Shown piece by piece: positions 1 to 64,000 of a DNA stretch of 64,000 bases. How positions within the stretch are numbered: position 1 is the first letter of the stretch; each line of letters begins with the position of its first letter. Position numbers and translations under genes: made by a program. The DNA comes from an uncultured Flavobacteriales bacterium (GTDB lineage Bacteria > Bacteroidota > Bacteroidia > Flavobacteriales_D > Crocinitomicaceae): the NCBI GenBank assembly GCA_903945495.1, contig CAJAVU010000104.1:1-64000 (forward strand). The letters run 5' to 3'. A model generated the notes under the pieces. That model was given only the letters and a program-made list of their open reading frames with translations. It ran no database searches and was not told the origin of the DNA.

Positions 1-60
1 ACGCCAAAGCAAATGCATCAACAAAAAGAAATCAAAATAAAAACCTATAAAAACAAATAT

Positions 61-84
61 CCCAGTAAACACGTGTTTACTGGG
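61..84. terminator. perfect 24-bp palindrome, probable terminator
   Basis: Each half is CCCAGTAAACAC or its exact complement, so the 24 bases form a perfect palindrome. On the minus strand it follows the gene ending at 149 and is followed by a T-rich run, as in an intrinsic terminator. It could also end a plus-strand gene lying left of the window. Confidence 0.6.
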
Positions 85-148
85 ATATAATTAGTTATCT
101 TAGTCTTTAATAATCTGTATCGTTTATTTAGGACTAGTCAATGAATTA

Positions 149-559
149 TCAGTGTTTGTCTTCATCAGAACACAATCCAACAATTGTGTGAAAAACATCG
201 TGTAATGCAGTCAATGAAGTTTTGATTTCTTCATCAGTTGCACCAGCCGTGATTTGAGCTTGTAATTTTTTGCTGTCTTTAGCCAATTTAGTACACGCTT
301 TTTTCACTTTCTTATTGTTAAATTCAGCTGGAATTGGATTTGAAACCAAAGCGTTTGCTTTTTCAACCATTTCACCTACGCGCTTTTTGATTGGTTCGTA
401 GTTTCCTTCTTCAACTGGGTGGAATGTTTGTGACATCACCTTGTGAAAGTCTTTTAATTGTGGCCATGCATCAAATTTGGATTGAGCTGATGCATTTGTT
501 GTCATTGCTGCAATTAGCATGAAGCAAAATGATACTGTAGCGATTTTAAGTGTTTTCAT
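149..559 (-). CDS. small secreted helical protein with conserved-looking His/Cys
   Basis: This is a 136-residue protein with a clear signal peptide (hydrophobic core about residues 5-20, cleavage near ASA-Q at 23-26). The mature part is charged and predicted all-helical. His39, His47, His120 and His124 and Cys89 and Cys130 stand out; the end reads HDVFHTIVGLC. I recall similar His/Cys-ending small proteins in other Bacteroidota, without a proven function. A periplasmic metal-binding or cytochrome c'-like four-helix bundle is an inference; no CxxCH haem motif is present. The start is the ATG before the signal peptide, with a -7 box 14 bases upstream. A palindromic terminator lies downstream. 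Confidence 0.8.
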   Translation of the reverse strand: MKTLKIATVSFCFMLIAAMTTNASAQSKFDAWPQLKDFHKVMSQTFHPVEEGNYEPIKKRVGEMVEKANALVSNPIPAEFNNKKVKKACTKLAKDSKKLQAQITAGATDEEIKTSLTALHDVFHTIVGLCSDEDKH

Positions 560-573
560 TTCTTTATTTTTTA

Positions 574-581
574 CAAATTTA
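574..581 (-). promoter_or_regulatory. -7 promoter box for the 149-559 gene
   Basis: On the minus strand this reads TAAATTTG, an exact match to the Bacteroidota -7 consensus TAnnTTTG. It lies 14 bases before the start codon. I see no clear -33 TTG. Confidence 0.55.
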
Positions 582-596
582 ATGACTTCATTCTAC

Positions 597-616
597 AGAA
601 AAATGACTTGTGTCAT
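597..616 (-). terminator. weak hairpin after the AsmA gene
   Basis: On the minus strand ATGAC-acaa-GTCAT is followed by TTTTTC, just downstream of the AsmA-like gene that ends at 640. The stem is only 5 bp, so this is a tentative terminator. Confidence 0.35.
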
Positions 617-639
617 AGATCATACAATGGATGAATCAT

Positions 640-3513
640 TTATTTCAAATTGTCCGCTTTCTGTTTTGCATTTGCCATAATGTTGTCGGCCTTTTTAAAC
701 GCTTCTTCTTGCGCTTGATCCGCTTTTTTGTAGGCTTCGTCTTTTGCCTTTTTACCAGCAACCTCGGCAGCTTTTTTCTTAAGTGGATTTGAACCCGCTT
801 CAGCAACAAGTTGTTGATAGGCTTTGTCTGCTTCGGCTTTTGCTTTTGCATTTGCCTTGATTGCGTCGGCTTTGATTTTGTCAGCTTGTTTTTGAGCGTC
901 GGCCATGATCTCATTCTTTTTCGCTGTTAAATCTTCTTTTATTTCATTGACTTTTTGATCGACAATCGCTTTTACTGTATCAGTAACGGCGTCTTTTACA
1001 TTGTTGATTAAGTTGTCTTTTAAATTCCCCGTTGCAGCCAATAAAGACTCTTTGAAATTATTGGTGATTTTTGGATTCATGACTGTTCCACCCATTCCAA
1101 CTTTCACAGGGATGACATCTGGAATCGCGTTAATATTTAATTTAGGAGAAAGAGAGTTCACTTTAGCAATTGCCTGCTCAGCAGTTTTGATCATAGCCGG
1201 TGGAATTTCCTCTTTTGGAACCATCATTTTAATATCGTAATCAATCGCTTGCTCGAAAGATGTTGTTCCACCAATCGTAGTTTTGATTTTGCCTAAATTC
1301 ACATTGAACGGTTTCACAGTCACTTTTCCATCGGCAAAGGAGAATTTAGCCTTAACATCCTTCACTGTTTGATTCGACAATTTTTTCATGTTCAACGATT
1401 CTGCCATTTTTTCAAGTGGTTTGAATCCTGTAATCGTAAGACTGTTTGTTGAGAAATCACCAAGTCCAGTTAAACTTGAATAAATAGGTTCCAAATTCGC
1501 TGTTAAGAAAGATTTCATTTCCAAATTCGTAGATATTTTTCCTTGCGCATATTTTGCAATTGGAGCCAATTTACCTACTGTAACAAAATTCGTAGCCAAT
1601 TCATGAATGTCAATTTGATCTAAATCATAAGCGAAATCAATTTTTGGTTTAGCATGATCTTTCGTATCGTATGAACCTTTTAAGCCAACAGTTCCACCCA
1701 TTGTATTCATTGTTAAATTGTCCAACGAAGCCACTTCATCTTTCATTTTCACAGCACCTTTTACATTTTTAATGTTCATGCCATTGTAACGAAGATTAGC
1801 AATGTTCGTATTTAACATGAAGTCGATATTGTCTGGAATCAATGTTGGTTCTGTGCTTGTTGGTGCAGGTTCTGTACTTTCTACTGCTGCTGTTTCCGAT
1901 GCAGGAACCAAGTTCATCAATTGATCTAAATCTAAATTGGATGATGTAAAGTTGAAGTTACCTTTCAATAATTCTTCACGGAATATGTAGCCCATGTAAT
2001 TGTCAATTGAACCAGTCATTGCAAAGTCAGATTTTCCAGTAGTGGCAATTAGTTTTTCCAAAGACAGATTCTTCGGTGAAAAGCGCAAGAGTAGATCTGC
2101 AATTTCCACTTTGTCATTTAAGTCTTTTGTTGCATAAACCATGTCCATTATTTCGACTGTTCCAGCGGCTTTAAACGCTTCGTAGTCACCTCTGTCAAGC
2201 GCACTCATTCGTCCATTTAAACTAACATCCACTTTTAGTTTTCCATTGTATGATTCGCCTTCAGCCATTGGCATTACCTTTTTCAAGGTTGCCAAATTGA
2301 CGTTTGCTTTGATTTTTGAAATCAACAATGGATCCGTTTCTGGATTGCGCATTTTTAAGTTTGCATCAATTGTGTTTCCGGCGAAATCAGCATGGAATTT
2401 ATCCACGTCAATGGTCATTAAATCTGTGTTTGAACCACCTTTAAATTTGGAACCAGCTTTTACGATAATGTTGTTGATTTTACCAGGAAGATCTGGATAG
2501 GAAATAGAGGCGTTGTCAACATTCAAGAAAAAATCCCATCCCGGCATGTTTTTGTCATCCATTTGACCTTTAACTTGTCCTCCTAATTCTAAATTTCCTT
2601 TTGTTACCATGCTTTCGTAACCCGAATGATAAAATGCAGGAATGAGCGATAAGAAGTCTTTGAACGTTGCTTTTGATGCATTTAACTTCAAATCCATATT
2701 ATCATGACCTTCTAACATTTCGTAAAAACCATCTACTTTAAATGTTAGTGCATTCAATTTGAATTCATTTTCACGCAAGGTAAATTTGGATGTTTTTTCA
2801 GTGAATTCCATTAAGATATTCGCGATAACATCTGTTTTAACTTCTGTCAAATAAGAAACTCCGTCCATGTCAAATGTCATTTGATCCATGTTCGTTGTCG
2901 TTTCAAAATCAATAACATCGGCAGTTAAATCTCCAGTTCCTGTATGATTCAAGTTTTTAATTTCCAAAAACATGTCAGATGATTGATCATCGTATTTCAC
3001 ATTCGCTTTTGTTATACTATATTCTTTCAATGATAATTTGAAATTCGAAGGTTCTTCTTTTTGTTGAGGCGTTTTAACTGAATCCGGTTTAACGATATCG
3101 TAATTTGCCGTGCCATCGCTTAAAATTCGAACGTCAAATGTTGGTTCTTCTAAATGAATTTCATCAATTTCAACTTGATCTCCCGAAATCACACTCCACA
3201 ATCCTACATGAGCAGTAAATTGTTTGATGTTTGCCAATTCAACACCTTTGAATTTTCCAATCCCTTCTAGTTTCGTGTCGTTCAATTGAATCGTCATGTT
3301 GGGAAACGTACTCAAGAAAGTTAAATCAAATTCTCCCATCGAAAGCTTGGCGTTTAATGTGGTATTCACTTCATCAATCACCATTTCTTTAATCTCGTCT
3401 TTGAAAACGATTGGAATCGTTATAATGATAATAATCAACGCAAGAATACTGATGGAAGTCCATTTAATGATTCGTCTTAAAAGGCTTTTTTTCTTTTTTT
3501 CTTTTGGTTTCAT
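640..3513 (-). CDS. AsmA family inner-membrane/periplasmic protein
   Basis: This is a 957-residue AsmA-like protein. It has a basic N-terminus (KPKEKKKK), one membrane segment at about residues 12-33, then a long beta-rich periplasmic region typical of AsmA/TamB-like proteins, which are linked to outer-membrane assembly and lipid transport. A Ser/Thr/Pro/Glu-rich linker lies mid-protein, and the last ~135 residues are a Lys/Ala-rich coiled coil with repeated KAD/KAK words. The ATG at 3513 is preferred over an upstream in-frame start at 3675, because the extra 54 residues precede the basic/TM start and overlap the divergent gene. The family call is good; the exact role is unknown. Confidence 0.85.
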   Translation of the reverse strand: MKPKEKKKKSLLRRIIKWTSISILALIIIIITIPIVFKDEIKEMVIDEVNTTLNAKLSMGEFDLTFLSTFPNMTIQLNDTKLEGIGKFKGVELANIKQFTAHVGLWSVISGDQVEIDEIHLEEPTFDVRILSDGTANYDIVKPDSVKTPQQKEEPSNFKLSLKEYSITKANVKYDDQSSDMFLEIKNLNHTGTGDLTADVIDFETTTNMDQMTFDMDGVSYLTEVKTDVIANILMEFTEKTSKFTLRENEFKLNALTFKVDGFYEMLEGHDNMDLKLNASKATFKDFLSLIPAFYHSGYESMVTKGNLELGGQVKGQMDDKNMPGWDFFLNVDNASISYPDLPGKINNIIVKAGSKFKGGSNTDLMTIDVDKFHADFAGNTIDANLKMRNPETDPLLISKIKANVNLATLKKVMPMAEGESYNGKLKVDVSLNGRMSALDRGDYEAFKAAGTVEIMDMVYATKDLNDKVEIADLLLRFSPKNLSLEKLIATTGKSDFAMTGSIDNYMGYIFREELLKGNFNFTSSNLDLDQLMNLVPASETAAVESTEPAPTSTEPTLIPDNIDFMLNTNIANLRYNGMNIKNVKGAVKMKDEVASLDNLTMNTMGGTVGLKGSYDTKDHAKPKIDFAYDLDQIDIHELATNFVTVGKLAPIAKYAQGKISTNLEMKSFLTANLEPIYSSLTGLGDFSTNSLTITGFKPLEKMAESLNMKKLSNQTVKDVKAKFSFADGKVTVKPFNVNLGKIKTTIGGTTSFEQAIDYDIKMMVPKEEIPPAMIKTAEQAIAKVNSLSPKLNINAIPDVIPVKVGMGGTVMNPKITNNFKESLLAATGNLKDNLINNVKDAVTDTVKAIVDQKVNEIKEDLTAKKNEIMADAQKQADKIKADAIKANAKAKAEADKAYQQLVAEAGSNPLKKKAAEVAGKKAKDEAYKKADQAQEEAFKKADNIMANAKQKADNLK

Positions 3514-3583
3514 GTATTTTGGGTCTTCTAATTTTACGATATTTGCTTTATTCGACTTTTCGAATGGTAAATTTAACGAAAAT

Positions 3584-4348
3584 ATGAAGGGATTTATTCT
3601 ATTGTTTGCGGTTTTGTTTTTAAAAACTGTCTCATTTTCACAAATTTTAATAGGTGAGCCAACAAATGATGGCAAATCGACTACAAAAAGAAAAGAGAAG
3701 AAGGTAGATTCTGATTCAACTAAACTAAAAAAAGAGCCAAGTGGAACGTCACTTTATTTTGTAACCAATTGGTCGTTATCAACCCGAGTTTTAAAAGAAA
3801 ACGGCGATTTATTCGGGGATACCTTAGGAGAGAGAGCAAATGAAAAGAATTTGAATACTTGGTCTTTTGGACTCGGTTTTCAAAATGATTTATCAGAACA
3901 TTTGATGTGGGATGGTGGGATTTCGTTTTTGAGAAATGGCGAATCATATTCGTTTATTGGAACAGATACAACCTATTCTTATCAAACGACTTACAGTTAC
4001 ATTTCAATGCCGTTAAGAATCAATTATACGATTGGTAAAGATTTTAAATTTTACGCAGGTGTCGGATTGATTCCACAAATGTTTGTGGGGTACAAACAAG
4101 AACGTCAGTGGACGCGCTCAGATAATACAGAAGAGTCGGAAACAAACAAATCAAAAAATGGAGTAAATCCATTTGTTGTAAGTGCCGCTGTAAATGTTGG
4201 GATGCTTTTGAACTTCAACAATGGTTGGTCATTGCTCGTTTCGCCAGAAGCGCGTATTCAATTGAATTCAAGTTATATGAACCAAGAGCCTTACATTCAC
4301 AAAGGAAGAGCTTACGGTGTAACCTTTGGTTTGGTAAGACATTTATAA
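3584..4348 (+). CDS. outer-membrane beta-barrel protein
   Basis: This is a 254-residue protein that begins with the signal peptide MKGFILLFAVLFLKTVSFSQ. A Lys/Thr-rich stretch follows, then alternating aromatic/polar strands (for example YKQERQWTR and FKFYAGVGLIPQMF) ending in a hydrophobic-aromatic strand and RHL, as in OmpW/PorT-like small barrels. The start at 3584 is chosen because the longer open frame runs back over the divergent AsmA gene, 70 bases away start to start. The next gene begins 1 base after its stop, so they are probably cotranscribed. The ligand or role is not recognisable. Confidence 0.8.
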   Translation: MKGFILLFAVLFLKTVSFSQILIGEPTNDGKSTTKRKEKKVDSDSTKLKKEPSGTSLYFVTNWSLSTRVLKENGDLFGDTLGERANEKNLNTWSFGLGFQNDLSEHLMWDGGISFLRNGESYSFIGTDTTYSYQTTYSYISMPLRINYTIGKDFKFYAGVGLIPQMFVGYKQERQWTRSDNTEESETNKSKNGVNPFVVSAAVNVGMLLNFNNGWSLLVSPEARIQLNSSYMNQEPYIHKGRAYGVTFGLVRHL

Positions 4349-4349
4349 G

Positions 4350-5444
4350 ATGAAAGTTTCAGAAGTTACAAATTATTTAGAGTCATTAGCGCCGCGTTCG
4401 AGTCAGGAATCATATGATAACTGCGGATTACTCGTTGGTGATCGCAATGCAGAAGTAACAGCAGCCTTAATCAGTTTAGATTGCACGGAAGATGTTGTGG
4501 CAGATGCTGTTGCCAAAGGGTGTAATATGATTATTGCGCATCATCCCGTTATTTTCAAAGGATTGAAATCATTGACAGGAGCAAATTACATTGAACGTAC
4601 AATTTTGGCGTGTATCAAAAATGACATTGCTTTGTATGCAATTCATACCAATTTGGATAATTATTCGAATGGAGTGAATTATGAAATTGGACAACGAATT
4701 GGATTGAAAAATCTTCGAGTCCTTCAACCAAAAAACAATGTACTGGCGAAATTGGTTGTTTTTACACCGCAATCGTGTTTGGAAGATGTTCGTGAAGCAG
4801 CTTTTCAAGCAGGAGCAGGGGCAATTGGAAATTATTCTGAATGCCATTTTGAAACGGGAGGAACTGGGACGTTTAAGCCAAATGAAAATGCAACTCCGTT
4901 TAATGGAGAAAATGGAATTAGAAGCCAAGTTGAAGAACTGAAATTGGAATTTCTTGTGAGCACCCATTTGATTAATTCTGTTCTTTCAGCAGTGAAACAA
5001 GCACATTCGTATGAAGAGGTTGCGTATGATTTAGTTCCATTGTTGAATGAAAATCAAACGGAAGGAAGCGGAATGATTGGTGAGTTGGAAATTGAAATGG
5101 ATGAATTGACCTTTTTGAAGCACTTAAAAACAACCTTTCATTGCGGGGCGATTCGTCACACAAATTTATTAAACAAAAAAATAAAAACAGTAGCATTTTG
5201 TGGTGGATCTGGAAGTTTTCTTCTTTCGACTGCAATGCGCCAAAAAGCGGATGTTTACATCACCGGCGATTTCAAATATCATGAGTTTTTCGATGCGGAA
5301 AATCAGATTTTGATTGCCGATATTGGTCATTATGAAAGCGAACAATTCACATCAAATTTAATTGCTGACATTTTGAAGAAAAAATTTACTACCTTTGCCG
5401 TTCATTTAACGGGAATTAATACGAATCCTATAAATTATTTTTAG
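4350..5444 (+). CDS. Nif3-like dinuclear metal-centre protein
   Basis: This is a 364-residue protein of the Nif3/YbgI (DUF34) family, often annotated as GTP cyclohydrolase I type 2-like. Its true substrate is unsettled; a metal-related or metabolite-repair hydrolase is suggested. Metal ligands are visible in IIAHHPVIFKG near residue 70, AIHTNLDNYS near 95, and GDFKYHEFFDAEN plus IGHYESEQF near the C-terminus. The length above 350 indicates the PII-like middle insertion, as in many Firmicutes and Bacteroidota members. It lies in a tight operon, 1 base after the barrel gene and 3 bases before the zinc-ribbon gene; in Bacteroidota Nif3 and the zinc-ribbon protein are commonly neighbours. Confidence 0.92.
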   Translation: MKVSEVTNYLESLAPRSSQESYDNCGLLVGDRNAEVTAALISLDCTEDVVADAVAKGCNMIIAHHPVIFKGLKSLTGANYIERTILACIKNDIALYAIHTNLDNYSNGVNYEIGQRIGLKNLRVLQPKNNVLAKLVVFTPQSCLEDVREAAFQAGAGAIGNYSECHFETGGTGTFKPNENATPFNGENGIRSQVEELKLEFLVSTHLINSVLSAVKQAHSYEEVAYDLVPLLNENQTEGSGMIGELEIEMDELTFLKHLKTTFHCGAIRHTNLLNKKIKTVAFCGGSGSFLLSTAMRQKADVYITGDFKYHEFFDAENQILIADIGHYESEQFTSNLIADILKKKFTTFAVHLTGINTNPINYF

Positions 5445-5447
5445 CAC

Positions 5448-6200
5448 ATGGCAGCAACTGCGGTTAAAAAAGAAATATCTGTGGCGGACAAATTAGACGC
5501 CCTTTATGAATTACAAAAGATTGATTCTGAAATCGATAGAATTCGCACCATTCGTGGTGAGTTACCTCTTGAGGTTCAAGATTTAGAGGATGAGTTGGAA
5601 GGCTTAGATACTCGTATCAACAAAATTCAAGATGAGATTAAAGAGCTTGAAACTGAAGTTTTAGAGCGTAAGAATGCAACGAAAGATGCAGAAACTGCGA
5701 TCGCAAAATACAAAGAGCAACAAAATAACGTACGTAACAATCGTGAATACGAATCTTTATCGAAAGAAATTGAGTTCCAAGAATTGGAGATCAAATTACA
5801 CGATAAAAAGAGTAAAGAAGCGAAGATTAAAGTTGCGAACAAAAAAGAAATTTTAGACGAAGCAAAAGAGCGTTTCGAATTCCGTAAAGGTGATTTGAAA
5901 ACGAAACAAGCTGAGTTGGATGAAATCGTTTCTGAAACACAAAAAGACGAAGATGCTTTGTTGAAAAAGTCAGATGATGCGAAATCTAAAATTGACGATC
6001 GTTTGGTATTTGCTTACAATCGTTTGAGAGAAAACGCGAAAAATGGTTTAGCTGTTGTTCCAGTTGACCGTGATTCTTGTGGAGGATGTTTCAACAAAAT
6101 TCCACCTCAACGTCAATTAGATATCCAATCTAAAAAGAAAGTTTTAGTGTGTGAGCACTGTGGACGTATCTTGGTACCAACTGAGGAAGCAGAAGCATAA
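5448..6200 (+). CDS. coiled-coil protein with C-terminal C4 zinc ribbon
   Basis: This is a 250-residue protein. Residues ~15-185 form a long charged coiled coil (EIDRIRTIRGELPLEVQDLE and onward). The C-terminus carries a C4 zinc ribbon, CGGC then 20-odd residues later CEHC, as in the zf-RING_7/DUF164 family (Helicobacter HP0958/FlgZ-like). In Bacteroidota it accompanies Nif3; a nucleic-acid or protein-scaffold role is inferred only. It starts 3 bases after the Nif3 stop and is followed by two hairpins, the second a strong terminator, so it ends the operon. Confidence 0.9.
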   Translation: MAATAVKKEISVADKLDALYELQKIDSEIDRIRTIRGELPLEVQDLEDELEGLDTRINKIQDEIKELETEVLERKNATKDAETAIAKYKEQQNNVRNNREYESLSKEIEFQELEIKLHDKKSKEAKIKVANKKEILDEAKERFEFRKGDLKTKQAELDEIVSETQKDEDALLKKSDDAKSKIDDRLVFAYNRLRENAKNGLAVVPVDRDSCGGCFNKIPPQRQLDIQSKKKVLVCEHCGRILVPTEEAEA

Positions 6201-6206
6201 GCACGC

Positions 6207-6267
6207 TGCGGATATATTCCGCACGAAATAAGTTTGTAGGGCGGAAAATATTCCGCCCTATTTTTTT
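6207..6267 (+). terminator. tandem look-alike hairpins ending in an intrinsic terminator
   Basis: The first hairpin is 6207-6223 (TGCGGA-tatat-TCCGCA). The second is 6238-6259, with stem AGGGCGGAA and loop AATA, followed by a run of seven T. The second is a textbook terminator for the Nif3/zinc-ribbon operon. The core GCGGA...TTCCGC occurs in both. Confidence 0.85.
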
Positions 6268-6278
6268 ACATTTAAGGT

Positions 6279-7502
6279 ATGAAGTTTAGCGATTATAAAA
6301 TTTCTCCGTTGATCAAACAACAATTGGAAGTAATGGGTTTCAACAAACCTACTGATATCCAATTCAAAGCCATTAAGCACATTCTTGAAGGAGAAGATGT
6401 GATGGCCGTTGCACAAACGGGAACTGGAAAAACGGCTGCATTTGCAATTCCAGTAGTTGACAAACTAGAATCACGCAATCGCAAAGGATACAAAGGTGTT
6501 CGTTGCTTAGTGATGGTTCCAACGCGTGAATTAGCGAAACAAATTGCAGGAGTTTTTCAAGAAATAGCTAAACGTACTTCGGTCAAAACCTTTGGTTTAT
6601 TTGGAGGAGTTGAACAAGAACAACAAATTCGCACCTTGAACAATGGAATTGATGTGTTGGTTACTACGCCAGGACGTATGTTCGATTTGATTTCTCAAGG
6701 ACATTTAGACATTTCGAAATTGGAGTTTTTGGTGTTGGATGAAGCCGATATGATGCTTGACTTGGGATTCATGAAAGACATTCAAGATGTCATCAAACAC
6801 ATTCCAAATAAACGTCAAACCTTATTTTTCACCGCAACGATTTCCAAGAAAATTAAAACCTTGGCATACTCAGTTGTACGTGATGCCATTCGTATTCAAA
6901 TTTCACCTAAAAATCCGGTTGCTAAGAACATTGATCATGCTGTTGCCTTCGTGGAAATGGATGACAAACGCTTTTTCTTAGAAAACATTCTGAAAGAATA
7001 CGAGGACAAAATGTTCATTGTGTTTGCGCGTACAAAAGTGCGTGTTGAGCGAATTGTGGCTGCAATGGAACGTGTAAACGTGAAAACGGAAGCAATGCAC
7101 GGTGGAATTGATCAAAAAGATCGTTTTGCCATTTTTGAGCGTTTTCGTTCCGGTGAAAACAATGTGTTGATTACAACAGATGTTGCAGCGCGTGGAATCG
7201 ATATCCCGACAATGGACTACGTAATCAATTACGATTTACCGGATGACGCTGAAAACTATGTTCACCGTTGTGGACGAACAGGTCGTGGAAACAAACGCGG
7301 ACAAGCCTTATCGTTTTGTAGCGAGTCTGAAATGGAATTGCTAACGGCGATTGAAGAATACACAGGTGAAGAAATCGAGCGTTATGAAATCCATAAAGAT
7401 GATTACATGGACATTTTGAACGACAGCGATGATGGATCTAACAATTGGAAAAAACTAATTGATCTTACGAACAAAGAAGACGGAACGGAAGATGAATGGT
7501 AA
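6279..7502 (+). CDS. DEAD-box ATP-dependent RNA helicase
   Basis: This is a 407-residue RNA helicase of the RhlE/CsdA type with a short tail. Motifs in order: Q motif FNKPTDIQ (21-28), Walker A AQTGTGKT (45-52), PTRELA (81-86), TPGR (120-123), DEAD (154-157), motif III as TAT rather than SAT (185-187), and HRCGRTGRG near 330 in the second RecA domain. It ends with a short acidic region and no basic RhlE-like tail. Such proteins unwind structured RNA in ribosome assembly or cold adaptation. It is preceded by a terminator and faces the J-domain gene with a 3-base gap. Confidence 0.95.
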   Translation: MKFSDYKISPLIKQQLEVMGFNKPTDIQFKAIKHILEGEDVMAVAQTGTGKTAAFAIPVVDKLESRNRKGYKGVRCLVMVPTRELAKQIAGVFQEIAKRTSVKTFGLFGGVEQEQQIRTLNNGIDVLVTTPGRMFDLISQGHLDISKLEFLVLDEADMMLDLGFMKDIQDVIKHIPNKRQTLFFTATISKKIKTLAYSVVRDAIRIQISPKNPVAKNIDHAVAFVEMDDKRFFLENILKEYEDKMFIVFARTKVRVERIVAAMERVNVKTEAMHGGIDQKDRFAIFERFRSGENNVLITTDVAARGIDIPTMDYVINYDLPDDAENYVHRCGRTGRGNKRGQALSFCSESEMELLTAIEEYTGEEIERYEIHKDDYMDILNDSDDGSNNWKKLIDLTNKEDGTEDEW

Positions 7503-7505
7503 AAT

Positions 7506-8573
7506 CTACCGTTCAAAGCGATATTCTTTCAATACTTTAATTCCAAATAATCCATTTTCAAAGGTGAAATGGATATTTCCTTTGTCCATTAAATTCGAAT
7601 GATTCGAAAATGAACGCAGCGATGTATAATCGTTGTAAGCATTGCGTTCCAATTTAATTAAGCCTGTTTTTCTCAAGATGTAGCGATCGCCATGTTTGGA
7701 ATACTGTTCTGTCGATTTAAAGGCATACTTTTCATTGATTGGTTCACTTGAAAAGACAAAGTTCAACAACAAGAAAAGGCTTACTAATGTTGGGAAGGTC
7801 GATAATCCATGAAAGTAGAGTAGAGAAGAATGCAATTTTCGTTTGTTTCGAAAATTCAGAAGGACACCGAAGCCAACCCCAATAATTCCGAGTAAAAAGT
7901 ACAGCGCGATCAAGGTGTTTAATGGAATCAAGGTGTAAAGTCCGATGGTGATAAAAATGATCGTGTTGAAAGCAAATAGCAGGATTCCAATTCCCAAACG
8001 TGTTTTTAGCACAAATACACTCGCTTCAGCAAATTGACGCCAATTTAATTTATCTAAATTTCGAATGGCACTTGAGGTAAATAACACCATCAATACGTTT
8101 TCGATTAAAGCCATTGATAAGCCAATCCATGCGTAATGATAAGCCAAAAGGATGGGTAACATCAATAAATTGAAAACGGTAAACAAAAAGATGAGGTGCG
8201 TTAAAAAGGATTCGATGAGCGTATCTGAACGAAAATTCTCAGAGTTCATATAGGCTTGAAAACTCATGCGCGCTTGCTCTTTCACTTTTTTGCGCACATT
8301 TTCTTTGACTGTTTTTTTCCAGTTATCGTATGAATTGGTCAGCGTTGATTCGTCAACACCAAACCGCTTGTTTTCTTTTAGAAAAGAAGAGAGAAAATCG
8401 AATGCTTCGTTTAGTTCAAGAAAATCTTCGTGCGCACTTGCAGACGTATTTCGATCGGGATGGATTTTTTTTGCTTTGCTGCGGAATGCTTTTTTTACTT
8501 CATCAAGCGAGGCCGTTTTGGGAATTCCAAGAAGGTTGAAATAGTGCTCTATTTGCTTGATGTTGGTGTTCAT
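7506..8573 (-). CDS. membrane-anchored J-domain (DnaJ-like) protein
   Basis: This is a 355-residue protein. The N-terminal J domain (~8-65) keeps the HPD tripeptide at 38-40 needed to stimulate Hsp70 ATPase. There are no Gly/Phe or zinc-finger regions. Hydrophobic segments follow at about 120-165 and 195-275, and the C-terminus ends in a ~70-residue polar region. It is probably an inner-membrane Hsp70 co-chaperone. It ends 3 bases from the convergent helicase gene. Confidence 0.85.
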   Translation of the reverse strand: MNTNIKQIEHYFNLLGIPKTASLDEVKKAFRSKAKKIHPDRNTSASAHEDFLELNEAFDFLSSFLKENKRFGVDESTLTNSYDNWKKTVKENVRKKVKEQARMSFQAYMNSENFRSDTLIESFLTHLIFLFTVFNLLMLPILLAYHYAWIGLSMALIENVLMVLFTSSAIRNLDKLNWRQFAEASVFVLKTRLGIGILLFAFNTIIFITIGLYTLIPLNTLIALYFLLGIIGVGFGVLLNFRNKRKLHSSLLYFHGLSTFPTLVSLFLLLNFVFSSEPINEKYAFKSTEQYSKHGDRYILRKTGLIKLERNAYNDYTSLRSFSNHSNLMDKGNIHFTFENGLFGIKVLKEYRFER

Positions 8574-8628
8574 TTATAGAATTTCTAAAAATTTGAATAT
8601 TTAAATAGTTAGAATGAGCTGGTTGTGC

Positions 8629-9636
8629 TTACAAAATATTCACCTCGCGCTCCAAAGTCACACCAAACTTTTCTTCAATCGAAGCGATGATGGCTCCTGA
8701 TAAATCCCAAATTTGTTGACCAGTTGCCCCACCGTAATTCACCAAGACCAAGGCTTGTAATTTGTGAACGCCATAATTGTCCAAGGTTTTACCTTTCCAA
8801 CCTGCTTGTTCAATTAACCAACCAGCAGCTAATTTTCGTTTTCCAGGTTCAGCTGGATAATTCGGAGCATCAGGATGATTGACCAAAATCGCATCCACAA
8901 CTGCTTGGTCAACAACTGGATTTTTGAAAAAGCTTCCAGCGTTACCAATTTCTTTTGGATTCGGTAATTTCGAGGAACGGATAGCGATCACCGCGTTACT
9001 AATATCTTTAATTGTTGGGTTAGAAATTCCCATTTTCGTTAGTTCACTTTCAATTGCGCCGTAACTTGTATTAATTGCAGGATTTTTCGAAAGTTTAAAT
9101 TCCACAGAAATAATGACATATTGTCCTTTGAATTTGCGTTTGAAAACACTTTCGCGGTAACCAAACTCACAGCTTTTTGCGTCAAACGAATGAATTTCAC
9201 CTGTTTCAATGTGATAGGCGTCCAACGAATGGAACACATCTTTGATTTCAACACCGTAAGCACCGATGTTTTGCATTGGACTTGCACCAACACTTCCAGG
9301 AATCAAACTCAAGTTTTCTAAACCGGCGAAACCCAAATTAATGCAGTGCAAAACGAATTCATGCCATACTTCTCCAGCTCCAGCTTTCACAATAACATGA
9401 TCAGCGGTTTCTTCAACTACCTCAAATCCTTTGATTTCATTGCGCAATACCAAACCATTGAAGTCTTGTGTAAACAACACATTGCTACCGCCACCAAGAA
9501 TCAATAATTCTTCACTAGGAAATTGAGACAAGGCTGATTGAAGTTCTTCCACGCTCGCAAACGTTGAAAAATGACGTGCATTTACCGAAATACTAAATGT
9601 ATTGAACGGCTTAAGATTTTGGTTCTCTGAAATCAT
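8629..9636 (-). CDS. murB: UDP-N-acetylenolpyruvoylglucosamine reductase MurB
   Basis: This 335-residue enzyme reduces UDP-GlcNAc-enolpyruvate to UDP-MurNAc with FAD and NADPH, the second committed step of peptidoglycan precursor synthesis in the cytoplasm. Visible family motifs are the FAD-binding ILGGGSNVLF near 46-55, GLENLSLIPGSVGASPMQNIGAYGVE near 105-130, and NAGSFFKNP near 230 with the catalytic Ser. It is the type I form (E. coli-like, with the long insertion). It is transcribed alone. Confidence 0.96.
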   Translation of the reverse strand: MISENQNLKPFNTFSISVNARHFSTFASVEELQSALSQFPSEELLILGGGSNVLFTQDFNGLVLRNEIKGFEVVEETADHVIVKAGAGEVWHEFVLHCINLGFAGLENLSLIPGSVGASPMQNIGAYGVEIKDVFHSLDAYHIETGEIHSFDAKSCEFGYRESVFKRKFKGQYVIISVEFKLSKNPAINTSYGAIESELTKMGISNPTIKDISNAVIAIRSSKLPNPKEIGNAGSFFKNPVVDQAVVDAILVNHPDAPNYPAEPGKRKLAAGWLIEQAGWKGKTLDNYGVHKLQALVLVNYGGATGQQIWDLSGAIIASIEEKFGVTLEREVNIL

Positions 9637-9732
9637 AGGGTAAAAATAGAAAAAGTAGTTTAGTTTGAATGTAAATTGTTAAAACAATACTGCGCTGGCG
9701 GAGGTGAATAGCTGCAAGTTCTTGTTTTTTCT

Positions 9733-9776
9733 GCCAGAAACGCTTGCCTCGCTTTCAAGAGCAAGCAATTGATGGC
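9733..9776. other. interrupted stem-loop in the murB-thioesterase gap
   Basis: Nested complementary words GCCA/TGGC and GCTTGC/GCAAGC flank a 13-base loop, between two genes that diverge. It could be a structured leader, a terminator remnant or chance. The rest of the 9637-9887 gap is unremarkable apart from the period-7 tract at its right end. Confidence 0.3.
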
Positions 9777-9833
9777 GAAAAACAAAAGCCGCACTAGCAA
9801 CCGCAGACAGAATCCGCAGCCTAAAAAAAGGTG

Positions 9834-9875
9834 TTCTCGAATCTCGTTTCTCGTTTCTCGTTTCTCGAATCTCCT
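9834..9875. repeat. period-7 tandem tract abutting a promoter
   Basis: Six consecutive 7-base units have consensus tTCTCGt (two identical units in the middle, the outer ones degenerate). The last unit ends immediately before the -7 box at 9876. Confidence 0.85.
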
Positions 9876-9883
9876 TATATTTG
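9876..9883 (+). promoter_or_regulatory. -7 promoter box of the thioesterase-menFD operon
   Basis: This reads TATATTTG, an exact match to TAnnTTTG. Only 4 bases separate it from the ATG at 9888, which implies a leaderless or nearly leaderless mRNA. The usual -33 zone is occupied by the period-7 tract and has no TTG. Confidence 0.6.
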
Positions 9884-9887
9884 TACC

Positions 9888-10310
9888 ATGCAATTTAAAG
9901 AAGTTTCGCTCGAACAAATTAACGCCTTCAACAAGAATACTTTGATGGAAGTCTTGGGAATTGAATGCGTGGAAGTTGGTACCGATTTTATCGTTTCTAC
10001 CATGCCAGTTGATCATCGTACGCACCAACCAATGGGCTTGTTGCACGGTGGCGCAAGTGCTGCTTTAATTGAAAGTATTGGCTCAATGGGTTCTACTTTG
10101 TTGATTGATTTGACAAAAGAATATCCTGTTGGATTGGAAGTAAATGCGAATCACGTCGGTGGAGTAAAAGAAGGTTATGTGAAAGCAATCGGTAAAATTG
10201 TTCACGCAGGAAAACGCACACATTTGTGGCAAGTGGATATTTTTGATGGAACAACGAACCGTCTTGTGTGTACTGGACGTTTGACTGTTATGATTATTCC
10301 TCGTTCTTAG
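9888..10310 (+). CDS. hotdog-fold thioesterase, probable DHNA-CoA thioesterase
   Basis: This is a 140-residue PaaI/YbgC-type hotdog thioesterase. The motif HGGASAALIESIGSMGS (near 45-61) carries the helix residues used for thioester hydrolysis. It is followed directly by menF and menD, so hydrolysis of 1,4-dihydroxy-2-naphthoyl-CoA in menaquinone synthesis (MenI role) is the likely job, inferred from context. The start is the ATG at 9888; the upstream extension in this frame would be encoded by the period-7 tract. The stop TAG overlaps the GTG start of menF by one base, a sign of translational coupling. Confidence 0.88.
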   Translation: MQFKEVSLEQINAFNKNTLMEVLGIECVEVGTDFIVSTMPVDHRTHQPMGLLHGGASAALIESIGSMGSTLLIDLTKEYPVGLEVNANHVGGVKEGYVKAIGKIVHAGKRTHLWQVDIFDGTTNRLVCTGRLTVMIIPRS

Positions 10311-11269
10311 TGGCTGATCTGCTGAAATACCGCATTCCAACTGAACCTGTGATTAAACAAACGGGTACTTTTTTTGAACTAGATTCACTGCTCGAAGCCG
10401 ATGGATTTGTGCTTACGGATTTCAATCAAACACGCATTTTTGGTTTTAAACCGAGTGAAGAGGAAGGAATAATTTCGTTTTCTTCAGAAGTTCCTTTTGT
10501 TATCAACGAATCAGATTATTTAAACCAAGCAACAGCCTTTATTGCCGAACTAGAAAATCAACACTTGAACAAAGCGGTTTTTTCGCGTATTAAAGCAATT
10601 GATTTTGAAGGTGAAAAAGCCACTTGTCTTTTTGAGAAATTGTGTACTGCTTATCCAAATGCTTTTGTTTATTTGGTCTCGAGCGAATTATTTGGAACAT
10701 GGGTTGGTGCAACGCCAGAAACCTTGTTAGAAGTAAACGCTTCTACTTTCAAAACGATGTCGCTTGCAGGAACGAAAAAAGCGGCTGATGAAACACCTTG
10801 GCGCGAAAAGGAAACTCTGGAGCAGCGTTATGTCACTGATTTTATTTTGAATGAAATTCAGAAATTAGAAAACGTTGAAGTTGCTATGAATGGTCCGTAT
10901 ACATTTGTTGCTGGACCAGTGAAACATTTGCGAACGGATGTACAATTTTCTTCCGAAACGTTAAATGGTTTGAAATTAGCTCAAGTGTTACATCCAACTC
11001 CAGCAGTTAGTGGCTTACCGAGAAGAGAAGCTTTAGATGTAATTGCATCGCTTGAACAACACAATCGTGGTTTTTACTCAGGTTGTATTGGCTGGACAAG
11101 CAACAATAAATCACGCCTTTACGTCAACTTACGCTGTTGTCAACTACAAGAACAAAAAGCCTATTTGTATTTGGGTGGTGGATTCACAATTGATTCCAAA
11201 CCAAACGAAGAATGGGAAGAAACAGAAAATAAAAGCAAAACCTTGCTAAACATCCTACAAAATCTGTAG
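10310..11269 (+). CDS. menF: isochorismate synthase (chorismate-binding)
   Basis: This 319-residue enzyme converts chorismate to isochorismate, the entry step to menaquinone. The chorismate-binding fold shows SLAGTKK near 158-164, LHPTPAVSGLPRREAL near 235-250, SGCIGW near 265 and LYVNLRCCQL near 280. It is shorter than E. coli MenF, as usual in Bacteroidota. The GTG at 10310 is the preferred start: it overlaps the preceding TAG as TAGTG, and the only alternative (GTG at 10268) lies deep in the previous gene. EntC-like activity for a siderophore is less likely given the adjacent menD. Confidence 0.9.
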   Translation: MADLLKYRIPTEPVIKQTGTFFELDSLLEADGFVLTDFNQTRIFGFKPSEEEGIISFSSEVPFVINESDYLNQATAFIAELENQHLNKAVFSRIKAIDFEGEKATCLFEKLCTAYPNAFVYLVSSELFGTWVGATPETLLEVNASTFKTMSLAGTKKAADETPWREKETLEQRYVTDFILNEIQKLENVEVAMNGPYTFVAGPVKHLRTDVQFSSETLNGLKLAQVLHPTPAVSGLPRREALDVIASLEQHNRGFYSGCIGWTSNNKSRLYVNLRCCQLQEQKAYLYLGGGFTIDSKPNEEWEETENKSKTLLNILQNL

Positions 11270-11282
11270 TTTTGATGTTCGA

Positions 11283-12974
11283 ATGATTTCAAGTAACAAA
11301 ATAGGGGTTCAAATAATTGTCGAGCAGTGTCTCGCGCATGGAATGAAGCATGTTGTGTGCTCGCCAGGATCGCGCAATGCACCATTTTCGATTGCTTTTG
11401 ATGAACATCCTGAAATTGAAACGTATATCATTCACGATGAGCGAAGCGCGGCTTTTTTTGCGCTTGGTTTAGCACAACAATTGAATGAACCTGTTGGCGT
11501 TGTTTGTACTTCAGGATCTGCCGCTTTGAATTATTATCCTGCCGTGGCTGAAGCGTATTATCAATGTATTCCATTGGTTGTGATTACGGCTGATCGTCCT
11601 GCAGAGTGGGTTGATCAAGGTGATGGACAAACAATTGTTCAGCGTGAAGTGTATAAAAATCACATTCGCTATTCATGTCAATTTTCTGAAAAAGTGGAAA
11701 CAACAGATCAGCGATGGTACATGGAACGTGAGTTAGCCGTTGCTTTTTCTGAAGGAACAACCGTTTGGAAAGGTCCAATTCATATCAATGTTGCGTTAAA
11801 CGAACCCTTGTACGGCCAAACGGAAATTGAAAAAGGGGAGAAGCGTTCGATTGAATTGGTACGTGGAACATTTCATTTTTCGAACCGCAATGCAATTGAG
11901 TGCATCAAAGCGATGAGTTTACCGAAGAAAATGGTGATTTGTGGCCAATTGCAACCAGACGCAGCTTTGTTAGAAGAATTGAAACGTTTTTCAAATGATT
12001 CGTCTGTTGCTATTTTGGTGGAAAATACCTCAAATTTGAGTGATTTGCGTTTTGTGCAATGTATCGACCGCACATTGAATGCAATTTCAGATGAAGAATT
12101 AGCGAACTATGCTCCGGATGTGTTGATTACAATTGGTGGAGCAGTTGTTTCGAAAAAAATAAAAGCATTTATTCGAAAATTCAAGCCGAAATACCATTGG
12201 AAAGTTGGTTTTGAATTTCCTTACATGGATACGTATCAAAGCATGACGCATTCATTTCAGGTAGAACCAAGTTTGTTTTTCCATGAGATGAATCAATTGA
12301 ATTACGATCGAAGTATTTCGAATTTTGGTGCAAAATGGAAACAAACTGATTTCTTAGTACAAGAGAAAATGCCTACGTTTTTCCATAAGGTTCCGTATTC
12401 GGATGTCAAAGTCTTTGAAACCTTACTGGATTATTTGCCAGAAAACTCGCAATTGCACATGGCGAATAGTTCAGTTGTGCGTTATTGCCAATTGTTTGAT
12501 CCAATTCAATCGATTAAGTATTGGAGTAATCGTGGAACGAGTGGAATTGATGGAAGTACGAGTACAGCTTTGGGAGCAGCGGTTGCGAGTCAAAATGATT
12601 GTCATGTGTTGATTACAGGTGATGTTTCGTTTTTCTACGATAGCAATGCTTTATGGAATGCATATTTGCCAACCAATTTTAGAATTATCTTGATCAACAA
12701 TGGAGGAGGCGGAATCTTTAAAATTATTCCTGGACCTGCATCAACGAATCAATTGACAAAGTATTTTGAAGCGCAGCACACGCAAGATGCGAAATTATTG
12801 AGTGAAGCATTTGGAGTTCGCTATTATTCAGCGGAATCAATGGAAGAAATAGAAAGCTTGATGTTGGATTTCTACACAATAGAAGACGATGGAAAAGCGA
12901 AATTATTAGAAATTAAAACGCCGGGTGATAGTAACCATTTACAATTGGATGCTTTTTTTCAGGAATTAAAATAA
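11283..12974 (+). CDS. menD: SEPHCHC synthase MenD
   Basis: This 563-residue thiamine-diphosphate enzyme condenses 2-oxoglutarate with isochorismate to give SEPHCHC in menaquinone synthesis. The N-terminal Pyr domain has VCSPGSRNAPFS (near 23-34) and the catalytic Glu in HDERSAAFFALGLAQ. The C-terminal PP domain has GTSGIDGSTSTALGAA and the Mg/ThDP motif ITGDVSFFYDSNALW near 440-455 with the NN pair following. It starts 13 bases after menF and ends 6 bases before terC, in the same operon. Confidence 0.96.
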   Translation: MISSNKIGVQIIVEQCLAHGMKHVVCSPGSRNAPFSIAFDEHPEIETYIIHDERSAAFFALGLAQQLNEPVGVVCTSGSAALNYYPAVAEAYYQCIPLVVITADRPAEWVDQGDGQTIVQREVYKNHIRYSCQFSEKVETTDQRWYMERELAVAFSEGTTVWKGPIHINVALNEPLYGQTEIEKGEKRSIELVRGTFHFSNRNAIECIKAMSLPKKMVICGQLQPDAALLEELKRFSNDSSVAILVENTSNLSDLRFVQCIDRTLNAISDEELANYAPDVLITIGGAVVSKKIKAFIRKFKPKYHWKVGFEFPYMDTYQSMTHSFQVEPSLFFHEMNQLNYDRSISNFGAKWKQTDFLVQEKMPTFFHKVPYSDVKVFETLLDYLPENSQLHMANSSVVRYCQLFDPIQSIKYWSNRGTSGIDGSTSTALGAAVASQNDCHVLITGDVSFFYDSNALWNAYLPTNFRIILINNGGGGIFKIIPGPASTNQLTKYFEAQHTQDAKLLSEAFGVRYYSAESMEEIESLMLDFYTIEDDGKAKLLEIKTPGDSNHLQLDAFFQELK

Positions 12975-12980
12975 ATAAAA

Positions 12981-13745
12981 ATGGATTTTGATTTAAGTGT
13001 ATTGTTTACGTGGGATGGATTGGTTTATTTGGTCATTTTGTCCTTGTTGGAAATTGTGTTGGGAATCGATAATATCATTTTCATCAGTATTGTAACGGAT
13101 AAATTACCGAAAGAACAAAAACGTAAAGCGAGAAACATAGGTTTAACATTAGCATTGGTTGTTCGTTTGTTCTTGTTGAGTATTGTGGCTTGGGTTATGT
13201 CGATGGTAGCGCCGTTGTTCCCAAATACATCGATTGAATTCTTAAAAGAATTTTCAGGACAAAGCATTGTCTTGTTAGCAGGAGGATTGTTTTTGATTTA
13301 CAAAAGTACGATCGAAATGCATTCAAGTATCAAAGGTCACGAAGAAGTACATGCGCCAAAAAAAGGTGGTATGTCAGCTGTGATTACTCAAATTGTTATG
13401 ATTGACATCGTCTTTAGTTTTGATTCAATCATTTCGGCAATTGGTATGACAAACGGTATTGCAAAAGAAACAGGCGGAAATCCAATTGTGATTATTTATG
13501 TTGCTGTTATCATTTCGATGATTGTGATGTTGATTTTCTCAAAACAAATTAGTGATTTCATCAATAATCGTCCAACAATTAAAATGATTGCCTTGAGTTT
13601 CTTGGTGACAATTGGGGTGATTTTGGTGGCAGAAGCATTTGGACAAGAAATTCCAAAAGGCTATATCTATTTTGCGATGATGTTCTCATTGGCCGTTGAA
13701 TTCTTGAACATTCGAATGCGTAAAAATCAAGGCTTAGAAAAATGA
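12981..13745 (+). CDS. TerC/Alx family integral membrane protein
   Basis: This 254-residue protein has about seven membrane segments. The family signature LEIVLGIDNIIFISIV (near 24-39) and the second acidic intramembrane motif IDIVFSFDSIISAIGM (near 136-151) are present. Members of the TerC/Alx/MeeF group are linked to manganese efflux, some to metallation of exported proteins. It sits between menD and the small unknown gene, with ATGA overlap at its 3' end, so it is probably expressed with the men genes. Confidence 0.92.
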   Translation: MDFDLSVLFTWDGLVYLVILSLLEIVLGIDNIIFISIVTDKLPKEQKRKARNIGLTLALVVRLFLLSIVAWVMSMVAPLFPNTSIEFLKEFSGQSIVLLAGGLFLIYKSTIEMHSSIKGHEEVHAPKKGGMSAVITQIVMIDIVFSFDSIISAIGMTNGIAKETGGNPIVIIYVAVIISMIVMLIFSKQISDFINNRPTIKMIALSFLVTIGVILVAEAFGQEIPKGYIYFAMMFSLAVEFLNIRMRKNQGLEK

Positions 13746-14329
13746 CAGAAGCAGAAGCACGTATTTTTTTAGGATACGAGCCTGAAGATGAGTTGGAGGA
13801 TGTGATTGAAGATAAATTGTTTGAGTTCAAGCAGTTTTTTCTTTCAAAACCAATTATTTGGTCAACATTTAAAGCGCGCTTGGAAAAGTTAGCCAAAATC
13901 AAAGAAGCAATTGCATGTTTTGGAGAGGCTGGAAATCAACATTCTGTTAATCTTCCCGTTTTTCAACCAACAGAAAATATTTTAGAAGCTTTTCAATCGT
14001 TTCAACAGATAAGAAATACTTGTTTTTTAGCAATTAATCGCGCTACGACTTGTCAAGAGTTGGAAATAATCATCGATTCACTTTTAACTTCACATACAAC
14101 ATATGCTTCGCTTTGGCCAGATGTAGCATTTGTTTCGTCGTCTGTCATTTTGTCCAAAGAACCAGATCCAATGGACTTGCTTTCGGGAATTAAAAGCGTA
14201 AATTTGTCGGGAATTGTAACATTTACCGATTTGGCAGAGAAGTTGACAGATCAAAGCGCATGTGTTGCGGAAGAATCGAAACGCTTGTTTATGTTACATC
14301 AAAAAGTAAAAGAATGGATGAAGTCTTAG
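13742..14329 (+). CDS. uncharacterised soluble protein after TerC
   Basis: This is a 195-residue protein with no signal peptide or membrane segment. It is acidic at the N-terminus (EPEDELEDVIEDKLFEFKQFF), predicted mainly helical, and I recognise no catalytic motif. The ATG overlaps the terC stop (ATGA), and its own end overlaps the DUF493 gene by 16 bases, so it is one link in a translationally coupled string. No function can be assigned. Confidence 0.75.
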   Translation: MTEAEARIFLGYEPEDELEDVIEDKLFEFKQFFLSKPIIWSTFKARLEKLAKIKEAIACFGEAGNQHSVNLPVFQPTENILEAFQSFQQIRNTCFLAINRATTCQELEIIIDSLLTSHTTYASLWPDVAFVSSSVILSKEPDPMDLLSGIKSVNLSGIVTFTDLAEKLTDQSACVAEESKRLFMLHQKVKEWMKS

Positions 14330-14580
14330 TGCGTTTGAAGGTTCAGTTAGATTTACAGGAATGGCCAGACGTTTACATGTTTAAATTTATTGTTCCTAAC
14401 GATTCTGAGCGTTTAGCACAAGTTACAGCCTTGTTCAACGAAAGTTCGGATATTGTTATGCATCCTTCAAAAACAGGAAAATACATTAGTGTGAGTGCGA
14501 AAGAATTGATGTTGGATGTTGATTCAATTCTCGAAAAATACGAACAAGCAGCCAAAATAAACGGATTAATTGCCTTATGA
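14314..14580 (+). CDS. DUF493 (YbeD-like) family protein
   Basis: This is an 88-residue alpha/beta protein of the DUF493/UPF0250 family, an ACT-like fold. Typical pattern: WPDVYMFKFIVPND, then SERLAQVTALFNES, then HPSKTGKYISVSAKELM with a final helix. The E. coli homologue YbeD lies beside lipB, and a small-molecule sensing role is only inferred. The start MDEVLV at 14314 fits the family length; a longer upstream start would add 18 residues inside the preceding gene. It overlaps both neighbours. Confidence 0.85.
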   Translation: MDEVLVRLKVQLDLQEWPDVYMFKFIVPNDSERLAQVTALFNESSDIVMHPSKTGKYISVSAKELMLDVDSILEKYEQAAKINGLIAL

Positions 14581-14978
14581 TGATTTTAATGACTTATTCA
14601 ATTTCGAAAGTATTACTCGGAATTTTATTGACTTCAATTACCTTATTGATTTTGGTGATTGCTTACAAGAAATTGTTGGCATACTTCGGTAAAGGGAATC
14701 CAAACAAAGCTGATTATTGTGTATTGTATAGTTTGGAAGGTGAAGTAGCTTCAGGTGAATTAGAAATTTATTTTACTACTGAAACGCCAAAGTCGGTTAC
14801 AATTGAATTATTGAATGAGGATTTTTCGTTTAACCGAGAAATCACGCAACGCGATGTTACACAAGGTGGACACATTGTTCGTTTTGATTCAACAGTTTTA
14901 TCAAATGGTTATTACTACTATTGTTTGCGTTCAGAGAATCAAAAAACAATGAAAAAGATGTATGTTGAAAATCGTTAG
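14577..14978 (+). CDS. single-pass membrane protein of unknown function
   Basis: This 133-residue protein has one N-terminal membrane segment at about 12-30, a short basic stretch (KKLLAYFGKG), and a beta-rich C-terminal domain ending SNGYYYYCLRSENQKTMKKMYVENR. The last part resembles the fold of T9SS-type C-terminal domains (it ends with a strand and K/R) but lacks the usual YPNP motif, so I do not call it one. It overlaps the DUF493 stop by 4 bases and ends the string that starts with the thioesterase gene. Confidence 0.7.
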   Translation: MMILMTYSISKVLLGILLTSITLLILVIAYKKLLAYFGKGNPNKADYCVLYSLEGEVASGELEIYFTTETPKSVTIELLNEDFSFNREITQRDVTQGGHIVRFDSTVLSNGYYYYCLRSENQKTMKKMYVENR

Positions 14979-14980
14979 GA

Positions 14981-15019
14981 TGTCAATTTGACAGAAAAAA
15001 AAGATTGGCAAAATAGTTG
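14981..15019. promoter_or_regulatory. TGTCAA/TTGACA inverted repeat upstream of trxA
   Basis: TGTCAA-t-TTGACA (14981-14993) is a perfect 6-bp inverted repeat. A third TTGACA-like word starts at 15017 and would serve as the -33 element. This is a possible operator for trxA; no regulator can be named. Confidence 0.3.
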
Positions 15020-15046
15020 ACAAAAAGAATATTAGAATTAATTTTA
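15017..15046 (+). promoter_or_regulatory. candidate trxA promoter
   Basis: TTG (15017-15019), a 19-base spacer, then TAATTTTA (15039-15046), which matches TAnnTTTG except the last base. The spacing fits the flavobacterial consensus. Confidence 0.5.
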
Positions 15047-15086
15047 CCCAAGTCGAAAGACGATAATTATTAAAATTTACAAGATT

Positions 15087-15404
15087 ATGGCAGTAGAAAT
15101 TACAGATGCAAACTTCGAAGAAGTAGTATTAAAATCAGACAAACCAGTATTAGTTGATTTTTGGGCAGAATGGTGTGGACCATGTCGAATGATCGGACCA
15201 GTAGTAGAAGAAATGTACAATGAGTACGAAGGAAAAGCAATCATTGGAAAAGTGAATGTTGACGTTAATCCAGGAGTTTCAGCTCAGTTCGGTGTACGTA
15301 ACATCCCAACGATTTTATTTATCAAAAATGGTGAAATTGCTGACAAAGTAGTTGGAGCAGTTCCAAAAGCACAATTGACAGCTAAATTAGATGCAATTTT
15401 GTAA
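15087..15404 (+). CDS. trxA: thioredoxin
   Basis: This 105-residue thioredoxin is the cytoplasmic disulfide reductant. The active site WCGPC is at residues 29-33, the cis-Pro is in RNIPTILFIKNGE near 72-84, and the length is standard. The start is the ATG at 15087, with no Shine-Dalgarno sequence, typical here. It has its own candidate promoter and is followed by an intrinsic terminator. Confidence 0.97.
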   Translation: MAVEITDANFEEVVLKSDKPVLVDFWAEWCGPCRMIGPVVEEMYNEYEGKAIIGKVNVDVNPGVSAQFGVRNIPTILFIKNGEIADKVVGAVPKAQLTAKLDAIL

Positions 15405-15454
15405 TTGAATTTCGAAAAAATAGGATAATTAGAATATCCACTAAAGAAATGAAG

Positions 15455-15483
15455 AGTCCCGATTGATGTCGGGACTTTTTTTG
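15455..15483 (+). terminator. trxA terminator
   Basis: Stem AGTCCCGA / TCGGGACT with a 6-base loop, followed by about eight T. The next promoter box starts only 4 bases after the T run. Confidence 0.9.
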
Positions 15484-15486
15484 TAT

Positions 15487-15494
15487 TAACTTTG
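15487..15494 (+). promoter_or_regulatory. -7 box of the 15509 gene
   Basis: TAACTTTG followed by C matches TAnnTTTG(C). A TTG at 15463-15465 lies 21 bases upstream, inside the loop of the trxA terminator, so terminator and promoter overlap. Confidence 0.65.
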
Positions 15495-15508
15495 CACAAA
15501 AATTCAAC

Positions 15509-16183
15509 ATGGAGTCATTTGTTCGACGTCTAAAATATTACGGAATTGGCTTTGGAATCGGCTTGATTTTCGTATTCGTTTTCTTTCAAAACAGAGGTTG
15601 CTCTTGGCTTCCGTCTAATCGTGTAAAAAACAGTTTCTTAGATCGCGTAATTGTTGTTCCAGTTGATCAAATGGATTACCTAAAATCGAAAGGTATAACT
15701 GAAAAAGACCTTGTTCAAGTCTTGAACGATGGTGAAGTGAACTTTTCTGAAAGTAAAAAAGAAGGAAATCCACAAGTCTATTCCATGGAGAAAGAATTTG
15801 AAGGAAAAGGGAAATTGAAATTCTATTTTTCACTTCCAAAGGAAAGCTTTATTTCTGAGATTCACTTCTCTGAAAAATCGGCGAATGCTGTGAACAATAC
15901 AACAGAAGGATTGGGCGAAATCATCCATTTCCCGAAAGACAATGATTTGGTGTTTGTGGATGGACAAAGTTTATTAAAAAAGACAGAATTAAGGGACACA
16001 AAGCAGATTTTAAAATTGATCAAATTGAATGGAATGATTGATTTCAAAGAAACAAATTTGAAAGCAAGTCCAAAACCAGAACATTTGATTATTTTTAAAG
16101 ACAATAAAGGAAGGAGAATAGGAGCAAGAGCGGTTTGGTACAAAAACAAGATTGATATTTCATCTTTGGAAGTTTTGAACTAA
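15509..16183 (+). CDS. uncharacterised membrane-anchored protein
   Basis: This 224-residue protein has one N-terminal membrane segment (residues ~12-27, followed by NRGCSW). The rest is soluble, probably periplasmic, with alternating strands and helices; KLKFYFSLPKESFISEI and the basic end GRRIGARAVWYKNKIDI are notable. A DUF4258-like region is possible for the segment around 50-110 but I am not sure. Cys32 follows the membrane segment without a lipobox. It has its own promoter and lies upstream of the lipid A genes, with a separate promoter between them. Confidence 0.75.
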   Translation: MESFVRRLKYYGIGFGIGLIFVFVFFQNRGCSWLPSNRVKNSFLDRVIVVPVDQMDYLKSKGITEKDLVQVLNDGEVNFSESKKEGNPQVYSMEKEFEGKGKLKFYFSLPKESFISEIHFSEKSANAVNNTTEGLGEIIHFPKDNDLVFVDGQSLLKKTELRDTKQILKLIKLNGMIDFKETNLKASPKPEHLIIFKDNKGRRIGARAVWYKNKIDISSLEVLN

Positions 16184-16260
16184 ATAAGGCTTATTTCGCT
16201 ATTCAACCAACCTTGTTAATAAATCACTCGTTGGAACAAATTTAACATAGTTTGTTTTTT

Positions 16261-16268
16261 TATTTTTG
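16261..16268 (+). promoter_or_regulatory. -7 box of the lpxD operon
   Basis: TATTTTTG is an exact TAnnTTTG match. The lpxD ATG begins 3 bases later, so transcription should start at or next to the start codon (leaderless). Confidence 0.6.
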
Positions 16269-16271
16269 AGC

Positions 16272-17312
16272 ATGGAATTTTCAGCAGAACAAATTGCAGG
16301 TATTCTTAATGGTGAAATTGTCGGTAACGCACAAGTCACAGTAAACGGATTGGCTAAAATTGAAGAAGGTCACGCAGGTGCTTTGTCGTTTTTGTCAAAC
16401 CCGAAATACGAAGAATATATCTACAAAACAGGATCAAGTGTTTGTATTGTGAACAAAACATTTGAACCAACCAAATCCTTACCGGAAACATTAACCTTGG
16501 TAAAGGTAGAAGATGCCTATGCATGTTTTGCGAAGTTGCTGGAAGTATACAGTCAGATGAACAAAAAGCAACCGAAAATTGAAAATCCATCCTTTATTGC
16601 TGAAAACGCAACAATCGGTGAAGGCATGTATTTAGGAGCTTTTGCTTACATCGGTGATAATGCAAAAATTGGTAACAATGTTTCGATTTATCCAAATGCT
16701 TATATCGGAGAAAATGTTGTGATTGGTGATGGAACGATTGTTCATCCCGGAGCAACGATTTATGCTGAATGTAAAATTGGTACAAATTGTATCATTCATG
16801 CAGGAGTAATCATTGGTGCTGATGGATTTGGATTTGCGCCGGATGAAAATGGTGAATACCAAAAAGTTCCGCAAATTGGAAATGTTATTTTAGAGGACAA
16901 CGTTGAAGTTGGGTCGAATACAACAATCGATCGCGCTACAATGGGGTCAACTATTATTCGGCGTGGTGTGAAAATCGATAATTTGTGTCAAATTGCACAC
17001 AATGTTGAGATTGGAAGAAATACAGCAATGGCTGCGCAAGTTGGTATAGCAGGTTCTGCAAAAATTGGTGAGCACGTAATGATTGGTGGTCAAGCAGGAA
17101 TTAGCGGACATCTTCATATTGCTGATGGAACTAAAATCGTTGCGCAATCGGGTATTCCTTCTTCAGTGAAAAAAGCAGATACATTGATGGGTTCTCCGGG
17201 AATTCCAATGGACGACTTCAAAAAATCATATTTCGGATTCCGAAAACTTCCATATATTCTAACGAAGTTGCAAGAATTGGATAAGAAAATCAAAGAATTA
17301 ACTAAAGAATAA
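16272..17312 (+). CDS. lpxD: UDP-3-O-acylglucosamine N-acyltransferase LpxD
   Basis: This 346-residue enzyme adds the N-linked acyl chain in lipid A synthesis. It has an N-terminal uridine-binding domain (~1-100), then a left-handed beta-helix of hexapeptide repeats (I/V-G-D/N patterns, ~105-320), with the catalytic His in [12 protein letters not shown] near 242, and a C-terminal helix. The ATG at 16272 is used; an in-frame TTG two codons earlier overlaps the -7 box. It heads lpxD, lpxC-fabZ, lpxA with gaps of 6 and 2 bases. Confidence 0.97.
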
Positions 17313-17318
17313 ACATAG

Positions 17319-18719
17319 ATGGCTGAAAAGCAACGCACACTGAAAAGCGCTGTCCATTTACAAGGTGTTGGACTTCATACAGGAGAAAAAGTAAATCTAG
17401 AAATTTGCCCCGCTCCAGATAATCATGGTTATAAATTCCAACGAATTGATTTGGAAGGACAACCAATCATTAAAGCAGATTGTGATTTAGTCGTTGCAAC
17501 AGACCGCGGAACAACTTTGGAGTACAAAGGAGCGCGTGTTTATACTACAGAACATATTTTGGCAGCACTTTACGGTTGTCAAGTTGATAATGCCTTAATA
17601 AAATTAGACGGTCCTGAAGTTCCAATTATGGACGGAAGTTCATTGTTATTTGTGAATGCTTTTGAAGCGGTTGGTTATGAAGATCAAAATGCTGAAAGAG
17701 ACTATTTCGAATTAACTGAGAATATTCCTTGGGAAGATGTTGAGAAAGGAATTGAGTTTTTAGCTGTTCCAGATACAAATTACCGCATCACAGTAATGGT
17801 TGATTATAAATCGCCAGTATTAGGTACACAGCACGCTTCAATGTATAACATCAATGAATTCAATAAAGAAATTGCTGCATGTCGTACGTTTGTTTTCTTG
17901 CGTGAATTAGAATTCCTTGCTACAAATAACTTGATTAAAGGTGGCGATCTTGACAATGCAATTGTCTTAGTTGACCGCATGGATGTTAGTCAAGAAGAAT
18001 TGAATCGCTTAGCTAAATTGCTTGGTAAAGAAGATTTGAAAATTTCAATTGACGGAATTGGCGTTTTGAATAGTACAAAATTGCAGTACGAAAACGAACC
18101 AGCTCGACACAAATTGTTAGATATTGTTGGTGACCTTGCGTTGGTAGGTAAACCAATCAAAGCGCATATTTTGGGAGCTCGTCCTGGACACTCTGGAAAC
18201 GTTCGTTTCGCGAAAGTGTTGAAAGAGCAAATTAAAAAACAAGAGAAAGAAGGCAAAAAGTTCGATTTAACGAAAGAACCGTTGTACAATATCAATGATA
18301 TTGAGCGCATGCTTCCTCACCGTTTTCCATTCTTAATGGTCGATAAAATCATGGAGATTCAGGAGGAGTCAATCATTGGAGTGAAAAATATTACAATGAA
18401 TGAGCCAATCTTTACGGGTCACTTCCCTGGAAACCCTGTTTTTCCTGGAGTTTTGCAAATTGAAGCAATGGCGCAAGTGGGTGGTATTTTTGCCTTAAGC
18501 AAAGTGGAAGATCCTCATTTGTATTCTACCTATTTCATGAAAATTGATAACGTAAAATTCAAGCAAAAAGTAATCCCAGGAGATACGATTGTATTTGAAT
18601 TATCTTTACTTTCGCCAATCAGAAGAGGATTGGTTGAGATGGGTGGAAAAGCTTACGTGAACGGTAAAATGGTTATGGAAGCAGAAATGTTGGCACAAGT
18701 CATTAAGGATAAAGAATAA
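17319..18719 (+). CDS. lpxC-fabZ: bifunctional LpxC deacetylase / FabZ dehydratase
   Basis: This 466-residue protein is a fusion. Residues ~1-310 are LpxC, the zinc deacetylase that commits UDP-3-O-acyl-GlcNAc to lipid A. Metal ligands are in TTEHILAALYG and HKLLD, and the catalytic His in ARPGHSGN. Residues ~325-466 are FabZ, the 3-hydroxyacyl-ACP dehydratase, with LPHRFPFLMVDKI and FTGHFPGNPVFPGVLQIEAMAQ (catalytic His and Glu). The fusion is standard in Bacteroidota, and couples lipid A commitment to fatty acid supply. It lies between lpxD and lpxA. Confidence 0.97.
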   Translation: MAEKQRTLKSAVHLQGVGLHTGEKVNLEICPAPDNHGYKFQRIDLEGQPIIKADCDLVVATDRGTTLEYKGARVYTTEHILAALYGCQVDNALIKLDGPEVPIMDGSSLLFVNAFEAVGYEDQNAERDYFELTENIPWEDVEKGIEFLAVPDTNYRITVMVDYKSPVLGTQHASMYNINEFNKEIAACRTFVFLRELEFLATNNLIKGGDLDNAIVLVDRMDVSQEELNRLAKLLGKEDLKISIDGIGVLNSTKLQYENEPARHKLLDIVGDLALVGKPIKAHILGARPGHSGNVRFAKVLKEQIKKQEKEGKKFDLTKEPLYNINDIERMLPHRFPFLMVDKIMEIQEESIIGVKNITMNEPIFTGHFPGNPVFPGVLQIEAMAQVGGIFALSKVEDPHLYSTYFMKIDNVKFKQKVIPGDTIVFELSLLSPIRRGLVEMGGKAYVNGKMVMEAEMLAQVIKDKE

Positions 18720-18721
18720 GT

Positions 18722-19498
18722 ATGATTAGTAATTTAGCATTGGTATCGGCAGAGGCAACACTTGGTGAAGGTGTTGTGGTTGAAGCATTTTCAACAATTT
18801 ACGAAGATGTTATTATTGGTGCTAGAACGAAAATTCATCCAAATGTAACAATCTATCCAGGTACGCGAATTGGTGAGGATTGCGAGGTTTTTCCTGGTGC
18901 TGTGATTGGCGTAATTCCGCAAGATTTAAAATTTGAAGGTGAATATACAACTGTCGAAATTGGGAACAATACAAAAATACGCGAGTGTGTTACGATTCAT
19001 CGAGGTACAAAAGATAAATGGAAAACGAGTATTGGTGACAATTGCTTGTTGATGACGTATGTACATGTTGCGCATGATTGTCAAATTGGTAACAATGTTA
19101 TTTTAGCAAGTTACGTAGGTTTATCAGGTCATGTGATTATTGACGATTACGCCATTTTGGAAGGAACAGTTGTTGCGCAGCAATTTGTACATATTGGAGC
19201 ACATACATTTATTGGTGGTGCTTCACTTGTTCGAAAAGATGTGCCTCCATATATTAAGGCGGCTCGCGAACCTCTTACGTTTGCTGGAGTGAATTCAGTT
19301 GGTTTAAGAAGAAGAGGGTATACCGATGACGAAGTGCGCGACATTGAAGATATCTATCGTTTAATCTACGTTCAAAATAACAATATTTCAAAAGGAATTG
19401 CTGCTGTTAAAGAATCAATCAAAGATTCTTCGGTTAGAAAATTAATTTTGGAATTTATCGAATCTTCAGACAAGGGAATTATTCGTGGAATGATCTAA
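18722..19498 (+). CDS. lpxA: UDP-N-acetylglucosamine acyltransferase LpxA
   Basis: This 258-residue enzyme performs the first O-acylation of UDP-GlcNAc. It has a left-handed beta-helix of hexapeptide repeats, catalytic His in MTYVHVAHDCQIGNN (near 115-128), and the family features VIGVIPQDLKF and NSVGLRRRG before the helical C-terminus. It starts 2 bases after lpxC-fabZ and ends the lipid A operon. Confidence 0.97.
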   Translation: MISNLALVSAEATLGEGVVVEAFSTIYEDVIIGARTKIHPNVTIYPGTRIGEDCEVFPGAVIGVIPQDLKFEGEYTTVEIGNNTKIRECVTIHRGTKDKWKTSIGDNCLLMTYVHVAHDCQIGNNVILASYVGLSGHVIIDDYAILEGTVVAQQFVHIGAHTFIGGASLVRKDVPPYIKAAREPLTFAGVNSVGLRRRGYTDDEVRDIEDIYRLIYVQNNNISKGIAAVKESIKDSSVRKLILEFIESSDKGIIRGMI

Positions 19499-19574
19499 TT
19501 AGTGATTAGATCGCTTTGGCAGAATGAATAGTTATTTGCTGAAAGATTATTGGTTTTAAAAAATCTATTACAAA

Positions 19575-21008
19575 GTGTTTCATAGAGCAGAAGTAGTTGA
19601 ATTAGAAATCACCGATTATGCATTTGGTGGTCGTGGAATTGCAAAAGTTCCAACAGAAGAAGGATTTTACGTTGTTTTCGTTGATAACACTTTTCCAGGG
19701 CAATTGGTGCGTGCGCGTATCGAAAAAAAACGCAAACGTCACGCTGAAGCTAAGTTTTTAGAGGTTGTTCGACGTTCGAAAGATGAAGTTAATTTACCTT
19801 TTCAAGAAATTTCTGGTGGACCGTACATTTATGTTCCGATTGAGTTACAAGAAGAATACAAAAAGAAATCTACATTAGAAGTTTTTGGACGAATTGCGAA
19901 TATGCGCGATTTAGATACGCGTTTTGATGAATTTATCGCTTCCCCAAATCACTTTTTCTACCGCAATAAAATGGAGTATTCTTTTTCGTGTATCGAACAT
20001 GATTTGGAAACCAATGAAGAAAAAGACGATGCCTTTGCTTTAGGATTTAAACGTCGTGGAACATGGTGGAAAGTTGAAAGTTTGAATAAGCCAAGTGGTT
20101 TGTTTGATGAGCAATGGGAAACGATTTTGAAAGATGTCCGTGAATACTTGTTTAAAACAGGTTTACCAGCTTGGCATCCGCCGAAAAAAGAAGGGTTTTT
20201 CCGTCATATCGTTGTGCGTAAATCGTTTGAGCAAGATCAATTGTTGTTGAACTTAGTTACATCGTCTACAAACATTGATCAATTTGATGTTGAGGCCTTT
20301 GCTGAATTTTTAAAAGATAAGCTAGGGAATCGTTTAGCCGGATTCCAGCATACCGTAAATGATAATGTTGCGGACCGTGCGAAAATTGAAAATGGTTATT
20401 GGAAATTGGTGTATGGACAACCAATTGTGGTTGAGAAATTGTTGAATTTGAACTTTGAAATTTCAATGGAAAGTTTCTTTCAAACCAATCCAAAAAGTGC
20501 CGAAAAGTTGTATACGAAAGCATTAGATTACGTTTTTGAAGAAGAAATTCCAACAGGCAAAGTTGTAATGGATTTGTTTTGTGGAACGGGAACCATTGGT
20601 CAAATTTTATCGACGCGTAAAAGTGATGTTGAAATTGTAGGTGTTGACATTGTTCCAGAAGCAATTGAAGACGCAAAACGTAATGCGCAACGCAATGGAA
20701 TTGAAGGAATTAAATTCTATGCAGCGGATGTCGGGAAATTCTTAAAAGAACATCCTGAATACATTGGCAATATTTCGACAATCATTTTAGATCCGCCAAG
20801 AGCTGGAATTGCGCCAAAAACCTTATTGAAAACAATCGATTTGGGTGCTGAGAATATTGTTTACATCTCTTGTAATCCTTCGACGCAAGCACGTGACGCA
20901 GAGACCTTAGACAAAGCTGGTTATAACTTAGAGAAAATTTCATTTGTAGACCAATTCCCGCATACAGGACATATTGAATCCATTGCCAAATTCAAAAAAC
21001 GATCATAA
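19575..21008 (+). CDS. rlmD: TrmA/RlmD-family rRNA (uracil-5-)-methyltransferase lacking Fe-S cysteines
   Basis: This 477-residue SAM-dependent enzyme is probably for a 23S rRNA m5U site. It has an N-terminal TRAM domain (VELEITDYAFGGRGIAKV), SAM motif VVMDLFCGTGTIGQIL near 338, ILDPPRAG, and the catalytic Cys in VYISCNPST near 438. The region that normally carries the CGGC cluster ligands reads EISGGPYIYVPI, and the fourth ligand position near WWKVESLNKPSG has none; the whole protein has only three Cys. The start is GTG at 19575, since a stop lies six codons upstream and no ATG is suitable. It abuts cinA directly. Confidence 0.85.
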   Translation: MFHRAEVVELEITDYAFGGRGIAKVPTEEGFYVVFVDNTFPGQLVRARIEKKRKRHAEAKFLEVVRRSKDEVNLPFQEISGGPYIYVPIELQEEYKKKSTLEVFGRIANMRDLDTRFDEFIASPNHFFYRNKMEYSFSCIEHDLETNEEKDDAFALGFKRRGTWWKVESLNKPSGLFDEQWETILKDVREYLFKTGLPAWHPPKKEGFFRHIVVRKSFEQDQLLLNLVTSSTNIDQFDVEAFAEFLKDKLGNRLAGFQHTVNDNVADRAKIENGYWKLVYGQPIVVEKLLNLNFEISMESFFQTNPKSAEKLYTKALDYVFEEEIPTGKVVMDLFCGTGTIGQILSTRKSDVEIVGVDIVPEAIEDAKRNAQRNGIEGIKFYAADVGKFLKEHPEYIGNISTIILDPPRAGIAPKTLLKTIDLGAENIVYISCNPSTQARDAETLDKAGYNLEKISFVDQFPHTGHIESIAKFKKRS

Positions 21009-22262
21009 ATGCGCGCAGAAATCTTATCAATTGGAGATGAATTATTGATTGGTCAAACCATCAACACGAACGCAAGTTGGTTGGGGCAGGAATGTTCAAA
21101 ATTGGGAATTCGCATTGTGCATGTTACAACGATTTCTGATGAAAAACAATTGATTAAAGATGCTGTTGATGAAGCATTTAAACGTGCAGATTTGGTGTTG
21201 GTTACTGGAGGTTTAGGACCAACAAAAGATGATATTACGAAATACACCTTGTGTGAATATTTTGATTCAGAATTAGAAATTCATATTCCTACTTTGCAGC
21301 GAATAGAGGCGTTTTTTAGCAAGCGAAATCGTCCAATGTTAGACGTGAATATTCGTCAAGCTGAATTACCGAAAAAATGTACAATTCTTGAAAATGTGAA
21401 TGGTACCGCTGCGGGAATGTGGTTTGAAAAGAATGGTAAAATTCTTATCAGTATGCCTGGCGTTCCGTATGAAATGAAAGGTATCATGATGGAACAAGCT
21501 TTTCCGCGACTTCAAGAAAAATTTGCCTTAAAAGCTTTGTATCACCGAACATTAATGACACAAGGAATTGGTGAATCGTTTTTAGCTGATCAAGTTCAAG
21601 ATTGGGAAAACGAAGTGCGAGAAAAAGGATTAGGATTGGCTTATTTGCCATCGCCTGGAATGGTGAAGTTGCGTTTAACATCCTACGAAGGTGAAAGCAG
21701 AGCGGAAGAGATTGATGCGTATTTCAAGCAATTGGAGGAGCGTTTTCCAAATTACGTTTATGGAAAGGAAGATGAAACAATTCAACTTGTGTTGGGACGC
21801 TTGTTAAGCGAAAAGAAAATGACCATTGGAACTGTAGAAAGTTGTACTGGTGGATCCTTGGCTCAAACTATGGTTTCTGTTGCTGGCGCTTCTGATTATT
21901 TCCAAGGAAGTTTCTTGACATATACAAACGAATTGAAAAACCGCCTTGTCGATGTTTCTAAGCACGATTTAGATACGGTTGGCGCAGTGAGTAGAGAAGT
22001 GGTAGAACAAATGGCTAAGAACGGACGCGAGAAGCTTGGAGTTGATATTTGTATTTCAACTTCTGGTGTAGCAGGTCCAGATGGCGGAACAGAGGAATTG
22101 CCGGTTGGTACCATTTGGATAGGAATCGCCACAAAAGATAAAGTTAGTGCAAAGAAATTTCAATTCGGAGATCACAGAGAAAGGAACATTCAAATGACAG
22201 TTTTAACTGCCTTAAATCTAGTGAGATGCGAAATTTTAGGAATTTTAATTGAAAAAAAATAA
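21009..22262 (+). CDS. cinA: CinA-like protein (nicotinamide-nucleotide amidase / ADP-ribose pyrophosphatase)
   Basis: This 417-residue two-domain protein has an N-terminal MoCF/COG1058 domain (SIGDELLIGQTINTNASWLG, VTGGLGPTKDD, MPGVPYEMKG) and a C-terminal PncC amidase domain (~255-415) with GTVESCTGGSLAQTM and STSGVAGPDGGTEELPVGTIWIG. The role is recycling of pyridine nucleotide derivatives; the name comes from competence regulons. The start codon follows immediately after the rlmD stop codon. Confidence 0.95.
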   Translation: MRAEILSIGDELLIGQTINTNASWLGQECSKLGIRIVHVTTISDEKQLIKDAVDEAFKRADLVLVTGGLGPTKDDITKYTLCEYFDSELEIHIPTLQRIEAFFSKRNRPMLDVNIRQAELPKKCTILENVNGTAAGMWFEKNGKILISMPGVPYEMKGIMMEQAFPRLQEKFALKALYHRTLMTQGIGESFLADQVQDWENEVREKGLGLAYLPSPGMVKLRLTSYEGESRAEEIDAYFKQLEERFPNYVYGKEDETIQLVLGRLLSEKKMTIGTVESCTGGSLAQTMVSVAGASDYFQGSFLTYTNELKNRLVDVSKHDLDTVGAVSREVVEQMAKNGREKLGVDICISTSGVAGPDGGTEELPVGTIWIGIATKDKVSAKKFQFGDHRERNIQMTVLTALNLVRCEILGILIEKK

Positions 22263-22269
22263 CATTTAC

Positions 22270-22300
22270 TTGTTCTTTTAGGAAAAAAGTGGTTACTTTG
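22270..22300 (+). promoter_or_regulatory. rpmB operon promoter
   Basis: TTG (22270-22272), a 20-base spacer, then TTACTTTG followed by CAC (22293-22300), one mismatch to TAnnTTTGC. It lies 35 bases before the rpmB start. Confidence 0.65.
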
Positions 22301-22335
22301 CACCCCATTTTAGAATAAGGATAAAAAATAAAAAG

Positions 22336-22572
22336 ATGTCACGAGTTTGTCAACTTACGGGTAAATCGGTAATGGTAGGGAACAATGTTTCTCACTCAAA
22401 CCGCAAAACGAAGCGTAAATTCTACCCGAATTTAATTTCAAAGAAATTTTATCTTCCAGAGGAAGAGTGCTTCGTAACATTGAAGATTTCAACTTCAGCG
22501 TTAAGAAATATTAACAAGAAAGGTATTTCTGCTTGCATCAAAGAGGCACGCGAGAAAGGTTATTTAAAATGA
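22336..22572 (+). CDS. rpmB: 50S ribosomal protein bL28
   Basis: This is a 78-residue bL28. [29 protein letters not shown] is cut here to its clear family opening, CQLTGK, followed by the NRKTKR motif. It has only Cys5, so it is the zinc-independent form. It heads an operon with rpmG, a DUF4295 gene and probably ftsY. Confidence 0.97.
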
Positions 22573-22619
22573 TCCTTGTTCTGCCCGTTGTGAAATGGTA
22601 GACTTAAAAAAGTAAAGAA

Positions 22620-22808
22620 ATGGCTAAGAAAGCAAAAGGTAATAGAATTCAAGTAATTCTTGAGTGCACAGAGCACAAAGAGTCTGGGATGGCTGGAACT
22701 TCTCGTTATATTACAACGAAGAATAGAAAGAACACGCCTGAACGTATGGAGATTAAAAAATTCAATCCTATTTTGAAACGTATGACGGTTCATAAGGAGA
22801 TTAAATAA
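22620..22808 (+). CDS. rpmG: 50S ribosomal protein bL33
   Basis: This is a 62-residue bL33 with the expected [19 protein letters not shown] core. Only one Cys is present, so the CxxC zinc pairs are missing (the C-minus form, which does not depend on zinc). It starts 47 bases after rpmB and ends 10 bases before the DUF4295 gene. Confidence 0.97.
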
Positions 22809-22818
22809 TATTTGAGTC

Positions 22819-22974
22819 ATGGCAAAGAAAGTAGTAGCGTCGTTACAAAAAGGTGGCGGAAAAGAGCATACGAAAGTAATTAAAATGGTTAAGTCTGAAA
22901 AGTCTGGATCATATACTTTCAAAGAAGAAATCGTACACAACGATAAAGTAAAAGAGTGGTTCGATAAGAACTAA
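22819..22974 (+). CDS. DUF4295 small basic protein
   Basis: This 51-residue Lys-rich protein begins MAKKVVASLQKGGGKEHTKV and ends DKVKEWFDKN. The position between rpmG and ftsY, the size and the MAKK start match the Bacteroidota-specific DUF4295 family, which is probably ribosome-associated (inference from context and charge). It ends at TAA 22972-22974 and is followed by a terminator hairpin. Confidence 0.9.
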   Translation: MAKKVVASLQKGGGKEHTKVIKMVKSEKSGSYTFKEEIVHNDKVKEWFDKN

Positions 22975-22998
22975 TCTTTATCTTATTCTAAATATTTT

Positions 22999-23020
22999 AA
23001 GCCCCGAATAGTCGGGGCTT
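22999..23020 (+). terminator. terminator-like hairpin between DUF4295 and ftsY
   Basis: Stem AAGCCCCGA / TCGGGGCTT with loop ATAG. The following sequence is only moderately T-rich and overlaps a -7-like box (TATTTTTA at 23025-23032), so ftsY may have its own start or depend on readthrough. Confidence 0.7.
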
Positions 23021-23038
23021 TCGTTATTTTTACCCATT

Positions 23039-23992
23039 ATGGCATTTTTCGGTTTATTTTCAAAAGAGAAAAAAGAAAGCCTTGACAAAGGTTTGGAGAA
23101 AACAAAACAAAGTTTCCTCTCAAAACTTGCGCGCACAATTGTTGGGAAATCAAGAGTTGATGACGAGGTTTTGGATAATTTGGAAGAAGTATTGATTACT
23201 TCGGATGTTGGTGTTGATACTACATTGAAAATTATTGAACGAATCGAAACGCGTGTTTCACGTGACAAGGTCTTGGGTACAAATGAACTCAATACAATCT
23301 TAAAAGAAGAAATTGCTGGTTTACTTGCTGAAAATAATTCTGGTGATTCAACCAAATTCACTGTAGACAAAGTGAATGGAGAACCATATGTTATTATGGT
23401 TGTTGGTGTGAATGGTGTTGGTAAAACAACGACCATTGGTAAGCTTGCACATCAATTTAAAGAATCTGGTAAGAAAGTAGTTTTAGGTGCAGCAGATACT
23501 TTTCGTGCAGCAGCAGTGGATCAATTAATCATTTGGTCAGAACGAGTAGGGGTTCCAATTGTTCAGCAAGGAATGGGAGCAGATCCAGCTTCTGTAGCTT
23601 TTGATACCTTGCAATCTGCAAAAGCGCAAAACGCGGATGTTGTTATTATTGATACAGCTGGACGTTTACACAACAAAGTAAACTTGATGAATGAGTTGAG
23701 TAAAATCAAACGCGTTATGGAAAAAGTAATTCCAGGAGCTCCTCATGAAATCTTGTTAGTGCTGGATGGTTCTACCGGACAAAACGCGTATGAACAAGCA
23801 AAACAATTTTCATTAGCGACAGATATCAATGCTTTGGCTATTACAAAATTGGATGGTACAGCAAAAGGTGGTGTTGTCATTGGAATTTCTGATCAAATGA
23901 AAATTCCAGTTAAATACATTGGGGTCGGTGAAGGTATCAATGACCTTCAATTATTTGACCGAAATGAATTTGTTGATTCGTTATTCTCATAG
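23039..23992 (+). CDS. ftsY: signal recognition particle receptor FtsY
   Basis: This 317-residue SRP GTPase docks SRP-bound ribosomes at the inner membrane. It has a short NG form, N domain ~20-95, P-loop GVNGVGKTTT at 123-131, DTFRAAAVDQL, DTAGRLHNK, TKLDGTAKGG and GVGEGINDLQLF. There is no acidic A domain, as is common in Bacteroidota. A -7-like box ends 6 bases before its ATG. Confidence 0.96.
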   Translation: MAFFGLFSKEKKESLDKGLEKTKQSFLSKLARTIVGKSRVDDEVLDNLEEVLITSDVGVDTTLKIIERIETRVSRDKVLGTNELNTILKEEIAGLLAENNSGDSTKFTVDKVNGEPYVIMVVGVNGVGKTTTIGKLAHQFKESGKKVVLGAADTFRAAAVDQLIIWSERVGVPIVQQGMGADPASVAFDTLQSAKAQNADVVIIDTAGRLHNKVNLMNELSKIKRVMEKVIPGAPHEILLVLDGSTGQNAYEQAKQFSLATDINALAITKLDGTAKGGVVIGISDQMKIPVKYIGVGEGINDLQLFDRNEFVDSLFS

Positions 23993-24094
23993 TTAACGCT
24001 AGATTTAGTATTGTTTTCTCGAATAGCTGCGCGTAAAACACGGTGTTCCTTTAGTTTTTTTAACGATCAGTTTTCTTCAGTACTTATATTTCTC

Positions 24095-24102
24095 TATTTT
24101 TG
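24095..24102 (+). promoter_or_regulatory. -7 box of the amidohydrolase gene
   Basis: TATTTTTG is an exact TAnnTTTG match, 32 bases before the ATG at 24135. The remainder of the 23993-24134 gap shows nothing else clear. Confidence 0.55.
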
Positions 24103-24134
24103 AACACGAAGAAAAACGTCAATCAACCAGAAAC

Positions 24135-25175
24135 ATGAGAAAACTAAAAATCAATGGTCACGGACACTTGTTGCCAGAGCCGCATGAAATTCCAAAATTC
24201 ATGAAAGACAAGAAATTGTTTTGGATTGATGAGGATAAAAAATTTATGCGTCAAGACGATTGGTCTCGTCCGATTACGGACCCAAGTTTTTTCTTCAATG
24301 AGAAATTAGAATGGATGGAACGCTACGATATCGATCATGGTGTAATGTTGAATCTTTCTCAGATTTATTGCAACGGTTGGGATCGTCAAGATACGCACGA
24401 CGCAATTCGTTGGCAAAATGATTTCAATGCATCTGTTCAACAAAAACGTCCCGATAAATTTACCTGTGGTTTTGTCGTTCAACCGTTATACATGGAAGAT
24501 GCTTTACGCGAAATTGAACGTTGTGTTGAAGTATTGAAAATGTCATTGCTTTGCTTACCAACACATTACTTGAACAAAGAAGGTGAGTGGTTATCGATTG
24601 CAGACGAAAGTGTTTTTCCAATTTTTGAATTAGCAAATAAATATGGTTTAGCCATCGAAATCCATCCGTATGATGGTGAGAAAATGGTGAAACTGAAAGA
24701 TGTTTATTGGCGTTTTCATTTGGTTTGGATGATGGCACAAACCGCCGATACCTTGCATTTGTTTACGCTTAAAGATATTCTCAATAAATTCCCGAATGTT
24801 AGAACGTGTTTCGCGCATGGTTGCATGTTGGGACAAGCAAATTATGGTCGCCGCTTGCAAGGATTTGATGGAAGACCTGATTTATTCGAAGGAACAACAA
24901 ATCCACGTGAAGCACTAGGACATCCAAATTTATACTTCGATTCCTTGGTGCATGACGCATATACCTTTCAACTAATCAAAACACGCGCAGGTTCTTCTCA
25001 AATTATTGCTGGATTAGATGATCCATATCCATTAGGAGAAATGGAAGGAGTTGCACGTTCTTATCCTGGGCGTGTGATCGATTTCGCAGTCGAAGCGAAT
25101 ATCATTTCTCAACAAGAATCAGACGAAATTTGGTACGACAATGTGTTGAGATGGCTTGGGAAAACTAGTATTTAA
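24135..25175 (+). CDS. amidohydrolase-2 family protein, ACMSD-like decarboxylase
   Basis: This is a 346-residue TIM-barrel metalloenzyme. Metal and catalytic positions of the ACMSD branch are visible: NGHGHLLPE (HxH near 8-10), EIHPYDG near 175, TCFAHGC near 225, and GLDDPYPLGE near 290. ACMSD removes CO2 from 2-amino-3-carboxymuconate-6-semialdehyde in the kynurenine route of tryptophan breakdown. No other kynurenine gene is in this window, so the substrate stays an inference. It is transcribed alone from its own promoter. Confidence 0.85.
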   Translation: MRKLKINGHGHLLPEPHEIPKFMKDKKLFWIDEDKKFMRQDDWSRPITDPSFFFNEKLEWMERYDIDHGVMLNLSQIYCNGWDRQDTHDAIRWQNDFNASVQQKRPDKFTCGFVVQPLYMEDALREIERCVEVLKMSLLCLPTHYLNKEGEWLSIADESVFPIFELANKYGLAIEIHPYDGEKMVKLKDVYWRFHLVWMMAQTADTLHLFTLKDILNKFPNVRTCFAHGCMLGQANYGRRLQGFDGRPDLFEGTTNPREALGHPNLYFDSLVHDAYTFQLIKTRAGSSQIIAGLDDPYPLGEMEGVARSYPGRVIDFAVEANIISQQESDEIWYDNVLRWLGKTSI

Positions 25176-25197
25176 TTAGAGTTTGAAATGTCATTGA

Positions 25198-25232
25198 GTA
25201 AGAGGTTAGAGATAGAAGTTAGATTGTTCTGG
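25198..25232. repeat. short period-7 tract
   Basis: Five degenerate 7-base units resemble GTTAGAG (best: gtaagag, gttagag, atagaag). They lie in the gap before hisS, about 68 bases from its promoter box. Confidence 0.5.
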
Positions 25233-25299
25233 TTATTGCCTTAAAATATACTGATTCGTTCTCGTTTAGGTTGCTCGTGCTTCTCTTCGATAAAAAAAG

Positions 25300-25307
25300 T
25301 ATCTTTG
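25300..25307 (+). promoter_or_regulatory. -7 box of hisS
   Basis: TATCTTTG followed by C is an exact TAnnTTTG(C) match, 17 bases before the ATG at 25325. A TTG at 25271 is 26 bases upstream, longer than the usual spacing. Confidence 0.65.
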
Positions 25308-25324
25308 CAAAAATTAATTTTCCA

Positions 25325-26698
25325 ATGGCTCAAAAACCTTCAATTCCGAAAGGAACCCGTGATTTTTTACCAATCGAGGTAGCGCGCAGAACGTATATTT
25401 TTGATACAATCAAGCATTCCTTCAAAAAATTCGGTTTCGCTCCGATTGAAACTCCTTCATTTGAATTGTCTTCAACTTTAATGGGGAAATACGGTGAAGA
25501 AGGTGATCGTTTGATTTTCAGAATTTTGAATTCTGGTGATAAAATGCTAAAAGCTGATTTACAAGCATTGGAAGATAAAAACTTGGCTCGCTTTGCTAAT
25601 TCTTTGGCTGAAAAAGCGTTGCGTTATGATTTAACTGTTCCCTTTGCACGTTTCGTTGTGCAACACCAAAATGATTTATCGTTTCCATTTAAACGCTACC
25701 AAATTCAACCAGTTTGGAGAGCGGATCGACCACAACATGGTCGTTATCAGGAATTTTTTCAATGTGATGCGGATGTTGTAGGAAGTGATTCGTTGATTTA
25801 TGAAGTGGATTTCGTGTTTTTGTTCGATGAAATTTTATCAAACCTACAATTACCAAGTTTCACAATTAAAATTAACAACCGCAAAATTCTTTCTGGAATT
25901 GCCGAAGTGAGTGGTGAATCAGATAAATTGATTGACATTACCGTTGCAATCGACAAATTGGATAAAATTGGTGAAGAAGGCGTTGTCAAAGAATTGACAG
26001 AAAAAGGGCTTTCTTCAGATGCCATTGCGAAAATTCAACCGCTTTTTAGTTTCTCAGGAACAAATGAGGAGAAAATGGCTAAAATGAAAGAGTTCCTAGC
26101 TACTAGTGAAATCGGTCAAAAAGGCTTGGAAGAACTGCAATTTGTCTTTGATCAAGTAAATGATTTAGGCTTACAAAAAGCTGAATTGGAATTCGATATT
26201 ACGCTTGCTCGTGGATTAAACTATTATACAGGAGCGATTTTCGAAGTGAAAGCGAATGGCGTTAAAATGGGAAGTATTTGTGGTGGTGGACGTTACGACG
26301 ACTTAACTGGTTTATTCGGAATGAAAGGCATGTCAGGTGTTGGGATTTCTTTTGGTGCTGACCGTATTTACGATGTTTTAACTGAATTGGAATTGTTTCC
26401 GAAAGAAACAGATCAAGGACTAACGTTGATGTTTGTGAACTTTGGAGAAAAAGAACAAGCGCACTGCATGAAATTGGTGAAAGCCACACGTGACAATGGA
26501 ATTGATTCTGAATTGTATCCAATTGCTGCCAAAATGCAAAAGCAAATGAAATATGCCAATGATCGCAAAGTGCAATACGTTGCCATTGTTGGTGAAGCTG
26601 AAATGGCTGAAGACTTAATCCAATTGAAAAATATGGAAACTGGTGAGCAAGCTGAAATGAGCATTGAAGAAGTAATCGTCCATCTTAAAAGATTTTAG
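25325..26698 (+). CDS. hisS: histidyl-tRNA synthetase
   Basis: This 457-residue class II enzyme charges tRNA-His. Motif 2 is in [24 protein letters not shown] (about 125-148). The histidine-binding motif [15 protein letters not shown] lies near 300, then GGRYDDL and the motif 3 region [11 protein letters not shown]. The anticodon-binding domain is ~370-457. The ATG at 25325 gives [14 protein letters not shown], the normal family start; the 18-residue extension upstream contains the promoter box. Confidence 0.97.
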
Positions 26699-26712
26699 TT
26701 TTATCACACTAT

Positions 26713-26739
26713 AAAGTCGAATTGAATTCGACTTTTATA
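26713..26739. terminator. hairpin between hisS and hutH
   Basis: AAAGTCGAATT and its exact complement are separated by one base, followed by a short TTTTA. It probably ends hisS. Confidence 0.65.
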
Positions 26740-26755
26740 TCAAAGAGATGTATAT

Positions 26756-28240
26756 ATGAAAAACTACGAAATAAATAACAACTGGATTTCACTTGAAGAA
26801 ATCGACGAAATTGTAGGTGAACATCACACACTAGTTTTAGGTGACGACGCGCGTGCAGCGATTCAAAAATGTCGCACGTATTTAGATGAAAAAATCAAAC
26901 GTCACGATAAGTTAATTTACGGTATCAATACTGGATTCGGTTCATTGTGTAACACAGCAATTGATGAAAAAGATTTGGAGCAATTGCAAACAAATTTGGT
27001 TCGTTCTCATGCATGTGGAACAGGTGAGGAGGTTCCCCAAGAAATTGTAAAACGCATGCTTTTGTTGAAGGTTTTAGGACTTTCTCACGGAAGTTCGGGT
27101 GTACAAGTGGCAACTGTTGAGCGTTTGATTTATTTCTTCAACAATAACATTTTACCAGTTGTCTATCAACAAGGAAGTTTGGGTGCATCGGGAGATTTAG
27201 CACCTTTAGCACATCTTTCTTTACCATTGTTAGGAGAAGGTGAAGTATATTTTCAAGGAGTAAAACATGCAACTTCTGATGTATTGAAAGCCTTGCATCT
27301 TGAACCAATTGTTTTGCAATCAAAAGAAGGATTAGCCTTGTTGAACGGTACTCAATTTATGAGTTCATATGCTTCGTATTGCGTTTCGAAAGGAAAGCAA
27401 TTGTGGAACCAATGGAACAAGGTAGCAGCTTTATCTTTAGAAGGATATGACGGGCGTTTAAATCCATTTCAAGCAAATGTCAATGAGATTCGTAATCAGG
27501 TTGGACAAATTGAAACAGCGCATATTTTTAGAAATATATTAGCGGGAAGTGAAATTGTAGCGCAAGAAAAAGCGCATGTGCAAGATCCTTATTCGTTCCG
27601 CTGTATTCCTCAAGTGCATGGAGCTTCGAAAGATGCAATTGATTACGCGGCAATGATAGTTGAACGCGAAGTAAACGCTGTTACAGATAATCCAACGATT
27701 TTCCCAGATGAAGATGATGTTGTTTCTGCAGGAAATTTCCATGGACAACCATTGGCAATCACGATGGATTTCTTGGCGATTGCCTTGGCGGAAATGGGAA
27801 GTATTTCTGAACGTCGTGTGTACAAATTAATTTCAGGAACACGTGGTTTACCTGCTTTTTTGGTTGCTAATCCAGGTTTGAATTCAGGGTTCATGATTCC
27901 ACAATATGCTGGAGCATCAGTAGTTAGTCAAAATAAACAATTGTGTACACCGGCTTCGATTGATACGATTGACTCATCCAACGGACAAGAAGATCACGTT
28001 TCGATGGGAGCAAATGCAGCGACAAAATTGTACCGAATTGTCGAAAATTGCTTCACAATTCAAGGAATTGAATTGTTAAATGCTGCACAAGCATTCGAAT
28101 TCAGAAGACCATTAAAATCTTCGCCTATTTTAGAAGAAGTATTTGCTGCTTACCGTCAAAAGGTAAACTTTGTTAACGATGACATTTATTTGCATCCATT
28201 GATGATGGAAAGTATTAAATTTGTGAAAGAAAAATTTTAA
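26756..28240 (+). CDS. hutH: histidine ammonia-lyase
   Basis: This 494-residue enzyme deaminates histidine to urocanate. The MIO prosthetic group forms from Ala-Ser-Gly at 144-146 in GSLGASGDLAPLAHL. YGINTGFG at 55-62 carries the catalytic Tyr; NPTIF, GNFHG and QEDHVSMG are also present. Its position after hisS and the intact motifs favour histidine over the tyrosine-lyase paralogues seen in pigment clusters. Other hut genes are absent here. It starts 57 bases after hisS and ends 3 bases before the membrane-protein gene. Confidence 0.93.
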   Translation: MKNYEINNNWISLEEIDEIVGEHHTLVLGDDARAAIQKCRTYLDEKIKRHDKLIYGINTGFGSLCNTAIDEKDLEQLQTNLVRSHACGTGEEVPQEIVKRMLLLKVLGLSHGSSGVQVATVERLIYFFNNNILPVVYQQGSLGASGDLAPLAHLSLPLLGEGEVYFQGVKHATSDVLKALHLEPIVLQSKEGLALLNGTQFMSSYASYCVSKGKQLWNQWNKVAALSLEGYDGRLNPFQANVNEIRNQVGQIETAHIFRNILAGSEIVAQEKAHVQDPYSFRCIPQVHGASKDAIDYAAMIVEREVNAVTDNPTIFPDEDDVVSAGNFHGQPLAITMDFLAIALAEMGSISERRVYKLISGTRGLPAFLVANPGLNSGFMIPQYAGASVVSQNKQLCTPASIDTIDSSNGQEDHVSMGANAATKLYRIVENCFTIQGIELLNAAQAFEFRRPLKSSPILEEVFAAYRQKVNFVNDDIYLHPLMMESIKFVKEKF

Positions 28241-28243
28241 GAC

Positions 28244-28765
28244 ATGGAATTCGATAATCAGATTGACAATATTCAAGGAAAGAGAAGTGAACGTCCAGGT
28301 TTCTTGAAGACCTTGTGTATCATGAGTTTTATTTCAACTGGTTTGGCATTGGTTTCAGGATTTATCAACTTATTGTCAGGTCCTTTCACTAAGGAAGAAA
28401 TGATTGAACAAAAGGTTCAAATGATGAAGTCAATCGATGAGTTGAGAACACTAGAAATGGGTAGTTTGGCTGAAATGTTTGAGAAAATTCAACACATGTC
28501 AGAATCAATGAATGGACATTTTTATGCAGCTCAAATTGTCTCTTTGTTAGTTGTTTCAATCGGTATTTTTGGTGTTTGGAAAATGTGGAATGGTGTAAAA
28601 CTCGGATTCCATTTGTACATCATTTATTCATTATTATCTGTATTAACAGTTTATTTCTTTGTTGCACCAGTGGACGTACCTTCATTTGTGGTGATTGTAA
28701 ACCTTATATTTTCTGGAATCTTCGTCTTCATGTATTCGCGCAACCTTAAATGGATGACTTTATAA
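28244..28765 (+). CDS. small multi-pass membrane protein of unknown function
   Basis: This 173-residue protein has a polar N-terminus, then about four membrane segments (~23-45, 97-112, 120-140, 145-163). A Met/Glu-rich amphipathic loop at ~50-90 lies between the first and second. I recognise no family. It starts 3 bases after hutH and so is likely cotranscribed. Its stop is followed 2 bases later by a long period-7 tract. Confidence 0.75.
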   Translation: MEFDNQIDNIQGKRSERPGFLKTLCIMSFISTGLALVSGFINLLSGPFTKEEMIEQKVQMMKSIDELRTLEMGSLAEMFEKIQHMSESMNGHFYAAQIVSLLVVSIGIFGVWKMWNGVKLGFHLYIIYSLLSVLTVYFFVAPVDVPSFVVIVNLIFSGIFVFMYSRNLKWMTL

Positions 28766-28767
28766 AG

Positions 28768-28851
28768 AATTCGTAATTCATGATTCCTCATTCATAATTC
28801 AGGACCATAATCCCGAATCCCGAATCACAAATTTCGAATGCCAAATTCTTT
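28768..28851. repeat. long period-7 tandem tract abutting a promoter
   Basis: Twelve consecutive 7-base units lie without a phase break. The early units resemble aATTCaT and the later ones ATCCCGA (two identical copies at 28810-28823). The tract fills almost the entire gap from the stop codon at 28765 to 4 bases before the -7 box at 28856. Confidence 0.85.
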
Positions 28852-28855
28852 TGTG

Positions 28856-28863
28856 TATCTTTG
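28856..28863 (+). promoter_or_regulatory. -7 box of the ABC-F gene
   Basis: TATCTTTG followed by C is an exact match, 20 bases before the ATG at 28884. The region where a -33 element belongs is period-7 tract. Confidence 0.65.
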
Positions 28864-28880
28864 CGCCAAATTTCGAGTGA

Positions 28881-30506
<1,626 letters not shown>

Positions 30507-30528
30507 TTTAGCGTTCATTATATAATTC

Positions 30529-30562
30529 AAGCCACAGATCTTCTGATTTCTGTGGCTTTTTT
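30529..30562 (+). terminator. ABC-F gene terminator
   Basis: Stem AAGCCACAGA / TCTGTGGCTT with a 10-base loop and a run of T. Confidence 0.9.
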
Positions 30563-30606
30563 GTGGGATCAACTTTCCGAATATCCACTATTGTCGGTAG
30601 AATCAT

Positions 30607-30614
30607 TATTTTTG
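30607..30614 (+). promoter_or_regulatory. -7 box of the M61 peptidase gene
   Basis: TATTTTTG is an exact TAnnTTTG match, 19 bases before the ATG at 30634. Confidence 0.6.
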
Positions 30615-30633
30615 ACTACAAATTTTCAAAATC

Positions 30634-32343
30634 ATGGTGAATTATTCTTTTAGCATTGAAAACGCGAGCCAACAATACATTCAAATCAAAGCAACATTTG
30701 AGGTTTCAAAGGAAACAACACTCGTTCGTTTACCGAGTTGGAGACCTGGACGCTATGAACTAGGCAATTTTGCAAAAAATATAAAAGGTGTTAAAGTTTA
30801 CAATGACGAGAATAAGCGTATTGATGCTGTTAAAGTGAGCAAAGACGCTTGGGAAATTGAAACAACAAGTACAAAAACCATTCGTGTTGAATATGCGTAT
30901 TACGCCTTCGATTTAAATGCTGGTTCAACGTATCTTTCGAAAGAACAATTGTATGTAAATCCTGTAAATTGTTGTGTTTTTACTGAAGAAACTGCACAAG
31001 AAGAAACTAAGGTGGAATTACATATTCCAACATCTTGGAAAGTGGCAGGTTCAATGAAAAATGAGAATAACGTGTTAATCGCAGCAAACTTCGATGAGTT
31101 AGCAGATTCACCTTTCATTTGTTCAGCAAATCTTCAACATGATTCCTATCAAGCAGGAGAAACAACTTTTCATTTGTGGTTCAACGGTCAAGTGAAACCG
31201 GATTGGGAGCGATTGAAAAAAGATTTCAAAGCCTTTTCTGAAAAACAAATTGAGAAATTCGTTGAGTTTCCTGTTGAAGAATACCACTTCTTGTTTCAAA
31301 TTCTTCCAACAAAAGCCTATCACGGTGTGGAACATTGTAAATCGACAGTGATTTGTTTAGGACCAACATACGATTTGTTCGGACCGATTTATAAAGAATT
31401 ATTAGGCGTTTCATCACACGAATTGTATCACACGTGGAACGTGAAAGCGATTCGACCAATTGAAATGTATCCGTACGATTTTACAAAAGAAAATTATTCA
31501 CGTCTTGGATACATTTGTGAAGGAGTTACAACGTATATGGGCGATTTATTTCTTTTGAAAAGTAATGTTTTCACTTTAAAGCAATACTTGGATGAGATGA
31601 ATGTGCAATTGCAAAAACATTTTGATAACCACGCACGTTTCAATTATTCGGTTGGTGATTCTTCGTTTGACACCTGGTTGGACGGATACACGCCTGGTGC
31701 TCCCGGACGTAAGGTGTCAATTTATACGGAGGGTTGTTTGTTGGCGTTTGTTACGGATGTGATGATTATGCGTGCAACAGGAAATCATTATAGCTTGGAT
31801 GCGGTGATGAAAAATTTGTATTTCGATTTTGCCTTACAAGGAAAAGGCGTTTCAGAAGCAGATTATATCGCAACCTTAGAAAATATTTCTGGCATTTCGT
31901 TTAAAGAGTTTTTTGAATTGTATGTGCATGGGACCAATCCGTATGAGGCAATTCTGACGGAAAGTTTCGAATACCTAGGATTAGAATTAAAACATGTTCC
32001 AGCAAAAGCTTATTCAATGGGTCGTTTAGGGTTTAAGGCGGTTCCAAACGGTGCAAATTTCCTTGTAGCGGCATTGTATCCAGGTGGTCCAGCCGATTTA
32101 GCAGGATTTATGGTAGGAGATGAGCTTGTAGCCGTCAATGGCTATCAATTCAATGGTGAATTGGAGAAATGGTTCACATATTTCACAGATGATCAAAAAA
32201 CGATTACGATAAGTCGCGGTGGACGTTTAGTTGAAACAACCATTCCAGAAGTACAACGCTTCTTTTATTCGGAATATTCAGTGGTTGAAATCGCTGAACC
32301 AAACAATTTGCAAAAGAAAGCGCTAGAGCACTGGAAAAAGTAA
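30634..32343 (+). CDS. M61 family (glycyl aminopeptidase-like) metallopeptidase with PDZ domain
   Basis: This 569-residue protein has an N-terminal beta domain (~1-165), a catalytic domain with zinc motif HELYHTWN (HExxH at 262-266) and the downstream Glu in YICEGVTTYMGD near 295, and a C-terminal PDZ domain (~455-540, with GRLGFKAV and AGFMVGDELVAVNGYQ). No signal peptide is evident, so it may be cytoplasmic. It faces the TonB receptor gene across a strong bidirectional terminator. Confidence 0.92.
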   Translation: MVNYSFSIENASQQYIQIKATFEVSKETTLVRLPSWRPGRYELGNFAKNIKGVKVYNDENKRIDAVKVSKDAWEIETTSTKTIRVEYAYYAFDLNAGSTYLSKEQLYVNPVNCCVFTEETAQEETKVELHIPTSWKVAGSMKNENNVLIAANFDELADSPFICSANLQHDSYQAGETTFHLWFNGQVKPDWERLKKDFKAFSEKQIEKFVEFPVEEYHFLFQILPTKAYHGVEHCKSTVICLGPTYDLFGPIYKELLGVSSHELYHTWNVKAIRPIEMYPYDFTKENYSRLGYICEGVTTYMGDLFLLKSNVFTLKQYLDEMNVQLQKHFDNHARFNYSVGDSSFDTWLDGYTPGAPGRKVSIYTEGCLLAFVTDVMIMRATGNHYSLDAVMKNLYFDFALQGKGVSEADYIATLENISGISFKEFFELYVHGTNPYEAILTESFEYLGLELKHVPAKAYSMGRLGFKAVPNGANFLVAALYPGGPADLAGFMVGDELVAVNGYQFNGELEKWFTYFTDDQKTITISRGGRLVETTIPEVQRFFYSEYSVVEIAEPNNLQKKALEHWKK

Positions 32344-32348
32344 GAAAG

Positions 32349-32376
32349 AATTCGTGATTCATGATTCATGATTTAA
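32349..32376. repeat. short period-7 tract after a stop codon
   Basis: Four 7-base units: aattcgt, two identical gattcat, gatttaa. It begins 5 bases after the M61 stop and belongs to the same sequence family as the start of the 28768 tract. Confidence 0.75.
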
Positions 32377-32411
32377 ATTGTATCTAATTTTCCAAGATAC
32401 TTTCATAAAAC

Positions 32412-32446
32412 AAAGAAGGGACGTCGAATATTCGCGTCCCTTCTTT
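32412..32446. terminator. bidirectional terminator between M61 and TonB genes
   Basis: A 12-bp perfect stem AAAGAAGGGACG / CGTCCCTTCTTT has an 11-base loop that is itself partly palindromic. T runs lie on both strands, serving the convergent genes. Confidence 0.9.
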
Positions 32447-32470
32447 TGTATTTTAGTAACTAGTTTCTAG

Positions 32471-34813
32471 TTAAAATTTATAGCTAACTCCAATACTTGG
32501 CATGATTGGGAATTGGTAAATCGCTTTGGATGTAACACGACTCACGTAGAAAATGTTTCTTCTGTCATACACATTCGTTACACTTCCAATCAACTCAAGA
32601 ATGTCGTTGTTTTTGAAGTTGAATTGTTTTTTAACTGTGATATCTAAACGATGATACGTTGGTAAACGTTTACTGTTGAATTCGCCCAATAAAGTAGAAA
32701 CTTCATCTGTATTTGAAGTTGTTGGATCTGTTGTTACACCACCTTGGAAGTCTTCTCCTTGATAATAACCTGCAGTTGGTGTAAATGGCAATCCTGAACC
32801 TAAATTCCAACGAATACTTAATTCGATGTCTTTGTTTTTACCAAACATATACGTTCCAACCAAATTGATATTATGTCTTCTATCAAACACAGGGAAATAT
32901 TCAGCAAATCCATCCCAACGTGTAGAATAACCATATGAATAAACACCCCATAAGAATAAACGATCTTTTGAATACTTCAATAAGAAATCTAAACCATAAG
33001 AAACACCATCTTCAATGATAAAGTCTTTTTTGTAAACGTCATCAACGCTGTTAAATTGAGCAATGTCTTCGTAAATTTTATTTTGATTAATGTTACTCAA
33101 TTGAGAGAAGTATTTGTAGTATCCTTCAACATTCAACATTAAGTTTTTGCCTAAATCATATTCAAAACCAGCAATTGCATGCCATGCATATTGAATACCA
33201 TTATTGATGTCTTTCACTTGTTGGAATTGATTGACAAAAGAGGTTTGAACGTTTGTTGGAGCAGATAATAAACCATTGAAAAGATTCACGACATCTTTGT
33301 CCGAAGATGCTGATGTAAAGTTTTGTGAGAAGCGTCCACCAGAAGCTTTCAAACGAAATTTCTCAGTAGCATTGAACTTAGCGGCAAAACGAGGTTCAAA
33401 TGATGGAGTGCCCAATGAAGCGTATATTTGAACTCGCATGCTTGGTTGAATTACCCATCGATTACGAACAATACGAATATTGTAATAAACGCCAATTTCT
33501 GTGGTGAAATTAGTTGCTTCAATTTTACGTTTGGCTTCGTTGTATGTCACGAAAGATGTATTAAAACCGTTGAAGCTTAAACCATAATTCATTTCACTTT
33601 CATTTTTTAAGAAATACGTGAAATCAAATCCTAAGTCAAATCCTCCAATTTTACTTGTTCGTGGCTCAGAAATCTCTTCTGTAAATGAAGTTTGGTAGGT
33701 ACTTCCGTTCACGTGCCCTTTAATCATCATCGATGAGCTTGTTGGTAATAATACGAAGTTCAAACCACCACCTGATGCTTTCCAATCTAAATCGGCAATT
33801 GAGTAATTAACAGAATCTCTGTTATGAAATCCAAAAGCACTGAATTTAGAACCGCCTTTACTATTGAACGTAACCTTACCATATAAGTCTGTAAAGTTGA
33901 ATGGTAATCCGTTCCCATCATTTACAGAAGGATAAAGTGATTTAGAAGTGTAATCTAATAAACTGTGTTTTGCAGAAAGAACATAAGAACCAGCGCTCAA
34001 ATTTCCTTCACCTTTAGCACGCGACAGAGGTCCTTCGAGTACAGCTTTCGCTAAAAAGGGAGAAACTGATACTTTACCTCCAAACTGTTTGCGGTTTCCA
34101 TCGCGATAAGTGATGTCCATTACGGATGAAATTCGTCCACCATATTTCGCATCAAATCCACCTGTATAGATATCGGCATTTTTCACCAATTCAGTTTCGA
34201 AAATCGAAAAGAAACCGATAGAGTGGAAAGGGTTGTAGATTGTCATCCCATCCAACAAAATTTTATTTTGAATTGGAGTACCACCACGAACATACAATTG
34301 TCCACCTTGGTCTCCTGTCGTTACAACGCCTGGTGTTACGGATAATCCACCAACAATATCGTTTTCAGCTCCCATACTTGGAATGCGCTCTAAGTCTTTT
34401 TTAGACATTTTAAGCGTTGAAACTTGTGTTTGATTTTTTTTCTCTTTGGCTGTTGCAGTGACATTTACTTGATTAAACGATTTTATTTTTGGCAATTTTT
34501 CTAATAAAATGTTGTAATCCAAAATATCTTTATCGACCTTAACCTCAACGTTTACAGTGAAAGTGTAGTAGGTCATATTTTCAACTTGTAAAATATAATT
34601 TCCTTTGTTCACTTTTGGAATAGAGAAGATTCCGTTCACATCTGTCACTGCTCCTGAAACAATAACACTGTCTTTATTTAATAATTTTACTTTTTCAAAA
34701 GCCATTGGTTCTCCATTTGCCTTGTCATGCACTTGACCGCGGATAGTTACATCTTGAGCAAGAGAAGTTCCAACAAAAAGGAAGGTAATTAAAGTAATGA
34801 GAAATAGTTTCAT
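32471..34813 (-). CDS. TonB-dependent receptor
   Basis: This 780-residue outer-membrane receptor has a signal peptide (~1-19), then a carboxypeptidase-regulatory-like domain (~23-110; VTIRGQVHDKANGEPMAFEKV). A plug domain (~115-230) contains IVGGLSVTPGVVTTGDQGGQLYVRGG and DGMTIYNPFHSIGFFSIF. A 22-strand barrel follows, ending in YQFPIMPSIGVSYKF with a terminal Phe. There is no adjacent SusD gene, so it is not a SusCD pair. The substrate is unknown; energy comes from TonB-ExbBD. Confidence 0.95.
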   Translation of the reverse strand: MKLFLITLITFLFVGTSLAQDVTIRGQVHDKANGEPMAFEKVKLLNKDSVIVSGAVTDVNGIFSIPKVNKGNYILQVENMTYYTFTVNVEVKVDKDILDYNILLEKLPKIKSFNQVNVTATAKEKKNQTQVSTLKMSKKDLERIPSMGAENDIVGGLSVTPGVVTTGDQGGQLYVRGGTPIQNKILLDGMTIYNPFHSIGFFSIFETELVKNADIYTGGFDAKYGGRISSVMDITYRDGNRKQFGGKVSVSPFLAKAVLEGPLSRAKGEGNLSAGSYVLSAKHSLLDYTSKSLYPSVNDGNGLPFNFTDLYGKVTFNSKGGSKFSAFGFHNRDSVNYSIADLDWKASGGGLNFVLLPTSSSMMIKGHVNGSTYQTSFTEEISEPRTSKIGGFDLGFDFTYFLKNESEMNYGLSFNGFNTSFVTYNEAKRKIEATNFTTEIGVYYNIRIVRNRWVIQPSMRVQIYASLGTPSFEPRFAAKFNATEKFRLKASGGRFSQNFTSASSDKDVVNLFNGLLSAPTNVQTSFVNQFQQVKDINNGIQYAWHAIAGFEYDLGKNLMLNVEGYYKYFSQLSNINQNKIYEDIAQFNSVDDVYKKDFIIEDGVSYGLDFLLKYSKDRLFLWGVYSYGYSTRWDGFAEYFPVFDRRHNINLVGTYMFGKNKDIELSIRWNLGSGLPFTPTAGYYQGEDFQGGVTTDPTTSNTDEVSTLLGEFNSKRLPTYHRLDITVKKQFNFKNNDILELIGSVTNVYDRRNIFYVSRVTSKAIYQFPIMPSIGVSYKF

Positions 34814-34910
34814 AATTATTAACAGTTCATTTGGAGTCCGAAGATAAAACTTTCTAGTGAATTAGTGCCTTTCAGAAAGCAAAACAATTTGAATGGTATG
34901 AATTATTGAG

Positions 34911-35690
34911 TTAAATGTTGGATGATTTCAGTTGCTTTTTTGCTTTGTCCCAATAAACATCCATCTCCTGAAGATTCATTTCATTGATGTCATCCCCGTT
35001 TTCACGAATCATCGTTTCCATCAGTTTAAAGCGATTAATAAACTTTTGATTCGTTCGAGCTAAAGCATTTTCAGGGTTGATATCGACAAAACGTGCATAG
35101 TTGACAAGTGAAAAAAGAATGTCACCAAATTCTTCTTCCATGGCATCCGAATTCTTCATGTGCTCAACGTGAAATTCTTCTAGTTCTTCTTTGACTTTCT
35201 CCCAAACGTCTTCTTTGTTATCCCACTCAAAGCCGATTCCTTTCACTTTTTCTTGGATGCGCGATGCCTTTACCATGGCTGGAAGAGAAGAAGGTACGCC
35301 TTCTAAAACAGATGTTTTCCCTTCTTTCAATTTGATTTTTTCCCAATTGGCTTTCACCTCATCCTCGGTTGTTGCAATGGTATCTCCGTAAATATGTGGA
35401 TGACGATTCACTAATTTATCGCAAATGGCATTTAAAACGGATGTAACATCAAATGCATTTTGTTCTTCTCCAATTTTGCAATAAAATACCATGTGTAAAA
35501 ACAAATCACCAATTTCTCCTTTCAATGAATTTAGGTCATTGTCAATAATCGCATCAGCAAGTTCGTATGTTTCTTCAATGGTCAGCGGTCTCAGGGTATC
35601 CAAGGTTTGCTTTTTGTCCCAAGGACATTTTTCTCTTAAATCGTCCATGATATCCAATAATCGCTGGAATGCTGCTAACCTTTGATCCAT
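34911..35690 (-). CDS. mazG: nucleoside triphosphate pyrophosphohydrolase MazG
   Basis: This 259-residue protein hydrolyses noncanonical or surplus NTPs to NMP and pyrophosphate. It has two MazG domains. The first includes CPWDKKQTLDTLRPLTIEETYELADAI (EExxE metal ligands near 34-39) and GDLFLHMVFY; the second, ~125-250, includes EFGDILFSLVNYARF. A minus-strand -7 box lies 13 bases before the ATG. It is divergent from the PagL-like gene. Confidence 0.96.
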   Translation of the reverse strand: MDQRLAAFQRLLDIMDDLREKCPWDKKQTLDTLRPLTIEETYELADAIIDNDLNSLKGEIGDLFLHMVFYCKIGEEQNAFDVTSVLNAICDKLVNRHPHIYGDTIATTEDEVKANWEKIKLKEGKTSVLEGVPSSLPAMVKASRIQEKVKGIGFEWDNKEDVWEKVKEELEEFHVEHMKNSDAMEEEFGDILFSLVNYARFVDINPENALARTNQKFINRFKLMETMIRENGDDINEMNLQEMDVYWDKAKKQLKSSNI

Positions 35691-35703
35691 TCTTTTTTTT
35701 AAT

Positions 35704-35711
35704 CAAAATTA
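35704..35711 (-). promoter_or_regulatory. -7 box of mazG
   Basis: On the minus strand it reads TAATTTTG, an exact TAnnTTTG match, 13 bases before the mazG ATG. Confidence 0.6.
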
Positions 35712-35741
35712 GAATTTTTTTAGAAGTCAGAGTCAAATCAC

Positions 35742-35749
35742 TATTTTTG
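35742..35749 (+). promoter_or_regulatory. -7 box of the PagL-like gene
   Basis: TATTTTTG is an exact match, 7 bases before the ATG at 35757, so the expected 5' leader is very short. It lies back to back with the mazG box. Confidence 0.6.
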
Positions 35750-35756
35750 TTCACGT

Positions 35757-36839
35757 ATGAAATTTATTCTGATTATAGTTTTTGTGATTCTATCGTCTGC
35801 AACTTTTGCGCAAAGTAAGCGTGAATGGGGAATTTCGTACCGTCAAAAGATTGGTTTTTTAGCTGCACACCGAGGCGTAATGGGGCATTTACCACAAAAT
35901 CAAGCGTATGCTGGTGAACTAAGTTATTTTATACACACGAAAGGAAATAAGCGTTGGCACAGTGTCTGCAATTACCCAACAATTGGAGGAACGATATTCT
36001 ATGGAAGTGTTGGAAATAATGAAATTTTAGGTCGCTTCACGGGAGCTTATGGTTTTATTGAGTTTCCGTTTGTTAATACAAAACATTTTGAATTTTCCAG
36101 CAAAGTGAGTGCAGGGCTTGGGCATACAACTAAGGTGTTTGATCAAGAAACTAATCCTAAAAATGTTGCAATGAGCACGCATTTCAATGCCTTGATTTGT
36201 CTGGGAGTTCAAACCCATTATAAATTTGGAAGAAATAAATTGACACTTGGATTAGATATGACGCATTTTAGTAATGGTGCTTATAAAGTGCCAAACTTAG
36301 GTGTCAATTTGCCCTATTTGTCACTCGGTTATAGTAGAATTATTCGAGGAGCACAAAAAGATTCGTTGATACTACGTGATCATGTTCCTTTTCGTAAATG
36401 GTTATTTGGGACAACCTTAATTACATCTGTTAAAGAGGTTTTTCCAACGGGAGGTAAAAAGTATGGGGTGTTTGCATTAAGTGCTTCGGCACGTTATTTC
36501 ACGAAACCAAAAGTTGGTTTAGAGGTAGCATTGGATGTTATTTCGAAACAGGCAATTCTCGGTTATCGTCCAGAAATTTCAAAAACACAATGGGATATCC
36601 TTCAGGTTGGACTTTATACAGGATACTTAGTTCCATTAGATCGTTTTCATTTTGTTCTCGGGATGGGGGTTTATTTAAAGGATAAATATCAGCCAGAGGA
36701 TTTCCTGTATCATCGAGTTGGTTTTAGGTATTACTTTGATAATGGAATCAACGCACAAGTAGTATTGAAGTCTCATTGGGCTAGAGCTGATTATGCTGAA
36801 TGGGGATTAGGTTATACGTTTAATTACAAGAAGAAATGA
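35757..36839 (+). CDS. acyloxyacyl hydrolase / lipid A deacylase PagL-like barrel
   Basis: This 360-residue outer-membrane barrel has the signal peptide MKFILIIVFVILSSATFAQS. The signature THFSNGAYKVPNLGVN lies at about 165-180 and aligns with the PagL active-site strand: His and Ser of the triad are present and Asn follows. The third catalytic position, Glu in Pseudomonas PagL (14 residues after the His, from memory), is Asn here. It is much longer than PagL (~150 residues), as in other Bacteroidota members. It overlaps the GIN-domain lipoprotein gene by 4 bases (ATGA). Confidence 0.82.
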   Translation: MKFILIIVFVILSSATFAQSKREWGISYRQKIGFLAAHRGVMGHLPQNQAYAGELSYFIHTKGNKRWHSVCNYPTIGGTIFYGSVGNNEILGRFTGAYGFIEFPFVNTKHFEFSSKVSAGLGHTTKVFDQETNPKNVAMSTHFNALICLGVQTHYKFGRNKLTLGLDMTHFSNGAYKVPNLGVNLPYLSLGYSRIIRGAQKDSLILRDHVPFRKWLFGTTLITSVKEVFPTGGKKYGVFALSASARYFTKPKVGLEVALDVISKQAILGYRPEISKTQWDILQVGLYTGYLVPLDRFHFVLGMGVYLKDKYQPEDFLYHRVGFRYYFDNGINAQVVLKSHWARADYAEWGLGYTFNYKKK

Positions 36840-37576
36840 GAGGTTTCATTCTAATTCAATTCCTTTTGATTGTTTTGTTCTCTTGCAAGAAAGCAGAGGA
36901 TCGGGAGTGCTGGAAAGGTGCTGGGTCAGAGAAAACTGTTGAAATAGCTGTGCCTTCGTTCGATAAAATGCTATTAAAAGAACATTTGAAGTATGTTTTA
37001 GTGCAAGATACAATAGAGAAGGTTGTTTTAACAGGTGGCGAAAATCTCTTGAATTTTATTGAGATAGATGTGGTTGATGGAGTGTTAACTATGAGCAATT
37101 CAAACAGATGTAATTTTTTGCGTTCGTATAAAAAGAAAGTTACAGCTGAAATTCATTTCAAATCGTTGATTAATATGGAGTTTATTGGAACTGAAGAACT
37201 CACAAATAAAGGGACATTGGAATTGGGATGGTTCACTTTATTGATTCGAGATGGTGCAGGTCCACTAAAACTAAATATGAATGCAGAAGCAGTTTTTGCC
37301 ACTATTAGTCATGGCTGGGGTGATTTCACATTCAACGGTGTTGTTAATCACGCTAATTTAAACGTACGAAGCAATGGATTTTGTGATACGTATGGGTTGA
37401 AAGTAATTGATTCCTTAACAGTAATTTCGAACACCCAAGGAGCCGTGAAAGTAAATGCTGATAACACAGTTTTTAGGGCCGAAACCGATGCCGATGGAAA
37501 CATTTATTTCAAAGGAAATCCGCTTTCAACAAGTTTTAATCAATATGGAAATGGAGAATTAATTGATGCTAATTAA
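36836..37576 (+). CDS. lipoprotein with GIN (DUF2807) head domain
   Basis: This 246-residue protein has a lipoprotein signal peptide ending LFSC, with Cys17 as the lipidated residue. The remainder is a right-handed beta-helix-like fold of the DUF2807 putative autotransporter head GIN type (VEIAVPSFDKMLLKEHLKYVL, then repeated short strands such as AEVFATISHGWGDFTF-like turns). It is coupled to the PagL-like gene by ATGA overlap and its end overlaps the convergent ACT-like gene by 4 bases. The function is unknown; outer-membrane surface or periplasm. Confidence 0.82.
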   Translation: MRGFILIQFLLIVLFSCKKAEDRECWKGAGSEKTVEIAVPSFDKMLLKEHLKYVLVQDTIEKVVLTGGENLLNFIEIDVVDGVLTMSNSNRCNFLRSYKKKVTAEIHFKSLINMEFIGTEELTNKGTLELGWFTLLIRDGAGPLKLNMNAEAVFATISHGWGDFTFNGVVNHANLNVRSNGFCDTYGLKVIDSLTVISNTQGAVKVNADNTVFRAETDADGNIYFKGNPLSTSFNQYGNGELIDAN

Positions 37577-38235
37577 TGTCCTCTTTTTAATTGCATTAGA
37601 ATTTTAAATGCTTTATCCACATCGTCTTGCTTCACAACCACTGTAAATTCATTTGAAGTCGAAACAATTTCAACAATGTTAATACCCTCCCAAGCTAAAT
37701 GCTTCAAGATATAATAGTAAATACCATAAATTTCAGTATTTACAGAAGGTAATTTTACTGTTACAGAAGCCAAATCCTTTGTATGTGATTTCAGACGTTC
37801 AGATTTGAATAATCGTTCAATTAATTCAGTTTTTGCCGAGCTGACAATAAATGTCGTTTCTGTTACCCCTTTACATAACGTAAAAAAGCTGTCATTCTCT
37901 TTGTTGATTTCTTGAACCAATTCTGTCTGCTTTGCTTTAAGAGATTCTGAGTTTTCAAATGTGAAGTCAGTTAAATTACTTCTCACAAGAAAATCTCCTA
38001 AATCTCCCATTACATTTGTGATTTTCACATTTAAACGATGGTAAAGACCCGGTGTCATGCGTTTAATTGCCATGACGATTGCCCCTTCTTTTACTTCTTT
38101 ACCGATAATATCTTCAATTTCCGGTTTTAATTTTCGTGCAAGTGCAGAAATGTTTATTAAATCATCTGTCATCGCTTCTCTTAAAAACGGACTTCTGTTT
38201 ATTAAATCTTCGGTTACTTTACCAATAGAATTCAT
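37573..38235 (-). CDS. ACT-domain-like regulatory protein
   Basis: This 220-residue soluble protein has an N-terminal helical part (~1-60) that looks like a DNA-binding or dimerisation region (DDLINISALARKLKPEIEDIIG). Two ACT-like halves follow. The C-terminal one, GIYYYILKHLAWEGINIVEIVSTSNEFTVVV, resembles the ACT repeats of aspartate kinases, which bind amino acids. No kinase domain is present. A minus-strand promoter lies 22 bases upstream. The ligand is unknown. Confidence 0.72.
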   Translation of the reverse strand: MNSIGKVTEDLINRSPFLREAMTDDLINISALARKLKPEIEDIIGKEVKEGAIVMAIKRMTPGLYHRLNVKITNVMGDLGDFLVRSNLTDFTFENSESLKAKQTELVQEINKENDSFFTLCKGVTETTFIVSSAKTELIERLFKSERLKSHTKDLASVTVKLPSVNTEIYGIYYYILKHLAWEGINIVEIVSTSNEFTVVVKQDDVDKAFKILMQLKRGH

Positions 38236-38257
38236 TTCGTAGCGTTTAATTTCAGTG

Positions 38258-38265
38258 CAAAATTA
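38258..38265 (-). promoter_or_regulatory. -7 box of the ACT-like gene
   Basis: On the minus strand it reads TAATTTTG followed by CAC, an exact TAnnTTTGC match, 22 bases before the ATG. Confidence 0.65.
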
Positions 38266-38321
38266 ACAAATACGTGACAAAAAGATAAAATAAATTTATT
38301 TTTTAACAAGTGAGTAAAATT

Positions 38322-39023
38322 TTAACAAATTAGATTGTTGTAAGCAAATTGCGCTGCGATGGCTAATTGTGTTTGAGGTGTTAATTCGGAGGTGTCTATT
38401 TCGATTGCATCACTTGTTTTTATAAGAGGACTTTCGCTTCTTGTTGAATCAAGATGATCTCTTTCGATTAAGTTTTTCAGTACTTCTTCATAACTTGTTT
38501 CAATATTTTTTGAAACAAGTTCAGCATATCTTCTTTGGGCACGAATTTCGGGTTTAGCGGTAACAAACAATTTTAATTCGGCATTTGGGAAAACAACAGA
38601 ACCAATATCTCTACCGTCCATGACAATTCCACCATTTGCTCCCAATTTACGTTGCTCTTCCACTAATTTTTCTCGAACTTCTTTGATTGAAGCTATTGCT
38701 GAGACTTTTGAAGCAACATCAGGCATTCGAATTTCATTTTCGACATTTTCAGCGTTCAAAATTAAATCAGATGTTCCCTTTAAAGCATTGAATTCGAAAT
38801 TAATAGAAATGAACGTCAGAGCTTTAATTACCTGCTCATGAATTGGATTTCCTCGGGAATTAAAAAGATTATGACGCATGCAATAAAGAGTTACTCCTCT
38901 ATACATGGCTCCACTGTCAATAAAAATGTATCCTAGTTCTTTTGCCAATGCTTTAGCCATTGTGCTTTTTCCACAAGATGAATATCCGTCAATGGCAATT
39001 GTTATTTTCTTAAATTCTGACAT
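38322..39023 (-). CDS. cmk: cytidylate kinase
   Basis: This 233-residue enzyme phosphorylates CMP and dCMP. It has P-loop GYSSCGKS at 13-20, the substrate region FIDSGAMYRG, GGIVMDGRDIGSVVFPNAELK near 140 and the lid RRYAEL. A CMP-specific insert lies around 55-85. In many Bacteroidota cmk is next to porQ, as it nearly is here (a barrel gene intervenes). Confidence 0.96.
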   Translation of the reverse strand: MSEFKKITIAIDGYSSCGKSTMAKALAKELGYIFIDSGAMYRGVTLYCMRHNLFNSRGNPIHEQVIKALTFISINFEFNALKGTSDLILNAENVENEIRMPDVASKVSAIASIKEVREKLVEEQRKLGANGGIVMDGRDIGSVVFPNAELKLFVTAKPEIRAQRRYAELVSKNIETSYEEVLKNLIERDHLDSTRSESPLIKTSDAIEIDTSELTPQTQLAIAAQFAYNNLIC

Positions 39024-39049
39024 AGTGAACTAAGGTACAAATTTTTTGC

Positions 39050-39074
39050 AAAAAAAAAGGGAGCCGAAGCTCCC
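39050..39074 (-). terminator. terminator of the 39096-39773 gene
   Basis: On the minus strand GGGAGC-TTCG-GCTCCC is followed by nine T. It is a textbook UUCG tetraloop terminator. Confidence 0.93.
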
Positions 39075-39095
39075 TCTTATAAGATTTTAATCAGA

Positions 39096-39773
39096 TTAGA
39101 ATCTCCATCCTAAACGGAAGTTACCAATGAAGTTGTTTCCAAAACCTGAGTATTTTTCTTCGTTTGAAGTTACAGTTACAGGAGTACCTGCAATTGTAGT
39201 TACGTCTGTACCAGCTTTAACTGTCTCAGATCCGAATCCTAAACCTAATTCCATTCCTAAGTAGAAGTTTTCAGCAAAGTAATAATCAGCACCTGCTACT
39301 AAGTTTACACCGAAATTTGAAGTTTTTGCTTCAATAGAACGATTGTAATCTGCTGCATATCCAAAACCGTCGTAGTTTGTCCACTCGTTTGTTGTTGATC
39401 CACCACCAACTAAGATATCTAAACCTGCGTATGGAGATAAACGATCTGTTCCAGCAAAGTGATACTCAGCTCCTAAAGCTACATTCCATCCACCTGTTTT
39501 GTTTACTTCAGTTCCAGAAGCTCCTGAGTTATCAGATTCTGTTGCATAATAGTTAAATGTCTCAGAATAATTGTTGATACCCAATGTTAATCTAGCAGCG
39601 ATATTATCAGCTACAAAATAACGGAAACGAATTGCAGGTGCATTGAAAGATAATGTAGATGCATTGAATCCTAATTGACCTTCTAAAGAGAATGGTGAAT
39701 CAGTTGTTGCTTTTTGAGCGAAAGTTGAACCAGTCAACGCGATTGCTCCTACTAAAATTGCTAATTTTTTCAT
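39096..39773 (-). CDS. outer-membrane beta-barrel protein
   Basis: This 225-residue protein has the signal peptide MKKLAILVGAIALTGSTFAQ. About eight amphipathic strands follow (FSLEGQLGFNASTLSFN, AARLTLGINNYSET, YFAENFYLGMELGLGFG) ending NFIGNFRLGWRF, with terminal Phe as BamA expects. This is an OmpW/OmpX-like porin-family fold. It carries its own terminator; no function can be inferred. Confidence 0.85.
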   Translation of the reverse strand: MKKLAILVGAIALTGSTFAQKATTDSPFSLEGQLGFNASTLSFNAPAIRFRYFVADNIAARLTLGINNYSETFNYYATESDNSGASGTEVNKTGGWNVALGAEYHFAGTDRLSPYAGLDILVGGGSTTNEWTNYDGFGYAADYNRSIEAKTSNFGVNLVAGADYYFAENFYLGMELGLGFGSETVKAGTDVTTIAGTPVTVTSNEEKYSGFGNNFIGNFRLGWRF

Positions 39774-39878
39774 AAACTAAATTTTTATTTGTTATGGTTT
39801 GGATAAATTTACTCAAGAATACATAAAAAGGTTACAAAAAAAGATAAACAATTTTCGGTTGATAAACGACGAATAATT

Positions 39879-39909
39879 AAAAAAGCCCGACTAAATTGGT
39901 TTAGCGGGC
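39879..39909 (-). terminator. porQ terminator
   Basis: On the minus strand GCCCGCTAAA pairs with TTTAG-t-CGGGC (one bulge) and is followed by six T. Confidence 0.85.
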
Positions 39910-39938
39910 GTTATTTAGAAGAGATATAAATTAATAAT

Positions 39939-40970
39939 TTATTTTTTCCATGTCGACAAATTGGTGGACAAGGTGAGCATGTTGTTAAAACCAGCACGAG
40001 AAAAAATTGAAAATCCATAGTCGATACTGATTTTTTTGAAATAAAAACCTACTCCGAACGTGAATCCTGCCATACCAGGTCGTTGCTCAAGTTTCATTTC
40101 TTGTCTTCTGTGATAATCAAATCCAGCTCTCAAATGAATATTCTTTGAAACCATTATTTCAGTGGAATATGTGAAGTGTCTTGCTAATTGTTCGCCAAAC
40201 CCAGCATATTTAACTGGAATCGTGTCACCTGTCAAAGGATCAATTGTTGGTTTAAGGTTTGGATCTACATACGTAATATTCCACTTGTTTAAATGATGCG
40301 CAAGAATAGAAAAACGGAAAGGAGCATGTTTTAATTTATAAGAAGCTGCCATTTGAAACTCGGTAGGCAATGGATCATGTTGCTTAGAAGTGTAACCATT
40401 GAATTGATAACCAGCATTTTTGACTAATGCGGTAACTAATAAATTCTCGTCCTTTGCCGTGTAGGTTCCCGCTAAATCAATCGAAGCGCCGAATGCATTG
40501 TACGATTCAAGTTGCGAGAAAATTAAATTGAGATTGGCACCAACAGAAATGCGCGGATTCAATTGTTGTCCATAACCAGCTCCTATAATGCAATCAAAAG
40601 GGTGAAAAGTTCCTTCTTCGGTTCCATTGGTATTTGTACGCGTAAATTCACCATAGTTCACATAACGAATGGAAGCAGCACCAAAACCTTTAAATATTTT
40701 TCGTCCGTAGGCTACTTGACCATAATTAATTCCTCCTGCCAACAGTGCTTGATTCAAACTTAAATTGGATTGCATTTTTACATTCAACAAAGAAGGATTC
40801 GCAATACCTAAATTAATGTCTTGATCTTTAATTGAAATAAAATCATTTCCTAAACCAGCTGCACGTGCATTATAGGTTAAATCCAATAAGGCAAACGTTG
40901 TTGCTCCTCCAGTTTGAGCTAACGAGGAAAATGCAAGAAATGAAATAAATAAAATACTGATACGCTTCAT
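39939..40970 (-). CDS. porQ: type IX secretion system protein PorQ
   Basis: This 343-residue outer-membrane barrel of the FadL-like PorQ type has signal peptide ~1-18. The opening GGATTFALLDLTYNARAAGLGNDFISI is characteristic, and the protein continues with strands to FNNMLTLSTNLSTWKK. PorQ is part of the PorU/V/Q/Z attachment complex that joins cleaved T9SS cargo to A-LPS. The organism therefore uses T9SS, consistent with the sorting tails at 49853 and 51721. Confidence 0.9.
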   Translation of the reverse strand: MKRISILFISFLAFSSLAQTGGATTFALLDLTYNARAAGLGNDFISIKDQDINLGIANPSLLNVKMQSNLSLNQALLAGGINYGQVAYGRKIFKGFGAASIRYVNYGEFTRTNTNGTEEGTFHPFDCIIGAGYGQQLNPRISVGANLNLIFSQLESYNAFGASIDLAGTYTAKDENLLVTALVKNAGYQFNGYTSKQHDPLPTEFQMAASYKLKHAPFRFSILAHHLNKWNITYVDPNLKPTIDPLTGDTIPVKYAGFGEQLARHFTYSTEIMVSKNIHLRAGFDYHRRQEMKLEQRPGMAGFTFGVGFYFKKISIDYGFSIFSRAGFNNMLTLSTNLSTWKK

Positions 40971-41010
40971 ACGGCAGAATTAACGCAAAGAAAAGGGAAA
41001 AATTTTACAA

Positions 41011-41508
41011 TCAAATTCTTTTTCCAATTTCAATGGCTTCTAAATCATGAATTCGATCGCCTGTAATTGAAAAGCGCAAAAGTGTTTTTACCGAATGAAA
41101 ACCTTTATAACCGCAAGCTCCTGGATTCATCCACAACATTTTATAATGCGGATCCATTTTTACTAATAAGATGTGTGAGTGTCCACAAATAAATAATTTT
41201 GGTGCTCCTTTTTCTAACTCATCAATTGCAGGTTTTGAATATTTCCCCGGTTTCCCACCAATATGCGTGATTAAAACATCTACATCTTCACACATGAAAC
41301 GATTGAATTCCGGAAACTCTCGTCGAACTACATAATCATCAATGTTTCCATAAACGCCTCGAACTGGTTTGAACTTCCGCAATTCATCTATTACTGATAC
41401 ATCTCCTACATCACCGGCATGCCAAATTTCATCCACATCTTTAAAATGCTGATAAATCTTTGTGTCAACATAGCCATGCGTGTCAGAAAGTAAACCAATG
41501 CGTATCAT
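41011..41508 (-). CDS. YfcE/MJ0936-type metallophosphoesterase
   Basis: This 165-residue calcineurin-like phosphodiesterase has metal ligands in LSDTHGYVD (8-13), WHAGDVGD (~30-37), YGNID (~55), and ITHIGG and CGHSH (~80 and 109-113). The family hydrolyses phosphodiesters such as bis-pNPP or 2',3'-cAMP in vitro; the physiological substrate is unknown. It is divergent from meaB, with period-8 repeat tracts in the gap. Confidence 0.92.
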   Translation of the reverse strand: MIRIGLLSDTHGYVDTKIYQHFKDVDEIWHAGDVGDVSVIDELRKFKPVRGVYGNIDDYVVRREFPEFNRFMCEDVDVLITHIGGKPGKYSKPAIDELEKGAPKLFICGHSHILLVKMDPHYKMLWMNPGACGYKGFHSVKTLLRFSITGDRIHDLEAIEIGKRI

Positions 41509-41540
41509 AATGCGAATGTAGGAAAAGAGTTTTGTTTTTA

Positions 41541-41576
41541 GACTTTAGGATATTAAGACTTTAAGATATTAAGACG
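41541..41576. repeat. period-8 tract A between divergent genes
   Basis: Four 8-base units alternate gactttag/gactttaa with gatattaa (the latter twice, identical), plus a partial fifth unit. Confidence 0.8.
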
Positions 41577-41598
41577 TGTTTATTTTTCGTGAAATCAG

Positions 41599-41670
41599 TT
41601 TGTAGTCTTTTCGTCCTGTAGTCTTGATGTCTTGAAGTCCTGCAGTCTTGTAGTCCCGAAGTCAGAAGAG
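41599..41670. repeat. period-8 tract B abutting the meaB promoter
   Basis: Nine consecutive 8-base units have consensus CTTGtAGT, with no phase break. Units end in AGT or close variants. The tract ends 4 bases before the -7 box at 41675. Confidence 0.85.
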
Positions 41671-41674
41671 TTTG

Positions 41675-41682
41675 TATATTTG
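41675..41682 (+). promoter_or_regulatory. -7 box of meaB
   Basis: TATATTTG followed by C is an exact match, 4 bases before the ATG at 41687 (leaderless or nearly so). Confidence 0.62.
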
Positions 41683-41686
41683 CCGT

Positions 41687-42721
41687 ATGGATCAACAACA
41701 TTTGGAAAATTGGTTGAATAAACGCAAGGAACGTCGTGCATCGCGAACGTTGGATGCTTTGTTGACTGGTTTGAAAAATGGTGATCGACAAATATTGGCT
41801 GAAAGTATAACCTTGGTTGAAAGTACTCGACCTGAAGATATGCGTTTGGCTGCGGAATTGGTACAAGCATGTTTGCCTTTTTCTGGAAAATCGATTCGTG
41901 TTGGGATAACAGGGGTTCCTGGGGTTGGAAAAAGTACGTTCATTGAATCTTTCGGGAAAGTACTTGTTGATCAAGGATTGAAAGTTGCAGTTTTGGCAAT
42001 TGATCCGTCAAGTTCGACAAGTGGCGGAAGTATTTTGGGCGATAAAACACGCATGCAAGATTTATCTGTGAATGAGCAGGTGTTTATACGCCCATCTGCT
42101 GCTGGTGTTACACTTGGTGGTGTAGCACGAAAAACACGTGAAAGCATCTATGTGTGTGAAGCAGCTGGTTTCGATGTTATTTTGATTGAAACGGTTGGTG
42201 TAGGGCAATCGGAAACGCTTGTGCATTCAATGGTTGATTTCTTCTTATTGTTGATGTTAGCAGGAGCTGGAGATGAGTTGCAAGGAATCAAACGCGGTAT
42301 TATGGAAATGGCGGATGCCTTGGTGATTACAAAAGCGGATGGTGACAATGCAAAGAAAGCGCAAATGGCAAGTCGTGAATATGCGAATGCCATGCATTTG
42401 TTTCCACCAAAACAAAGCGATTGGACAGCGCAATCATTTACGTGTAGCTCGTATCAAAATGAAAATATCGACAAAGTTTGGCAGGTGATTGAATCGTTTG
42501 TGAATCAAACCAAAATCAATGGATGGTTTGAAACGCATCGCAAACTGCAAGATAAATATTGGTTGGCTGAGACCTTAAAAGAAATGATTTTGAACGATTT
42601 CTTTGGAGATGATGACTTAGTCGATGAATTAAAAAAAGCCGAGGAAAAAGTTTTTTCCGGTGAACTCAACTCATTTCATGCAGCCGAATTGGTGTATGAA
42701 CTTTTCAAAAACAAAAAATGA
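41687..42721 (+). CDS. meaB: methylmalonyl-CoA mutase-associated GTPase MeaB (ArgK family)
   Basis: This 344-residue G3E GTPase protects and reloads the B12-dependent methylmalonyl-CoA mutase. It has P-loop GITGVPGVGKST at about 73-84, Mg/base-switch AIDPSSSTSGGSILGDKTRM near 108-127, Walker B ILIETVGVGQSE near 167-178, and TKAD for guanine recognition. Four in-frame codons upstream of the ATG overlap the promoter, so the ATG at 41687 is taken. It overlaps the S4 gene by ATGA. The mutase itself is not in this window. Confidence 0.95.
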   Translation: MDQQHLENWLNKRKERRASRTLDALLTGLKNGDRQILAESITLVESTRPEDMRLAAELVQACLPFSGKSIRVGITGVPGVGKSTFIESFGKVLVDQGLKVAVLAIDPSSSTSGGSILGDKTRMQDLSVNEQVFIRPSAAGVTLGGVARKTRESIYVCEAAGFDVILIETVGVGQSETLVHSMVDFFLLLMLAGAGDELQGIKRGIMEMADALVITKADGDNAKKAQMASREYANAMHLFPPKQSDWTAQSFTCSSYQNENIDKVWQVIESFVNQTKINGWFETHRKLQDKYWLAETLKEMILNDFFGDDDLVDELKKAEEKVFSGELNSFHAAELVYELFKNKK

Positions 42722-42927
42722 AACAAGAATTTAAAATAGTTGGTGATTACATTGAATTAATTCAATTGTTAAAAGCCTTAGGAATTGCTGAAACAGGTGG
42801 ACACGCAAAAATGATTGTAGAAGAAGGTGATGTTATTCGAAACGGAGAAGTGGAATTGCGCAAACGTGCGAAACTTATTCCTGGTGACAAAATCGAAATC
42901 GACGACCTAGAAATTCATTTGGTTTAA
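42718..42927 (+). CDS. small S4-domain RNA-binding protein (YbcJ/YaaA-like)
   Basis: This 69-residue protein is essentially one S4 domain: YIELIQLLKALGIAETGGHAKMIVEEGDVIRNGEVELRKRAKL is its core (positions ~12-54), with the GG/K and VxVNG-like turn. Such stand-alone S4 proteins bind structured RNA and are linked to ribosome function. It is coupled to meaB by ATGA. A period-7 tract follows its stop. Confidence 0.9.
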   Translation: MKQEFKIVGDYIELIQLLKALGIAETGGHAKMIVEEGDVIRNGEVELRKRAKLIPGDKIEIDDLEIHLV

Positions 42928-42929
42928 TT

Positions 42930-42964
42930 AGAAACCAGTGATTCGTGACTAGTGACTAATTGAT
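42930..42964. repeat. period-7 tract after the S4 gene
   Basis: Five 7-base units centre on AGTGACT (agtgatt, cgtgact, agtgact). The tract begins 2 bases after the stop codon, in a convergent gap. A weaker tctat/ttctat repetition continues to about 43020. Confidence 0.7.
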
Positions 42965-43041
42965 TCACGTATACTTTTTTGAAGGAATAGGAATGGAACT
43001 GTTTCTCTGTCTATGCCCATATTCTATGCTCAATGTTCTAT

Positions 43042-43563
43042 TTAGAAAAGTTCCTGAAACTCTTTCTTCAAATACTCAACTGTAATTTCTGTTGGCATTT
43101 CTCCAACTTCAGCAACAATTTCGAAGATTTTTCCTGATAGATCCATTCCAGTTGACGTTGGAAGCATTTGACTTCCTGCCAAGTTGATGATTTTTACCGT
43201 TTCTTCTTTCGAATTTTTTACCATTTGCCACGCTTGTGGAGAAACAAACATTTGTTGAGCAACATTGTGATCGTATTCTTCACGAATAGCTTTCAAGAAA
43301 TCTGCTTGTAAGGCTTTTGCTGGTAAACCTGGATTGTGCAAACGCATCACTAAACTATTTGGATGAATGCGCTCCATTAACAAAATGGCACGTTGATACG
43401 CTTCCAAACGACTTGGTAAGAAAAATTCTTGACGCTGCTTTTTCATTTCAAGTTGAACAGTGCGAATTTCTTTGCTTGTTTCCTTTCTTAAGAAGAAAAT
43501 AGTCGTTAATAATACTGCTCCAGCAGGGAAAATAATCAAGGCGATTTGCAAAACAACTTCCAT
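43042..43563 (-). CDS. membrane-anchored uncharacterised protein (DUF7935-like)
   Basis: This 173-residue protein has one N-terminal membrane helix (~5-25), then a charged helix (KETSKEIRTVQLEMKKQRQEFFLPSRLEAYQRAILLMERI) and a soluble helical domain. It resembles a Bacteroidota-wide family I recall as DUF7935, without known function. The ATG at 43563 starts directly before the membrane helix. The alternative upstream TTG at 43584 overlaps the promoter box. Confidence 0.75.
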   Translation of the reverse strand: MEVVLQIALIIFPAGAVLLTTIFFLRKETSKEIRTVQLEMKKQRQEFFLPSRLEAYQRAILLMERIHPNSLVMRLHNPGLPAKALQADFLKAIREEYDHNVAQQMFVSPQAWQMVKNSKEETVKIINLAGSQMLPTSTGMDLSGKIFEIVAEVGEMPTEITVEYLKKEFQELF

Positions 43564-43581
43564 GGTTTCTAATTTTTTGTA

Positions 43582-43589
43582 CAAAGATA
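43582..43589 (-). promoter_or_regulatory. -7 box of the 43042-43563 gene
   Basis: On the minus strand it reads TATCTTTG, an exact match, 18 bases before the ATG. Confidence 0.6.
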
Positions 43590-43680
43590 AAATTCCAATT
43601 GAGAATAAAGTAACGAGTTAATCGACAAAAATTATTTCCTTCTGAACAAAAAATGGTAATTTCAGCCTTCAAATTTACTT

Positions 43681-45186
43681 ATGAGTACAGCCTTAGTCGT
43701 TTCGATATTAGTTGCCTATTTCGCAGTGTTGATTTTGATTTCAGTTCTGACATCCAAAAACGCTGATTCTGATTCCTTTTTCTCAGGAAATAAGAAAAGT
43801 TCATGGTATTTAGTGGCCTTTGGTATGATTGGAACATCGCTTTCAGGTGTTACTTTCGTTTCTGTCCCCGGTGGCGTTGGCGCTGGAGCTTGGCATTATT
43901 ATCAATTGGTACTCGGGTTTTTTATCGGCTATTTTGTTGTTGCCTATGTTTTGTTGCCCTTGTACTATAAATATAATCTTACTTCGATTTATCGCTATTT
44001 AGAATACCGCCTAGGATTCAACGCATACAAATGGGGTGCAGGTTATTTTATCTTGTCAAGAACCTTGGGGGCAACAGTTCGCTTATATTTGGTTATCAAT
44101 GTTTTACAATTGTTTGTATTAGACGAAATCGGTTTTCCATTTTGGTTAACAACGCTTATTATTATGATCATGATTGTTGTTTATACCTTGAAAGGTGGTG
44201 TTAAAACAATCGTTTGGACAGATACACTTCAAACAATATTTATGCTTTTGGCATTGGTCGTATGTATTATCTCAATTCAACAAACATTGGGTTGGGATTG
44301 GACAACAATCTGGCATAAAATGCAAGGGAAAAACATGACAAGCCTTTGGGGAACTGATGTGATGAAAAAAGATTATTTCTTGAAACACATCATTGGTGGA
44401 GCATTCATTACCATCACTATGACCGGAATGGATCAAGAAATGATGCAGAAAAACATCAGTGTGAAAACCTTGAAAGATGCACAGAAAAATATTGTTTCGT
44501 TCAGCTTTGTATTATTGTTAGTAAATGCTTTGTTCTTGTTTTTAGGAGGATTGTTGTATTTGTATGCACAACAAAACGGCTGGGAATTTGCACCAGACGA
44601 CATGTTCCCATCAATTGTGCGCGATCATTTGCCAAAAGGTATTTTCCTCATTTTTATTATCGGTTTGATATCAGCATTGTTCCCTTCAGTTGATGGAGCG
44701 ATAACCGCATTAACATCTTCCTTTTGTATCGATATTCTTGGTTTTCAGCGAAGAACTGATTTGAATGAAAAGCAGAAAGTTCGTTTACGCAAACAAATAC
44801 ATATTGGATTTGCGGTTTTATTCACGCTATTGGTTTTCTTCTTTAAATGGAAAGATGACAAAAGTATTATTGATTTAATCTTTGTGATTGCTGGTTACAC
44901 ATACGGACCATTGTTAGGATTATTTTCCTTTGGAATTCTCACAAAACGTTCAATTTCAAGTGCGAAAATTCCAATCGTACCAATTGTTTGTATCCTAGCT
45001 CCATTAATGTGTTATGGTCTTGATTTTTATTCAAAACAACTCTTTGGTGATTACAAATTTGGAAATGAGATGTTGATTATTAATGGAACACTAACGTTTG
45101 TGATGTTGTTCCTATTTAGTAAAAAAGAAGCCGATTTAACCCAAGAAATTGCAAAGAATGGGTTTGATTTAAACGCTTCAAACTAA
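43681..45186 (+). CDS. sodium:solute symporter (SSS family)
   Basis: This 501-residue protein has about 13 membrane segments. The family features are an unwound TM1 (GMIGTSLSGVTFVSVPGG, ~50-70), an even spacing of helices, and a Ser-rich TM8 (GLISALFPSVDGAITALTSSFCIDI near 338-362) carrying sodium ligands. The substrate is unknown: it could be a sugar, sialic acid or other organic solute. It ends 20 bases before the GlmU-like gene, with no terminator seen, so an aminosugar link is possible but unproven. Confidence 0.92.
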   Translation: MSTALVVSILVAYFAVLILISVLTSKNADSDSFFSGNKKSSWYLVAFGMIGTSLSGVTFVSVPGGVGAGAWHYYQLVLGFFIGYFVVAYVLLPLYYKYNLTSIYRYLEYRLGFNAYKWGAGYFILSRTLGATVRLYLVINVLQLFVLDEIGFPFWLTTLIIMIMIVVYTLKGGVKTIVWTDTLQTIFMLLALVVCIISIQQTLGWDWTTIWHKMQGKNMTSLWGTDVMKKDYFLKHIIGGAFITITMTGMDQEMMQKNISVKTLKDAQKNIVSFSFVLLLVNALFLFLGGLLYLYAQQNGWEFAPDDMFPSIVRDHLPKGIFLIFIIGLISALFPSVDGAITALTSSFCIDILGFQRRTDLNEKQKVRLRKQIHIGFAVLFTLLVFFFKWKDDKSIIDLIFVIAGYTYGPLLGLFSFGILTKRSISSAKIPIVPIVCILAPLMCYGLDFYSKQLFGDYKFGNEMLIINGTLTFVMLFLFSKKEADLTQEIAKNGFDLNASN

Positions 45187-45206
45187 GAACGAATTAAGTT
45201 GTTGCT

Positions 45207-46343
45207 ATGAAAATACTTTTGCACGATAACGGTTTGCATTTGCGCCTGGCTCCATTAACCTTGACACGTCCAGTTGGTGATGTGCGCATGGGAATTTTAA
45301 CAAATGTTGAACGCTGGAAATTGGTTGAACCCGAAGCGGAAATCTTCTTTGAAACTGAGTCATATTTGAATGCGAAATATCCAACAGCGACGGATGCTGA
45401 TTTGGTGGTAAATGCCGCTCTGATTCCAAACGATGAGGTGATTGCTGCAATTTTAGCACTTTCAGAAAATGAGGAATTAGTTGCTGAAAATACTTGGTTT
45501 GCACGCAAAGGAACAGGTACTGTAAAAGTCACGTATACGGGAGAAATGCCCTTGGTAATTAGCGAGCGTTGGCATTTATTTCAAAAGAACGAACAAGCAT
45601 TAAAATCCGATTTTTCCTTGTTGACCGCTGGAAGATCGTCGCAACAATTGTCAAGAACCAATACAGTAATCGGTGATGCTTCTCAGATTTTCTTGGAAGA
45701 AGGAGCTGTTGTTGAAGCTGCGATTTTAAATACGACAGCTGGACCTATTTATATCGGAAAAGATGCTGAAATTATGGAGGGTTCAATTGTGCGCGGTCCA
45801 CTCGCAATGTGCGAACACAGTGCGTTGAAATTAGGTGCAAAAGTCTACGGACCAACAACCTTAGGTCCACATTGTAAAGTTGGTGGAGAAGTGAATAATG
45901 TGGTTTTTCAGGCTTATTCAAATAAAGGTCACGATGGTTTCTTAGGAAACGCCTTAATCGGAGAATGGTGTAATTTAGGTGCTGATACTAATACATCAAA
46001 TTTGAAAAACAATTACGGTTTTATTTCAACGTATTCCTACGAAAACGGAGCAGAAGTGAAAACGGATACACAATTCATGGGCGTTTGCATGGGCGATCAT
46101 TCGAAATGTGGAATCAACACGATGTTCAATACCGCAACAGTTATTGGTGTTTCATCGAATATTTTTGGATCAGGATTCCCCGCAAAATTTGTTCCTTCAT
46201 TCACATGGGGCGGAGCAGAAGAATCGGTTCCATTTAAATTGGATAAAGCGATTGAATACGCAAACAACATGATGGCGCGCAGAGGATTGCAATTAAGCGA
46301 AGCTGAAATTGGCATTTTGAAACACATCGCAAACACGAAATAA
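45207..46343 (+). CDS. GlmU-like sugar nucleotidyltransferase/acyltransferase (Bacteroidota type)
   Basis: This 378-residue protein has an N-terminal part (~1-160) that is a divergent nucleotidyltransferase-like domain opening MKILLHDNGLHLRLAPLTLTRPVGDVRMGI. The C-terminal part (~165-345) is a left-handed beta-helix of hexapeptide repeats (IYIGKDAEIMEGSIVRGPLAM). It matches the alternative bacterial GlmU group found in Bacteroidota, thought to make UDP-GlcNAc for cell wall and lipid A. Catalytic assignment remains family-based. Confidence 0.87.
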   Translation: MKILLHDNGLHLRLAPLTLTRPVGDVRMGILTNVERWKLVEPEAEIFFETESYLNAKYPTATDADLVVNAALIPNDEVIAAILALSENEELVAENTWFARKGTGTVKVTYTGEMPLVISERWHLFQKNEQALKSDFSLLTAGRSSQQLSRTNTVIGDASQIFLEEGAVVEAAILNTTAGPIYIGKDAEIMEGSIVRGPLAMCEHSALKLGAKVYGPTTLGPHCKVGGEVNNVVFQAYSNKGHDGFLGNALIGEWCNLGADTNTSNLKNNYGFISTYSYENGAEVKTDTQFMGVCMGDHSKCGINTMFNTATVIGVSSNIFGSGFPAKFVPSFTWGGAEESVPFKLDKAIEYANNMMARRGLQLSEAEIGILKHIANTK

Positions 46344-46360
46344 GACAAAATTTCAGTTTT

Positions 46361-46385
46361 TTGTCAATGGCATATCATTTGACAA
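46361..46385. promoter_or_regulatory. TTGTCAA/TTGACAA inverted repeat upstream of lon
   Basis: A 7-bp inverted repeat TTGTCAA - 11 bases - TTGACAA lies 18 bases after the GlmU-like stop and ~135 bases before lon. Similar words occur upstream of trxA. It could be an operator or a weak hairpin; no T run follows. Confidence 0.3.
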
Positions 46386-46519
46386 TTAGTCAAGGTCTTG
46401 AAAAATGAAGCTTTAAAGAAGAACGATTCTTTGAATTGATTTTTTTACTGACACTTTGACTTACAACATGAGGAGCTTTTCATCAAACAACTTCTCAGTA
46501 CATTTACGAAGACAATACT

Positions 46520-48967
46520 ATGAGTGATATTTTTGATAACAGTTTTTTTCAATTTTCAGGAAGCATGGACAATGACGCGGAATTTATTCCACTAATTACG
46601 GCAGAGGAAGAAGAGAACATGAACAAACAGGAATTTCCTGAAGATTTAGCGATTTTACCTTTGCGCAACAATGTCCTTTTTCCAGGCGTTGTGATTCCAA
46701 TTACGGTTGGCCGCGATAAATCAATTAAGTTAATTCAAGAAGCAAATAAAGGAAACAAGATTATTGGTGTTGTTTCACAAAAGAATCAGGAAGAAGAATC
46801 GCCTGAGTTTGCTGATTTACATACCATTGGAACGGTTGCTCAAATCGTTCGAATGTTGAAAATGCCAGATGGTAGTTCAACGGTTATTATCCAAGGAAAA
46901 CGTCGTTTCGAAATTGTTCAACCGACACAAACAGAACCATACATGCGTGCGAATGTCAAAATGCTGAAAGAAAAGGCGTTTGACAAAAACAGCAAGGAAA
47001 TGGAAGTCTTGTTCAAAACAATCAAGGATTTGGCACTTCAAATCATACGCGATAGTCCAAACATTCCTTCTGAAGCATCATTTGCAATCGGAAACATTGA
47101 TAGTCCAACGTTCTTGGTGAATTTCATTTCTTCTAATATGAATGCTGACGTTTCTAAAAAACAAGAAATGTTGGAAGAATTGGACATGAAGAAACGTGTG
47201 ATGATGGTCATGGAACATTTGACCTTGGAAATTCAGATGTTGGAAATGCGCAACGAAATTCAATCGAAAGTGCGTAAAGACATGGATCGCCAGCAACGCG
47301 AATACTTCTTGCATCAACAAATGCGCACGATTCAAGATGAATTGGGTGACAATCCACAAGAACAAGATGTGCGTGAATTAGCGATACGTGCAGAATCGAA
47401 AAAATGGGATGAGCGTGTTTCTAAATTGTTCTACAAGGAATTGGATAAATTGCAACGTATGAATCCGCAAGGAGCTGAATACACGGTGCAAATGAATTAT
47501 TTGGACTTGTTGTTGGATTTGCCTTGGGGAGAATATTCAACCGACGATTTGGATTTGAAACGTGCTGAGAAAATCTTGGAACGCGATCATTATGGATTGG
47601 AATCAGTTAAGAAACGAATTTTAGAATATTTGGCTGTCTTGAAATTGAAAGGCAACATGAAATCGCCAATCTTGTGTTTTTATGGACCTCCTGGAGTTGG
47701 TAAAACTTCTTTAGGGAAATCCATAGCAGAAGCGTTGGGAAGAAAATACATTCGCATGTCGTTGGGCGGTTTACACGATGAATCTGAAATTCGTGGACAC
47801 CGTAAAACCTACATTGGTGCAATGCCAGGACGTGTAATTCAAAACATTAAAAAAGCGGAAATTTCCAATCCAGTATTTGTCTTAGACGAAATTGATAAAT
47901 TGGGACGAAGCAATCACGGAGATCCATCTTCAGCTTTATTAGAAGTGTTAGATCCTGAGCAAAACAATGCTTTTTACGATAATTACGTCGAAACAGAATT
48001 TGATTTGTCGCGTGTGATGTTCATTGCAACAGCGAACAACTTGTCCACTGTTCAAGGTCCTTTGCGTGATCGTATGGAAATCATTGAAGTGAATGGCTAC
48101 ACAATTGAAGAGAAAATTGAAATTGCGAAGCGTCACTTATTGCCAAAACAAATCGAAGAACACGGTATAACGAAGAAAGACATTTCCATCGATAAAAAAG
48201 TCTTGGAGAAATTAATCGAAGAATACACGAACGAATCAGGAGTGCGTGGGTTGGATAAAATGGTAGCGAAAATTGTTCGTAACCGTGCACGTCAAATTGC
48301 GATGGAGGAAGAGTTCACAGCGAAAATTTCGCAAGAGGATTTATTCACTGTGTTAGGAGCTGGTCGTGGCCGCACAAAATATGAGAACAATGAAGTCGCT
48401 GGTGTTGTAACAGGTTTAGCTTGGACAAGTGTTGGCGGTGATATTTTATTCATTGAATCGTCAATTACAAAAGGAAAAGGTAAATTGACTTTGACTGGAA
48501 ATTTAGGTGATGTAATGAAAGAATCAGCAATCATTGCCTTAGAATTTTTGAAAGCACACAGCAGTTGGTTGAATTTGAACCAAGAAGCATTCGATAATCA
48601 CAACGTACATATTCACGTACCTGAAGGAGCTACACCAAAAGATGGCCCAAGCGCTGGTATTACAATGTTAACGTCTTTAGCGTCATTGTTTACACAGCGT
48701 CGCGTGAAGAAAAACTTGGCAATGACAGGTGAAATTACCTTGCGTGGTGATGTTCTTCCAGTTGGCGGAATCAAGGAGAAAATTCTTGCAGCCAAACGCG
48801 CTGGAATCAAGGAAATTATTTTGTGTGATAAAAACCGAAAAGACATTGACGAAATCAAACAAGATTATATGAAAGGTTTGACTTTCCATTTTGTGAGTCA
48901 TATGCACGAAGTATTGGATCTTGCTTTGACAAATGAAAAGGTAAAAAATGCAGTTGAGGTGAAGTAA
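46520..48967 (+). CDS. lon: Lon ATP-dependent protease
   Basis: This 815-residue cytoplasmic AAA+ protease handles misfolded and regulatory proteins. The N-terminal substrate domain (LAILPLRNNVLFPGVVIPITVGRDKS) is preceded by an extra ~40-residue acidic stretch. P-loop GPPGVGKTS is near 391-399, Walker B VFVLDEIDKL near 455. The Ser-Lys dyad is Ser711 (DGPSAG) and Lys754 (GGIKEK), with the usual 43-residue spacing. The 176-base upstream gap holds the TTGTCAA inverted repeat; I found no exact -7 box. Confidence 0.97.
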   Translation: MSDIFDNSFFQFSGSMDNDAEFIPLITAEEEENMNKQEFPEDLAILPLRNNVLFPGVVIPITVGRDKSIKLIQEANKGNKIIGVVSQKNQEEESPEFADLHTIGTVAQIVRMLKMPDGSSTVIIQGKRRFEIVQPTQTEPYMRANVKMLKEKAFDKNSKEMEVLFKTIKDLALQIIRDSPNIPSEASFAIGNIDSPTFLVNFISSNMNADVSKKQEMLEELDMKKRVMMVMEHLTLEIQMLEMRNEIQSKVRKDMDRQQREYFLHQQMRTIQDELGDNPQEQDVRELAIRAESKKWDERVSKLFYKELDKLQRMNPQGAEYTVQMNYLDLLLDLPWGEYSTDDLDLKRAEKILERDHYGLESVKKRILEYLAVLKLKGNMKSPILCFYGPPGVGKTSLGKSIAEALGRKYIRMSLGGLHDESEIRGHRKTYIGAMPGRVIQNIKKAEISNPVFVLDEIDKLGRSNHGDPSSALLEVLDPEQNNAFYDNYVETEFDLSRVMFIATANNLSTVQGPLRDRMEIIEVNGYTIEEKIEIAKRHLLPKQIEEHGITKKDISIDKKVLEKLIEEYTNESGVRGLDKMVAKIVRNRARQIAMEEEFTAKISQEDLFTVLGAGRGRTKYENNEVAGVVTGLAWTSVGGDILFIESSITKGKGKLTLTGNLGDVMKESAIIALEFLKAHSSWLNLNQEAFDNHNVHIHVPEGATPKDGPSAGITMLTSLASLFTQRRVKKNLAMTGEITLRGDVLPVGGIKEKILAAKRAGIKEIILCDKNRKDIDEIKQDYMKGLTFHFVSHMHEVLDLALTNEKVKNAVEVK

Positions 48968-48986
48968 TTTCTTTACGCGATTCTAA

Positions 48987-49057
48987 TAGATTGTACAAGT
49001 TTTAAGTAACTTTAAATGAAATAGATAATCTTTCTAGATTGTCAAACTTAAGTAGTT
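48987..49057. repeat. imperfect direct repeat before the TauE-like gene
   Basis: A ~23-25 base segment beginning TAGATTGT and ending AAGTA(A/G)(C/T)T occurs at 48987-49011 and again, with a short deletion and a few changes, at 49035-49057. The second copy runs into the TTG start codon. Confidence 0.5.
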
Positions 49058-49793
49058 GGAAACGTACGAGCTAATTTTATTCGTTTTTCTTGCACTAATT
49101 GCAGAAATCATTGGAACCATTAGTGGTTTTGGTTCTTCGGTGTTTTTCGTACCGATAGCTGCGTATTTTTTCGATTTTCATTCGGTATTGGGTATTACAG
49201 CTGTATTTCATATTTTTAGTAACATCTCTAAAATCGTACTTTTTAGGAAAGGAGTTAACTGGAAAATAGTGCTCTATCTTGGAGTTCCTGCGATAATCTT
49301 TGTGAGTCTTGGAGCACTGTTAAGCAAGTATTTGGATAATCATCTACTCGAAATCGGATTGGCTGTATTCTTAATCTTTTTTAGTTTGCTATTCTTGCTC
49401 TTTCAGAAAATTGAAATTCGTCCCACAAACTTTAATTCAGTTGTTGGAGGAACGATTTCAGGTTTCGTGGCTGGATTGTTTGGCACAGGTGGAGCAATCA
49501 GAGGAATGACCTTGGCAGCGTTTAATCTGCAAAAGGATGTATTTATTGCCACTTCAGCGTTTATCGATTTTGGTGTCGATTTAAGTCGAGGAATGGTTTA
49601 TTTCTCCAATGGGTTTATTCACTATCACGATTTAGGTTTTGTCCTTATATTAATAGTCGTGAGCGTTGTGGGAACCTATATCGGAAAATTGATACTAGAA
49701 AAAATTTCAGAAACCCTTTTCAAGAAAATCGTATTAGGAGTCATTCTAGGCATTGGAGTTGTGACCTTGATGAATCAAATTTTTGTAAAGTAA
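49056..49793 (+). CDS. TauE/SafE family sulfite/anion exporter-like permease
   Basis: This 245-residue protein has about eight membrane segments. The first TM carries the GTISGFGSS turn (~20-28) and the second half repeats it as GGTISGFVAGLFGTGGAIRG (~130-150), the duplicated signature of the TauE/SafE fold. Substrates are sulfite, sulfoacetate or similar anions in known members; none can be named here. The only in-frame start is TTG at 49056, because a stop codon precedes it directly. Confidence 0.87.
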   Translation: METYELILFVFLALIAEIIGTISGFGSSVFFVPIAAYFFDFHSVLGITAVFHIFSNISKIVLFRKGVNWKIVLYLGVPAIIFVSLGALLSKYLDNHLLEIGLAVFLIFFSLLFLLFQKIEIRPTNFNSVVGGTISGFVAGLFGTGGAIRGMTLAAFNLQKDVFIATSAFIDFGVDLSRGMVYFSNGFIHYHDLGFVLILIVVSVVGTYIGKLILEKISETLFKKIVLGVILGIGVVTLMNQIFVK

Positions 49794-49852
49794 TCTACTA
49801 ACGCAACTGAAAATTAATTTGCTGCGTCTAGAAATGTATAAAACAAACTACT

Positions 49853-51484
49853 ATGAATCAATTTAAGAAAATCACTCTGGCTTTTGCTTGTCTTGCAACA
49901 AGTTTCAGTTTTGCTCAAACCATTCAATTCACACAAGTTAATAACCTTGACATGATGATTGCCAACATTTTTGGTGTTCAATGTGATGGTGTTTCGAATG
50001 TTCAATTATTGGCTGTGCCATTGCAAGTTGGTCGTTTTGAAAACGGAGGAATCTTGGGGTTGAATAGCGGTTTAGTTTTATCTACTGGTGTCGTTTCTGG
50101 TTCGCAACAACCAAGCGGAGTTTTTAATTCAACGGGATTTGGAACGAGCGGTGATGCAGACATTGCAAATTTTGGTGCGAATGCTGGTCAGTTTCCAACC
50201 AATTATGACGCGTGTGTAGTTGAGTTTGATTTTACTCCGACTTTGTCAGATACAATTCGTTTTACATATGTTTTAGCATCAGAGGAGTATCCTGAATATG
50301 CGAATACGTCATTTACGGATCGTTTTTTATTCTTGGTTTCTGAGAATAGTGGTGCTTATGTAAACATTGCCTTTTTGCCAGGTACAACGGTTCCAGTTGA
50401 AATTAATTCAGTAAATCAAATGATTAATCCTCAGTATTACATAGATAATTTAGGAGGGCCAAATGCAGGAAGTTTTGTTTTTGATGCATACACAACGCCA
50501 TTTGAAGCAAAATTCTACGCGCAAACTGGTGCTTCTTATCATATTAAATTAGTAATTGCAGATGTTTCAGACAATGTATTTGATTCTGCTATTTTCTTAG
50601 ATGAACAAGAATCATTCAATGATATCAATGGTTTGTTGACTGTAAATGGTTCACCAGCTGAAGGTGTTTTAGAAGTCTTTAATTTTGTTGGAGATACGCT
50701 TCTTGCTCAACCGGTTCAAACATTAACTGTTTCAAATGGAACGTATTTAGCAGATAGTTTACAAACTGGAATGTACCATGTACGATTTACTCCGGATCCT
50801 GCATTATTTCCAGGTGTTGCTCCTTTGTATTACACGGCAGGAGATACATGGTCAACGGCTGATGCAATTGGATTACCATGTTTCTTGAACAGTGGAAATA
50901 TCAACTCAAATACTTTAAATGCATTAAGTGGTTCTGGAGTTATTGCAGGGAATGTGATTATTGATACGACTTATTTAAAATCACCAACAGTTGGATTTGA
51001 AAATGCCTTGGTGAAGTTATTCAATACGTCAAATCAAGTGGTTGCATTTACCTACACAGACGCGACAGGTAATTTCCAATTCACCTCAATTCCAAGTGGG
51101 AACTATCATATTCGCTTAGATGTTCCGTACATTCCACAATTAAATGATCATGCAATTACAGTGATTGGTAACGAAGTGGTAATTGGGGCAGATTTCTCGG
51201 TTTTACTAGATGGAATTTATGCAATTGATAATCTTACTTTAGGAATAGAGGAAGCTACACTTCAAAATGTTGTTCTTTACCCAAATCCAGCTAAAGAAAA
51301 AGTAACAATTGCGAATGGTTCAAATGCAGTTGTTTCGTATGAGCTGATTACGATTGATGGACAATTAATTCAATCTGGAATGATTGGAGTAGGAACAACA
51401 GATTTGAGTTTGGATGCTATTGCTGAAGGAATTTACTTCGTTCGCTTAGGATCAACTGATTTACGTAAATTAATTGTCAGATAA
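49853..51484 (+). CDS. choice-of-anchor L domain protein with T9SS type A sorting tail
   Basis: This 543-residue secreted protein has signal peptide ~1-21. The N-terminal choice-of-anchor L domain (~30-260) includes GLVLSTGVVSG, FVLASEEYPEYA-like YVLASEEYPEY, and DRFLFLVS. A SdrD/CarboxypepD-like beta domain (~370-430, FENALVKLFNTSNQVVAF) follows. The C-terminal ~70 residues are a type A sorting domain with VVLYPNPAKEKV and a final basic KLIVR, used for T9SS export and surface attachment. The partner or ligand is unknown. Confidence 0.9.
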   Translation: MNQFKKITLAFACLATSFSFAQTIQFTQVNNLDMMIANIFGVQCDGVSNVQLLAVPLQVGRFENGGILGLNSGLVLSTGVVSGSQQPSGVFNSTGFGTSGDADIANFGANAGQFPTNYDACVVEFDFTPTLSDTIRFTYVLASEEYPEYANTSFTDRFLFLVSENSGAYVNIAFLPGTTVPVEINSVNQMINPQYYIDNLGGPNAGSFVFDAYTTPFEAKFYAQTGASYHIKLVIADVSDNVFDSAIFLDEQESFNDINGLLTVNGSPAEGVLEVFNFVGDTLLAQPVQTLTVSNGTYLADSLQTGMYHVRFTPDPALFPGVAPLYYTAGDTWSTADAIGLPCFLNSGNINSNTLNALSGSGVIAGNVIIDTTYLKSPTVGFENALVKLFNTSNQVVAFTYTDATGNFQFTSIPSGNYHIRLDVPYIPQLNDHAITVIGNEVVIGADFSVLLDGIYAIDNLTLGIEEATLQNVVLYPNPAKEKVTIANGSNAVVSYELITIDGQLIQSGMIGVGTTDLSLDAIAEGIYFVRLGSTDLRKLIVR

Positions 51485-51537
51485 TAAGATAGTTTAAGTT
51501 TGCAGTATTATTCTGCAATTTAGTGTCTATTTAGTTT

Positions 51538-51569
51538 AAAGGAGGGGAATTAGTTCTTCTCCTTTTTTT
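51538..51569 (+). terminator. terminator of the choice-of-anchor L gene
   Basis: A 12-bp stem with two G-U pairs (AAAGGAGGGGAA / TTCTTCTCCTTT), loop TTAG, then seven T. Confidence 0.85.
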
Positions 51570-51720
51570 ATTGCTTTAAAATGAATGTGCCCCAAAATGA
51601 ATTATTTTCTATTTAAACGAGGGTCATTAAAATATTTTATAACGTTATAACGATAATTATTAAAACATTATCTATGTCATTTTGTTTAACATTTACAAAA
51701 CTTTATTAAACAAAATAAAA

Positions 51721-53274
51721 ATGAAAAAGAAATTAATTTTAAACAAGTTGAATAAGTCAACCTTATTTTTTCCAATGCTTTTAATGTCATTTGGATTACA
51801 AGCACAAACAAATGTTTTTGATGATGTAATAGCACCAAGCCCTAATCATACATATTTGGAAGCAGCGCTAATTCAAGAAGGTTTAGATGTGGCACTTCAA
51901 AACAATGCGGCTAATTTGACAGTATTTGCTCCGGATGATAATGCGTTTACTGCTTTAGCAGCAGCTTTAGGTACGAACGTGAATGGTCTATTAGCATTGC
52001 CAAACTTGACAGATATATTAACTTATCACGTTCTTGGTTCAACAGTTCAATCAACTGGAATAACAAATGGTTTAATCGTTCAGCCTTTAAGTACATCAAA
52101 TACACTTAAGTTAACATTGACTTCTTCGGGATCAGTTTTTGTCAATCAAGCACAAGTTACAACTGCGAATTTGAATACGGATAATGGAGTTGTTCATGTA
52201 GTAAATGGCGTTTTATTACCAGTTGAAACAGCTGCAGATGTTGCGATAGATAATGGGTTTACTTCATTGGTTACAGCTGTTGTGACTGCAGAGTTGCTTC
52301 CAGCAGTAACGAATCCTTTGTCGTCATTAACGGTATTTGCTCCAACAAATGCTGCATTTGACAATCTTGCAACTGCGTTGAATACAAATGTGGCAGGTTT
52401 GCTTGCACTTCCAAACTTAGCAGACATTTTAAAATACCATGTTTTAGGTACTGAGGTTCCTTCAAGTGCTGTTACGAATGGTGCAATTGTTCAACCTTTG
52501 AGCGCGACAAATACTCTTAAATTAACGCTTACTGGAACAGGTATGGTATACGTCAACCAAGCAAAAGTTACCACTGCTGATATTGCGGCAGAAAATGGTG
52601 TCGTTCACGTACTTGATGCAGTAGTTCTTCCATTCGAAACAGTAGTAGACGTTGCTATTGATAATGGATTCACTTCATTGACAGCTGCAGTTGTTAAAGC
52701 TGAATTACTTCCTGCATTAACGAATCCTTTAACTAAGCTAACTGTTTTTGCTCCAACGAATGCAGCTTTTGATAATTTAGCAACAGCTTTGGGAACGGAT
52801 TTAAATGGTGTACTAGCTCACCCACAATTAGCAGATATTTTGTTGTACCATGTGATCGGCGATGAAGTATTGTCAACAGAATTAATGAATGGTGCCGTTC
52901 CAACTTTAAACGGTCAGGATGTTACTATCAACCTAATGGGAGGAGTTATGGTTAATACGTCAAATGTAACTTTAGCTGATTTGGTAGTTTCAAATGGTGT
53001 TGTGCACGTAATTGATGCGGTTCTTGTTCCTAGTTTAGCTGACTTGACAGAAAATTCAATTAGTGAAATGACAGTTTATCCAAACCCATCAGTAGATTAC
53101 TTGATCGTTAAAAATGGTTTTATATCAGAATATAAAGTGTTAAATTCTGCTGGTATTACTGTTCAAGCTGGAAAGGTGAATGGAAACGAAATTGATGTGA
53201 CAAATTTAGAGAAAGGAAACTATTTCATTCAATTTAATGGTCAAAACCAAACAATAAAATTCTCTAAAATGTAA
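51721..53274 (+). CDS. triple fasciclin (FAS1) domain protein with T9SS sorting tail
   Basis: This 517-residue secreted adhesin-like protein has a signal peptide (~12-29) followed by three FAS1 domains of about 137 residues each. Each contains a TVFAP(T/D)(N/D)xAF box, an ILxYHV(L/I)G strand and an NGVVHVxxxVLxP end. Domains 2 and 3 are very similar. The C-terminal ~75 residues form a type A sorting domain (MTVYPNPSVDYLIV, ending IKFSKM). The ATG at 51721 gives a normal lysine-rich signal peptide; the earlier TTG does not. A role in cell adhesion or biofilm is inferred from the FAS1 family. Confidence 0.93.
   Translation: MKKKLILNKLNKSTLFFPMLLMSFGLQAQTNVFDDVIAPSPNHTYLEAALIQEGLDVALQNNAANLTVFAPDDNAFTALAAALGTNVNGLLALPNLTDILTYHVLGSTVQSTGITNGLIVQPLSTSNTLKLTLTSSGSVFVNQAQVTTANLNTDNGVVHVVNGVLLPVETAADVAIDNGFTSLVTAVVTAELLPAVTNPLSSLTVFAPTNAAFDNLATALNTNVAGLLALPNLADILKYHVLGTEVPSSAVTNGAIVQPLSATNTLKLTLTGTGMVYVNQAKVTTADIAAENGVVHVLDAVVLPFETVVDVAIDNGFTSLTAAVVKAELLPALTNPLTKLTVFAPTNAAFDNLATALGTDLNGVLAHPQLADILLYHVIGDEVLSTELMNGAVPTLNGQDVTINLMGGVMVNTSNVTLADLVVSNGVVHVIDAVLVPSLADLTENSISEMTVYPNPSVDYLIVKNGFISEYKVLNSAGITVQAGKVNGNEIDVTNLEKGNYFIQFNGQNQTIKFSKM
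52237..53030 (+). repeat. tandem FAS1-domain duplication
   Basis: The coding segments starting near 52237 and 52648 begin with the same DVAIDNGFTSL peptide, 411 bases (137 codons) apart. DNA similarity is visibly high over most of the unit, pointing to a fairly recent domain duplication. Confidence 0.7.
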
Positions 53275-53308
53275 TTCATTTTTCAAAGAATAATTTAAGT
53301 TAAACAAA

Positions 53309-53338
53309 AAAGGAGCAAAATTCAAATTTTGCTCCTTT
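53309..53338. terminator. bidirectional terminator between FAS1 and BNR genes
   Basis: A 13-bp perfect stem AAAGGAGCAAAAT / ATTTTGCTCCTTT with loop TCAA and T/A runs on both sides, serving the two convergent genes. Confidence 0.93.
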
Positions 53339-53355
53339 CTTTTTTTCTGTCAGTT

Positions 53356-56300
53356 TTAATCCTCTTTCCAGTTTTGATCTTTCCCTTTGATGTAAGGAAC
53401 TGGAACTTTTTCTAATTCTTTCTCAAGAGCTGTTAAGCGAATAATCATTCCATCTAATTTCGTTCTGAATGCTCTGTATTCTTCTTCCGCAATTGCTTTA
53501 TTCGTTTGTTGCGATTTTGTTACTGCTAATGTGTTTTCAGACAACATGTATTGAACCAAGCCTAAACGCTCCATGATTCCAGGAACTGTTTCAAATTCTT
53601 TCGATGTTTTCAAGCCATCTCCATACAATGCTAATGAACATTCATCAACCAATAATTTTAAAGCTTTTACTTCAGCCATTAATGTCAAATCCGTATTTGG
53701 ATACGTTAACAAAGCCGTGTGAATCGCTTCAATTTTTTCTTTTGATTCACCTAAAAGATTTGATGAACCAGTTACTTGACGATTTAATTCCATCAATTCA
53801 TTTCTGAATTTATCCGTTTCTTCTGTGTTTTTAGCAACCAATGTTTGATTGTTCAAGCCTTTCACATTGAATGAAACTTTTTCTGTTAAGTTTTCAAATT
53901 TTCCATCTTTCAATAAGCCAACTTGTACCGTATACGTTCCTGGTTGAACATAAAAGCCACTGTTTTTGTTTGACGTGTTTCCTGGATTAACAGGGTAGGT
54001 AGCTTCAGATTTCAAATTCCACGTAATTCTAGAAACTCCTTTTGAAGGCGAACTAATCAAACGACGCACTTCTTTGTCGGCTGAATTGCGAATAATATAG
54101 ATTAATTGAGCAGCTTCCTCTTGTTGTTCTTTTCTCAATTCTTCAATTGTTGGATACGTCACCGCTTTTTTATCTTTTTCTAAAGCAGCTTCTTTTTCTT
54201 TACGCTGATCTTTCAATGATTTTAGCTCATCTTTGAAATAGAATGTAAAGTTAGCTCCAACTTCAGGATTTGGTGTTGACCATAAGTTTGCACCTTGAAA
54301 ACCTGTTCCTTCCAATCCTAGCGGATCCGCTTGAACATACAATAAAGCATCAGCCACTGGGAACAAACACGCTTTTTTATCCAAGTTTTCTTTCGTCAAT
54401 TGACGCAAGGGTGAATAATTGTCCAAGACATAGAATCCACGACCAAATGTTGCCGCAACTAAATCGTTTTCACGTTTTTGAATATCTAAATCGTAAACTG
54501 CAATGGTTGGAAGGCCGTTCAATTTTGTCCAAAATTTTCCTCCGTCATTTGAGAAATATGCCCCGAATTCTGTTCCAACGAACAATAAATTTGGGTCAAC
54601 ATGGTCTTGCTTGATACAATAAACAGAACCTCTTTCTGGAAGATTTGAACTGATTGAAACCCATGTTTTTCCTTTGTCTGCACTTTTGAAAACGTATGGT
54701 TTGAAATCTCCTGAACGATGATTGTTGAATACCGCATATACTTCATTTTCATTGTGTAAAGAAGCAGTTAACATGTTCACACGCGTGTTTGCTGGAACAC
54801 CTGCAAACGTTGCAATTTTAGACCACGATTGTCCGTCATTATTAGAAACTTGAATCAATCCATCATCAGTTCCTGCATACAACAATCCTTTTTTCTTAGG
54901 CGATTCATCTAATGCAACAATGTTTCCGTAAATCGTAGTTGATGCGTTTTTCATTACGGCGTCGATTGACCAAACTTGACCCATAACGGCTAGTTTGTTG
55001 CGATCAATTTGAGCTGTTAAATCAGGAGAGATAGTTGACCAATCATCACCGCGATTCGTTGTTTTGAATACTTTGTTCGCAGCGAAATACAAGGTTTTAT
55101 GATCGTGAGGAGAAACCAATAACGGTGCATCCCAATTCCAACGATAAGCAGCTTCTCCTTTACCAGGAAGCGGTTGAATGTAAACTTTTTCACCAGAAGC
55201 TTTGTCGTGACGTACGATGAAACCATATTGTGCTTGTGCATAGGCAATATTAGGATCAGTTGGATCCGTTGCTGATTCAAATCCATCACCACCATTTGTA
55301 ATGAACCAATCTTCATTCATGATTCCACCAACATTGTTCGTTTCAGATGGTCCACCCATTGAATTGTTGTCTTGCGTTCCACCATAGATATTGTAGAACG
55401 GATAGTCATTGTCTGTTACAACTTTGTAAAACTGGATAATTGGCAAATTCGAGTAGTATTTCCATTGTTGTGCGTGATTATAAGTTTCATAAACACCACC
55501 GTCACAACCAGCTAACCAGTGATCCGTATTGTTTGGGTCAATCCATAATGCATGATTGTCAACGTGTTTTTGGTGTTCTCCTGTTTGTTTGAATGTTTTA
55601 CCACCATCTTCAGTGTGATGCATGTATGTATCCATCGCAAAGACTTTGTTTTTTTCTTTCACGTCACACATGATTTCTTGGTAGTAATTCCCTGAAGTAC
55701 TGAAACTAGACATTTTTGTCCAGCTTTCTCCCATATTTGTTGAGCGGAAAAATCCTCCTTTATCTTCACGACCTTCAACTATTGCGTACATATAGTTTCC
55801 ATCAACAGGAGAAACGGCAATTCCAATTCTTCCCATTTGACCTTCCGGTAAACCAACATTGATTTTACGCCAAGTTTTACCACCATCAGTCGATTTATAC
55901 ATCGCTGATTCAGGTCCACCACCAATATATGTCCACTCGTGTCTTCTGCGTTGATGTGCAGCTGCATACAAAATATCAGGATTTGTTGGGTCAATTGCAA
56001 TTTCAGAAATTCCAGTCTCGTCAGAAACGAACAATGTGCGTTCCCATGTTTTTCCTCCATCCATTGATTTATAAACTCCACGTTCACCACCTGAACTCCA
56101 AACTGGACCATAAGCGGCAACCCAAACAATATTTTCGTTTGTTGGATGAATGATTATGTTTCCAATGTGTTCAGAGTTCTTTAAGCCCATATTCGTGAAC
56201 GATTTTCCACCATCCACTGATTTATAAACACCATCACCATAGGATACCGAACGTTGATTATTGTTTTCTCCAGTTCCAACCCAAACTGTATTTGGATTTG

Positions 56301-56622
56301 AAGGAGCTAATTCAACACATGCAATTGAGAACGATCCATAATTGTCAAAAATAGGAGAGAAGGTTGTTCCATGATTCGTTGTTGTCCAAACACCACCACA
56401 AGCTGCAGCAATGAACCAATTATCTGGATTTTTTGGATTTACAGCGATGTCAACTACTCGTCCAGATGTTAATGCTGGACCAACCATTCTAAAATTTAAA
56501 CCTCCTAAAGTTGATGATTCAAATAAGGGAGCTGGTGTTGTTCCTTTTGCTTCTTTTTTCTGACCAAAAACTGGTGAAAAGACGCTCATTGCAAGTAGCG
56601 AAATGTATAGGTGTTTCTTCAT
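53356..56622 (-). CDS. large secreted BNR/sortilin-like beta-propeller protein
   Basis: This 1088-residue protein has signal peptide ~1-20. Residues ~40-740 hold many BNR/Asp-box repeats (SxDGGKTW motifs: SVDGGKSF, SMDGGKTWER, STDGGKTWRK, SADKGKTWVS), making one or two VPS10/sortilin-like propellers as in xyloglucanase-type folds. The last ~300 residues include a beta domain (YPVNPGNTSNKNSGFYVQPGTYTVQV, FN3-like) and a helical end. No glycosidase catalytic residues can be assigned. There is no T9SS sorting domain at the C-terminus, so it is probably periplasmic or exported otherwise. Confidence 0.88.
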   Translation of the reverse strand: MKKHLYISLLAMSVFSPVFGQKKEAKGTTPAPLFESSTLGGLNFRMVGPALTSGRVVDIAVNPKNPDNWFIAAACGGVWTTTNHGTTFSPIFDNYGSFSIACVELAPSNPNTVWVGTGENNNQRSVSYGDGVYKSVDGGKSFTNMGLKNSEHIGNIIIHPTNENIVWVAAYGPVWSSGGERGVYKSMDGGKTWERTLFVSDETGISEIAIDPTNPDILYAAAHQRRRHEWTYIGGGPESAMYKSTDGGKTWRKINVGLPEGQMGRIGIAVSPVDGNYMYAIVEGREDKGGFFRSTNMGESWTKMSSFSTSGNYYQEIMCDVKEKNKVFAMDTYMHHTEDGGKTFKQTGEHQKHVDNHALWIDPNNTDHWLAGCDGGVYETYNHAQQWKYYSNLPIIQFYKVVTDNDYPFYNIYGGTQDNNSMGGPSETNNVGGIMNEDWFITNGGDGFESATDPTDPNIAYAQAQYGFIVRHDKASGEKVYIQPLPGKGEAAYRWNWDAPLLVSPHDHKTLYFAANKVFKTTNRGDDWSTISPDLTAQIDRNKLAVMGQVWSIDAVMKNASTTIYGNIVALDESPKKKGLLYAGTDDGLIQVSNNDGQSWSKIATFAGVPANTRVNMLTASLHNENEVYAVFNNHRSGDFKPYVFKSADKGKTWVSISSNLPERGSVYCIKQDHVDPNLLFVGTEFGAYFSNDGGKFWTKLNGLPTIAVYDLDIQKRENDLVAATFGRGFYVLDNYSPLRQLTKENLDKKACLFPVADALLYVQADPLGLEGTGFQGANLWSTPNPEVGANFTFYFKDELKSLKDQRKEKEAALEKDKKAVTYPTIEELRKEQQEEAAQLIYIIRNSADKEVRRLISSPSKGVSRITWNLKSEATYPVNPGNTSNKNSGFYVQPGTYTVQVGLLKDGKFENLTEKVSFNVKGLNNQTLVAKNTEETDKFRNELMELNRQVTGSSNLLGESKEKIEAIHTALLTYPNTDLTLMAEVKALKLLVDECSLALYGDGLKTSKEFETVPGIMERLGLVQYMLSENTLAVTKSQQTNKAIAEEEYRAFRTKLDGMIIRLTALEKELEKVPVPYIKGKDQNWKED

Positions 56623-56783
56623 TTTTTCAATTTGGAAGCTAAAATACTATAAACACATTATAAGTCATAATTTTAACACGAGAGTTTCTTTAAAATCTTG
56701 TAACCTTTCCGCCGATTTTTCGATATACCATTTTTTGGGTATGGTATTTGAAATTGCCCACAGAATTTTGATTTTTCAAACGT

Positions 56784-58826
56784 ATGAAACACTATTATTT
56801 CTTATTTCTAGCGCTATCAGCATCTTTTTTCGCTTTCTCCCAAGAAGAAGATGAATCATGTTTACCACCATCAAAAAAAGCATTAAAATATATTGAAGCA
56901 GGAACCAATGCTGCGGATGCCAAAACTGCTGTTGACAATTTTAATTCAGCGATCGCAGAAGCACCTGACAATGCAATGGTGTATTATGAATATGGAATGT
57001 ATGCGTATGAAGCTGGTTTAAGTTATTATGAGAAGCAGCCAAATCCTGCGATGGGTGACAAAAGCTTTTCAAAGGCAGAGGAAATGTTTCAAAAGGCTTT
57101 AGAAAATTGTTCGGATTATCATGCGAATTGTTCTTACTATTTAGGTGTGATAAATTACACACAACAAGATCAAGAAACGGCAATCAAATGGTTCAAGGAA
57201 TTTAAGGCGTTCAAAAATTCTGACAATTCACGTTTTCCAGAAGATTATGCAAAAAAACTAAAAGATGTGAATGAGGTTTTGGGCGGTTTGGAAGCTGAAC
57301 AAGAAATTTTAACAACATCTGTTCCTTTTGATCCAACAATGGTGAAAAATGTGAGTTCTGCCAAAGATGAATATTTTCCAATGATCTCTCCAGATAATGA
57401 GCTTATTTTTTACACACGAAAAGTAGATCGTGCGAATTTGGGTGATTTAATGTCACGAGTTGTTGAAGAATTTACCTTTTCGCAACGCACGAGTGTAATG
57501 GATTTATTCAACATGGGAGATCCGTTAAAAGCTCCATTCAACGATGGAACCTTTACGAATTATGGTTCAGCGACACTTTCTGTCGACAACAAAGAAATGA
57601 TCATTTGTGCGTGTAAAACAGAGCAAATCTATGGTAAAGATTACCAAAATTGCGATTTATACACAACAACATACGAGCGTTCTGGCGAAGGTGGAAATGA
57701 TTTCAAATGGTCTCCACTAAAAAACATGGGATCGAAAATTAATACCCCAGATGGTTGGGAAGCACAGCCTTCCCTTTCTGCTGATGGAAATACATTGTTC
57801 TATACCGTTGCTCGTCCAACTTCACGTGATAATGATATTTACATTGCAAAACGTCAACCAGACGGAACCTGGGGAGAAGTGAGACCATTCGATGAAATAA
57901 ACACAGACGGAAAGGATAAAAGTCCATTCTTACACCAAGATAGTGAAACATTGTACTTCGTTTCAACGTGCACTGATAAACGCAAAGGCGTTGGCGGATT
58001 AGACATTTTCTATATCCGTGAAGAAAATGGAAAGTGGTCTGAACCAAAAAACATTGGTTATCCAATCAATTCGAAAGAGGATGAACTTGGCTTATTCGTT
58101 TCTACGGATGGACATTTGGCTTACTATTCATCGCGAGTTGGAGGAAACTGGAATATTTATTCGTTTGAATTGTATGAAGAAGCGCGACCAAAATCTGTTG
58201 CAATTTTAAAAGGTGAATTGACAGATGAAAATGGTGAACCTGTGAAAGATGCGACAATTGAAATTGCCTATGCTGGTTCGGATGAAGTGACGCAAGTGAA
58301 AGTAAATGGTGACGACGGTAAATATGCTGCTGTTGTTAAAACTGACACGAAACAAGATGTGATGGTGACGGTGAAAAAAGAAGGTCACGCATTTGATTCT
58401 AAGTTAATTACGAAAGAAGAAATTAAACCTGAAGAAGTATCCATTCGCAACAATGATTTGACTGTGAAGGAACTAAAAGTTGGTGAAGCGTATACAATTA
58501 ATGATATTTTATATGCTACAAGTTCGTATGCGTTGAATGATAAATCGAAATTCATTCTGAAAGGTTTTGCTCGTTTCTTAAAAGAAAATCCAACAATTGC
58601 TGTGTCAATTCAAGGGCATACGGATGATGTAGGTGATGACGGGAAGAACATGACTTTATCTGAAAATCGTGCAAAAGGCGTGAAAGATTATCTGGTTTCT
58701 TTGGGAATTGATCCAAAACGTTTATCAGCAAAAGGTTACGGTGAAACAATGCCTAAAGTTGACAACGATTCAGAAGAAAATAGAGCAATCAATCGTCGCA
58801 CAGATTTCGTAATTGAGAAGTTGTAA
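56784..58826 (+). CDS. OmpA-family protein with TPR and WD40-like propeller (PorE-like)
   Basis: This 680-residue cell-envelope protein has signal peptide ~1-19 (no lipobox). TPR-like helices (~30-150) come first, then a PD40/WD40-like propeller (~185-470; KDEYFPMISPDNELIFYTRK, GWEAQPSLSADGNTLFYTV, DGKDKSPFLHQDSETLYFVS). A carboxypeptidase-regulatory-like domain (~475-550) and a C-terminal OmpA peptidoglycan-binding domain (~570-680; QGHTDDVGDDGKN, SENRAKGVKDYL, GYGETMP) follow. This order and length match PorE of the T9SS, but such proteins are multi-copy in Bacteroidota, so orthology is uncertain. Confidence 0.88.
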   Translation: MKHYYFLFLALSASFFAFSQEEDESCLPPSKKALKYIEAGTNAADAKTAVDNFNSAIAEAPDNAMVYYEYGMYAYEAGLSYYEKQPNPAMGDKSFSKAEEMFQKALENCSDYHANCSYYLGVINYTQQDQETAIKWFKEFKAFKNSDNSRFPEDYAKKLKDVNEVLGGLEAEQEILTTSVPFDPTMVKNVSSAKDEYFPMISPDNELIFYTRKVDRANLGDLMSRVVEEFTFSQRTSVMDLFNMGDPLKAPFNDGTFTNYGSATLSVDNKEMIICACKTEQIYGKDYQNCDLYTTTYERSGEGGNDFKWSPLKNMGSKINTPDGWEAQPSLSADGNTLFYTVARPTSRDNDIYIAKRQPDGTWGEVRPFDEINTDGKDKSPFLHQDSETLYFVSTCTDKRKGVGGLDIFYIREENGKWSEPKNIGYPINSKEDELGLFVSTDGHLAYYSSRVGGNWNIYSFELYEEARPKSVAILKGELTDENGEPVKDATIEIAYAGSDEVTQVKVNGDDGKYAAVVKTDTKQDVMVTVKKEGHAFDSKLITKEEIKPEEVSIRNNDLTVKELKVGEAYTINDILYATSSYALNDKSKFILKGFARFLKENPTIAVSIQGHTDDVGDDGKNMTLSENRAKGVKDYLVSLGIDPKRLSAKGYGETMPKVDNDSEENRAINRRTDFVIEKL

Positions 58827-58867
58827 TGATTTAATTCAAAGATTCAATCATTTGACAATTTGTAGAA

Positions 58868-60730
58868 TTAATTCATTTTAACAGTTTTATGTTTCGCCTT
58901 TCCGTTTGATTTATAGGTGTAGTAATACCATTTTCCAATTGCTTGGAATTGTTTAGGTGTGTTCGAATTCAAGTTGCGTTTGATGGCTCCTTCTCTGTAT
59001 AGGCGACCGTTGGAATCATATACCTTTTCATGGCCAATTTCTTGTCCTTGTGCAAAAGTTACGACCGATTTCCTGTTTGAATTACTATGATACCATGTAT
59101 ATTCTCCAATTAGTTGACCGTTTTGATAGTTACCGTTTTCGAGGACAACATTTTGACTATCCGTCAAGCGATACAAACCATTTAAAACACCATTTGAATA
59201 ATTAATTAGTTCGGTTTGACCGGTTTTATAAATCCACGAACCATCTTTTTGGCCATTTGAATAATGACCTGTGATGACTGGAGCTGGAGGAACTGATTCA
59301 TTGTAGAGAATATAACCGCCATCTACTATTCCGTTTTTATACGTGATCACTTCAGTTATAACATTTCCTTCGAAGTTCGACCATTGACCGTTACGAACAA
59401 AGGAATTCGAAAGAGAATCATACACAAAATGATTACGGTACAAAACAAATGGACCGGATTGATTAGTTATGTTTCTATTGTTGTGAATGTAATCCAAGCG
59501 CAAGGTGTCGTTTTTGTAAATCACCCAAAGCTTAATTGGATCTTGATTATACGAATTTGGATCATTCGATGCTTCGAAAACATAGTTTGTATCTTGTTTT
59601 GTGAAATGACCCTTGCCAAAGAAAATCTCATGATAATAACAATAGTCGTCGGTTTTCTGGCGTTTCGAATTCCATTTGAGTTGATGGTATTTCAACCCGG
59701 TAAGCAGTAATTCTGAAGTGTCACCATTTGAATAGAAACTAATCAAGGAATCAAATTGCCCATTTGTAAAATGCTTCTTTCGAACAAGAATTGATTTGTT
59801 GTACTCGTAAGAAGCTTGTATAAGACCGTTTTGGTAATCTGCAGTTAATTTATACCCAGTCAAGTCGTCGTAAGATTCAAGTGTTGTACCAACGGCTGAA
59901 TTGTTCTTGTAATGACGCTCGGAGTTGATAATTCCACGTTCATTTTTGGTATAATCAACGATGCGATTTCCGCTTGAATCACTTAAAGCATAAGTGTTTA
60001 TCCCACCTTTTTCATAAAATGTTGTATGCTCCAATATCGATTCATTGTAGTACACAATGTGCTCATATAAGCGATTGTTTTCGAAATAGTATTTTCTATC
60101 AGTGACGGTTCCATGATCGTATTCTTCTTGTAAATTCAACTTACCATTCAGAAATTCTTGTCGATTACCATGTTCGATTCCATGTAAATAATGGGTGATG
60201 ATTTTTTTCTCTTCTTGTTCATCGAACGACCAATTAATACCATGTAATTCACCTTTTCCATCGTAGTTTACCCAAGACAGCAATTTGCCCTCGGCATTAT
60301 AAGATTTGTTAGAAATGACCTTTCCTTGGAGGTAATAATATTCTTGAGTTTTTATACCTTGCTCATTAAAATATTCTGATTTCCCATGTTGAATGCCATT
60401 TTTACATGCAATTCGACTTGAAAGTTTTCCATTTCGATGGCGTGTTTCACTGCAAGTTGGTTGTACAACATAAAATCCAGTTAAAGGTATAGTAGGAAAT
60501 TGCCAAATATAAGGAGGGTAATCGTAAGGGTAAGGTGGTGGATAAATGATTGGAGGATCAGTAATTGGCTGAATATAAGCGCGTATGTCAATCTGAGGAG
60601 GAGGAATTAAGTACAAGCGAATTGTATCGTGAATATCCGTTTCTAGATTTGAATTTACAGATTTGTCAACTTGACTCCAACTACCAATAGAAAGGAAAAA
60701 AAATACGAATGAAATTAAGTAGCGATTCAC
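58868..60730 (-). CDS. secreted YwqK/MORN-repeat protein with Pro/Tyr-rich N-terminus
   Basis: This 620-residue protein has signal peptide ~1-19. Residues ~42-81 are strongly Pro/Tyr-rich (PPPYPYDYPPY). The rest is a long array of MORN_2/YwqK-type repeats of about 20-25 residues (NGxxHGxxxxYxxxG pattern: CKNGIQHGKSEYFNEQG, SNGQKDGSWIYKTG, YQNGQLIGEYTWYHSN). Database records often label these toxin-antitoxin YwqK antitoxin, which is not supported here because there is no toxin partner. It is convergent with the OmpA-like gene, only 41 bases apart, with no clear terminator. Confidence 0.85.
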   Translation of the reverse strand: MNRYLISFVFFFLSIGSWSQVDKSVNSNLETDIHDTIRLYLIPPPQIDIRAYIQPITDPPIIYPPPYPYDYPPYIWQFPTIPLTGFYVVQPTCSETRHRNGKLSSRIACKNGIQHGKSEYFNEQGIKTQEYYYLQGKVISNKSYNAEGKLLSWVNYDGKGELHGINWSFDEQEEKKIITHYLHGIEHGNRQEFLNGKLNLQEEYDHGTVTDRKYYFENNRLYEHIVYYNESILEHTTFYEKGGINTYALSDSSGNRIVDYTKNERGIINSERHYKNNSAVGTTLESYDDLTGYKLTADYQNGLIQASYEYNKSILVRKKHFTNGQFDSLISFYSNGDTSELLLTGLKYHQLKWNSKRQKTDDYCYYHEIFFGKGHFTKQDTNYVFEASNDPNSYNQDPIKLWVIYKNDTLRLDYIHNNRNITNQSGPFVLYRNHFVYDSLSNSFVRNGQWSNFEGNVITEVITYKNGIVDGGYILYNESVPPAPVITGHYSNGQKDGSWIYKTGQTELINYSNGVLNGLYRLTDSQNVVLENGNYQNGQLIGEYTWYHSNSNRKSVVTFAQGQEIGHEKVYDSNGRLYREGAIKRNLNSNTPKQFQAIGKWYYYTYKSNGKAKHKTVKMN

Positions 60731-60781
60731 ATTCGTTAAACGTCAAAGCGAATGAAACGTTGCTTTGCTTTTCAAATGTTC

Positions 60782-61546
60782 TTACTTGTAAGAGATTTTA
60801 GAAACGTTAAAATCTACTTTTTCGTCGATTCCAGGTAATTCTCCTGTTTCGGAATATTGCCAATGAATAATGCGGCTATCATCGATGAATGCTGGTTTTC
60901 GACTGTAAGCTGCAATCCAGAATTTATAGTCTTTGAAGTCATTGATGAATTTCGTTTCGAAGTAATTTAGGGAGCAATAAATGATTGGACGCATGCCTGT
61001 TTCATTTTCAACTACCGTCATCCAAATTTTCATTTTGGCAATTAAATCAGCATCCGAAAACCCTTCTGTTTCGACATCCAAGACAGGAGGTAAATCCATG
61101 TCTTCTTTCTTCCAATACTTCAGAAAATGTTGCGCTTGAGGGAGTGGTTCTGATTTGGGATTGAAAAAATGATAGGCTCCATGCGGAATTCCAAGTTTAC
61201 TCAATACGGTTCTGTTGCGTTCCCATTGCGTGTCGAAATGATCTGAACCTTCTGTTGCTTTGCAGTAAACAAATTGAATAATCGTATCGTAATGTTCCGT
61301 AACCATTAATTGTTCCCAATCAATTTCACCTTGGTGGTGAGAGATATCAATTCCAAATGAAGGGAATCCAGCGGGAATAGATTCGATGACTGTTTTACGT
61401 TTCAGTGAATCTTCATCCTGCAAGTAATAATAGAGTAGGGCTAAGATCAATCCAATCAACAAAAGACTAATTACAACCAATTTTGATTGCTTTCCCGATT
61501 TCTTTGTTCGTTTCGTCTTTACAGTTGCTTTTTTTCTCTTCGCCAT
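60782..61546 (-). CDS. glycoside hydrolase family 25 lysozyme-like protein, membrane-anchored
   Basis: This 254-residue protein has a basic N-terminus (AKRKKATVKTKRTKK), one membrane helix (~23-43), then a GH25 domain (~60-250). FGIDISHHQGEIDW opens the domain with the first catalytic-site Asp, followed by PPVLDVETEG with the Asp/Glu pair typical of GH25 muramidases. It probably acts on peptidoglycan from the periplasmic face. The rplS terminator lies just upstream. Confidence 0.92.
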   Translation of the reverse strand: MAKRKKATVKTKRTKKSGKQSKLVVISLLLIGLILALLYYYLQDEDSLKRKTVIESIPAGFPSFGIDISHHQGEIDWEQLMVTEHYDTIIQFVYCKATEGSDHFDTQWERNRTVLSKLGIPHGAYHFFNPKSEPLPQAQHFLKYWKKEDMDLPPVLDVETEGFSDADLIAKMKIWMTVVENETGMRPIIYCSLNYFETKFINDFKDYKFWIAAYSRKPAFIDDSRIIHWQYSETGELPGIDEKVDFNVSKISYK

Positions 61547-61553
61547 TGTCTTA

Positions 61554-61586
61554 AATAAAAAAAGGCCTCCTCGTTAGAGAAAGCCT
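61554..61586 (-). terminator. rplS terminator
   Basis: On the minus strand AGGCTTTCTC pairs with GAGGAGGCCT (two G-U pairs), loop TAAC, then seven T. Confidence 0.85.
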
Positions 61587-61608
61587 AGTATCGAATAATT
61601 CGAATATC

Positions 61609-61965
61609 TTAGTTTGTGAATCTTCTTTTTTCTTTGATACGAGCTGCTTTACCAGTCAAACCACGGAAGTAGAAAATACGAGCACGACGTACACGTCCTT
61701 TTTTGTTCACAACAATTTCGTCTAAGAATGGAGAAGAAATTGGGAAGATACGCTCAACACCAATATTTCCTGACATTTTACGAACTGTAAACGTTTCAGT
61801 TGTTCCAGAACCACGACGTTGTAATACAACTCCTTGGTATTGCTGAATACGCTCTTTGTTACCTTCTTTAATTTTGTAAGAAACTGTAATTGTATCTCCT
61901 GCTCCAAACTGAGGGAATTGTTTTACCTCAACAAGTTCGCTCTGAATTTCTCTAATAATATCCAT
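61609..61965 (-). CDS. rplS: 50S ribosomal protein bL19
   Basis: This 118-residue bL19 has [32 protein letters not shown] (the KOW-like core), [21 protein letters not shown] and a basic end. It is monocistronic with its own terminator. A probable -7 box, TAATATTG followed by CACC on the minus strand (62006-62013), has one mismatch and lies about 40 bases upstream. I see only a weak stem in the short leader. Confidence 0.97.
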
Positions 61966-62141
61966 GACTCTTTTTTATCTGTGTTCTTCCGCGTAAACGG
62001 GGGTGCAATATTACAAATTATTTCTAAAACAATCGAATAATTGCAGAAATATTTTAGAAAATTTTAATCCTGCCACAAAAATAGGCAGAATCACATCTTC
62101 TATTGTGCAAATTTAATAGATTTACTCATTCAAATTTCAGT

Positions 62142-62591
62142 ATGAAGCCGAAAGTAGGAGAGAAAACAATCATTGGACGCCGTGAAATAGCAAATTTGCC
62201 CCAGTTTGGTTTAAACCATGTGGATGTAAAAGTCGATTCAGGCGCCTACACTTCAAGTATTCATGTGAGTTCATGTAAGGAAGTGGAATTGGAAGGTGCA
62301 ACATTGTTGGAGGTCATATTTTTGGATGAGAATCACTCAGCGTTCGATAATGAAAAACACTATTTTCAAGAATACCGAATCAAAAAAGTGAAAAGTTCCA
62401 ATGGTCACGAACAATTGCGCTACTTCATTAAATGTTCAATTGAATTGTTAGGGAGAAAAATAAAAACTGAATTTTCCTTAACCGAACGCAAAGGAATGCG
62501 TTATCCGATTCTTTTGGGAAGAAAACTACTCAATAAACGATTTATCATTGATACGTCCCTAGTGAATGTGTCTAAAAAAAATAAAGAATAA
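62142..62591 (+). CDS. RimK-associated retropepsin-like ATP-dependent zinc protease family protein (RimB-like)
   Basis: This 149-residue protein is of the Zn_protease/RimB family with a retropepsin-like fold: [12 protein letters not shown] (~30-41) holds the D-[ST]-G active-site motif. [16 protein letters not shown] and [20 protein letters not shown] complete the domain. In other bacteria the protein is encoded next to rimK and cleaves or modulates glutamylated S6. The start at 62142 gives [16 protein letters not shown], the family opening; an upstream TTG adds 13 poorly fitting residues. It ends 1 base before rimK. Confidence 0.88.
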
Positions 62592-62592
62592 T

Positions 62593-63471
62593 ATGAAAAT
62601 TGGAATTCTATCGCGCAATACGAATTTATATTCTACTCGCCGCTTGGTGGAAGCAGCTATTGAACGGGGTCATGAAGCTCAGGTAATTGATCACTTGAAA
62701 TGCAATATTGAAATTGAACAAGGTGGTCCTTCGATTTATTATGGTGATAGTTATTTGACGGGATTCGATGCCGTGATTCCGAGAATTGGTGCTTCGGTTA
62801 CCTTTTATGGAACGGCCGTGGTTCGTCAGTTTGAAATGATGAATGTTTTCTCAGCAGTCAGTTCAAGAGGAATTGTGCATTCACGTGATAAGTTAAGATG
62901 TTTGCAAGTGCTTTCGAAAGAAGGAATTGGTTTACCGAAAACGGTTTTCACGAATTATTCGAAAAACGTTGAACATGTTGTTGAATCCGCAGGTGGAGCG
63001 CCTGTCGTTTTGAAATTATTGGAGGGAACGCAAGGTTTAGGCGTTGTGTTGGCTGAAAATCAAAATGCCGCACAGTCTGTATTGGAAGCCTTCAACGGAT
63101 TGAAAGCGCGTGTAATTGTACAAGAATTTGTGCGTGAAGCGAAAGGTGCTGATATTCGTGCCTTTGTTGTTGATGGAGAAGTTGTTGGAGCAATGAAACG
63201 CCAAGGAAAACCAGGTGAGTTTAGATCGAATTTGCACCGAGGTGGTTCTTCACGTATTATCGAACTTTCAGTGGAAGAAAAATATACTGCAATCTTAGCT
63301 GCAAAAGCGGTTGGACTTGGTGTTGCGGGTGTGGACATGCTACAGTCTGAGCGCGGACCATTGGTATTGGAAGTGAATTCATCTCCAGGATTGGAAGGAA
63401 TTGAAAAAACAACACAAGAAAACATTGCTGGAAAAATCATTCAGTACATAGAGAAAAACGTGAACCGTTAA
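62593..63471 (+). CDS. rimK: RimK: alpha-L-glutamate ligase for ribosomal protein S6
   Basis: This 292-residue ATP-grasp enzyme adds glutamates to the C-terminus of S6. [18 protein letters not shown] opens the pre-ATP-grasp domain. ATP-grasp features are [55 protein letters not shown] and the metal-binding [15 protein letters not shown] near 268-282. The ATG at 62593 is preferred over an upstream in-frame start inside the protease gene. The next gene starts 2 bases after its stop. Confidence 0.95.
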
Positions 63472-63473
63472 GT

Positions 63474-64000
63474 ATGCAACAGAAACACAAGAAATTTGTC
63501 ATTTTAGGGAAAGAAATTCTTCCAGGTAAAGGTGCGCAATTGAACCTTGATGTAGCTAAATTGCACACTACAACACCGATTTTAGTTCCAGTAATTGTTG
63601 AACGTGCCAAAGTAGATGGACCAACCGTTCTTTTGATGGCTGGTTTACATGGTGATGAAATTAACGGGGTCGAAATTATTCGTCGCGTGATTCGCAAAGG
63701 ATTCAATAAACCGCAAGTTGGAACAATTATTTGTTTGCCAGTCTTCAATATTTTCGGTTTTCTCAACTTGAAACGTGAATTGCCAGATGGTCGCGATTTG
63801 AACCGTAGTTTCCCAGGAAGTGAATCGGGTTCGTTGGCTGCTCAGTTTGCTTATCATTTTATGAAAGAAATTGCGCCGCATGTGGATTATGTATTGGATT
63901 TTCACACTGGTGCTGCGCAACGCAACAATTTTCCGCAAATTCGATGTGTAATGTCAGATGCTGAAAGCGTTGAATTAGCAAAGATTTTCAATCCACCATT
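63474..64000 (+). CDS. succinylglutamate desuccinylase/aspartoacylase family protein (partial)
   Basis: This is the first 175 codons of a gene cut by the window end. MAGLHGDEINGVEIIRRV (near 58-75) contains the zinc ligands His and Glu (HGDE). PDGRDLNRSFPG and DFHTGAAQRNNFPQIRC follow, as in the M14-like AstE/AspA family that releases an acyl group or glutamate/aspartate. Linked to rimK by a 2-base gap; removal of glutamate residues added by RimK is a plausible but unproven role. Confidence 0.88.
   Translation, partial: MQQKHKKFVILGKEILPGKGAQLNLDVAKLHTTTPILVPVIVERAKVDGPTVLLMAGLHGDEINGVEIIRRVIRKGFNKPQVGTIICLPVFNIFGFLNLKRELPDGRDLNRSFPGSESGSLAAQFAYHFMKEIAPHVDYVLDFHTGAAQRNNFPQIRCVMSDAESVELAKIFNPP

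Follow-up and report, generated by a model that had tools for sequence, protein, structure and literature searches.

The window analysed here, a stretch of 64 kb, belongs to the genome of a Fluviicola-like water bacterium of the Crocinitomicaceae (3.64 Mb in 114 contigs), a placement that rests on named relatives of its ABC-F protein. The tract under study lies between two genes of the same strand, and the features in and around it are as follows.

28244..28765, + strand: upstream gene, predicted protein of 173 aa with no Pfam match, whose stop codon abuts the tract
28768..28802, + strand: left arm of the tract, ATTCNNN units (ATTCGTA, ATTCATG, ATTCCTC, ATTCATA, ATTC), from lag-7 and chain scans
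28803..28809, no strand: junction GACCATA between the arms, with the 7-base register maintained (sequence, unit print)
28810..28847, - strand: right arm, read on the - strand as ATTTGGC, ATTCGAA, ATTTGTG, ATTCGGG, ATTCGGG, ATT
28856..28863, + strand: TATCTTTG, -7 box of Bacteroidota type belonging to the ABC-F gene; most congeners conserve it in the orthologous position, whether or not a tract is there
28884..30506, + strand: downstream gene, ABC-F type ATP-binding protein with two ABC_tran stretches and ABC_tran_Xtn (Pfam)
32349..32375, + strand: second array of the GATTCGT-type heptamer family, in sense, 5-6 bases past the stop codon of the next gene

An earlier note on this DNA had described here an 84-base tract of strict period 7, running as twelve units without phase loss from a stop codon to a -7 box, and both the sequence and a lag-7 scan bore this out. 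The twelve units occupy 28768-28851 in strict register, beginning two bases past the TAA (28763-28765) of the upstream gene and ending four bases ahead of TATCTTTG. Identity was 61.5% at lag 7, 55% at lag 14 and 47% at lag 21, and at most 32% at the other lags below 13. The tract was the top 77-base lag-7 window within the 64 kb. Its lag-7 segment score was 27.2, whereas 20 Mb simulated with an order-3 Markov model of the intergenic DNA of the same genome peaked at 20.8. The note was also right in that the period is fixed and the unit varies, unlike in a clean microsatellite, and in that the sequence holds no TTG in the -33 region of the ABC-F promoter.

The two arms are one heptamer on opposite strands, facing inward across the short junction; in the right arm, the chain scan recovered RAAT steps at 28815-28846. 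The unit had previously been described as drifting along the tract, from ATTCAT-like forms to ATCCCGA. Such variation exists but the description was incomplete, since ATCCCGA corresponds on the other strand to the ATTCGGG steps, in the same register, and the change is thus mainly a switch of strand to the inverted second arm. The unit variation left after the strand switch comes mostly from GATTCGT with G:C replaced by A:T.

The inverted pair was seen at the focal site and in the nearest relative (G105), and a strict pattern recovered 20 head-to-head and 16 tail-to-tail loci across the genus. A hairpin as the defining design of the tract was rejected. These two counts are close to each other, an unbiased test for flanking inverted arms gave 12/68 for the reverse complement and 13/68 for the reversed control, the RNA fold of 28760-28890 was moderately stable (z -2.1) and the DNA fold was no better than that of shuffles (z -1.1). 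We found no short palindrome with a compact stem (REP/BIME type) within 28768-28851, no G run longer than 2 in the focal tract and no terminator-like site there, and an Rfam search gave no match near threshold.

Distribution, units and placement of the arrays

The focal tract belongs to a dispersed family of intergenic heptamer arrays. In the 1.24 Mb that were sampled of the 3.64 Mb genome, we recovered 39 intergenic tracts at lag 7 (26 from 854 kb, 13 from another 381 kb), compared with about 0.3 expected by the null rate in 101 kb of intergenic DNA. Lag 8 gave 10 and 9 intergenic tracts in the two samples, and each of the other lags from 4 to 13 gave 0-5 and 0-2; 200 kb of Escherichia coli DNA, used as a control, gave zero. 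The period scan, which covered samples from this genome and six relatives, thus confirmed that period 7 dominates the intergenic tracts here. The pattern ATTCNNNATTCNNNATTC had 43 matches genome-wide and its reversed control 0. The array total for the genome is estimated at roughly 100, and only a minority of genes carry one. Period-7 tracts were also present in the six sampled relatives, with partly different heptamers, and a family-wide pattern search gave at least one match in 89 of 100 genomes. Contig edges fall inside heptamer arrays, both in G105 (27 or more units) and in the focal genome (C100; L150:13982-14021). Assemblies therefore break inside such arrays, and their number is probably underestimated.

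The units of 33 arrays (120 units) of the focal genome conformed to R-ATT-Y-R-T (RATTYRT), a form of GATTCGT in which nearly every change is a G:C to A:T transition; the commonest were GATTTGT (23), GATTCGT (22), GATTCAT (14), AATTCGT (12) and AATTCAT (10). Because the search pattern itself contained ATT and the base on either side of it, the fair evidence on the unit comes from positions 6 and 7, occupied by G or A in 109/120 units and by T in 99/120, respectively. GGG was absent from this table of 120 units. Neighbouring units were slightly more similar to each other than shuffled ones (0.817 vs 0.788), and similarity showed no steady fall with the distance between units.

Arrays usually begin at the edge of an ORF and read outward from it. 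With ORFs called by a simple longest-ORF rule and arrays read in the GATTCGT or GAACCGA direction, the 5' ORF was the nearer one in 26/28 arrays (mean distances of 24 vs 115 nt) and in 13/17 held-out arrays (21 vs 115 nt), or 39/45 combined; the held-out set was not fully blind, a few of its loci having been met earlier as pattern matches. The rule was weaker in the sampled relatives (13/19). Arrays beside stop codons were sense rather than antisense by 18 to 2 and 10 to 2, 28 to 4 in total. This bias holds for arrays lying after the stop codon (13 to 0 and 7 to 1, 20 to 1 in total), so the stop codons of the arrays themselves are not its source, and the GAACCGA arrays, whose unit is free of stop codons in both directions, obeyed the strand rule in 12/12 cases. 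Convergent gene pairs had the highest array density (6.1 in every 10 kb of intergenic DNA), followed by co-directional (4.3) and divergent pairs (1.7); the corresponding values in the relatives were 7.1, 5.3 and 2.8.

Two candidate signals behind this placement were rejected. Arrays lay within 3 nt of a stop codon in 16/22 cases, compared with 6.8 expected under uniform placement, which could have indicated special targeting of stop codons; the signal became much weaker once the 50 nt before starts were excluded (24 vs 17.9 expected, P 0.0015 overall and not significant in the held-out set alone), and the lack of room between stop codon and promoter thus explains most of it. A universal GANY core as an orientation signal fared well in the focal genome (15 to 2, then 9 to 1); the relatives, with 12 to 6, did not fit it, and units of the GAATCAC type have GANY on both strands. 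There was no excess at start codons, with 2/18 arrays within 3 nt of a start where 3.6 were expected.

The orthologous site and the ABC-F promoter

Orthologs of the upstream gene were recovered in 23/26 genomes of the genus. Most congeners have 47-96 nt ahead of the ABC-F gene and no tract, and TATCTTTG is kept in most of them. Both arms are present at this site in G105, the nearest relative, whose ABC-F gene is 90% identical over 700 nt; they have about 4 and about 16 units there, compared with about 5 and about 6 in the focal genome, and the flank is almost identical up to the start codon. Two other genomes carry different heptamers, namely arms of the TAGTTGC and GCAACTA types in G037, and GAATTAT and AATCTGT units in G098, with three REP-like palindromes inside the arrays. 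The orthologous site thus gains, loses, lengthens and swaps heptamers, and the promoter box stays.

The earlier note had also raised the option that the tract sets helical spacing or plays a promoter role. As a promoter element, it would set the spacing or bind a modular activator, replacing the missing -33 TTG of the ABC-F gene, and its right arm does cover the -33 region and ends 9 bases ahead of the box. The comparison with congeners does not support the proposal: most of them retain TATCTTTG without a tract, and the few genomes that have one differ in heptamer sequence and in length. Since the heptamers at the site change and TATCTTTG stays, a promoter role is unsupported. Moreover, array density peaks between convergent genes, where promoters are not needed, and arrays show no excess near start codons. 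The suggested comparison with TAnnTTTG boxes did reveal a mild enrichment of arrays within 15 nt upstream of them (2 vs 0.6 expected in the focal genome, 7 vs 2.0 in the relatives). The note had counted such an enrichment as support for a promoter role, but arrays that occupy the short interval from a stop codon to the following promoter would produce it just as well. We thus consider a promoter role very unlikely, and this case warns that such tracts should not be taken for promoter parts.

Known heptamer systems and interpretation

The closest comparison is with the GGGAATC arrays of two Xanthomonas and the GGGGA(C/T)T arrays of Nostoc, which are mostly intergenic, lie 28 nt from the 5' ORF and 160 nt from the downstream ORF, and are found on the coding strand just past stop codons, overlaps included, or immediately ahead of starts on the non-coding strand (Rehm et al., 2015; PMC4692102). 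In 70-75 cases they make up convergent inverted pairs, and few of them sit between divergent ORFs; they differ in length between relatives, are mostly transcribed and fold into quadruplexes in vitro, and no function was found for them (PMC4692102). The arrays described here share with them the period of 7, the dispersed intergenic distribution, the variable number of units, the depletion of divergent gaps (1.7 vs 4.3 and 6.1), the shorter distance to the 5' ORF (24 and 21 vs 115 nt here) and the strand rule (26/28, 13/17 held-out and 28 to 4 beside stops, although 13/19 in the relatives is weaker). A convergent inverted pair was seen here at the focal site and in G105, and the genus gave 20 head-to-head and 16 tail-to-tail loci. 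Xanthomonas GGGAATC and GTGATTC of the present arrays agree at 5/7 positions. In contrast, the units here are A+T-rich, more degenerate and without G runs, such that they cannot form quadruplexes, and presence at the orthologous site is poorly conserved. Because of the lack of G runs, we file the tract in the general class of bacterial heptamer arrays and not in the quadruplex-forming family.

Two other systems are similar in part. The heptanucleotide repeats of Calothrix are cyanobacterial STRR (cited in PMC4692102) and resemble the present arrays in being tandem heptanucleotides with several unit types per genome; the likeness drawn here concerns these traits, and the host phylum differs. 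The direct repeats TAACTGA are known from Beggiatoaceae, Cyanobacteria and five Bacteroidetes, and are intergenic, mostly just upstream of starts (MacGregor, 2015; PMC4679880). They are likewise intergenic heptamer arrays with Bacteroidetes among their hosts, but they have one fixed unit, where we found several degenerate ones (RATTYRT), and the present arrays show no excess at start codons (2/18 within 3 nt, 3.6 expected). As in STRR or heptameric SSR, the 7-nt units occur here above chance, at many dispersed intergenic loci and in a number that varies, as seen in G105.

The focal tract is probably a pair of inward-facing heptamer arrays of the STRR / heptameric SSR class, grown by slippage, that forms a passive spacer of variable length upstream of the ABC-F promoter. 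Array copies would grow and shrink in steps of seven through strand slippage, they may persist in the short stretch of dispensable DNA that separates a stop codon from the following promoter, and ordinary G:C to A:T mutation would erode their units; as a passive spacer, the focal array would have no function. A scar of slippage was among the options of the earlier note, and it is the one that we favour: the slightly higher similarity of neighbouring units (0.817 vs 0.788) fits slippage, which predicts it. The absence of a steady fall of similarity with unit distance and the weak orientation rule in the relatives (13/19) speak against the slippage spacer. Neutral slippage from random seeds does not predict an orientation relative to ORFs (28 to 4 beside stops), nor that a few heptamers are common to many loci; the strand rule and the recurrence of these heptamers are thus left unexplained by this reading.

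Alternatively, the arrays could be RNA or DNA elements of gene ends, working in transcripts that leave the ORF (sense 3' UTR or antisense leader) through termination, stability or protein binding. The sense bias beside stops (28 to 4, and 20 to 1 when the stop precedes the array), the GAACCGA arrays (12/12) and the matching rule in Xanthomonas and Nostoc, whose arrays are mostly transcribed (PMC4692102), are consistent with such a role. We nevertheless regard it as unlikely, given that the presence of arrays is unconserved at orthologous sites, that only a minority of genes have them, and that the focal tract shows neither a terminator-like site nor an Rfam match and folds as RNA with moderate stability only (z -2.1). 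A Rho utilisation site was judged unlikely as well, GATTCGT not being C-rich relative to G.

The arrays could also be part of a REP-type mobile composite, travelling with palindromes mobilised by the Y1 transposase of the genome, in which case bare arrays such as the focal one would be remnants. Of the roughly ten copies of the palindrome CCTGCCTGTCGTAGCCTCCAGCGCAGACAGG, seven are no more than 150 nt away from a lag-7 tract, compared with 120/1389 random intergenic places (8.6%; P = 4e-6), and the neighbouring heptamer varies from copy to copy; the heptamers that follow TAGTTTGGTTTAAAT also change between its copies. The genome has a single RAYT-type Y1 transposase gene (C48:11658-12002), flanked on both sides by the REP AACCCCTTCAGGGTT, and in G098 the arrays of the orthologous site contain REP palindromes. 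Like the arrays, REP/BIME elements and RAYT transposases are dispersed and intergenic, and they abut some arrays of this genome. However, the focal tract is a tandem array without CCTGCCTGTCGTAGCCTCCAGCGCAGACAGG, TAGTTTGGTTTAAAT, AACCCCTTCAGGGTT or a Y1 transposase gene, most arrays also lack a REP, about ten palindromes face an estimated 100 or so arrays, and REPs may merely land in the same dispensable DNA. Such a composite therefore seems to us quite unlikely as the origin of the tract.

For the arrays of Xanthomonas and Nostoc, quadruplexes were the suspected cause of the rules, and the authors also considered polymerase slippage with a preference for 7 nt (PMC4692102). Quadruplexes cannot underlie the placement and strand rules here, since the units cannot fold into them. 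Rules known from G-rich units are now found with A+T-rich units in a Bacteroidota genome, and these units, together with the stop-free GAACCGA, separate the strand rule from both quadruplexes and the supply of stop codons. We tentatively suggest, with rather low confidence, that a polar and sequence-tolerant process independent of G-quadruplexes builds or retains outward-reading 7-base arrays at ORF edges in distant phyla. Candidates would be an extension from the DNA end on the ORF side, or selection on transcripts that leave the ORF either way. The reasons for the preference of bacterial arrays for period 7 and for their orientation can now be tested in a new group.

Other repeats

A 31-base palindrome and TAGTTTGGTTTAAAT adjoin heptamer arrays in this genome, with units that change between copies. 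Period 8, the second commonest intergenic period here, is represented in the window by degenerate AGTCYTGA-type arrays that occupy a divergent intergenic region (41535-41663); period-8 arrays show no abutment to stop codons. A degenerate 11-base intergenic array of the ATAGATAAAGC type (C21:369196-369280) has a rarer period and a similar look. Finally, an array of a second heptamer family, TTCTCGT, lies in the window at the start of a called ORF (9834-9873), which makes that ORF start doubtful.
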